Source: a virus. Taken from it: 30,900 nucleotides of DNA. The position numbers and the translations under genes are program-made. Under the pieces are notes generated by a model, which saw only the letters and a list, made by a program, of their open reading frames with translations, was not told where the DNA came from and made no database searches. Of this stretch, positions 1 through 30,900 are shown piece after piece. The stretch spans positions 1 through 30,900 of the IMG/VR virus record IMGVR_UViG_3300033143_000669. One strand, 5' to 3'. Within the stretch, counting starts at the first letter, position 1. Each line of letters begins with the position of its first letter.

Positions 1-154
1 CTTGTATGCACTAAGACGATATAGTGACACCAAGCGTGAAGTAAGACAAGAGTGTTGCGACTTCAACACATAAGCACGACATGAGGGCAGGGAGCCTGAA
101 TGAAATTAACAGGGCTAACCTATATTAACTAATCATAACTAAAGAGTAACTATT
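1..154 (+). other. Leader upstream of first RNA polymerase gene
   Basis: No gene is seen here. Two hairpins can be drawn: GTGTTG at 52-57 with CAACAC at 64-69, and AGCCTG at 93-98 with CAGGGCT at 110-116 (one bulge). The last 40 bases are AT-rich and hold a weak AAAGAG ribosome binding site before the ATG at 155. It resembles the tail of the structured intergenic blocks found later in the window, but is cut by the window edge. Confidence 0.4.
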
Positions 155-2137
155 ATGAACAATGTAACAATCGAAGCAGTAAACATCAATGACGTTAACA
201 AATCAGCTATCCTGTCTACAGTGGCAAGTGAGCTGTTTCACAAAGGACTCAATCCACGTATTGCACTCATAACGGCTACAGCCTACATAGGTGCTATGGA
301 GTACTTGGATGACACTGACATGTTCATTGAGGCCTTCGTTGATGGTCTTGAGATAACTGAACTGTCTATCAAGGGTATGGATACACCGGATGATGCAATG
401 GATGTACAGGAGATAGTTGATGCACTAACAGCTGCCCAATACCTGGAAGAGGCCTTCCTAGTACCGGATGGTGATTCAACACATATTCCTGGCTTACGCA
501 TACAGGAGTTACTGGAACTAAGGCAGGAAGCATATGCTCCACCACTAGCAATGGATGGCATAACACGTAAGTTTGGTTATGCACCTACCAAGTACTCTGA
601 ACTGTTTAAAGAGGCTATTCATGCTCTTGAAGACACCAAGTACACAGTTGATGATACAATGATGTCAATTGCCTTACGTGTACTAGCTAAGACTGACAAG
701 GATGATGAAGAGGGTTATGTAATACGTGGCTGTGAGAAGATGGACAGTGATGATGCATACGTATCTGAGTTCAAAGGTGATACACGAGGTCGTATGTACC
801 AAGCATCATGTCATGGTCCGAATGGCCAGGCTAGTGACCGTAGTAGAGCATTGATGGACTTGTATGGTGTTAAGATGGATTACGATGCAAAGGATGCAAT
901 GGAAGTACTCAAGCATGAGATGAGTGATATGGTGTCTATTAAGGATAGACAGGCACGAGGTAGATTAGTGCAAGAGGCATGTCAGCATCCAGTTGACTTC
1001 ATCATCAAGCACGAAGATGGTGAGCTTTGTGTTAAGAAGCCTTGGTCATTTGTTAAGGCTGCAAAGACCTTAGCTGCTCTTCATAATCACATACACTATG
1101 ATTGTGTTAAGCCTTACATTGGAATGGCATTCGGTTATGATGCTAAATGTTCTGGTCCTCAACTGGGTTCTTTGATGGTTGGTGATGGTGACTTAGCTGC
1201 TGCTTGTGGGTTCTCAATGAAGCAGATAGAGGATGCATATCATCGTTGTATCAACTACTGTGACGCTGCTGGGTTTCATGGATTGACTAGAGAGTTGATT
1301 AAGAAGCCATTCATGGGTATCTTTTACGGTCAAGGCTGGATGGCTTTCATGAATCCAGATGAGCTTGAGAAGAACATGGGCAAGGCTGCTAGTCATGCAC
1401 TGTGGGTTGCTCTACATGGTGAGGAGATACTGGGCAATGAGAACAGAGCCAAGGAGTTTCATAAGGCAGTAACAGCATCATTTGGTGCTAAGATGATTTC
1501 CGTAAGGAATGCTATGAAGTCTTATACAAATAAGATTGAAGGCAAGGTAAGTCATCTACTACCTGATGGGTTTAAGGTTGCTATGAACTACAAGATGAAG
1601 GTTAACATCCTGGGTGAGTTGATGGACTTTGATACTGAAAAGCATGATGTGTTCCTACGAAACAACGTAGAGTCATACAAGTTTATCAATATGCAGATGA
1701 ACACTCAGACAGTTAATACCTCTGACTTTGTACGTAATGGCTTCGTTAACATGGTACAGGGAGTTGATGGGTTGATTGCTCGGTTGATAGTTGTTCACTG
1801 TAAGCGGTTAGGAGCTAAGCATATCATTGCTGTTCATGACTGTTTCAGAGTATCAGTGCATGACTTGGGCTTACTTAGGCAAGCAATCAAGAATGCATAC
1901 CGTGACCTGTTTGGTTCACTGAAGAATGTAGCAACTGATGACTTACCAGAAGGTACAGACATCCTGGGCTTATACTTCGATGGTATCAACAATCAACTGA
2001 AGCCTGAGAACTTTGATGATGCAATTGATATTAGTCAGTTCTTCACTTCAGGTACTCGTAGGCTCCAGAAGATACGTGGTGAGAAGGTTAATCACCTTAT
2101 CAGTGCATTAGGTCAGACTTACTACTTTGATAAGTAA
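155..2137 (+). CDS. Divergent single-subunit (T7-like) DNA-dependent RNA polymerase
   Basis: A 660-residue phage RNA polymerase of the T7/mitochondrial fold, expected to transcribe phage promoters. Visible motifs: DTRGRMY at 209-215 (T7 DxRGRxY), motif A YDAKCSGPQ with catalytic Asp 329 (T7 D537), motif B with Lys 383/384 and Tyr 391-Gly 392 in FYG (T7 K631, Y639-G640), and motif C VHDCF with His 561-Asp 562 (T7 H811-D812). It is about 220 residues shorter than T7 RNA polymerase, so the N-terminal promoter-binding domain must be reduced or different. It is very divergent from the second polymerase at 28233-30089, sharing little beyond the motifs. The start follows a weak AAAGAG. Catalytic fold is confident; promoter specificity and timing are unknown. 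Confidence 0.85.
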   Translation: MNNVTIEAVNINDVNKSAILSTVASELFHKGLNPRIALITATAYIGAMEYLDDTDMFIEAFVDGLEITELSIKGMDTPDDAMDVQEIVDALTAAQYLEEAFLVPDGDSTHIPGLRIQELLELRQEAYAPPLAMDGITRKFGYAPTKYSELFKEAIHALEDTKYTVDDTMMSIALRVLAKTDKDDEEGYVIRGCEKMDSDDAYVSEFKGDTRGRMYQASCHGPNGQASDRSRALMDLYGVKMDYDAKDAMEVLKHEMSDMVSIKDRQARGRLVQEACQHPVDFIIKHEDGELCVKKPWSFVKAAKTLAALHNHIHYDCVKPYIGMAFGYDAKCSGPQLGSLMVGDGDLAAACGFSMKQIEDAYHRCINYCDAAGFHGLTRELIKKPFMGIFYGQGWMAFMNPDELEKNMGKAASHALWVALHGEEILGNENRAKEFHKAVTASFGAKMISVRNAMKSYTNKIEGKVSHLLPDGFKVAMNYKMKVNILGELMDFDTEKHDVFLRNNVESYKFINMQMNTQTVNTSDFVRNGFVNMVQGVDGLIARLIVVHCKRLGAKHIIAVHDCFRVSVHDLGLLRQAIKNAYRDLFGSLKNVATDDLPEGTDILGLYFDGINNQLKPENFDDAIDISQFFTSGTRRLQKIRGEKVNHLISALGQTYYFDK

Positions 2138-2473
2138 GTAGGGCTTGGGAGGTAATTAGGCTAAGGAAGGCCTTACAATAGGGAGAAGGGCGATAGCCCA
2201 ATAGCATACCAATACCTGGGTTTCGCAGGAGTCTTGGGCGTTCCGGTAATATACCACTAGTTAGGACCTGATGACTTTACTATGAGAGGTCTCGCTACGC
2301 TCAACAGTCGTCGTTCCTCCTCAGGTAAAGCCAAACCCTAGTTAATCACAATAGGCCTCATCAGATTCTAAAAAGAAACTATACATATCTATCTAGGGAG
2401 ACTAGTTTAAGGGCTGAAGAGAACAGGTAAGGCTGTTCTGGCTCTGGTCTAACCTATTTAGTACACTTTAGAC

Positions 2474-2670
2474 CTGTCGAGAACCTTGACAAGGCCTGTC
2501 GGAATACTTAACTAGTCTGTCGAGAACCTTTACAGGTCTGGCTTGCTGTCGAGATTCTTAACAGTTCTGGTCGCGGGTCTGAGGCTGGCAGGCAGGTAAG
2601 GCCTAACAAGTCATTATGAGTTCTTATAGGACGGGTAGGACTGATTAGGTCTGTCGGGATACTTAACAGG
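2474..2670 (+). repeat. Five direct copies of a 19-bp element, CTGTCGRGAWNCTTNACAG-like
   Basis: Copies start at 2474, 2496, 2517, 2546 and 2651, all in the same orientation, at 22, 21, 29 and 105 base spacing. Four copies keep CTGTCGRGA-n-CTT-n-ACA; the copy at 2496 ends ACTA. The outer CTGT and ACAG are complementary in copies 3, 4 and 5, so each could be a small hairpin in RNA or a partly symmetrical protein site in DNA. A weaker relative (CCTGTTGAGGGTT) lies near 2792. Possible roles are iterons of an origin, an operator array or phage RNA-polymerase promoters; the sequence does not decide. Confidence 0.7.
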
Positions 2671-2817
2671 CTGGACAGTGCATTGTGAGTGCGCTTTGAC
2701 TACCTTTTATGCTTCGCTTTCTTGTAGGTATCAGGTGAGTCATGTCTATCCTGTTAAGCTTTCTCAAACCCTATTTAGGTACATGTCTATGACCTGTTGA
2801 GGGTTGTGGTATTTACT

Positions 2818-2843
2818 ATGAATCTTGCTAGGTACACTAGCTA
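2818..2843 (+). repeat. 26-bp leader repeat, copy 1 (hairpin without SD)
   Basis: Matches 3234-3259 at 23 of 26 positions. GCTAG and CTAGC form a 5-bp stem around the loop GTACA. The gene that follows (2860) uses a separate GGAG. Confidence 0.7.
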
Positions 2844-2859
2844 ATAACCGGAGAATAAC

Positions 2860-3006
2860 ATGAATGTAACAAGTAAACTACTGGCTGTGGATTGTCAGTA
2901 TAAAGAGAAAACATATACCTTCTACGTGCAACAATGTAGTGTACGTGGCTTGGAACCCTTAACTGAACGTGACTACATTACCCTTGGTAACAACTGTGAT
3001 GTTTAG
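2860..3006 (+). CDS. Small hypothetical protein, 48 aa
   Basis: ATG preceded by CCGGAG at 7-base spacing, the first gene after structured block 1. The 48-residue product is soluble-looking, with three cysteines (12, 26, 46) and no family I recognise. Its last codons overlap the next gene's ATG at 2999. Support is the strong ribosome binding site and tight packing only. Confidence 0.6.
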   Translation: MNVTSKLLAVDCQYKEKTYTFYVQQCSVRGLEPLTERDYITLGNNCDV

Positions 3007-3127
3007 TGAATTCCTTAGAGTTATAGGTTGGCCAATGGCAGTAGTTATGATACTATCAATAGCCATATCAATTTCTACTATGCTATTGATAGTCTTAGCA
3101 CTGTTTAAATATGTGTTCGGAAGTTAA
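2999..3127 (+). CDS. Small single-span membrane protein, 42 aa
   Basis: Begins inside the last codons of the preceding gene (8-base overlap), suggesting translational coupling, since no clear Shine-Dalgarno is present. A hydrophobic stretch at about residues 13-37 (AVVMILSIAISISTMLLIVL) predicts one membrane span. Function unknown. It is the first of a series of very small membrane proteins in this accessory region. Confidence 0.5.
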   Translation: MFSEFLRVIGWPMAVVMILSIAISISTMLLIVLALFKYVFGS

Positions 3128-3129
3128 CT

Positions 3130-3237
3130 ATGAAGTATGAGCTTGAAAGTGTTGCCAACTACTACGTGGGTGCTGTTATTAAATGCCTGTTCGTAGCTGT
3201 TGGTCTTATTATGGTACTTGCACTGTTTGTATCATGA
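3130..3237 (+). CDS. Small single-span membrane protein, 35 aa
   Basis: Starts two bases after the previous stop, so probably coupled to it. Residues 1-10 are polar and residues 12-35 hydrophobic (ending LIMVLALFVS), predicting a single C-terminal membrane span. No family recognised. Overlaps the first bases of leader repeat copy 2. Confidence 0.5.
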   Translation: MKYELESVANYYVGAVIKCLFVAVGLIMVLALFVS

Positions 3238-3259
3238 ATCTTGCTAGGAGGACTAGCTA
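3234..3259 (+). promoter_or_regulatory. 26-bp leader repeat, copy 2: ribosome binding site in hairpin loop
   Basis: Same element as 2818-2843. Here the 5-bp GCTAG/CTAGC stem holds GAGGA in its loop, which is the Shine-Dalgarno of the gene starting at 3259. The stem ends right at that start codon, so it could present or regulate the ribosome binding site. Confidence 0.6.
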
Positions 3260-3750
3260 TGCAAAGAAGAGTATTACATGCTGACAAGATGGTTGCTGTA
3301 AAAGAGTTGACTGCCTTTATGGTATCAACAGCTGGTATACTATCTAAATCTGGCTGGACTTGGTATGCATCTGGTGACAGAGCTATTACTGAATCATTTA
3401 CAGCTTTGAAAAAGTGTGGTAATTCGTTACCAATATCTATCTATGGTAGTGAGGGCACTGTCTATGGTGACAGGTTCATCAACAGCCTTAACAGGTTCTG
3501 GCACGATGTTACACACTTACAACTAGACTTAGGTTATTCTCTTGAAGAAGAGTACAAAGTAATCAGGTCTCAACTAACTGTTATGGAACTACATGGTTTA
3601 TCACCGCTTGCAAGAGAAATCTTTTGGTGTGACATGTGGGGCCAAGCACTCTACTATGACCGTTATTGCTCATTTGTAGAGAACCAAAATGCCTTCGTGG
3701 ACAGTTGTCTACGTCATGGTATAACAACGGCTACTATAGCCAAACATTAA
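3259..3750 (+). CDS. Hypothetical protein, 163 aa
   Basis: The ATG at 3259 is chosen because AGGAGGA lies just upstream; an in-frame TTG at 3241 would put the ribosome binding site inside the gene. The product (MQRRVLHADK...) is a soluble, tryptophan- and tyrosine-rich protein without a motif I recognise. It sits among accessory genes between structured blocks 1 and 2. Confidence 0.65.
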   Translation: MQRRVLHADKMVAVKELTAFMVSTAGILSKSGWTWYASGDRAITESFTALKKCGNSLPISIYGSEGTVYGDRFINSLNRFWHDVTHLQLDLGYSLEEEYKVIRSQLTVMELHGLSPLAREIFWCDMWGQALYYDRYCSFVENQNAFVDSCLRHGITTATIAKH

Positions 3751-3788
3751 TCTATCATAACTATTATTATTCTATTGGAGAATTACAA

Positions 3789-4241
3789 ATGACTTTACTT
3801 ACATCTTTATCAACAATGAAACGTGCCTCTGCTAATGAGCATGTTGCTAAGATTGAAATGACACCTACACAGATTGAACAAATGTCTGTTAAGCTTAAAG
3901 CACAAAACCGTATGAACGTGTACCCTAACCGCTTTGATGTTGCTGTACCTTTTCGTGTACAGACTCGCAAAGGCTCTGGTAAATCAGCCGTATTTACACA
4001 ACGTGGCTACTTCACAAATGTAGATGTTGCATCTGCTGTTGGTACTATCTGTTCTAAAGCTCTATATGCTGACAAAGCACTGGCTGGTGAATTCGACCCT
4101 GCTGTTGTTGAAGTACACCCAGAGTTCATAGCATGGTTAGCTGATGACCGTAACCAGGAGATTATTGCGATGGCTGAAGGTGGTACTGTTACAACTGTTG
4201 CCGGTACTACTCAGGAAACAGCTGAAGTTCCTGACTTCTAA
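3789..4241 (+). CDS. Hypothetical protein with acidic C-terminal tail ending EVPDF, 150 aa
   Basis: The ATG at 3789 follows TTGGAG at good spacing; a longer in-frame reading from 3666 would overlap the preceding gene. The body has a basic segment (RVQTRKGSGKSAVFTQRGYF, near residues 57-76) and a C-terminal threonine/acid-rich tail ending in Phe. The small acidic tail with terminal Phe recalls phage SSB-type protein-interaction tails and is shared in style with the genes at 10857 and 23544. A nucleic-acid-binding role is only a suggestion. Confidence 0.7.
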   Translation: MTLLTSLSTMKRASANEHVAKIEMTPTQIEQMSVKLKAQNRMNVYPNRFDVAVPFRVQTRKGSGKSAVFTQRGYFTNVDVASAVGTICSKALYADKALAGEFDPAVVEVHPEFIAWLADDRNQEIIAMAEGGTVTTVAGTTQETAEVPDF

Positions 4242-4324
4242 TGAATGCGTTCTGCGTATTCTGTAAATGGTTTATGTTAGTTGGCGTACCAATAGGTATT
4301 TGCCTGATTGTATACATAAGCTGA
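4241..4324 (+). CDS. Tiny membrane peptide, 27 aa
   Basis: The ATG shares its A with the stop of the preceding gene (TAATG), an arrangement used for translational coupling. The peptide has a hydrophobic stretch at about 10-26 (FMLVGVPIGICLIVYI) and is followed six bases later by a terminator hairpin, so it would be the last gene of this transcript. Function unknown. Confidence 0.45.
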   Translation: MNAFCVFCKWFMLVGVPIGICLIVYIS

Positions 4325-4329
4325 CCAAT

Positions 4330-4363
4330 AGCCTTGCCCAGTACATCGGGTGAGGCTTTCTTG
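4330..4363 (+). terminator. Intrinsic-terminator-like hairpin
   Basis: AGCCT 4330-4334 pairs with AGGCT 4353-4357 and CCC 4337-4339 with GGG 4348-4350, separated by a TG/TG internal loop; then TTCTT. The 15 bases GGCTTTCTTGGTAAG (4354-4368) recur exactly after the hairpin at 8195. Confidence 0.6.
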
Positions 4364-5014
4364 GTAAGCCTTTAACGTGAAGGTACAAAATCCATATCCT
4401 AGTTAAATTAAGCGAACGCGGAGGGCTAAGCACCGATATGTGCGGATAGCATAGGAATGGTAATGTTAGGAGTCGCAGAAATAACTGTACCCAATCAGGG
4501 AGTATAGCCCTGTTCGATTTCATTATGTTTAGCCTCAATGACCCAGTGCGACTTGCACAGTGTAGAGGCACTTTATTAAGATACACCCTTCTTACGGTGA
4601 CTAACTTGTATTACGCTAAAACCAGAGCAAAGTTAGATGAGGCAGACCCTCTGTGGGTGTATCTATTTATTATGTAGGTTACTAACATCTAGTACTATTT
4701 AGCCCACAGCGGAGCTAGACTGGTATGGTGAAGATGTTAGAAGTGGGCCTCTGTTATCTGGGTAATGATAACAAGCTCTGGGTGCAGTTCCCGAACCTAC
4801 CCCAATTCAAGGGTACTAAGCACACCTGTTAGGCTGACTGGTCTGGAAAGACTATTAGCAGCAACGTGCCAGTTATGTGTGGTAAAACTACTTACTCAAG
4901 GGTAAGCGGAGGAGGATGGCCTTCCATAGCAAGTAAGGTGCCAAGGGTTGACCTTGGTTAAATGTATTGGTGGACAATGCAGCCTAACCTAATTATTATT
5001 AACCGGAGAGAACA
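4364..5014 (+). ncRNA. Structured non-coding block 2 with 10-bp closing stem and H-type pseudoknot
   Basis: No convincing gene on either strand. Perfect pairings: AGATACACCC 4579-4588 with 4655-4664 (10 bp), enclosing CTAACTT 4601-4607 with AAGTTAG 4630-4636 (7 bp). Next comes an H-type pseudoknot, CTAACATC 4682-4689 with GATGTTAG 4733-4740 (8 bp) interleaved with GCCCAC 4702-4707 and GTGGGC 4743-4748 (6 bp). Further hairpins are TGTTATC/GATAACA (near 4752-4773) and CCAAGG/CCTTGG (near 4941-4957), plus smaller stems at about 4495-4515. The number and length of perfect stems argue for a folded RNA. No known RNA class recognised. Confidence 0.65.
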
Positions 5015-5188
5015 ATGTCAAAGATTATACAGTTCCACAAGAAGGCACCTGTAGAAAACAAGTGTTCTTTCTGTAATACACCTGAGAGTAAAGTCAAGAA
5101 ATTGATAAGTAATGGCTTAAACAAGTTTATATGTGACAAGTGTATCACTACCTGTAAGAAGTTAATTACAGAAGATATAGTAGCATGA
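5015..5188 (+). CDS. Free-standing ClpX-type C4 zinc-binding domain protein
   Basis: A 57-residue protein that is essentially only the N-terminal zinc-binding domain of the ClpX unfoldase. It has CSFC (Cys 17, 20) and CDKC (Cys 40, 43), with the ClpX-like spacer SKVKKLI and the trailing CITTCKKLI matching the bacterial pattern CSFCGKS...RKLI...CDECVDLC. The AAA+ ATPase that normally follows is absent. In bacteria this domain dimerises and binds adaptors (SspB) and substrates such as lambda O and MuA, so a phage copy could compete with or redirect host ClpXP; this role is inference. GGAGAG precedes the ATG. It is the first gene after structured block 2, and its stop overlaps the next start (ATGA). 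Confidence 0.85.
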   Translation: MSKIIQFHKKAPVENKCSFCNTPESKVKKLISNGLNKFICDKCITTCKKLITEDIVA

Positions 5189-5424
5189 GCCATTTAATGT
5201 CTACCATACGTCAAGGTACTATTAGTGATGCTAACTTGATTAAATGGATACTAAACTACGGACCAGAAGGTTGTTACGAAGGTGATATGCCCAGGGATAG
5301 GATTTGTGGTAACATAGCCAGCCATCATCATGTATGGTGTGCTATTAACTTATTTGAATCTCGTGCTGAGAAGATAGTTCTAACTAAATTTAACAAGGGC
5401 TTTATAAGTCCTCTGAGGCAATAA
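5185..5424 (+). CDS. Hypothetical protein, 79 aa
   Basis: ATGA overlap with the ClpX-domain gene implies coupled translation. The product contains a His-rich/Cys segment (CGNIASHHHVWC, near residues 42-53) that might bind metal, but no family is recognised. An ATG four codons later (5197) is an alternative start. Confidence 0.6.
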   Translation: MSHLMSTIRQGTISDANLIKWILNYGPEGCYEGDMPRDRICGNIASHHHVWCAINLFESRAEKIVLTKFNKGFISPLRQ

Positions 5425-5425
5425 C

Positions 5426-5836
5426 ATGAGTATTACATTCCATTTAACAAGTACTAAAGCAGGTGAGCTACAAGAACGCTACCCTGACCGAGACATGCGC
5501 TTAGTTGATGTCTATACAAACCTGGGAGACTACTTCGAGGACATGGATGACACAGAACATGTATACTCAGGACACTTCTTCACACATGGTGAGGGCTGGT
5601 GTATGACTGAATCAACCATACCTGAAGTTAACATGAGCAACAGCAATGCGCGTTACGTGCTTAATGATATTCTTAACCTCAACACACAAGAACATTGTGG
5701 TGACATAGAAGACCTACACCAGGCTCGTATTAGTTGTATATTACACACTCATCCAAATTGCTACTATGCTATACCAACACTTAAAGATTTATTAACATTA
5801 GCCATAGATAACGGCTGGGGAGTATACTGGGCATGA
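5426..5836 (+). CDS. Hypothetical protein, 136 aa
   Basis: Starts one base after the preceding stop, with GAGG upstream. An acidic soluble protein (MSITFHLTSTKAGELQ...) with several Cys and His in its second half (EHCGD, SCILHTHPNCYY). No family recognised. Ends with an ATGA overlap into the next gene. Confidence 0.65.
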   Translation: MSITFHLTSTKAGELQERYPDRDMRLVDVYTNLGDYFEDMDDTEHVYSGHFFTHGEGWCMTESTIPEVNMSNSNARYVLNDILNLNTQEHCGDIEDLHQARISCILHTHPNCYYAIPTLKDLLTLAIDNGWGVYWA

Positions 5837-6048
5837 ACTACCTTGACAAATACAACAGCATCAGCCAAGCACATAAACTGGCTGTTGATGCTTGGGCCTT
5901 ATCACAATGCTACAAAATGTATGTAGATACCTGTGACCGTGAAGGCACTATACCAGTTACTGAAAAAGTATACAGTAACATGAAAGTTAACCTGGACATT
6001 CAAATGATGAAAGATTGGGATAACCAGCAAGGTGAAAGTGATGACTAG
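5833..6048 (+). CDS. Hypothetical protein, 71 aa
   Basis: Starts in an ATGA overlap with the upstream gene. Predicted mostly helical and soluble with an acidic end (QQGESDD). No motif recognised. Its end overlaps the next ATG at 6041. Confidence 0.6.
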   Translation: MNYLDKYNSISQAHKLAVDAWALSQCYKMYVDTCDREGTIPVTEKVYSNMKVNLDIQMMKDWDNQQGESDD

Positions 6049-6373
6049 GAGTGTACAACATTACTGTACTCGATGTGGCACTAAACACGTCAACCATCCT
6101 GCGTACTGTAAAGCTAAGAAAGTGGCCTCAGTCAAACATGCTGACTATCCAATGTCTCGTCTGAACAAGTCAGAGCCAGAAACAACGCTCATATATGTTT
6201 GGCCTGATGGTGAATGGTGCTACACAGATGAGCTACATGAATACCAAGACAAGTCTGATGACTACTTACTCATACCTGTTGATGCTAGTCTCGATGAAGA
6301 ACAAGTCGGTGTCCTAGTTATGAACACGTACAACCCTAGCCAAACAACATCACACCCTGAGGAACACTACTAA
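6041..6373 (+). CDS. Hypothetical protein with N-terminal zinc-knuckle-like motif, 110 aa
   Basis: The ATG at 6041, overlapping the previous gene's end, is preferred over an in-frame GTG at 6032 because GGTGA sits just upstream. Residues near the start, YCTRCGTKHVNHPAYC, give a CxxC followed by His and Cys that could bind one zinc ion. The rest is acidic. Function unknown; protein or nucleic-acid binding is a guess. Confidence 0.6.
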   Translation: MTRSVQHYCTRCGTKHVNHPAYCKAKKVASVKHADYPMSRLNKSEPETTLIYVWPDGEWCYTDELHEYQDKSDDYLLIPVDASLDEEQVGVLVMNTYNPSQTTSHPEEHY

Positions 6374-6834
6374 TGAAAAAGTACATCTTAATAACAATCT
6401 GGTCCTGCCTCTTAGGATTATTATGTATCTCTGTGGGCAGTCTAAACGCTGCTCCGGACCTATTACTACCTGCATATACCAAACATATACAGTATGACAA
6501 CGAAATAGACTACACTGAGGGATTTGATAATACCTCGATAGGCCTAAACTGGTCTTTCCCTCATGCTGACTTAGGCTCTGCTTATGTATTTAAGAACTCC
6601 CACGATAAACCATCTATATATAACTATGCAATTGGTTATGTAAACCCTACAGGCGTTAAAATGGGTGGTGGAATATTGGCAGCTGTCGGAGGTTATGATG
6701 TTCCTATTATTTTAGGACCTGTCTTCGCTGTAAAATATGGTTGGGTTAGACTTGTCACCACATACCCTATAGGAAAGCTAAATGGTGCTGACTTTGACTT
6801 ACTTAATGTACAATTAATGATACCACTGGAGTAG
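6373..6834 (+). CDS. Secreted protein, probable small outer-membrane beta-barrel, 153 aa
   Basis: The N-terminus is a classical signal peptide: basic MKK, hydrophobic core (ILITIWSCLLGLLCISVG), and a likely cleavage after SLNA before APD at about residue 26. The mature part lacks helical membrane spans and is rich in alternating aromatic/hydrophobic and glycine-rich strands (IGYVNPTGVKMGGGILAAVG, KYGWVRLVTTYPIG), ending in QLMIPLE, compatible with a small beta-barrel. A secreted barrel made during lytic infection could act at the cell surface, for example in superinfection exclusion; that is inference. Shares one base (ATG/TAATG) with the upstream stop. Confidence 0.65.
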   Translation: MKKYILITIWSCLLGLLCISVGSLNAAPDLLLPAYTKHIQYDNEIDYTEGFDNTSIGLNWSFPHADLGSAYVFKNSHDKPSIYNYAIGYVNPTGVKMGGGILAAVGGYDVPIILGPVFAVKYGWVRLVTTYPIGKLNGADFDLLNVQLMIPLE

Positions 6835-6836
6835 AT

Positions 6837-7019
6837 ATGTCACACCCTCAAGAACCTGATAATAGCTGGATAGGCCTTATGCTTGTCGCAGCTCTAATAA
6901 TTGCTATTGCACTTGAACTTTCAGGTGTAGTACGCGCACCTACCAACAAGTCAGAACTCTGTTCATGCATCATCGTACCCATTGACTCAGTTCCTAAACC
7001 TATAACGGAGGAAGCATGA
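6837..7019 (+). CDS. Small single-span membrane protein, 60 aa
   Basis: Starts three bases after the beta-barrel gene with CTGGAG upstream. Residues about 11-30 (WIGLMLVAALIIAIALELSG) form one membrane helix; the following tail has a CSC motif and ends acidic. Function unknown, but its position suggests it acts with the secreted protein before it. Confidence 0.6.
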   Translation: MSHPQEPDNSWIGLMLVAALIIAIALELSGVVRAPTNKSELCSCIIVPIDSVPKPITEEA

Positions 7020-7105
7020 TACCTAAATTTATTAAGTTCGTTCTAATTATCTGGTTACTACTGTTATGTACAAGCATGTACAACATGTTAACCATAGGTA
7101 CATAG
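7016..7105 (+). CDS. Tiny membrane peptide, 29 aa
   Basis: ATGA overlap with the preceding gene, with GGAGGAAGC just upstream as a strong ribosome binding site. Mostly hydrophobic (FIKFVLIIWLLLLC), one predicted span. No family recognised. Confidence 0.5.
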   Translation: MIPKFIKFVLIIWLLLLCTSMYNMLTIGT

Positions 7106-7107
7106 CA

Positions 7108-7176
7108 ATGGAAACTTGTAAAGAGATTATACTTGGGCTACTACTTATAATCCTGTTGATGTTGCAATGTAGTTAA
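7108..7176 (+). CDS. Tiny membrane peptide, 22 aa, possible lipoprotein-like end
   Basis: Starts two bases after the preceding stop; ribosome binding site unclear. METCKEIILGLLLIILLMLQCS is almost entirely one hydrophobic helix ending in Cys-Ser. It may be a coupled microprotein or a chance frame; its place in a run of similar peptides favours the former. Confidence 0.35.
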   Translation: METCKEIILGLLLIILLMLQCS

Positions 7177-7180
7177 TTTC

Positions 7181-7197
7181 ACATATTAATCTAGGAG
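7181..7197 (+). repeat. 17-bp leader repeat, copy 1
   Basis: ACATATTAATCTAGGAG, identical to 8480-8496. It includes the Shine-Dalgarno of the gene at 7207. Confidence 0.75.
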
Positions 7198-7206
7198 AAC
7201 CCTACT

Positions 7207-8178
7207 ATGATACCTGATAACAAGTCAGAACCAACAAAGATTCCAGTCAAAGACTTCATAACTCTTGCTGACCTCAAATGTATGATTGAGTCCACTGTAC
7301 TAACTATCATGAACGATAGGTTATATCACAGTGCTGCTGAACATTCTCTTGAATCTCGTGGATTCTTACCAATACCACTAGTCAGAGATGCTATGAGGGA
7401 CTCTGGTGATGGCTTATACAGTAAGTTCATAAACCTTAACAAGCACCCAACTCACAAAGTTATAATACGTCATCGTATTGGTATGGAAGTGGCAGAACTC
7501 ATGGATAAGCGGTACAAGAAAAAAGTAAGTAGTTTAACTATTGAAAAGTTGGCTGCTGAATACCATCCTAAAATTAACTGGACAGGCTTAGAAAGTAAAA
7601 TCACAAGTCACATTACAGCTACTGCCTTTAACGAAATGCGAGAAGCTGAAAAGGTGCGGTGGTTGAATAGTTTATATGAACCAGACACTAACAAGGATAG
7701 CTTATATGCTAAAGATGTATGTGCATTCCTAAGTGATAAAGAGCCTCGCAATCCTTGTTCAGAGATTCCACTTAGCCCCAACATAGTTCACGCTATTGAT
7801 AGTAAGCTTGAGGCTATGATTCATGTAAAGCGTGAAGGAATGGAAAAGCAAATCAAGAAAGTTCACATGGCACTACTGTATGGTGCTGGTGAAGAAATAA
7901 TTAACTCAACTTTAACAGGCATTAAGCCGGAGAAACCTATGATACCCTCAGCACCAGCACAACCAATGAACACATCAACAGCAGCACGTAACCTTAACGA
8001 AGTATTTGGCGTTATCATCACTGGTAAAGACAAAGCTTCTATCATGGCAATGATACGTCAAGCTAAGTCCGAAGTAGAAGCCTTCGCAGACCTGGACCAA
8101 AGTTCAGCGTATGTTGAAAAGCAAGTTAAAACTATCAACGCTGGCATCAAAGAATTGTATGCTGAACTTGATAAGTAG
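7207..8178 (+). CDS. Hypothetical protein, 323 aa
   Basis: Largest unrecognised gene of the accessory region; start set by AGGAG in the 17-bp leader repeat. Highly charged, predicted mainly helical, with a basic central part (MDKRYKKKV near residue 100), a linker rich in Pro/Ala/Thr (near 245-260) and a C-terminal helical segment (KASIMAMIRQAKSEVEAF). There is no enzymatic motif I recognise. It is the last gene before an intrinsic terminator at 8195. Confidence 0.7.
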   Translation: MIPDNKSEPTKIPVKDFITLADLKCMIESTVLTIMNDRLYHSAAEHSLESRGFLPIPLVRDAMRDSGDGLYSKFINLNKHPTHKVIIRHRIGMEVAELMDKRYKKKVSSLTIEKLAAEYHPKINWTGLESKITSHITATAFNEMREAEKVRWLNSLYEPDTNKDSLYAKDVCAFLSDKEPRNPCSEIPLSPNIVHAIDSKLEAMIHVKREGMEKQIKKVHMALLYGAGEEIINSTLTGIKPEKPMIPSAPAQPMNTSTAARNLNEVFGVIITGKDKASIMAMIRQAKSEVEAFADLDQSSAYVEKQVKTINAGIKELYAELDK

Positions 8179-8194
8179 TAAATAGTAACAAGTC

Positions 8195-8220
8195 AGCTCA
8201 TCTTCGGATGGGCTTTCTTG
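8195..8220 (+). terminator. Intrinsic-terminator-like hairpin with TTCG tetraloop
   Basis: AGCTCATC 8195-8202, TTCG, GATGGGCT 8207-8214: eight pairs with one GU, then TTCTT. The tail GGCTTTCTTGGTAAG (8211-8225) is identical to that at 4354-4368. Confidence 0.65.
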
Positions 8221-8506
8221 GTAAGAATTATGTGGTCATACGAGGAGGGCAATATCGGCTGAGTTGAGTCTCAGTGCCTGTCCAAAGTTCCTAAGAAAAT
8301 ACATGTTAGCCAATGGCTTCGCGAGTCATAAGCACATTAGGAATAGGATAGGGTTCGCAGGTTCAATCCCTGCTGACTTCAGCACACAGTGTAGCTACTT
8401 AGTAGTGAACAACGAGGCGACTGTACGCGCCTACAACCTTGGAAACTTGGAGAGACTGTGTGGTACACAAACATATTTTACATATTAATCTAGGAGGAAT
8501 ATCCTA
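8221..8506 (+). ncRNA. Structured non-coding block 3 with tRNA-like T arm
   Basis: No credible gene; the 74-codon frame at 8264-8488 lies over the structures and lacks a ribosome binding site. Stems: a hairpin at 8257-8279 (GGC-TGAG with CTCA-GT-GCC) and TTCCTAA 8288-8294 with TTAGGAA 8337-8343 (7 bp). GCAGG-TTCAATC-CCTGC at 8357-8373 is exactly the shape and loop of a tRNA T arm, and TGACT 8374-8378 can pair with AGTCA near 8325. AGGCG/CGCCT and TGTGT/ACACA hairpins follow. No acceptor, D arm or anticodon arm can be completed, so I do not call a tRNA. It may be a tRNA-like domain or tRNA remnant. Confidence 0.55.
8480..8496 (+). repeat. 17-bp leader repeat, copy 2
   Basis: Identical to 7181-7197; supplies AGGAGG for the gene at 8507. 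Confidence 0.75.
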
Positions 8507-9070
8507 ATGTTACAACATGAGAACAAGCAGGTATTAGACTTGCTATGCTTTATGAAGGACCTGGGCTTCGACTTTGAAGTGCTTGGTGGTTATCCACGAG
8601 ACTTACACTTTGGCCGTATTCCTCGTGACATGGATATATGCTGTTGGAATTGCAAACCTGATACAGTCATCTGGAGAGACAAGTTCATGAAACTGCACTC
8701 GTATCTAAAAGATGTTGGCATCTACAAGGATGAGTTTGCTGTTAATAGTGAGTACCCTTCAGACCGAATCTTTGGAGGTCTAAGGACAACTGTCGATGTT
8801 GACATCATCTTCTGGATGGAAAACTTTACTTCGGCAGAAGCTATTCTAGGCTGGTTTGACTACAATATTAACCAATTCCGTCTAGTACGTGACGAGGACA
8901 CCGGTATTGTTGCTGGTAAGCCTTGGGAAGGTCTGATGAAGTTTGGGCAGTTACAACAATTGCGCGAGTCAGAACTATCTGATGTACGCATAAGGAACAC
9001 ACACAAACTTGCCAGAGATGTTGACTGGCTTGACAAAACTAACTTATTATACCCTTGGGGTGGAGAGTAA
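8507..9070 (+). CDS. CCA-adding/poly(A)-polymerase-type nucleotidyltransferase
   Basis: A 187-residue protein with the signature of the Pol-beta superfamily branch that contains tRNA CCA-adding enzymes and poly(A) polymerases: VLGGYPRDLHFGRIPRDMDI, with Gly 27-Gly 28, Arg 31-Asp 32 and the metal-binding pair Asp 41/Asp 43. A third carboxylate is in VDVDIIF (Asp 97 or 99). INQFRLV...DTGIV resembles the family's later conserved segment. It is only the catalytic head; the C-terminal tRNA-binding domains (usual length near 400) are missing. Possible roles are tRNA 3'-end repair, RNA tailing or toxin-like modification. AGGAGG precedes the ATG. It sits directly after the tRNA-like block 3. Confidence 0.75.
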   Translation: MLQHENKQVLDLLCFMKDLGFDFEVLGGYPRDLHFGRIPRDMDICCWNCKPDTVIWRDKFMKLHSYLKDVGIYKDEFAVNSEYPSDRIFGGLRTTVDVDIIFWMENFTSAEAILGWFDYNINQFRLVRDEDTGIVAGKPWEGLMKFGQLQQLRESELSDVRIRNTHKLARDVDWLDKTNLLYPWGGE

Positions 9071-9071
9071 T

Positions 9072-9380
9072 ATGAACGGTAAGAAAGCAAAAATGCTACG
9101 TAAGTTAGCAGGTCCTAAATCGGACACACAGTACACTGTCGAGGAAAGTACCATTCGTGGTAAGTTTATAAACGTAAGTCCTAAGATAAATGTTCATGGT
9201 AAACAGGTAGTTGATGATGACGGTAATGTAGTATATAATCGTTTAGAGTGGACTACTGCAACAATCATGATGGCTGCTGGTACACGTATGATAAGTAAAG
9301 TTCTGAAGAACATATATCATAATCGTACTCGTAACCTGCATGTCAATATTCACACACCTGTAGCACCTGCTCAGGCATAA
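9072..9380 (+). CDS. Hypothetical basic protein, 102 aa
   Basis: The ATG at 9072 follows GGTGGAG and starts just after the nucleotidyltransferase stop; an upstream in-frame start would overlap that gene. Basic N-terminus (MNGKKAKMLRKLAGPK) and a basic middle (RMISKVLKNIYHNRTR) could bind nucleic acid. No family recognised. Confidence 0.65.
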   Translation: MNGKKAKMLRKLAGPKSDTQYTVEESTIRGKFINVSPKINVHGKQVVDDDGNVVYNRLEWTTATIMMAAGTRMISKVLKNIYHNRTRNLHVNIHTPVAPAQA

Positions 9381-9392
9381 CCGGGGAAAACT

Positions 9393-9608
9393 ATGTTCTT
9401 TAAAAAATCTGTAAAGAAAGCTACAAAGAAGTTTCGTTCACTACGAAGTGATTTAACGCAAGTTATTAAACAGGAAACTCAAGTACAACGAGGTATCCGT
9501 AAAGAGCTAACTCACTTAGAAGTTCGTCAACAGAACTCTACAGATGAGATGGGAGAAGCTCAAGCTATCTTGCACAATGTTAACCAATTCTTAGGTAAGG
9601 TTAAATAA
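9393..9608 (+). CDS. Hypothetical basic helical protein, 71 aa
   Basis: Preceded by GGGG at suitable spacing. Basic N-terminus (FFKKSVKKATKKFRSLR) followed by a heptad-like helical region to residue 60, compatible with a coiled coil. It forms a pair with the next small coiled-coil gene. Confidence 0.6.
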   Translation: MFFKKSVKKATKKFRSLRSDLTQVIKQETQVQRGIRKELTHLEVRQQNSTDEMGEAQAILHNVNQFLGKVK

Positions 9609-9610
9609 TC

Positions 9611-9820
9611 ATGGCTAAAAAGATAAATGAAGTTTACCTAGAAATGGTAACAAACCTGGAAAACAAAGTAGCAGCAGAACAATTTGAACAATCTGACTTG
9701 TCTTTAGCCTTAGCTGAAGCTGAAACAGAAGTTTCAAGATTGCAAACCTTAATTGATGAATCTGCACTTGAGCTTAATAAAGCTGTAAATATGCTGGCTG
9801 ATATAAAGAAAATCAAATAA
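9611..9820 (+). CDS. Small coiled-coil protein, 69 aa
   Basis: Begins two bases after the previous stop. Almost the whole sequence is amphipathic helix rich in Glu, Ala, Leu and Ser (LALAEAETEVSRLQTLIDE), predicting a coiled coil, with a basic end (DIKKIK). It could be a partner of the preceding protein. It is the last gene before the 1-kb non-coding block. Confidence 0.6.
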   Translation: MAKKINEVYLEMVTNLENKVAAEQFEQSDLSLALAEAETEVSRLQTLIDESALELNKAVNMLADIKKIK

Positions 9821-10856
9821 TATTCTGACTTAGCTGGTCAGATAGTATTGGTGGCTCGATATGATGAAGTAGGGTTAGCTCCTGTATCAAAGCCAAAGCT
9901 GTGAAAGGTATAATTGTAATTGTAATAAAAGCACGTACACATTGCCAACCAGCCGGTATACTAACCGTAACACTACCTCTGTGGAACTCTAATAAAGTTG
10001 AAGCAACTAGTGAGTAGTGTAAAGATGGTTCCCAACCAGATAGACACAAGGAAATGGCGTAGCGAATACTATGCTAAGCAAGGACGCGTTTCATAATTGG
10101 ATTCACTTAAGGACAAGTGAAATTACCAAGGTCCTACTGAACCCACAATCAGTAAACAAGGAAGTACATAATACCAACACATTTTAGGTCACAGCACTTG
10201 CGCTAACATTGCGCGTCGAAGCTCCTACCCGCTTGCTGAAGAGAACCTGGATGGAATGACCAGTATGGTATAGTCCTATGAACTCCAAATAGCCCATGTA
10301 AAACTTACCCAACCCATTGCCACTCTCTTTTGCGTGTGCTGGTATACGGTTATGGTGATGAGTCAGTAGTAGGCATGACTGTGAAGACGAACGCACTGAC
10401 GACTTGTGAAAGTCCAACTGCCTGACATCTTAAGTCCCTCCTGAAAACCTCGACACTCCCACAACGTGGCTTGTGCTGGTTAGTAAGGACCTAATTCTGA
10501 AGCTCTTCTGGCTAATCCCTGTTGAGTGACAACATGCCCTGCAATGGTAGCATGGATGTTCTGTGGCAACCATCTTGAGAGATAACAAACCAGCAAGTGG
10601 AGTGGAAAGCTCCCAACCAAATATGAAGCCTGTGTAGTACTGCACAGTCAACTAAGTCCAGCACTTATACTGCTGGCAAGGACATGGTATACTACTGATA
10701 CGACAAGGATGTACTAATATTAGGGACAAGGTAAGGCACGTTCTAAACAAGACCTACCAACAAGGATGTACTAATAATCGACTGAGCAAGCTTGGCTGGC
10801 TCCTGTGGTAACAGTAATATACAAACCCTTAACTCACTTATCTCTGGAGAGAACCT
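9821..10856 (+). ncRNA. Structured non-coding block 4, about 1 kb (candidate large phage RNA)
   Basis: No + strand gene in 1036 bases; the minus-strand frames (9813-10049, 10184-10417, 10430-10651) lack ribosome binding sites. Local stems run throughout: TCTGAC/GTCAGA at 9824-9842; a three-tier nested hairpin 9852-9895; ACACTAC 9970-9976 with GTAGTGT 10014-10020 enclosing AGTTG-aag-CAACT; TGGTT-ccc-AACCA 10026-10038. A pseudoknot joins TTCACTT/AAGTGAA (10102-10108, 10115-10121) to AGGAC 10110-10114 with GTCCT 10131-10135. Downstream are TGTTG/CAACA near 10524, CTGTG/CACAG 10630-10647 and CCAGCA/TGCTGG 10658-10676. The size recalls large ornate phage RNAs such as GOLLD or ROOL, but I cannot assign it. 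Confidence 0.6.
10703..10776 (+). repeat. Two 17-bp direct repeats near the end of block 4
   Basis: ACAAGGATGTACTAATA occurs at 10703-10719 and 10760-10776 (57 bases apart). A degenerate relative with one insertion lies at 10156-10173. The role is unknown; a promoter or protein site is possible. Confidence 0.75.
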
Positions 10857-11168
10857 ATGAGTAACAATGTACAAGCTGTATTTAATCAATTCGCTGTTGA
10901 AATCAACGGTAAAGTTGAAATGTTTGAAACTGAAGCTGAAGCACAAACCGCTTACGATGCTGATGCCAATTCTGCTGGCTACTTGAAACTGGCTACTGCT
11001 TACACAGACAGTAAAGGCCTGGCTGACAAGAACGCTAAAGGCAAAATCAATATTATCACTGACTTCCTGGCTTTCTCTGAGTCTTATGACCCTGAAGCTG
11101 TTGTTGCTGTTGCCGATACCACTGCTGATGCTACTGCCGGTGCCACTGCTGACCCTATCGAATTCTAA
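10857..11168 (+). CDS. Hypothetical protein with acidic C-terminal tail ending DPIEF, 103 aa
   Basis: Strong CTGGAGAGAACC leader and an isolated position between two structured blocks with its own terminator suggest a strongly expressed monocistronic gene. The body (FAVEINGKVEMFETEAEAQT...) is acidic. The last 25 residues are Ala/Thr/Asp-rich and end in Phe, reminiscent of the interaction tails of phage SSBs. No family recognised. Confidence 0.7.
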   Translation: MSNNVQAVFNQFAVEINGKVEMFETEAEAQTAYDADANSAGYLKLATAYTDSKGLADKNAKGKINIITDFLAFSESYDPEAVVAVADTTADATAGATADPIEF

Positions 11169-11201
11169 GATAGCGGTATAAGCAAGAAGTACTAAAGATT
11201 A

Positions 11202-11259
11202 AATGCACCACCGAATACATGTAGGTGAAACACACCATAACATGTGGTGGTGCATTTTT
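11202..11259 (+). terminator. Strong intrinsic terminator
   Basis: An 11-bp perfect stem, 11202-11212 with 11246-11256, followed by TTTTT ending at 11259. It closes the transcript of the 10857 gene. Its T run directly abuts the 24-bp stem of the next element. Confidence 0.85.
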
Positions 11260-11516
11260 AGTCTTATTATATCTGAGCATGGGTAGACCTGATTGAAGTC
11301 TCTTACGGTCACACCAGCTTTTAAACCAACACGCTCTTTACTCTTGCAACTGCCCTTTAATGGTTATCAGTATAAGGCCTTAACGCTGACCTTCGGTTAA
11401 TTGCGGTGGTCGTTGGAGTTTAAATCGTCCCTGTGCGGGATGGGTATCGTCGGTAGATGGTCTTGTATAGCTACATACAAGTCATATATCAGCCATGCTC
11501 AGATATAATAGGATTA
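11259..11516 (+). ncRNA. Structured non-coding block 5: 258-nt element closed by a 24-bp stem
   Basis: Bases 11259-11282 pair with 11493-11516 over 24 positions (18 consecutive Watson-Crick pairs at 11265-11282/11493-11510, then six pairs with two GU). Inside, TTTAAACCAAC near 11319-11330 pairs with GTTGG-ag-TTTAAA near 11414-11426 (2-base bulge), giving a second long-range stem. Local hairpins are CTTGTAT/ATACAAG (11462-11481), TCCC/CGGGA (near 11429-11442) and ACC-ttc-GGT (near 11390). The 3' arm includes the GGA Shine-Dalgarno of the gene at 11523, so folding could control that gene, or the stem could be an RNase III site releasing a circularly closed RNA domain. No known class recognised. 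Confidence 0.75.
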
Positions 11517-11522
11517 ATTATT

Positions 11523-11753
11523 ATGAAGACATACCAAGTACGTGGGTACTGGCACTCAAACGGTGCACAGTTCCAAGCAATATTCTCAGAAGCTCCGTCT
11601 AAAGATTCCATGCATGTTATGGACAAGGCAGAGCTTTTGTGTTTGTTAAACAAGAACCAGTATGGTGCCAGCTTCTACATAGATAGCGATGTAACATACA
11701 AGAAATCATTCACCATTACACAGGTTGCGAAAGATTATGATACTATCACCTAA
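11523..11753 (+). CDS. Hypothetical protein, 76 aa
   Basis: The ATG at 11523 is chosen; an in-frame ATG at 11457 lies inside the structured element. AGGAT lies 9-13 bases upstream, within the 3' arm of the 24-bp stem. Product MKTYQVRGYWHS... resembles a small alpha/beta protein; no family recognised. Overlaps the next gene by 17 bases. Confidence 0.6.
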   Translation: MKTYQVRGYWHSNGAQFQAIFSEAPSKDSMHVMDKAELLCLLNKNQYGASFYIDSDVTYKKSFTITQVAKDYDTIT

Positions 11754-12108
11754 AGATTGTGAGATACATGTTCAACATAACATACCTTATACTATTGAGA
11801 AACCATTTCCTGAAGGAATCACTCGCTTGTCAGAAGGTTATGCTTGGGATTACCGTTCTGGTCAGTACTACATTAGAAGGGAAACCCTTGAAGATGTGGA
11901 CAAATATGTAACCATATACTATGACATGACAGCTGGTTGGAGCCTTGATGGTTCTACTGGAAGCTTGACTGTGAAAGTACCTAGAGATACTACTGATTGT
12001 TACGTAGCTGGTCTGTTATGTATTTTAACTGGTAAGGTGAAGTACGCTAAGTACTGCGAGAATAACCCAGATGATGTGTCGCCAGTTATACCGGAAGAGT
12101 TTCGATGA
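11737..12108 (+). CDS. Hypothetical protein, 123 aa
   Basis: Starts at ATG 11737 within the end of the preceding gene; an in-frame TTG at 11725 is less likely. A soluble, aspartate- and tyrosine-rich protein (GYAWDYRSGQYYIRRETLED) with Cys in its second half. No family recognised. ATGA overlap with the next gene. Confidence 0.6.
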   Translation: MILSPKDCEIHVQHNIPYTIEKPFPEGITRLSEGYAWDYRSGQYYIRRETLEDVDKYVTIYYDMTAGWSLDGSTGSLTVKVPRDTTDCYVAGLLCILTGKVKYAKYCENNPDDVSPVIPEEFR

Positions 12109-12251
12109 ACTGCAAAGACTGTCGTCGTCTGGTGAACCCAGTATGGCATGAAGAAATAGAAGACTACCTCTGTGATGGTGAGTGTAGTCACCCTGATAAC
12201 AAAACAAAGGACATTGAAGAGTGTCCACTGGAGAACAGATATGACTCTTAA
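12105..12251 (+). CDS. Small Cys-rich protein, 48 aa
   Basis: ATGA overlap with the upstream gene. Cysteines at 3, 6, 23, 27 and 40 (CKDC, CDGEC) suggest one zinc site. Its last codons overlap the holin start at 12241. Function unknown. Confidence 0.55.
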   Translation: MNCKDCRRLVNPVWHEEIEDYLCDGECSHPDNKTKDIEECPLENRYDS

Positions 12252-12663
12252 CCCATTAAGTATTATTGGAGATGCAATCACAGCTGTTGGTGGTTACTTC
12301 CGAGATGGACAGAAAATTAAAGCTGCTGTCGGTGAACGTAAGGACGAGCTTAAGAAGATTAATTTAACAGCCAGGATAGAATCTGCTAAGGCTGGTGTGA
12401 CCCATGACATGAAAATGGATGAAAGTGCACGAGCTAATGCTGGATGGATGGACGATATATCGTTCTACGTATTCTTAGCACCGGCCATACTTGCATTCTT
12501 TCCAGGCATGGTAGACCACATTGAAAATGGCTTTGCTGTATTACAGGATATGCCTGACTGGTATCAATATGCACTTGGTATGATGCTGGTAAGTGTATGG
12601 GGCTACCGTAAATTGGTCTCACCTATCATCCAGTCAATAGCGAAGGCTTATCTGGGAAAGTAG
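12241..12663 (+). CDS. Holin, 3-TM (GTA-type) family
   Basis: A 140-residue protein with a charged helical N-terminal half (KAAVGERKDELKKINLTARI) and three hydrophobic segments at about 78-98 (FYVFLAPAILAFFPG), 103-122 and 108-128. The stretch ARANAGWMDDISFYVFLAP is typical of the three-TM holin family. Holins form the inner-membrane lesion that releases endolysin. The ATG at 12241 has CTGGAG upstream; a longer in-frame reading from 12172 lacks one. The lysozyme gene follows after a hairpin, making a lysis cassette. Confidence 0.8.
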   Translation: MTLNPLSIIGDAITAVGGYFRDGQKIKAAVGERKDELKKINLTARIESAKAGVTHDMKMDESARANAGWMDDISFYVFLAPAILAFFPGMVDHIENGFAVLQDMPDWYQYALGMMLVSVWGYRKLVSPIIQSIAKAYLGK

Positions 12664-12667
12664 GTAA

Positions 12668-12708
12668 GGGTAACACCGTAACTGCTGTAAAGCCAACCGG
12701 TGTTACCC
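12668..12708 (+). promoter_or_regulatory. 11-bp inverted repeat between holin and lysozyme
   Basis: GGGTAACACCG 12668-12678 pairs perfectly with CGGTGTTACCC 12698-12708 around a 19-base loop. It fills the whole gap, ends two bases before the lysozyme ATG, and no T run follows, so a terminator is unlikely. It may control lysozyme translation. Confidence 0.75.
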
Positions 12709-12710
12709 AC

Positions 12711-13250
12711 ATGATGGCTAATACATCTGCTGGTGTTGAGCCTACAGTCCTAAGAGGATTTGAAAATGATTGCAAAGTTACTATCGAAAAGTTACTTGGT
12801 TGGGAAGAAGGCTATCGAGGTTCACCCTACTACTGTTCTGAAGGGTATGTTACTTATGGCATTGGTCATAAGCTCTCAAATACTAAAGACGAGCCTCTTG
12901 ATAACTATCCTGATATGTGGATTTCTCCTGAAGACGCTGAGCATCTTCTTACCCAAGATTTACGAAAGACTTTTGGTGATATTGGTATTAGCAACTTTAA
13001 TATTGCTTATGACATGTTAAGTAATGACCGACAAGTTGTTATTGAATCTATGGTATATCAAATAGGTGTAGCCGGTGTTGAGAAATTCTCTAACATGTGG
13101 GATTGTATAGTTGATGGTGATTTTCATGTAGCTAGTATAGAGATGCTGGATAGTCTCTGGGCAGAACAAACACCGGAACGTGCTAAGCGACATGCAGAAG
13201 TCATGGAGTTTGGAGACCTTAAACATGTATATGGGAGTTATCTATCATGA
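12711..13250 (+). CDS. Endolysin, T4-type lysozyme (GH24) with D-to-C catalytic variant
   Basis: A 179-residue muramidase that cleaves peptidoglycan during lysis. The core WEEGYRGSPYYCSEGYVTYG, followed by IGH, aligns with T4 lysozyme: Glu 33 equals E11, Thr 48 equals T26, and Cys 42 stands in place of D20. The spacing E-8-C-5-T is kept; D20C T4 lysozyme and natural E/C/T endolysins are known to be active. The first 25 residues are a non-conserved extension without a clear signal-anchor, so holin-dependent release is expected. No Shine-Dalgarno is visible besides the hairpin, so the exact start (12711 or 12714) is uncertain. Confidence 0.85.
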   Translation: MMANTSAGVEPTVLRGFENDCKVTIEKLLGWEEGYRGSPYYCSEGYVTYGIGHKLSNTKDEPLDNYPDMWISPEDAEHLLTQDLRKTFGDIGISNFNIAYDMLSNDRQVVIESMVYQIGVAGVEKFSNMWDCIVDGDFHVASIEMLDSLWAEQTPERAKRHAEVMEFGDLKHVYGSYLS

Positions 13251-13456
13251 ACCTTGAAACAGAAATGACATTTGCATTCCTTAAAATTAGCTTATGCTCT
13301 ATTGAGGAAGTTAAAGAACTACAGGGTATACTTGCACAAGTAGAGTATAATAGTTTCTCTCACAAGCTTTATAAGAAGTGTGAAGAAATAACAGGTGTAC
13401 CTATGTCTGGTTTATACAAGTGGGAATGTGGTGAACTTGTGAGGTCTCACAAATGA
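13247..13456 (+). CDS. Hypothetical protein, 69 aa
   Basis: ATGA overlap with the lysozyme gene and ATGA overlap with the next gene. Soluble, with four cysteines and an amphipathic helix (IEEVKELQGILAQVEY). It does not look like a spanin (no signal peptide or lipobox). Function unknown. Confidence 0.6.
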   Translation: MNLETEMTFAFLKISLCSIEEVKELQGILAQVEYNSFSHKLYKKCEEITGVPMSGLYKWECGELVRSHK

Positions 13457-14097
13457 ACCCTATCGACCTCGCAAGTGACTGGTTAGCCAAACGTAAAGCT
13501 GCTTACCTGGCCAAGGAAAATGTTATAGTTTACTATGCATCTACCACAGGCCGAAAAAGTGACTACCAGTGGATTACTCACACGTTAGTAGAAGTGGTAA
13601 GGATAATAAAAGCAACACTCATGAACCCTAATGCCTCAGATAAGAAACTGCAATCGAAGCACATCATTGCTGCTTGTCAAGAGTTAGATAGGGTTTTTGA
13701 GTTTGGTGTAAAATCCAGACATGATACCAAGCCAGAGATATTTAATTACTTAAAAGAATCTGGTATGGACATAGGTGACTCTATTGTATCTGTCCTTGCT
13801 GACCTACTTTATAACAATGGCTGGAAGGCTATGCTTCTGAATGATGTCTATGATATTATCTTTGAAGTAGAAGCCGAGCTTAATATCATACTAAGCAGCA
13901 CTGACAGGAAAGAGCTAGTGTATAAACATTTACCTACCTTGGGCTATGTTATAAGGACCGGCTCAAACCGTCCGGAGTTTCAGGGTAAGAAACAACAGGC
14001 TGTGATGTTACCGGCCTCCAAACCTCGTGATATAAATGTTATGTCAGGAGAATCTATTAAATACCTTAAAGACATGATTGTTGGAGTATTAAAATGA
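13453..14097 (+). CDS. Hypothetical protein, 214 aa
   Basis: Coupled by overlap to its neighbours. Mostly helical with a basic region (TTGRKSDYQW) and a C-terminal basic/hydrophobic part (GKKQQAVMLPASKPRD). Its place just upstream of the primase-helicase may indicate a replication accessory role, which is inference only. Confidence 0.65.
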   Translation: MNPIDLASDWLAKRKAAYLAKENVIVYYASTTGRKSDYQWITHTLVEVVRIIKATLMNPNASDKKLQSKHIIAACQELDRVFEFGVKSRHDTKPEIFNYLKESGMDIGDSIVSVLADLLYNNGWKAMLLNDVYDIIFEVEAELNIILSSTDRKELVYKHLPTLGYVIRTGSNRPEFQGKKQQAVMLPASKPRDINVMSGESIKYLKDMIVGVLK

Positions 14098-14396
14098 ATA
14101 CTGAAGAGAATAAGGATGTAACTATCATACTAGAATCGCTCAGCCGTTCTAAGTGTGATATGTTTGCCACATACGACAGCCTTAAAGCTGTGAATGATTA
14201 TGCTATATCACTGCTTAAAAGTTCTTCCCTGGAGGAGCGAGAGTTTGCTACAATGACTGTATTGAACATTTACCATAACACGCTAATACAACTCTTTATA
14301 AATAATATTAAAGAACAGCAAGGTATAACAGAAGGTGAAGCTGATGCAGGGAGTGATAACAGTAACGAACAGGGAGATAAACAGGCATCTGAATAG
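14094..14396 (+). CDS. Hypothetical acidic protein, 100 aa
   Basis: ATGA overlap with the preceding gene. Helical body followed by a low-complexity acidic/polar tail (EGEADAGSDNSNEQGDKQ). Its last 53 bases overlap the next gene in another frame. Confidence 0.6.
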   Translation: MNTEENKDVTIILESLSRSKCDMFATYDSLKAVNDYAISLLKSSSLEEREFATMTVLNIYHNTLIQLFINNIKEQQGITEGEADAGSDNSNEQGDKQASE

Positions 14397-14577
14397 TGTG
14401 CTTATCCAACTAAAAGCTTCAGGTATTGCTAAGGACTTTGATTCCCTGGCTGATGCCATAGACAAGCTTGATATGTGGGACTTCCTATTTAACCAAGCAG
14501 AGGTTGTTGCTTGTCTACATGCATTTAGTGTAAGAGACCAACAACTTATTAATAAATTAACACAGCGGAGAAACTAA
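14344..14577 (+). CDS. Hypothetical protein, 77 aa
   Basis: The ATG at 14344 follows GAAGGTGA; the gene begins inside the tail of the preceding one and its stop overlaps the primase-helicase start (TAATG). A helical soluble protein (LNSVLIQLKASGIAKDFDSL). An in-frame GTG at 14335 is an alternative start. Function unknown. Confidence 0.55.
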   Translation: MQGVITVTNREINRHLNSVLIQLKASGIAKDFDSLADAIDKLDMWDFLFNQAEVVACLHAFSVRDQQLINKLTQRRN

Positions 14578-16313
14578 TGGCTTGTGTAGAGAAATTACCC
14601 TGTCCCGATTGTGGAGGTAGTGATTGCTTACAGTCCTTTTACAATGAAGGGCCTGACAATTACTCAAGCTTCTGCTTCGGCTCATGTTACGAACCAAAGG
14701 GCAACCCTTATAAGAAGGGTGAGGCACCAGAGGTTAAGATTAAAAGTCCTGAAGAGATTCAGGCTGAGATAAAAGAGATACAGAAATGTTCTATCTTTAA
14801 GGGCCTGGGTCCGAATAAGAACCACCGAGGTATTCCTGGTGCGTTCTTTAATAGCTGGAGTGTACGACTACTCATATCTGAATATGATGGAGTAACACCC
14901 TATGCAGTTGGTTTCCCTTACTCTGATGAAGCCAAGTTATCAGGCTGGAAAGTTATACCTTTGAAGAAGAAGGACTTCTGGAGCCTGGGTGCTACTAAAG
15001 GTTCTGACCCGTTTGGTTTCGAGAGGGCTATGAAGATTGGTGGTAAGCGTCTGTATATCACTGAAGGTGAGTATGATGCTATTGCACTGGACTATGCTCT
15101 GGTGGAGGCTAATAAAAACTCTAAGTATGCCAAGAAGATGTACCCAGTTATCAGCCTGTCACAGGGCGGTGGTAGTATTGCTCACAACCTGAAGAAGATA
15201 CGTAAGCGTATTAAGAGCCGGTTCAAAGAAATAGTACTAGTGCTGGACAACGATGAAGTTGGTATGAAGGCTGAGAAGACCGCACAGGCTCTTATGCCGA
15301 ACATTCTAAGGGCTGATAAGCCTAGTGGATGCAAGGATGCCAATGATGCCATACGCAAGAGCAAAGATGCACTATTTAGTTTGGCCCGTATGGTCATGTG
15401 GGAGGCTCACAAGCCACCTATCGAAGGCGTGGTACGTGTGTCGTCAGTTCTGGCGAAAGCCCTGGAGAAGCCAACCTACGGCTTGTCATACCCATCCGAA
15501 GAGCTGACTGAGATGACTTACGGACAACGGTTCGGTGAAGCGGTCTGTCTCGGTGCAGGGGTTGGTGTTGGTAAGACCGTGACAGCTCACTGGTTTGGTG
15601 CTCATAACATGACAGTTCATAACGAACCATGCTTCATGATACTGCTGGAAGAACAGAACCACTTTACTGTTAAGAACATAGCATCCAAGATAGATTCAAT
15701 ACCTTATGCTAATCCTAACACTGAGTACAACCCTGACCAGCTTATAGCGACTGCTGAAGGCCTACAGGATAAGTTGTACATGTGGGAGTCTGAAGGAGAC
15801 CAGGCTCTGAGATTTGAGATGGACGAGATACTATCTGCCATTAGATTTAATGCAGAAGAGTATGGCTGTCGATTTGCTTATCTTGACAATTTCACGAGGT
15901 TAGTAGACCACCTCCCTCCAAGCGAGGCAAACGAGTTTATAAACAAGTATAGCTCTGAGATTGAGGGCCTGGCTACACAACTAGACATTCACATTATGGC
16001 CTACTCTCACCTTAACCCATCTAAGTCTGGGCATAGTCACGAAGAAGGCGCACCAGTATACGCAAGTCAGTTCACTGGCTCACGAGGTATCATGCGAAGC
16101 TTTCCAATGCTGTTTAATTTCAGAAGAAATAAACATGCTGACAAGAACCTGGGTATGTCTGCTAATAACTCTCTTTTTGGTGTCATGAAGAACCGGAAAT
16201 ATGGTAATGAAGGTGACATACGTACTCAGTACAAGCCGGCTACTGGACAACTAATTGAGTATGCTTGGGAAGGTGAATTAGAGAACCCAATGAAGGATAA
16301 GAAATATGGATAA
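14577..16313 (+). CDS. DNA primase-helicase, T7 gp4-like
   Basis: A 578-residue bifunctional replication enzyme. An N-terminal zinc ribbon with Cys 9, 12, 33 and 37 recognises the primer site. The TOPRIM domain has ITEGEYDAIA (Glu 163) and LDNDEVG (Asp 224/Asp 226) for primer synthesis. The C-terminal RecA-like helicase has Walker A GAGVGVGKT (Lys 333), LLEEQ as the catalytic-glutamate region, Walker B-like FAYLDNF, and the GSRGI...RNK segment. Length is close to T7 gp4 (566). It unwinds the fork and primes for the DNA polymerase at 17737. Its stop overlaps the RNA-ligase-like gene. Confidence 0.93.
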   Translation: MACVEKLPCPDCGGSDCLQSFYNEGPDNYSSFCFGSCYEPKGNPYKKGEAPEVKIKSPEEIQAEIKEIQKCSIFKGLGPNKNHRGIPGAFFNSWSVRLLISEYDGVTPYAVGFPYSDEAKLSGWKVIPLKKKDFWSLGATKGSDPFGFERAMKIGGKRLYITEGEYDAIALDYALVEANKNSKYAKKMYPVISLSQGGGSIAHNLKKIRKRIKSRFKEIVLVLDNDEVGMKAEKTAQALMPNILRADKPSGCKDANDAIRKSKDALFSLARMVMWEAHKPPIEGVVRVSSVLAKALEKPTYGLSYPSEELTEMTYGQRFGEAVCLGAGVGVGKTVTAHWFGAHNMTVHNEPCFMILLEEQNHFTVKNIASKIDSIPYANPNTEYNPDQLIATAEGLQDKLYMWESEGDQALRFEMDEILSAIRFNAEEYGCRFAYLDNFTRLVDHLPPSEANEFINKYSSEIEGLATQLDIHIMAYSHLNPSKSGHSHEEGAPVYASQFTGSRGIMRSFPMLFNFRRNKHADKNLGMSANNSLFGVMKNRKYGNEGDIRTQYKPATGQLIEYAWEGELENPMKDKKYG

Positions 16314-16845
16314 CGTAGAATTTAAAGCTTGGCCTAAGATTTACCGAGACAGCCCTTTCAATGTAACTATCACTGAAAAGATTAACGGCACTAATGCCTG
16401 TATTATAATTCAGGAAGGTATCATTGTAGGTATACAATCTCGTAAGCGTTTTATTACGCCTGAAGATGATAACTATGGCTTTGCCGGTTGGGTACAACGT
16501 AACGGTGAAGAGCTTCTTAAACTTGGTGATGGCTATCATTATGGTGAGTGGGCTGGCTTGGGTATCCAAGGCAATGAGCTGAACTTGCCAGAGAAACAAC
16601 TGTTCCTGTTTAACACCTTCCGGTGGAATCCAGAGAACCCTAACTTGCCTTCTTGTTGCAAGGTCGTACCAATACTATTCCAGGGCTTGATTGCACCTGA
16701 CACAGTATCTAATATGTTACAGGAAATGGACAAGGCTACTGATGTGATACATGAGGGTGTCATTGTATACTATCATGCACATCGTGGTTACTCGAAACAT
16801 ACCATCAAGCTACCGAAAGGTAAGTGGGCATGGCAGGAAGAATAG
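16306..16845 (+). CDS. RNA-ligase-family nucleotidyltransferase (adenylyltransferase domain only)
   Basis: A 179-residue protein with the covalent nucleotidyltransferase motifs: motif I EKINGTN (Lys 25 predicted to be adenylylated), Ia-like GIQSRKR, motif III YGEWAGLGIQ, motif IV HEGVIVYY and motif V IKLPKGKW. GEW-x-GxGIQ is typical of the Rnl2/RNA_ligase family. No C-terminal domain is present, so this is a minimal enzyme, distinct from the DNA ligase at 27164. It may repair nicked RNA such as tRNA cut by host defence nucleases, as T4 RNA ligases do; the substrate here is unknown. Confidence 0.78.
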   Translation: MDNVEFKAWPKIYRDSPFNVTITEKINGTNACIIIQEGIIVGIQSRKRFITPEDDNYGFAGWVQRNGEELLKLGDGYHYGEWAGLGIQGNELNLPEKQLFLFNTFRWNPENPNLPSCCKVVPILFQGLIAPDTVSNMLQEMDKATDVIHEGVIVYYHAHRGYSKHTIKLPKGKWAWQEE

Positions 16846-16846
16846 T

Positions 16847-17035
16847 ATGAGACCTTTATCAACACCAATGTATAAAGGGTATGTAAGTATGTTCTTAGAA
16901 ACTATCTTTAATGAATACCCTTGTCAAGATTTTGTAAGCCTGTACATGAAGAAGAAGCCTGGAGTTAACTACGGTACTGCTGAAGTTAAATGGAAAATTC
17001 TTAATGCTGCTTACGAGGAGTTTGAGTTAAAATGA
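16847..17035 (+). CDS. Hypothetical protein, 62 aa
   Basis: Starts just after the RNA-ligase stop; its ribosome binding site would be GGAAGAATAGT in the upstream gene's end. Short, aromatic-rich and basic (MKKKPGVNYG). Function unknown. ATGA overlap with the next gene. Confidence 0.6.
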   Translation: MRPLSTPMYKGYVSMFLETIFNEYPCQDFVSLYMKKKPGVNYGTAEVKWKILNAAYEEFELK

Positions 17036-17166
17036 GTTGGCTAGAAGATGCAGCCAAGGAAGGCCACGAGCCTGACCTTAGACCACAGGAGAATACTTGT
17101 GTTAAAGAGAACACTAGCGATACCGCTGATGCTGAGTCTGTTGACCGGCATGAGCATGATGCCTGA
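17032..17166 (+). CDS. Small acidic protein, 44 aa
   Basis: ATGA overlap with the previous gene gives a coupled start. The product is short, acidic and polar (MSWLEDAAKEGHEPDLRPQE...HEHDA) without hydrophobic segments. Its 3' half is overlapped in another frame by the gene starting at 17099. Function unknown. Confidence 0.45.
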   Translation: MSWLEDAAKEGHEPDLRPQENTCVKENTSDTADAESVDRHEHDA

Positions 17167-17488
17167 TGAAGAACGTGAACTTAATGTAGCTGAGTTAAGC
17201 TACTTTGTACCATTCTCACGAGATAATGTTGAGAACACTCCCATGACTTGGGATGAGTACAAGCCAGTAAACATATACATCAATGATGTGTTGTATCCTT
17301 ATGTGTTGCCAGTGGTGGACATAGCTGATACAGTCACTACAAAGAAATCGCACGTCATTTATACTTTTGATGATGTGTTAAAGATTGAGCTTACCCTTGA
17401 AGACCTTGATGGTAATGAAAGCGTTCGCTCTACGCCTGTGTACATGGACTATACTGCTCCTAGTGCACCGGTTATAACCTGCCAGTAA
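17099..17488 (+). CDS. Secreted protein with signal peptide, 129 aa (GTG start)
   Basis: A GTG at 17099 is preferred because AGGAG lies exactly 7 bases upstream and the product then begins with a signal-peptide-like segment, LKRTLAIPLMLSLLTG; an in-frame ATG at 17048 would bury it. The mature part (AELSYFVPFSRDNVEN...) looks beta-rich and ends like an immunoglobulin-like strand region (DYTAPSAPVITCQ). The sequence fits an exported protein of unknown role. Confidence 0.6.
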   Translation: MLKRTLAIPLMLSLLTGMSMMPDEERELNVAELSYFVPFSRDNVENTPMTWDEYKPVNIYINDVLYPYVLPVVDIADTVTTKKSHVIYTFDDVLKIELTLEDLDGNESVRSTPVYMDYTAPSAPVITCQ

Positions 17489-17499
17489 CTGGAGAAACT

Positions 17500-17727
17500 A
17501 TGGGTATCACAGATGAACAATTGGAAAGAAATGATAGGCTACTCACAGTTATCATTGATGAGTTTGTAAGTGACAGAGTTGATATGTCTAATGAAGACCT
17601 GATGAACGATTTCTATGAAGACAATATAAATAGTAGTGTAGTTATAGCTGATGTGTATGTTGACTGGCACTTACCTTTCTTGTATCAAACTATCAAGGAT
17701 ATGTATACAAGAGTAAAAGACATTTAG
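17500..17727 (+). CDS. Hypothetical acidic protein, 75 aa
   Basis: CTGGAG at good spacing. Very acidic (DRVDMSNEDLMNDFYEDN) and helical. Charge suggests a nucleic-acid mimic or protein-binding factor, but there is no recognised motif. Located directly upstream of the DNA polymerase. Confidence 0.6.
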   Translation: MGITDEQLERNDRLLTVIIDEFVSDRVDMSNEDLMNDFYEDNINSSVVIADVYVDWHLPFLYQTIKDMYTRVKDI

Positions 17728-17736
17728 GAGAAACTT

Positions 17737-19671
17737 ATGAGAGTTTACGGAAGCGATATTGAAGCTGATGGGTTACTAGATACCATAACACAAATCTGGT
17801 GTATGAGTAATACCGAGCTAGATAAAGACTTAAAAGTTGTTCGCTCTTTTACTCTTACAAACTACACTGCTATAAAGGAAATGTTTAGTGACCCTGAAAA
17901 CATACTACTTATGCATAATGGACTATCTTATGATGGCCCAGCTACTGAGTTAATATTTAGCCAGATGGGTCAAGGGCCTTTCGAGGTTAAAGCTGAGATA
18001 ATTGATACGCTCATACTCAGTTGGTACTTGTATCCTAAGAATGTCAAGCATGGTCTTGGCCCCTGGGGAGAAGAGTTAGGTATTGCTAAGCCTACCATTG
18101 ATGACTGGGAGAACTTGTCACTGGAAGAGTATATTAACCGGTGCGAAGAAGATGTGCGTATTCAGGTTGCCTTATGGCGACAGATATGGAAGCACTTCAT
18201 GCTGCTGTATAACGACGAGGATGCCTCTTGGAGGGCAATACGTCACCTAAACTTTAAAGCTCAGTGTGCAGCACTACAGCAAGTCTCACGATGGAAATTA
18301 GACGTACCTGGAACTGAGAAGCTCGTAGAGACATTCTCTGTACTGCACAAAGCTGCTCGTGAGGCTCTGGAGGCTCGTATGCCTCGTGTGCCTATCATGA
18401 AGAAGAAGTCTAGGCCTAAGAAGCCCTTTAAAGCTAGTGGTGAAATGTCTGCCCTAGGTGTCAAGTGGGGTGCTTTCTGTAAGATATATGATGTAGACTT
18501 TGACAGCACTGAGGAACACCCTTACCAAGATGGTGACAAGGCTCCTAATGCCGGTTCCTCTACACAACTGAAAGCCTGGCTAACAGACCTCGGTTGGGTT
18601 CCTGAGTCGTTTAAGTATGTTCGTGACAGGGAAACTAATAAGGTACGGGTTATCCCACAGATTAAGAATCAGGAAACTGAAGAGTTATGTGATTCTATTG
18701 TAAGGTTAATACCCAAAGAACCTGCGTTAGAGTATCTCCGTGAGATGTCTATCGTTAAACATCGTCTAGGTGTGGTAGAAGGCTTCCTACGTAATGTAGA
18801 CAGTCAAGGCTATGTCATGGCACTGGTACAGGGACTTACAAATACCACACGCTTTAAGCATAAGGTATGTGTTAACCTCCCATCAGTACGTAAGAAGTAT
18901 GGTAAGGAGATTCGTGCCCTACTAATTGCACGTAACCCTGACACAGAACTGTGTGGTTCTGACATGGCTTCTCTTGAAGACAGAACAAAGCAACACTACA
19001 TGTGGCCGTATGACCCTGAGTATGTTAGGGAAATGCAGAAGCCAGGGTTTGACCCTCACCTTGATATGGCACTAGCTGCTGGCTTAGTAACTCAAGGAGA
19101 TATAAATTTCTATAAATCTTATGATAAGGAGACTGCAAGTGAAGCAGACCATAAACGCTATAAAGACATTGCTGACAATAAGCGGCATCCTGGCAAAAGT
19201 ACAAACTACGCTGCAACGTATGGTGCTAAAGGTCCAACTATTGCTCGTTCTGCTGGAGTACCAGAAGCCCTTGGAGATAAACTTTACGAAGCTTATTGGG
19301 ATAGGAACTGGAGTCTTGTTGCTATTGCTGATGCTTGTGTGGTTAAGCAGAGTCGTGGACTTAAGTGGCTTTGGAATCCTGTCGCTAAGCTATGGATATA
19401 TCTAAAAGCTGAGAAGGACCGATTCAGTACTCTTAATCAATCAACAGGAACATATTGTTTCGACAGGTGGCTCTATCATGTGTTACAAACACGTAAGCAG
19501 TTAACTGGACAGTTTCATGATGAAGGTGTCTGGGAGCTTAAGAAAGGTAACAGAGAAGCCATGACTAAAATACTAAAGGCTGCTGTACAGAAAGTTAATG
19601 ATGAACTTAAAATGAATCGTGAGCTGGATGTAGATGTAGCCTTTGGACAAAGCTATGCAGAGATACACTAA
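17737..19671 (+). CDS. Family A DNA polymerase with 3'-5' exonuclease, T7 gp5-like
   Basis: A 644-residue replicative polymerase. Exonuclease: Asp 7/Glu 9 in SDIEADG, NGLSYDGPA (Exo II) and YINRCEEDVRIQ (Exo III) near residues 130-141. Polymerase: motif A SDMASLEDR (Asp 409), motif B KRHPGKSTNYAATYGA (Lys 487) and motif C HDE at 594-596. Length is slightly below T7 gp5 (704). The exonuclease residues are intact, so it should proofread. It works with the primase-helicase, SSB and exonuclease encoded around it. Preceded by TAGGAGAAACTT; its stop overlaps the next start. Confidence 0.95.
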   Translation: MRVYGSDIEADGLLDTITQIWCMSNTELDKDLKVVRSFTLTNYTAIKEMFSDPENILLMHNGLSYDGPATELIFSQMGQGPFEVKAEIIDTLILSWYLYPKNVKHGLGPWGEELGIAKPTIDDWENLSLEEYINRCEEDVRIQVALWRQIWKHFMLLYNDEDASWRAIRHLNFKAQCAALQQVSRWKLDVPGTEKLVETFSVLHKAAREALEARMPRVPIMKKKSRPKKPFKASGEMSALGVKWGAFCKIYDVDFDSTEEHPYQDGDKAPNAGSSTQLKAWLTDLGWVPESFKYVRDRETNKVRVIPQIKNQETEELCDSIVRLIPKEPALEYLREMSIVKHRLGVVEGFLRNVDSQGYVMALVQGLTNTTRFKHKVCVNLPSVRKKYGKEIRALLIARNPDTELCGSDMASLEDRTKQHYMWPYDPEYVREMQKPGFDPHLDMALAAGLVTQGDINFYKSYDKETASEADHKRYKDIADNKRHPGKSTNYAATYGAKGPTIARSAGVPEALGDKLYEAYWDRNWSLVAIADACVVKQSRGLKWLWNPVAKLWIYLKAEKDRFSTLNQSTGTYCFDRWLYHVLQTRKQLTGQFHDEGVWELKKGNREAMTKILKAAVQKVNDELKMNRELDVDVAFGQSYAEIH

Positions 19672-19973
19672 TGAATGAACTTAACACAATGATAACCCTG
19701 GGAGCATCAATAGCTGCTTTAGCTTTTGCCCAGAACACATCCTTTACTATGGTAAGTCGTGCACGTAACCGTGACAGTAAAGCCTACCATGCTATCTGTT
19801 CAGTATTCTCGAATGGATTATGGTTAGCTACCTTTGGCTTACTAGGTACTGAATTAATAATTAACGACAACTACATAATGGCTGTACCTTACATTATAGG
19901 TACTGTCAGTGGTTCCCTATTTGGTGCGGAAGCATCCATCAAGATTGAGAAATTAATCGGAGCAAAGACATGA
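19671..19973 (+). CDS. Small membrane protein, 100 aa, three predicted spans
   Basis: Begins at the polymerase stop (TAATG overlap). Hydrophobic segments at about 7-25, 43-64 and 69-88 with a basic loop between the first two (SRARNRDSKAYH). No enzymatic motif; function unknown. Its placement between polymerase and nucleotide-metabolism genes is odd for a membrane protein. Confidence 0.6.
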   Translation: MNELNTMITLGASIAALAFAQNTSFTMVSRARNRDSKAYHAICSVFSNGLWLATFGLLGTELIINDNYIMAVPYIIGTVSGSLFGAEASIKIEKLIGAKT

Positions 19974-20548
19974 GTAGTTTTAGACTAATGGGTGTTAACC
20001 CAAGCTGGAGGAATAGCCTAGAGATTCGGGATACTGAACCTCAGTTAACAAACCTAACTATAGGTACTTTCTATAGTAAGACACCAGATAGCGGGTTAGA
20101 CTTTCGTGATGATAATGATACCTTACGTATGTGGGATGCATTCTTATGGGAAGGTTTAGAACCTGCTGAGTTTAAGCCTGGTACTGTAGAGCCAGTAGAA
20201 ATACGGGGAACTATTGCCACAGAAGTTATTACAGATGGCCTAAAGAATGACTCTGGTAAGATTCTAATGAGCCTACTATTTACTGGCTGTCCAGAAGCTT
20301 TAGCAGGTGCTGCTGGTGTACTTACATTCGGTGCACATAAGTACGAAGCACACTCTTGGAAGCAAGTTGAAGCTGAACGCTACCTTGATGCATTCTACCG
20401 GCACATGTATAAGTGCCATATCGGTGAAGAGTTAGACCCTGACTCTGGCCTATTACATATTGACCATGCGCTTACTAACTTACTATTCATCAGAGAGTTG
20501 ATGGCCGGTGGTGATAACCCATTTGATATTGATAATGAAACTGTTTGA
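19970..20548 (+). CDS. dATP/dGTP diphosphohydrolase-like protein (MazG-like, DUF5664-type)
   Basis: A 192-residue protein whose C-terminal half matches the phage dATP/dGTP diphosphohydrolase domain: GKILMSLL, FGAHKYEAHSWKQV near 123-136, then RYLDAFYRHM and DSGLLHIDHALTNLLFIREL, with Glu/Asp/His positions typical of all-alpha nucleotide pyrophosphohydrolases. These enzymes trim purine dNTP pools, and in some phages serve diaminopurine synthesis. No PurZ-type synthetase or DatZ-like HD enzyme is seen in this window, so a general pool-control role is more likely. ATGA overlap with the preceding gene. Confidence 0.7.
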   Translation: MSSFRLMGVNPSWRNSLEIRDTEPQLTNLTIGTFYSKTPDSGLDFRDDNDTLRMWDAFLWEGLEPAEFKPGTVEPVEIRGTIATEVITDGLKNDSGKILMSLLFTGCPEALAGAAGVLTFGAHKYEAHSWKQVEAERYLDAFYRHMYKCHIGEELDPDSGLLHIDHALTNLLFIRELMAGGDNPFDIDNETV

Positions 20549-20771
20549 TAAATTCATACACTGGTATGTCAAGCGTAGGCTACAACATATAGCTGATAAT
20601 ATTCCTGTCTTAGATATTAAAGAACTTATAAAGTACCATGACTACATGGCTATACAGTGTCTGGATAAAGATACTAAAGGTTCTGACAGGGTTATGGGCA
20701 TGAGTGTGCAAACAGCCTGTGCATTAGAAACTATCGAAAACCCTAACTACCATTTCGAGGTGGCAAAATGA
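20535..20771 (+). CDS. Hypothetical protein, 78 aa
   Basis: The ATG at 20535, 14 bases inside the end of the preceding gene, gives MKLFDKFIHWYVKRR..., and is preferred over an earlier in-frame start at 20508. Basic N-terminus then mixed helix. No family recognised. ATGA overlap with the following gene. Confidence 0.55.
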   Translation: MKLFDKFIHWYVKRRLQHIADNIPVLDIKELIKYHDYMAIQCLDKDTKGSDRVMGMSVQTACALETIENPNYHFEVAK

Positions 20772-21034
20772 ATGAACTACCTAGAGAAGTATGCAAAGTT
20801 ATTCGTGAAACTCGTTATTTATATCGGCTCTTAGTAACTGAAGATGAAGTTCAAGATGGATGGGTTCGTATTATCTGTGCTGAACTAGATTACCCAGAGC
20901 AAGTAGAGAACCTGGCTGCTACAAAGTTAGAGTTTTCTATGCGTATGGAAATGATGGGCATAGTTTATGTTAACTTTGACAAAGCTATGGCTGCTATCAA
21001 TGCACGTAGTGATGTCAAAATAGGAAAGGTTTAA
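20768..21034 (+). CDS. Hypothetical protein, 88 aa
   Basis: ATGA overlap with the gene before; stop directly abuts the ribonucleotide reductase start. Helical, soluble (RETRYLYRLLVTEDEVQDGW). No family recognised; co-transcribed with the reductase. Confidence 0.6.
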   Translation: MNELPREVCKVIRETRYLYRLLVTEDEVQDGWVRIICAELDYPEQVENLAATKLEFSMRMEMMGIVYVNFDKAMAAINARSDVKIGKV

Positions 21035-23098
21035 ATGAATGAAGTAATAGAACTACCAACGGATTACCAGAACTTTATTGCTCTGTCTCGATACGCCCGT
21101 TGGATAGAAGCATTAAAGCGTAGAGAGACCTGGGATGAAACTGTTAACCGAGTAAGAGATTACTGGTGTGCAAAGTTCCCAGAACATACAAAGGTACTAC
21201 ACTTTATCTTTCAGGAAGTAAAGAAGACAGAGATAATGCCTAGTATGCGTACTATGATGTCTGCTGGAATACCACTTGACCGTGACAATGTAGCTGGCTT
21301 TAACTGTGCATACGTTGCTGCTGATTATCCTCGTGTATTTGATGAGATACTTTATATTCTCATGTGTGGTACTGGTGATGGCTTTTCAGTTCGCAGAAAA
21401 TATACAAACAAATTACCGGAAGTAGCTGAGTCATTTTACGATACAGACACAACCATTGTCGTTGCTGATAGCAAGATAGGTTGGGCCAAGTCTTACCGTG
21501 AGCTAGTTGCTATGCTGTATCAAGGCCAGGTTCCTAAGTGGGACATATCCAGGGTACGTGCTGCCGGTGAACGATTAAAGACCTTTGGTGGTCGAGCTAG
21601 TGGGCCTGACCCATTAGTAGATTTATTTAAGCATACTGTTAACGCCTTCCGTAGATTCGCTGGACAGAAACTACCCTCTATTGTCGTACATGATTTAATC
21701 TGTAAGGTAGCTGAGATTGTTGTTGTTGGTGGTGTTCGTAGAAGTGCATTAATATCTTTATCTGACCGTGACGACCCTTACATGCGAACTGCTAAGAGTC
21801 CGTTTAATACTGTTGAGTATACTTTGCTGGGCCATACAAAAGAAGGCGACAAACGTGCTTACTCAGTGATAGTAGATGATGCCCCATATGGTGAGCGTAG
21901 TCTGTTACTTGAGCTAGACGATTGGGAAAGTGAGCAGTTGCAACGTGACCATACCATTAACTGGTATCATGTACATCCAGAACGGTCTTTAGCAAATAAC
22001 TCGATTAGTTACGATACTAAACCAACACCTCCTGAATTCATGGAAGAGTGGTTAGCTCTAATGAAGTCCGGTAGTGGTGAGCGTGGTATCTTTAATGAAG
22101 AAGCTGCAAACCGGTTCGTACCTACCAGACGCAAAGAAGCATCTGGCGACCAAGAGTACGGCTGTAATCCATGTTCTGAAATATTACTACGTTCTAAACA
22201 GTTCTGTAACTTGTCTGAAGTTGTTATTAAATCTTATGATACAAAGGAAACTATCTTTGAGAAGATTCGTAAAGCAACTATAATAGGTACTCTTCAGGCT
22301 ACCTTGACCAACTTCCGCTACCTATCTAAGAAGTGGCGAGATAATACTGAAGAAGAAGCACTACTTGGTGTTTCAATGACTGGTATAATGGATAACCCAT
22401 TTACTGCAAACATGACGGATGAGAGGCTAGATGAATTTCTTGAAGAGTGTACTAAATTTGCTGTTGAAGTTAATGCTGAGTGGGCTAAGAAGCTTGGGAT
22501 TAACCAGGCTGCTGCTATTACTTGTGTTAAGCCTAGTGGTACTGTGTCCCAACTGGTGGACTCTGCCTCTGGTATTCATACTCGTTATTCACCTTATTAT
22601 ATTCGGACGGTACGGGCTGATAAGAAGGACCCATTAGCATTAATGATGGTCGATGCAGGTTTCCCTGTTGAAGACGATGTAATGAAACCGACTACTGGGT
22701 ATGTATTCTCGTTCCCTATTGAGGCACCTAAAGACTCTGTGTTCCGTGATGACCTGGATGTTATTCAACAACTGGAACTGTGGAAGCTTTATCAAGTGCA
22801 CTACACAGAGCACAAACCTTCAGTAACAGTTTATGTTAAAGAAGAAGAGTGGATACGATGTGGTAACTGGGTATATGATAACTTCGATATGTTATCTGGA
22901 ATCAGCTTCCTACCTCACAGTGACCACTCATATAAGCAAGCACCTTATCAGGAAATAACTGAAGAGGAATATCATGCAGCTGTTGCAGTAATGCCGACAG
23001 ATGTTGACTGGTCTTTGCTAGGTAATTATGAACAAGAGGACAATACAGAAACTATGCAGACACTTGCATGTTCTGGAACTTCTTGTGAGTTAGCCTAG
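21035..23098 (+). CDS. nrdJ: Adenosylcobalamin-dependent (class II) ribonucleotide reductase, monomeric RTPR type
   Basis: A 687-residue enzyme that makes deoxyribonucleotides using vitamin B12. Active site NPCSEI (Asn 378, thiyl Cys 380, Glu 382) and Cys 391 in FCNL keep the 11-residue spacing of Lactobacillus RTPR Cys 408/419. Cys 91 in FNCAYV is the reducing partner. The substrate loop VKPSGTVSQLVDSASGIH near 496-513 is present. The C-terminus has the CxxxxC reducing pair (Cys 679, Cys 684). Class II reductases depend on host cobalamin and are common in marine podophages. No separate small subunit or thioredoxin gene is in the window. Confidence 0.92.
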   Translation: MNEVIELPTDYQNFIALSRYARWIEALKRRETWDETVNRVRDYWCAKFPEHTKVLHFIFQEVKKTEIMPSMRTMMSAGIPLDRDNVAGFNCAYVAADYPRVFDEILYILMCGTGDGFSVRRKYTNKLPEVAESFYDTDTTIVVADSKIGWAKSYRELVAMLYQGQVPKWDISRVRAAGERLKTFGGRASGPDPLVDLFKHTVNAFRRFAGQKLPSIVVHDLICKVAEIVVVGGVRRSALISLSDRDDPYMRTAKSPFNTVEYTLLGHTKEGDKRAYSVIVDDAPYGERSLLLELDDWESEQLQRDHTINWYHVHPERSLANNSISYDTKPTPPEFMEEWLALMKSGSGERGIFNEEAANRFVPTRRKEASGDQEYGCNPCSEILLRSKQFCNLSEVVIKSYDTKETIFEKIRKATIIGTLQATLTNFRYLSKKWRDNTEEEALLGVSMTGIMDNPFTANMTDERLDEFLEECTKFAVEVNAEWAKKLGINQAAAITCVKPSGTVSQLVDSASGIHTRYSPYYIRTVRADKKDPLALMMVDAGFPVEDDVMKPTTGYVFSFPIEAPKDSVFRDDLDVIQQLELWKLYQVHYTEHKPSVTVYVKEEEWIRCGNWVYDNFDMLSGISFLPHSDHSYKQAPYQEITEEEYHAAVAVMPTDVDWSLLGNYEQEDNTETMQTLACSGTSCELA

Positions 23099-23099
23099 T

Positions 23100-23201
23100 A
23101 TGTGTAAAAAGGTGTCACCACGCAGGATGATAATGGCCTGTATATTACTTGCAGGTTTACTATCCCCGCAGGTGGCACTACTATTAATATTACTTTTGTA
23201 G
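23100..23201 (+). CDS. Small hydrophobic peptide, 33 aa
   Basis: The ATG follows the reductase stop by one base, with GAG in the upstream gene as a poor ribosome binding site, so it would be coupled. Basic start (MCKKVSPRRM) followed by an unbroken hydrophobic helix (ACILLAGLLSPQVALLLILL) fits a single-span or signal-anchor peptide. Possible chance frame. Confidence 0.4.
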   Translation: MCKKVSPRRMIMACILLAGLLSPQVALLLILLL

Positions 23202-23543
23202 GAACTTACCCGACTAAGTTCTAACAGTGATAGCCGTACACTTAAAATATACGGGATGGTGTGATGAAGTAACCATACAGTGAGGAATTAACCTTGTTAA
23301 GTCGTAACAACGACAACTGAATATACAGTCTAGGTGCTGCTAAATCATCAAGTCCACGCGCAGGACTCTAAATAAAGCAACCAGCTGATAAGACCTGGCA
23401 CACGTACATACCGTGAACACTACTATCATGAACCGACAAGATTCGGGTTAGGGTGATGAACTTCCTATACGTCCTCAAGACGAACAAAACCATCCCCGAA
23501 AGGGTACTAACTATAACTTCCTATTATAACGGAGAGAAATATT
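23202..23543 (+). ncRNA. Structured non-coding block 6 upstream of the SSB gene
   Basis: No gene seen. Stems: GAACTT/AAGTTC near 23203-23222, CCGTA/TACGG near 23234-23254, GTCGT-aaca-ACGAC near 23302-23315, AGTCC/GGACT near 23350-23367, CCAG/CTGG near 23381-23398 and CGTC/GACG near 23470-23482. A long-range 8-bp pairing joins GGGATGGT 23253-23260 and ACCATCCC 23489-23496, competing with a local ATGGT/ACCAT hairpin. It ends in an AT-rich leader with CGGAGAG for the gene at 23544. Same character as blocks 1-5. Confidence 0.5.
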
Positions 23544-24230
23544 ATGGCTGAAGCCAAAAAGAAAGAAAGCAACCTCAAGACAGCAAAGAACGTAATCTTT
23601 GTATACTCATCTTGTACTCATCCACAGAAGCAACTTAACCAGGATAACAAGCCAGCAATGTCTGACAATCCTCTGGAGTTTCATGGTTATGAGATTAAGA
23701 TTCTGGTAACGGAATCCTACTTCAAGCAACTGAAGAAAGCATTTAAAGGTGCTAAGAACTTTCCTAATGTGAAAGAGTTTACTCCTGATGAAGTAGTTGA
23801 GAAGTTTGAACTTGACGAGCCTGATGAAGATATGGTTCTCATCAAGTTCACACAAGGCTGCATGTACGGACCGAAAGGTAACCGTAAAGAGTCTCGTCCG
23901 GTTGGCTTGATTGGTTGTAAGAAGACCAAGAATGCTAATGGTGTTGCTTACTTTGATAACAACGGTATGGTAATTGCCCCTGACACATCTATCGGTAACG
24001 GTACGAAAGGTCACTTGCAGTTCAATCCTGTAGAGAATGCTCATGGCTTATACCTATACCCGACTGCTGTTTGTGTAACAGAACTTGTTGAGTACGTAGC
24101 TGCTACGAGCACATGCGACGAAGATGCATTTGGTGTTGAAGAAGTTGAAGGCGAAGAACCAGAATCTGGTGACGACGATGCTAACTTTGATAGCGATGGT
24201 GATGACCAATTTACTGACCCACAATTCTAA
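23544..24230 (+). CDS. Single-stranded DNA-binding protein, T7 gp2.5-like
   Basis: A 228-residue protein with a predicted OB-fold body (FHGYEIKILVTESYFKQL; MVLIKFTQGCMYGPKGNRKE) and a long acidic tail of about 45 residues ending DQFTDPQF. An acidic tail with terminal Phe is the hallmark of gp2.5-type SSBs, where it contacts polymerase and helicase. It coats single strands at the fork. Identification rests on tail, size and neighbourhood, since the OB fold is poorly conserved. Strong CGGAGAG ribosome binding site and its own terminator downstream suggest high expression. Confidence 0.75.
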   Translation: MAEAKKKESNLKTAKNVIFVYSSCTHPQKQLNQDNKPAMSDNPLEFHGYEIKILVTESYFKQLKKAFKGAKNFPNVKEFTPDEVVEKFELDEPDEDMVLIKFTQGCMYGPKGNRKESRPVGLIGCKKTKNANGVAYFDNNGMVIAPDTSIGNGTKGHLQFNPVENAHGLYLYPTAVCVTELVEYVAATSTCDEDAFGVEEVEGEEPESGDDDANFDSDGDDQFTDPQF

Positions 24231-24249
24231 GTTGTACATAAAATAGCTC

Positions 24250-24268
24250 TGTTCATAAATCATGAACA
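24250..24268 (+). other. Small 7-bp hairpin downstream of SSB gene
   Basis: TGTTCAT-aaatc-ATGAACA, perfect. No T run follows. It may be a 3' stability or processing hairpin. Confidence 0.5.
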
Positions 24269-24286
24269 AAGTTAATATGTGAACAA

Positions 24287-24342
24287 GAAGCCTGTCCTTT
24301 ATACGCCTATATAAGGCCTTAATGGGATGGGCTTCTTTATTT
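24287..24342 (+). terminator. Intrinsic terminator downstream of SSB
   Basis: GAAGCC 24287-24292 pairs with GGCTTC 24330-24335, then TCC with GGA across a TG/TG internal loop, the same design as the hairpin at 4330. TTTATTT follows. An inner CCTTTATA/TATATAAGG stem is possible. Confidence 0.7.
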
Positions 24343-24352
24343 GGAGAAGAAT

Positions 24353-24541
24353 ATGAAGACTGTTTATATAATTAAAGGTAAGGTTACAGACACTACTGCA
24401 CATACCGAAGATTGTGTGCTAGGACAAACAGAGTGGCAGTTTAGTGACTCTGATACTAACCGTTCTTATTCAGCTGATTATTTAAATTTAGAGAAAGGTT
24501 TAATAGAATACTCTGGATGTATAATGATTTACAGGAGATAA
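24353..24541 (+). CDS. Hypothetical protein, 62 aa
   Basis: The ATG at 24353 follows TTGGAG; an in-frame TTG at 24341 is inside that site. A short, acidic, probably beta-rich protein (MKTVYIIKGKVTDTTAH). Function unknown; first gene after the SSB terminator. Confidence 0.6.
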   Translation: MKTVYIIKGKVTDTTAHTEDCVLGQTEWQFSDSDTNRSYSADYLNLEKGLIEYSGCIMIYRR

Positions 24542-24543
24542 AA

Positions 24544-24699
24544 ATGTCAGTTAAAAATAAAGAAAATACTGGAGCTTGGCTTACACACGTAGCTTACCAT
24601 GATGCTCTGGGTAAGTATGATGTCAGAGCCAACGATAAAAGGTATGGCCAGTCCTATAACCGTTGGATACGTTCGGAGGGTGGTCATGGAAGACTATGA
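24544..24699 (+). CDS. Hypothetical protein, 51 aa
   Basis: The ATG at 24544 has ACAGGAG at good spacing. A basic, polar protein with several aromatic residues (YGQSYNRWIRSEGGHGRL). Its end overlaps the exonuclease start by 14 bases. Function unknown. Confidence 0.55.
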   Translation: MSVKNKENTGAWLTHVAYHDALGKYDVRANDKRYGQSYNRWIRSEGGHGRL

Positions 24700-25579
24700 T
24701 GAAGGGTTTTTTACCAATTCGCTAGATGTGTTTGGTTCTGGAACTACTCTCAATGTTGACGGTGACATAGCTGTTTACAAACCCTGTTGTGTGTTCAATG
24801 AAGATTCTGACCATGACCGGTCTATGATAGCAAGAACCATTACAGGCTTTATTAATAAGCTTGTTGTGGATGCCAAGGCAGATGACTATCAGTGCTTCCT
24901 AACAACAAAGACTAACTTCCGTGATGACTTGGTTGATGACTATAAAGCCAACCGGTCAGATACAGAACGTCCAGTTAACTTAGCCTGGGCCAAACGCTGG
25001 GCTGTTGATAACCTCGAAAGCAATTTCCATCCTAAGATGGAAGCTGATGATTTACTCGGTGTACATATGAAGGATGATACTATTCTGTGGAGCCTAGATA
25101 AAGACTTACGTCAAATTCCTGGCAAGCATCTTGATGATGCGACTCGACAGATTGTAACTATTACTGAATATGGTACACTTAAGGACTTGGGTAAGAAAGC
25201 ATACTTTGATGGTATGATTGGTTTCTACTACCAGTTACTAGTTGGTGATGGCACTGACTGGATTGTTGGCTGTGGTAAACGCTTACCGGCACCTGGCACC
25301 AAGATGGGTACTAAGCGCAAAGGCATAGGCCACAAAGCAGCTTGTCAGATTGTATTGAAAGCTGCAATGAGAGAACCAGGTAATGCTAATATTGTGCGTG
25401 ACGCAGTTTATGCAGAGTACAAGAAATTACATGGTACGGACTGGATAACTCATCTTGAGACCCAGGCCCAGCTACTGTGGATGGTACGCGAACAGAAAGG
25501 TGAGCACATTAAGATGTGGACTTACGATGGTCGTGACCAATGGTTTGATTTACTCGAAGGAGTATTCTTACATGGATAG
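24686..25579 (+). CDS. 5'-3' exonuclease, T7 gp6 / FEN-like
   Basis: A 297-residue flap-endonuclease-family nuclease for primer removal and host DNA degradation. Metal-binding motifs: DGDIAVYK near the start, NFRDDLVDDYKANR, EADDLLG, WSLDKDLRQIPG, and GDGTDWIVGCG followed by a helix-hairpin-helix-like KGIGHKAA. The start at 24686 is chosen for its GGAGG at 7-base spacing; an upstream in-frame start at 24599 lies inside the previous gene. It is coupled to the endonuclease VII gene, whose ATG overlaps its end. Confidence 0.85.
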   Translation: MEDYDEGFFTNSLDVFGSGTTLNVDGDIAVYKPCCVFNEDSDHDRSMIARTITGFINKLVVDAKADDYQCFLTTKTNFRDDLVDDYKANRSDTERPVNLAWAKRWAVDNLESNFHPKMEADDLLGVHMKDDTILWSLDKDLRQIPGKHLDDATRQIVTITEYGTLKDLGKKAYFDGMIGFYYQLLVGDGTDWIVGCGKRLPAPGTKMGTKRKGIGHKAACQIVLKAAMREPGNANIVRDAVYAEYKKLHGTDWITHLETQAQLLWMVREQKGEHIKMWTYDGRDQWFDLLEGVFLHG

Positions 25580-25949
25580 ACAAATCACCACTCGTGAGAT
25601 ACCTATCATACGTAGTGAGAAGTCTGTTAAGCAACAGTACAGATGCCCTATCTGTTCTGGTTCGCTTGCAGTTGGTGTATCTGCACTTGACCATGACCAC
25701 CAGACAGGACTACTACGTTCTGTTCTCTGTGGCACTTGCAATCGTAATGAAGGCAAAGTGCTTAAGGCTATGGTGTATATGGCTAAGAAAACTCATCCTG
25801 TTTGGATGAACCCTGTACAATGGTTACGTAGGCTTGCTGACTACCTTGAATGGCACGAGCAAAATCCTAGTGAACTAATACACCCTACATTTGATGTAGT
25901 AAAGGGAAAACAGAAGCCCAAGAAAAGGGCTAGGAGAAAGAAAGTATGA
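25572..25949 (+). CDS. Recombination endonuclease VII-like HNH nuclease
   Basis: A 125-residue nuclease with CPICSG, LDHDHQTGLLRSVLC and GTCN: four zinc-binding cysteines around a His-rich active site as in phage endonuclease VII. It resolves branched DNA (Holliday junctions) before packaging. The C-terminus is strongly basic (KQKPKKRARRKKV). The ATG at 25572 lies within the exonuclease end, with CGAAGGAG upstream. ATGA overlap with the phosphoesterase. Confidence 0.85.
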   Translation: MDRQITTREIPIIRSEKSVKQQYRCPICSGSLAVGVSALDHDHQTGLLRSVLCGTCNRNEGKVLKAMVYMAKKTHPVWMNPVQWLRRLADYLEWHEQNPSELIHPTFDVVKGKQKPKKRARRKKV

Positions 25950-26719
25950 AGTTGACAAATGATATTGTTACAATAGCTGATACTCAGGTAACTCCACAAG
26001 CTCCTCTTGACCACATACACGCAGTAGCCAGATACATCTGGAAGCATAAGCCTCGTGTAGTTGTACATATTGGAGACCATTGGGACTTTGAATCACTAAG
26101 CTACTATGCATCTGCATTGGAAAAGGAAGGTCGTCGATTAAAAGACGATTTAATATCAGGTGCCAAGGCATTGGATATTATTAAGGACTACCTTGATATG
26201 AAGAATGACTCTTGTAAGCAGAAGGTGTACAAACCTGAGATGCACTTTGTTATGGGCAACCATGAGAATCGTCTCAACAGGTACATTGAATCGCATCCTG
26301 AGTTATCTGGCTTCATTGACCTCCGAGAGATGATTGAACGTGCTGGCTGGACTGTACATGAGTTCTTAGAACCTTACTGGTATGACAGCATCTGCTTTAA
26401 TCACTTTATGCCTAACCCAGAATCAGGTAGGCCTGTAGGTGGTTCAATCATGAACAAGATGAACAAGTTCCCACACTCGTTCGTTCATGGGCATCAACAG
26501 AAGTTTCAGTTTGAACGTAGACAGAACATGCAAGGTAAGCCACACTTTGGCGTATGTGCAGGTTCGTTCTATATACATGATGAAGCTTATCGTGGTGCTA
26601 ACAATACTGAGATACGTGGCTTTACACATTTTAAACACTTTGTTAATCGTTATGATTACAGTGACTATGATGTGGAATTTGTATCTCTCGAAAGACTATT
26701 GGCAGACTACTGTGAGTGA
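25946..26719 (+). CDS. Calcineurin-like metallophosphoesterase
   Basis: A 257-residue dimetal phosphoesterase: IADTQVTP (Asp 12; the usual DxH His is Gln 14), VHIGDHWDF, MGNHENRL and VHGHQQKF supply the metal ligands. Members act on nucleic acids, cyclic nucleotides or phosphoproteins, and the phage substrate is unknown. Its place between endonuclease VII and ligase suggests a role in DNA metabolism. Replacement of the first histidine by Gln may alter activity. Confidence 0.85.
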   Translation: MKLTNDIVTIADTQVTPQAPLDHIHAVARYIWKHKPRVVVHIGDHWDFESLSYYASALEKEGRRLKDDLISGAKALDIIKDYLDMKNDSCKQKVYKPEMHFVMGNHENRLNRYIESHPELSGFIDLREMIERAGWTVHEFLEPYWYDSICFNHFMPNPESGRPVGGSIMNKMNKFPHSFVHGHQQKFQFERRQNMQGKPHFGVCAGSFYIHDEAYRGANNTEIRGFTHFKHFVNRYDYSDYDVEFVSLERLLADYCE

Positions 26720-26927
26720 CCTGATAATCAATGACCTGTTGCTTAACCGGACAGAAGTAATTGAACAGGCTACTGAGACTGTCAATGATGTGATAGCAGT
26801 TATGCCACAGGACTTATCACCAGACGAGGAGAAAGTTTTCCTCACTAACTCTGGGCATGTCCTAAGCATGGCTGCTGTTATTATTAAAGAAATGATAGCT
26901 GCTAAGAAGCCAGCTGTCCTTAACTAA
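26712..26927 (+). CDS. Hypothetical protein, 71 aa (GTG start)
   Basis: A GTG at 26712 overlapping the phosphoesterase stop is the likely start, giving MSDLIINDLLLNRTEVIEQA...; a much longer in-frame reading from 26487 would lie over that gene. Helical with one moderately hydrophobic segment (VLSMAAVIIKEMIAA). No family recognised. Confidence 0.5.
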   Translation: MSDLIINDLLLNRTEVIEQATETVNDVIAVMPQDLSPDEEKVFLTNSGHVLSMAAVIIKEMIAAKKPAVLN

Positions 26928-26948
26928 CTTTACTCTATGGAGAATCCT

Positions 26949-27164
26949 ATGAGTTTATATAAAGCACACAATGAAGGCAAAGAGATAGGTGTAGCATGTG
27001 GTGAGTACCGAAGCTCTAAAGAAATCCAACTAAGAATGAGAAAAGGGTTGGTCAAAATTACAATAGCAGAGTCCGGAAAGGAACTTGCCAGTATTGATAT
27101 TGGTTTTAGATTCTTTTACTCTATGGCCTCTGAATTATTTAAAGCATTTTATGGAGAAGACTAA
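26949..27164 (+). CDS. Hypothetical protein, 71 aa
   Basis: The ATG at 26949 follows ATGGAGAATCCT with GGAG correctly spaced; the ATG at 26937 sits on that site. A mixed alpha/beta protein (GLVKITIAESGKELASIDIG). Stop overlaps the DNA ligase start (TAATG). Confidence 0.6.
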   Translation: MSLYKAHNEGKEIGVACGEYRSSKEIQLRMRKGLVKITIAESGKELASIDIGFRFFYSMASELFKAFYGED

Positions 27165-27940
27165 TGGCTAGACGTAAAGATTTTATTGGTGCAAGTACAT
27201 ACACTGGGCAGAAGCTTAGAGGTGCTTGCGAACTTAATTACAAAATTGATGGTGTACGAATCCTTCATCGTGAAGACAAACTCGTAACCAGGAACGATAA
27301 AGTACCTCCAGGTTTGGACATTGCTTTATCGACACTTGCTAAAGGCAAGATTAAATTATACGGTGACTGTGAAGTTTACAAAGGCTCGTTCTTTGCAAGC
27401 AACAGTCCCATGCAACGTCATGACCCTGAAGTAGATTGTATTGGTTATGATGATGTTTATCCTTTGGACTATACTGACCAAGAAGGTCATGAGCACACTG
27501 TTGATAAACGATTAAAGATAGGAGTATTCTGTGACCCAGCACCTGAAGTTATCCGTAAGCATTTACAAGACGCTCTGGACCTGGGTTATGAAGGCCTTGT
27601 TATACGTGCTGCTAATGGTAAGTGGTATCGTGTTAAGCCTGAGTATACTGCTGACGTTTACATTACTGGCTGGTTTGAGCAACTTAATACTGCCAAAGAA
27701 CCGAAAGGTCAACTTGGTGGCTTCGATACGAACTATGGTAAGGTTACTGCGTTCACTGAAGAGATGCGTCAAGAGCTTTGGGATAACCCTCAGCAATATG
27801 TGGGCCAGTTAATGGAAGTACAGTACAAAGAACTATATGATACTGGTTCGTTCCGGTACTGTGTTAAGTTCCTACGCTTCCGTACTGACAAAGACGAAGA
27901 AGCTTTCGATACGAAGGCTGGTGATATTGTCTCATGGTAG
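27164..27940 (+). CDS. ATP-dependent DNA ligase
   Basis: A 258-residue ligase sealing nicks. Motif I YKIDG (Lys 27 adenylylated), III-like YGDCEVYKG, IV YEGLVIR and V YRVKPEY are present, with a C-terminal OB-fold-like part containing GQLMEVQYKELYDTGSFR and FLRFRTDKDE. It is smaller than T7 ligase (359 residues) but has both core domains. It joins lagging-strand fragments after exonuclease action. It is separate from the RNA-ligase-like gene at 16306. Confidence 0.88.
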   Translation: MARRKDFIGASTYTGQKLRGACELNYKIDGVRILHREDKLVTRNDKVPPGLDIALSTLAKGKIKLYGDCEVYKGSFFASNSPMQRHDPEVDCIGYDDVYPLDYTDQEGHEHTVDKRLKIGVFCDPAPEVIRKHLQDALDLGYEGLVIRAANGKWYRVKPEYTADVYITGWFEQLNTAKEPKGQLGGFDTNYGKVTAFTEEMRQELWDNPQQYVGQLMEVQYKELYDTGSFRYCVKFLRFRTDKDEEAFDTKAGDIVSW

Positions 27941-28101
27941 TCATCTGCAAAGACGCAAGTGATGCACATGGCACAGGTAAGGGATTACTCACTGAAGGCA
28001 AAGAGTACTTAGTGTACGGTAGCCTTGGTGGGTACTATGATATTGTCTGTGATGATGGTAAGATGCGTACCAAAATGAAATGTAGGTTTAAGTTTAAGTA
28101 G
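27934..28101 (+). CDS. Hypothetical protein, 55 aa
   Basis: ATG overlaps the last codons of the ligase gene. Short, likely beta-barrel/SH3-like (GLLTEGKEYLVYGSLGGYYD) with a basic end (KCRFKFK). This pattern recurs in small phage proteins of unknown role that may bind nucleic acid. Confidence 0.55.
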   Translation: MVVICKDASDAHGTGKGLLTEGKEYLVYGSLGGYYDIVCDDGKMRTKMKCRFKFK

Positions 28102-28109
28102 GAGTTAAA

Positions 28110-28220
28110 ATGACTAAACTAGAAATTGTAAAGTTAATTGTAAGAGCACTACTGCTGTACTCTCGACAGCCACCTTGTACTCAAGAAGAATTTGAGAAGG
28201 AGCTTATGCGAGATTTATAA
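28110..28220 (+). CDS. Small hypothetical protein, 36 aa
   Basis: AGGAG upstream of the ATG at good spacing. One amphipathic-to-hydrophobic helix (LEIVKLIVRALLLYS) then an acidic tail. The frame is closed immediately before the RNA polymerase gene's leader. Confidence 0.5.
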   Translation: MTKLEIVKLIVRALLLYSRQPPCTQEEFEKELMRDL

Positions 28221-28232
28221 CTGGAGTTAAAA

Positions 28233-30089
28233 ATGGCGAAGATTAAATTAGAGGGTGGTATTGAGTTACCAGCCCCGAAGAATGCAACAGGCTTCGCTAG
28301 ACCTCAAGATATTTCCGATTACCGGTGGAGGTCTATGCGACCTGAGATGTGGCAACGAGCGTATACTCATTGTCTGTTTAGTTTGCATAACCTCTTTGAA
28401 TTACCCTTACACTCTGTCGTACCACACATGACTAAGCACATGTTAGAGGCTGACCAGCCATTTTTAGTTGCTCTTCGGTTTATGGGTGAGATGGAGTTGC
28501 AAGGGTATATCAAGTTCAATAGAGGTTTTGATGAGCGTATAGTTGTACCAACTAAGAAGCTGCTGGACCTGAAGATTTCTGAAGAGGAAGCTCCAGATAC
28601 CGTAGTCGTTATGCCTAACATAGTTGGTGAAGAGTACATGTCAAAGTACATTGCTGTTCGTGGTGGCCGGAGAAGTTCTTCCAACCTACGTGCTGCCCGT
28701 ATTGTAAATGATATGTCTGATGAAAGGTTTGTAATTAATGGTTACATACTGGACCTACTTAAGAAGTACCCTGTAGAGAAGGATGCTATCACTGATGGGT
28801 GTATGTATGCACGTACTCTCACTACTGCTGAGAAGCTTAAGGACAAGGTATTTCGTTTTCCTTACTTCCTGGACTCTCGTGGACGGATGTATAGTGCCAC
28901 AACCTGTGGTGTTAGCCCTCAAGGAGCTGACCATGAGAAGGCTTTGCTGCTACCAGTTTATGCTGAAAGGCTAACTACTGATGGCTTTATGGCTTTGTTC
29001 GAGACTGCAACAGGCTATGCTGAGCAGGACTGGGATTTCCAAAAGATGGCTGGACATGCTAGGCATCCTGAACTACATGAGAAGGAATGGAAGACCGCAG
29101 ACAAGCCCTACTCATATATGGCTACGGCTAATCTGATTGCTCAGTACCTCGATGACCCTACAAGACCTTTGCCAGCGTTCATACCTTTGGACGGACGATG
29201 CTCTGGCTTACAACATTGGAGTGCTGTCATACGTTCTAACGCAATTACTAGGCACTTAGGAATGAATGCCGATGAATCCAGTTTAGACATCTATGAAAGG
29301 ATTGCTCTTGAGTGGTGTGAAACCTTAGAAGAACAGTATAAGTACCTAGCTACCAGAAAAGCAGCTAAGATACCTGTAATGACTTGGGCTTACAATGCAA
29401 CTCAAATGACCTCAATGGCTCATATGGATAAACTGTATGGGACTGAGGATAAGTGGGATGTCGAGTTAGAATCATATAAGCCTACTCGTGAGGGCTTCCC
29501 TCGTGCCGTTACAGGGCATTTAGGGCGTGACTTATACAATCGCCTCAATGAGACCCTCGGACCGCTTACGTCAGCTGTGGAGTGGGTTTCTGACAGTGCT
29601 ACGTTAATATCAAAAGATGGAAATGTAGATATTGAATGGCCGACACCTGATGGATTTGAATGCGTTCAACGGAAGGTCAAGGGCGATGAGAAAGTACTTA
29701 AGGTTGTTCTAAGCAACAAGGCAAAGTTCAAACTGAAGATACTTGATTTCACAGGACAGAAGTCTGATAGTCGGAAGCATAGAAGTGCTATTGCTCCTAA
29801 CATAATACATAGCTTAGATGCTACTCATTTACGAATGGTTGCTAAGAAGCTTAAGATGTTAGGTAGTCCAATGATATTTATACATGATTCCTTTGCGACT
29901 CATGTTAACTTTCGAGCCAGCCTGTATCGTGAAATTATTGATGCCTTCATTACATTATACTCAAGGGAGTACTTGTTAGACTTGAAGACTTATTGGGAGA
30001 AGAAGTACAAGGTAGAACTACCAGACCAACCAGACCTTGGAGATTGGGAGCCAGAAAGCCTCCGAAATCTTACGAATTTCTTCATGTAA
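28233..30089 (+). CDS. Single-subunit (T7-like) DNA-dependent RNA polymerase, second copy
   Basis: A 618-residue T7-fold RNA polymerase with complete motifs: LDSRGRMYS (214-221), motif A LDGRCSGLQHWSA (Asp 320, T7 D537), motif B with Lys 379 and Tyr 387, and motif C IHDSFATHV (His 551-Asp 552, T7 H811-D812), with NIIHSLDATHLR before it. It is closer to canonical T7 polymerases than the copy at 155. Oddities: 265 residues shorter than T7 RNA polymerase, and motif B reads AYN where most have AYG. Placed after the DNA metabolism genes and just before packaging genes, it probably drives late transcription; this is inference. CTGGAG precedes the start and a strong terminator follows. Confidence 0.95.
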   Translation: MAKIKLEGGIELPAPKNATGFARPQDISDYRWRSMRPEMWQRAYTHCLFSLHNLFELPLHSVVPHMTKHMLEADQPFLVALRFMGEMELQGYIKFNRGFDERIVVPTKKLLDLKISEEEAPDTVVVMPNIVGEEYMSKYIAVRGGRRSSSNLRAARIVNDMSDERFVINGYILDLLKKYPVEKDAITDGCMYARTLTTAEKLKDKVFRFPYFLDSRGRMYSATTCGVSPQGADHEKALLLPVYAERLTTDGFMALFETATGYAEQDWDFQKMAGHARHPELHEKEWKTADKPYSYMATANLIAQYLDDPTRPLPAFIPLDGRCSGLQHWSAVIRSNAITRHLGMNADESSLDIYERIALEWCETLEEQYKYLATRKAAKIPVMTWAYNATQMTSMAHMDKLYGTEDKWDVELESYKPTREGFPRAVTGHLGRDLYNRLNETLGPLTSAVEWVSDSATLISKDGNVDIEWPTPDGFECVQRKVKGDEKVLKVVLSNKAKFKLKILDFTGQKSDSRKHRSAIAPNIIHSLDATHLRMVAKKLKMLGSPMIFIHDSFATHVNFRASLYREIIDAFITLYSREYLLDLKTYWEKKYKVELPDQPDLGDWEPESLRNLTNFFM

Positions 30090-30186
30090 GTGATTGATAA
30101 CATGGAAGTTATCCTTCAAAATCAACACAGATGGACCCCTAATGATAAGAGGAAGTTTAGAGACAAACCTAAAAGGGGGTTTGGGG

Positions 30187-30210
30187 GATTCTTTCCAGAA
30201 TCTTTTTCTT
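30187..30210 (+). terminator. Intrinsic terminator after RNA polymerase
   Basis: GATTCT 30187-30192, TTCC loop, AGAATC 30197-30202, then TTTTTCTTT. A second weaker hairpin (CAAACC/GGTTTG, about 30164-30183) lies just upstream. It separates the polymerase from the packaging genes. Confidence 0.85.
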
Positions 30211-30263
30211 TACTTTCCTGTTTAATACTTTACAGCCTATTTAGGCAACTTAGGAGAACCCTA

Positions 30264-30452
30264 ATGGACAACTATAACGATATGGCAAGGGAGTTAGGTT
30301 ATGACCCGACTGACCCAGACCATATAGAGAAGATGCAAGAAGACTTTGCAACTGACGAACTTATAGCAGTCGGCCTCACTGAGGAAGACCTGGCTATACT
30401 ACAAAGCTCCGAACCTGGGGCTGCTGAGTTGGTAGAAGATTATGAGCACTGA
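30264..30452 (+). CDS. Small acidic protein, 62 aa
   Basis: The ATG at 30264 follows TTAGGAGAACC; a longer in-frame reading from 30090 would run through the terminator. Acidic, helical (DPDHIEKMQEDFATDELI). First gene of the packaging/structural module; its end overlaps the next gene by 11 bases. Function unknown. Confidence 0.65.
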   Translation: MDNYNDMARELGYDPTDPDHIEKMQEDFATDELIAVGLTEEDLAILQSSEPGAAELVEDYEH

Positions 30453-30891
30453 GCTTGCACTACCACATGAACATGAGTTGATAGCTCAAGCAATGAAAGT
30501 AACACGAGGAGACCTTGGTAAGGCTTCTCGCTTTGACCAAGTTCCCTACAATGCAATGGCACTGCGTAGGATAGTTAAAGATGAACCAGTCATACGTAGA
30601 CGCTATCTCGAACTGCTTGCAGAAGAAATGCAAGAGAAGGGTTTGCACATAGCAGAACGTATTTTGAAAATGGCTGAGTTACAAGACAGAGCTTTCGGTG
30701 GTGAATACACTGACGACGAAGGTAAGATACATAACTACCCAGTTGACCCGAAGACTGCTATCGACGTATCAAAAGAAATTTCACGGCTTATTGCTGAAGG
30801 CAAAGGTCAGAACATGTCTGCTAAGGCAGCTGTTATAATTACGTCTAAGGAGGATGCACAGGAAATGTTGCAGCAATACTTAGACTCTTAG
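30442..30891 (+). CDS. Probable terminase small subunit, 149 aa
   Basis: A helical DNA-binding-type N-terminus (LIAQAMKVTRGDLGKASRFD), then a long helical part with repeated Glu/Arg/Leu (YLELLAEEMQEKGLHIAERI) and a C-terminal segment (EDAQEMLQQYLDS). Size, helical organisation and position just before an expected large terminase fit a small terminase subunit, but there is no unambiguous motif. TTAGGAGAACC at 30889-30899 is evidently the ribosome binding site of the next gene, beyond the window. Confidence 0.5.
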   Translation: MSTELALPHEHELIAQAMKVTRGDLGKASRFDQVPYNAMALRRIVKDEPVIRRRYLELLAEEMQEKGLHIAERILKMAELQDRAFGGEYTDDEGKIHNYPVDPKTAIDVSKEISRLIAEGKGQNMSAKAAVIITSKEDAQEMLQQYLDS

Positions 30892-30900
30892 GAGAACCTA

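Follow-up and report, generated by a model that had tools for sequence, protein, structure and literature searches.

The gene at 5015-5188 and its neighbourhood

The window, i.e. the whole virus record of 30,900 bases analysed here (such records may be fragments), encodes on its plus strand a protein of 57 amino acids, MSKIIQFHKKAPVENKCSFCNTPESKVKKLISNGLNKFICDKCITTCKKLITEDIVA, in a complete open reading frame (ORF) with an ATG start and a TGA stop at 5015-5188 (Table 1). The cysteine motifs that the initial annotation had read as CSFC...CDKC occur exactly so in the translation, and its description of a 57-residue ClpX-type zinc-binding domain (ZBD) protein lacking an ATPase is borne out by the complete ORF and by the absence of a family for the next gene; no ATPase was found downstream. 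The start codon is preceded by GGAGAGAAC. The leader listed in Table 1 is the same in both orthologs described below except for one base, and its exact match is unique within the window. For an ORF on the opposite strand (4999-5193, 64 amino acids), which is present in the ORF list, no support for coding was obtained.

Immediately 5' of the ZBD gene lies a hairpin, GGTGCCAAGGGTTGACCTTGG, which is kept in contig L002. The region directly upstream of the gene, 4242-5014, comprises about 770 nt without a supported gene and gave neither an Rfam nor a tRNA match; it is shorter in contig L001, and in L002 an ORF divides it.

Table 1 ZBD gene of the window, its sequence features and neighbour, and ZBD proteins without ATPase from other phages
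Feature	Position	Strand	Basis or remark
ClpX-type ZBD gene, free-standing, 57 aa	5015..5188	+	Pfam, PDB, AlphaFold, VIA, orthologs (89% and 84%)
Leader with ribosome-binding site, TATTAACCGGAGAGAACA	4997..5014	+	Just upstream of ZBD start codon
First CxxC knuckle, C17-S18-F19-C20, codons	5063..5074	+	Translation
Altered adaptor loop, S32-N33-G34-L35-N36-K37, plus F38, codons	5108..5128	+	Column statistics
Second CxxC knuckle, C40-D41-K42-C43, codons	5132..5143	+	Translation
79-aa protein	5185..5424	+	ORF; start overlaps ZBD stop (ATGA)
BUCT566 gp74, 65 aa			Solo ZBD
EM gp107, 59 aa			Solo ZBD
Caulobacter phage Cr30, frame of about 61 aa			Solo ZBD; annotation shorter
D6 protein, 106 aa			ZBD C-terminal
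P88 protein, 110 aa			ZBD C-terminal

Two other phage contigs, L001 and L002, keep all 57 codons (89% and 84% identity) and share the gene order with the window, comprising the left neighbour at 3783-4241 and the coupled right neighbour at 5185-5424. In the stretch compared, the ZBD is the most conserved protein common to the window and either contig; an RNA polymerase-like protein reaches 85%. The dN/dS ratios of the three pairs were 0.31, 0.16, and 0.15 by the NG86 method, with similar values by maximum likelihood; the YN00 estimate for the closest pair was 0.57. Since identity is high and nonsynonymous change constrained, the gene is under purifying selection and very probably functional, and a chance ORF is excluded because two contigs keep the same 57 codons with dN/dS of 0.15-0.31. 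The gene for the 79-residue protein, which occupies the same position in both contigs (73% and 49% identity) and matched neither a family nor a phage protein, is probably translationally coupled to the ZBD gene. A broken or truncated clpX gene was considered and rejected, as a downstream ATPase is absent and relatives have kept the small frame. That the gene is a functionless remnant of a former phage clpX would accord with the presence of complete ClpX in other phages, but it is highly improbable in view of the purifying selection, the highest identity among the shared proteins, the precise gene ends, and the conserved ribosome-binding site.

Family assignment and predicted fold

In the Pfam database the protein matched zf-C4_ClpX (PF06689) with an E value of 3.6e-13 and 49.6 bits (cut-off 27), residues 16-53 being aligned to positions 2-39 of the 39-position profile, and both orthologs also scored above the cut-off (43.4 and 50.9 bits). 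No other Pfam family appeared at E values up to 1, the presence of the Gin model in the library being unconfirmed. The ClpX models of NCBIfam were matched in their N-terminal part only (33 and 23 bits versus full-length cut-offs of 359 and 371), and by the AAA+ domain and the full-length cut-off that define the ClpX unfoldase the 57-residue protein does not qualify as one. The convincing matches of a sequence search in the PDB were exclusively solved ClpX chains, at E values of 2e-6 to 1e-4. The cysteines C17, C20, C40, C43, and C47 are all present, the zinc ligands in their CSFC and ICxxC context and C47 being an additional conserved cysteine located four residues past the last ligand; these five, including both cysteines of the first knuckle, are invariant in the 147 ClpX ZBDs used for comparison, a set chosen by a pattern that itself requires them.

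An AlphaFold model, computed from 39 aligned sequences that were taken from the window and from phage contigs, has the structure of a ClpX ZBD with a mean pLDDT of 83.7 (85 to 94 per ten-residue block over residues 11-50) and a last helix at residues 41-56. Foldseek assigned a probability of 1.0 to ClpX and the isolated ClpX ZBD only, the other matches listed having 0.7 or less. Structural alignment by VIA to ClpX ZBD entries gave Z values of 6.9 (ClpX-ClpP model), 6.7 (2ds8, with an rmsd of 0.9 Å over 41 residues), 6.6, 6.2, 5.8, and 4.3, and for non-ClpX structures Z values of 3.2 or below; small domains yield small Z values, and the gap to unrelated structures is clear. Matches in BFVD comprised generic zinc fingers and a few small proteins of phages, of which one is named 'Clp protease' (phage PP9W2). 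CsfB was absent among the structural matches listed by Foldseek and VIA. An unrelated zinc ribbon, the outcome of a sequence search that the initial annotation had named as speaking against its reading, was rejected, as zf-C4_ClpX is the sole scoring family and ClpX entries alone stand out by fold. Sequence, profile, and predicted fold thus support the proposed identity, and it is near certain that the product is a free-standing N-terminal ZBD of the ClpX type, i.e. a treble clef with four cysteines.

Surface, charge, and loop in comparison with ClpX

The phage protein shares with the ZBD of ClpX (PF06689; PDB 1OVX, 2DS5-2DS8) the four cysteines in the same knuckles, the fold, and the hydrophobic core, but has no AAA+ domain, a loop longer by one residue, a replaced surface, and the opposite charge. 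The positions were compared with 147 ClpX ZBDs from cellular genomes and viral contigs, a non-random sample gathered by similarity searches, whose cellular side is mostly gammaproteobacterial. Besides the cysteines, S18 (94% of the 147), F19 (99%), V27, L30, I31, I39, and I51 are kept. Among the residues forming the hydrophobic pocket of the ZBD (PMC7804408), the equivalent of Phe16 is retained and Ile46 is conservatively replaced by leucine. At the surface, threonine takes the place of ClpX K22 (147/147) and L46 (142/147), and lysine that of E26 (acidic in 88%), V37 (never basic), N48, D49 (acidic in 77%), and E42, the glutamate of the CxEC knuckle motif of ClpX (142/147). D45 (acidic in 80%) is replaced by threonine or isoleucine in the phage orthologs and is the exception among the charge changes, most surface replacements being identical in the three orthologs. 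The 'ClpX-like spacer and tail' of the initial annotation holds in part, the spacer being one residue longer and most conserved surface positions being different; likewise, in the alignment to bacterial ClpX which it had suggested as a check, the cysteines and the hydrophobic core are kept and nearly all conserved surface positions replaced.

The core net charge of the three orthologs is +3, +3, and +5, compared with a mean of -2.6 (s.d. 1.4, maximum 0) for the 75 distinct ClpX ZBDs on which charge was computed. Relative to ClpX, the reversal arises from E26K, V37K, E42K, D45T, N48K, and D49K. Of 44 window proteins checked, only one is more basic than the ZBD protein, and since 70% of the 44 are net negative, the charge of the ZBD protein does not reflect a general bias of the phage. 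A basic surface would suit a nucleic acid or an acidic partner other than ClpX equally well. Treble clefs often bind nucleic acid, and with a net charge of +6 in 57 residues the protein lies, per residue, in the range of the endonuclease VII of the window. It might bind DNA or RNA, e.g. phage RNA from the untranslated 770 nt upstream, where 4242-5014 lacks a supported gene and 4330-5020 folds better than 20 shuffled sequences (z -2.4). Such a role is nevertheless rather improbable, as the precedents for ClpX-type ZBDs are protein or peptide binding and as one relative has a shorter upstream stretch, while that of the other is broken up by an ORF.

The loop A-G-P-S(-V-Y) of ClpX is changed to S-N-G-L-N(-K-F) with one inserted residue (N33), and the three orthologs differ in its sequence. 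Residues 120-123 of human CLPX serve as the docking site of an adaptor (PMC7647994) and would by their sequence context correspond to the A-G-P-S loop. The conserved features of the ZBD as an adaptor platform in ClpX, namely the acidic surface and this loop, are absent from the phage protein, which concerns its use in the manner of ClpX and not its membership in PF06689. This bears on the earlier suggestion that the protein 'could occupy adaptors', taken here to mean that as a free ZBD it binds SspB, RssB-like adaptors, or ZBD-recognized substrates and starves ClpX of them. The isolated ZBD of Escherichia coli acts in this way on RssB-dependent degradation in vitro (PMC7226468), and the pocket phenylalanine is retained. 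A mimic, however, should keep the surface read by adaptors, whereas near-invariant positions carry K22T, E42K, L46T, and D49K and the probable docking loop is altered, longer, and variable. Because the surface is replaced, the charge reversed, and the loop altered, we favour simple occupation of adaptors less than the other reading directed at ClpX, and we regard a decoy as improbable.

Solo ClpX ZBDs in other phages

Solo ClpX ZBDs of phages are a recurrent and already annotated, apparently unstudied kind of protein, named 'ClpX C4-type zinc finger protein' by NCBI, with representatives in phages of Pseudomonas, Escherichia, and Caulobacter and with many copies in E. coli phage-plasmids. PHROG 6797 and 12435 belong to this kind, and among the related families in PHROGs the function is unassigned or given as 'protease'. 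Complete ClpX proteins are encoded by Agrobacterium phage Atu_ph07, Bacillus phage G, Paride, and Phosso. Viral contigs encode a relative at 235 places; the best 80 of these include 14 ZBD proteins that are solo or armed, the two orthologs among them, and the remainder are mostly of ClpX length. A scan of GTDB genomes with the P88 protein gave full-length frames in 79 of the 80 matches listed, nearly all matches in 143 gammaproteobacterial genomes lay within frames of ClpX length, and no close relative of the window protein was found in GTDB genomes. A degenerate DNA pattern search of viral contigs for charge-reversed relatives returned only the two known orthologs. The ZBDs of non-orthologous proteins in frames without a recognized ATPase motif have core charges of -6 to 0. 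The solo ZBDs of BUCT566, EM, Cr30, D6, and P88 thus resemble the window protein in being small and having a ZBD without an ATPase, but such proteins are acidic or neutral and many are armed, whereas that of the window is minimal and basic. The class is already annotated, and new here is a charge-reversed, loop-altered variant of it, for whose function we offer a proposal. No functional study of phage ClpX ZBD proteins and nothing direct on phage inhibitors of ClpXP was found in the open-access literature, subscription journals lying mostly outside this search.

The D6 (L006 1806-2126) and P88 (L008 1809-2141) proteins, in which a helical-looking arm precedes the ZBD, are annotated as 'carboxylate--amine ligase', apparently a misannotation. 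In Pseudomonas phage BUCT566 (L004 1786-2183), a gene for a DksA/TraR-type zinc finger protein is followed with a one-base overlap by the solo ZBD gene. A weak ZBD match (33%, E value 0.3) lies under a sigma-70 family gene of the Tolypothrix plasmid NZ_CP050445.1 (4056-4184), and a paper on cyanobacterial sigma factors (PMC11119718) is indexed as naming zf-C4_ClpX once.

Possible function of the phage ZBD

ClpXP sets the lifetime of many regulators, and the ZBD dimer of ClpX serves as the docking platform for adaptors and for some substrates (PMC7804408, PMC7647994, PMC7226468). Genes consisting of a ZBD alone are candidates for ClpXP modulators of very small size, or cases in which the fold has been adopted for other targets; the kept core together with the reversed charge fits either pairing with the host ZBD or a retargeted role apart from ClpX. 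We infer for the phage ZBD zinc binding, dimerization, a partner, and an effect on ClpXP; its partner is probably a host component, perhaps ClpX, and the protein would then be a small, probably dimer-forming docking protein directed against the host. In E. coli, ZBD supplied in trans competitively inhibits the RssB-dependent degradation of sigmaS by ClpXP (PMC7226468). The SPO1 protein Gp53, adaptor-like and acting on ClpC (PMC6873191), is likewise a phage protein aimed at a host Clp unfoldase, which for the window protein is a proposal from sequence; Gp53 differs in its size of 25 kDa, its target, and its experimentally demonstrated function.

The best explanation, which we advance tentatively, is that the phage ZBD forms pairs with its acidic counterpart in host ClpX via the retained hydrophobic dimer face, whose residues were judged by conservation rather than from coordinates, the opposite charge assisting the pairing. 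Host adaptors and ZBD-dependent substrates would then dock abnormally on ClpX, by which the output of ClpXP during infection might be blocked or redirected. The mixing of the phage protein into host ClpX, as considered in the initial annotation, is possible, and L46T, at a position occupied by leucine in 142 of 147 ClpX ZBDs of the sample described above, could weaken the pairing with ClpX. More speculative still is the further step that the basic solo ZBD acts as a charge-complementary partner which dissolves or replaces the ZBD dimers of the host; if true, the phage would reprogram which proteins the host destroys, and to our knowledge this would be the first regulator of ClpXP derived from a domain of ClpX itself. 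The N-terminus, MSKIIQFHKK, resembles the N-terminus of lambda O recognized by ClpX; the likeness is weak, as one ortholog has T for K, and it carries no weight in the proposal.

The strongest rivals to pairing with ClpX are roles not involving it, i.e. the binding of nucleic acid discussed above and an activity of the anti-sigma type. By the latter, the phage ZBD would bind a sigma factor or RNA polymerase and shut down or redirect host transcription as CsfB/Gin of Bacillus subtilis (PDB 5N7Y), a small free-standing treble clef whose homodimer finds its closest structural match in the ClpX ZBD and which inhibits sigmaG and sigmaE (PMC5890618). The two single-subunit RNA polymerase-like proteins encoded in the window and the gene overlap in BUCT566 are in line with this role. 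CsfB, however, has about 20% identity to the ClpX ZBD and other dimer contacts, and its authors doubt a common ancestry with ClpX (PMC5890618), whereas the window protein matches ClpX by sequence and Pfam at E values up to 1 returns zf-C4_ClpX only. Transcription control is rather improbable.

Further features of the window

By its gene content, the phage is a podovirus-like tailed phage with replication proteins of the T7 type. The window encodes a primase/helicase, an exonuclease, endonuclease VII, a single-stranded DNA-binding protein, DNA ligase, RNA polymerase, and ribonucleotide reductase, and its DNA polymerase has 46-49% identity to those of Pseudomonas phage GP100, Salinivibrio phage CW02, and PA11-like phages. 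The two RNA polymerase-like proteins (155-2137 and 28233-30089) are different from each other, and both belong to PHROG 414 (E values of 6e-33 and 2e-75). No tRNA genes were found in the window, and a scan of 2100-9100 for sigma-70 promoters gave sites no more numerous than in shuffled sequences. A predicted RNA ligase (16306-16845) and a predicted nucleotidyltransferase (8507-9070) could form an RNA repair set. The non-coding region 2474-2668, located after an RNA polymerase-like gene, contains four near-identical copies of the imperfect palindrome CTGTCGAGANNCTTNACA (0.06 expected), which are clustered likewise in L001 (2128-2301) and look like iterons or operators.
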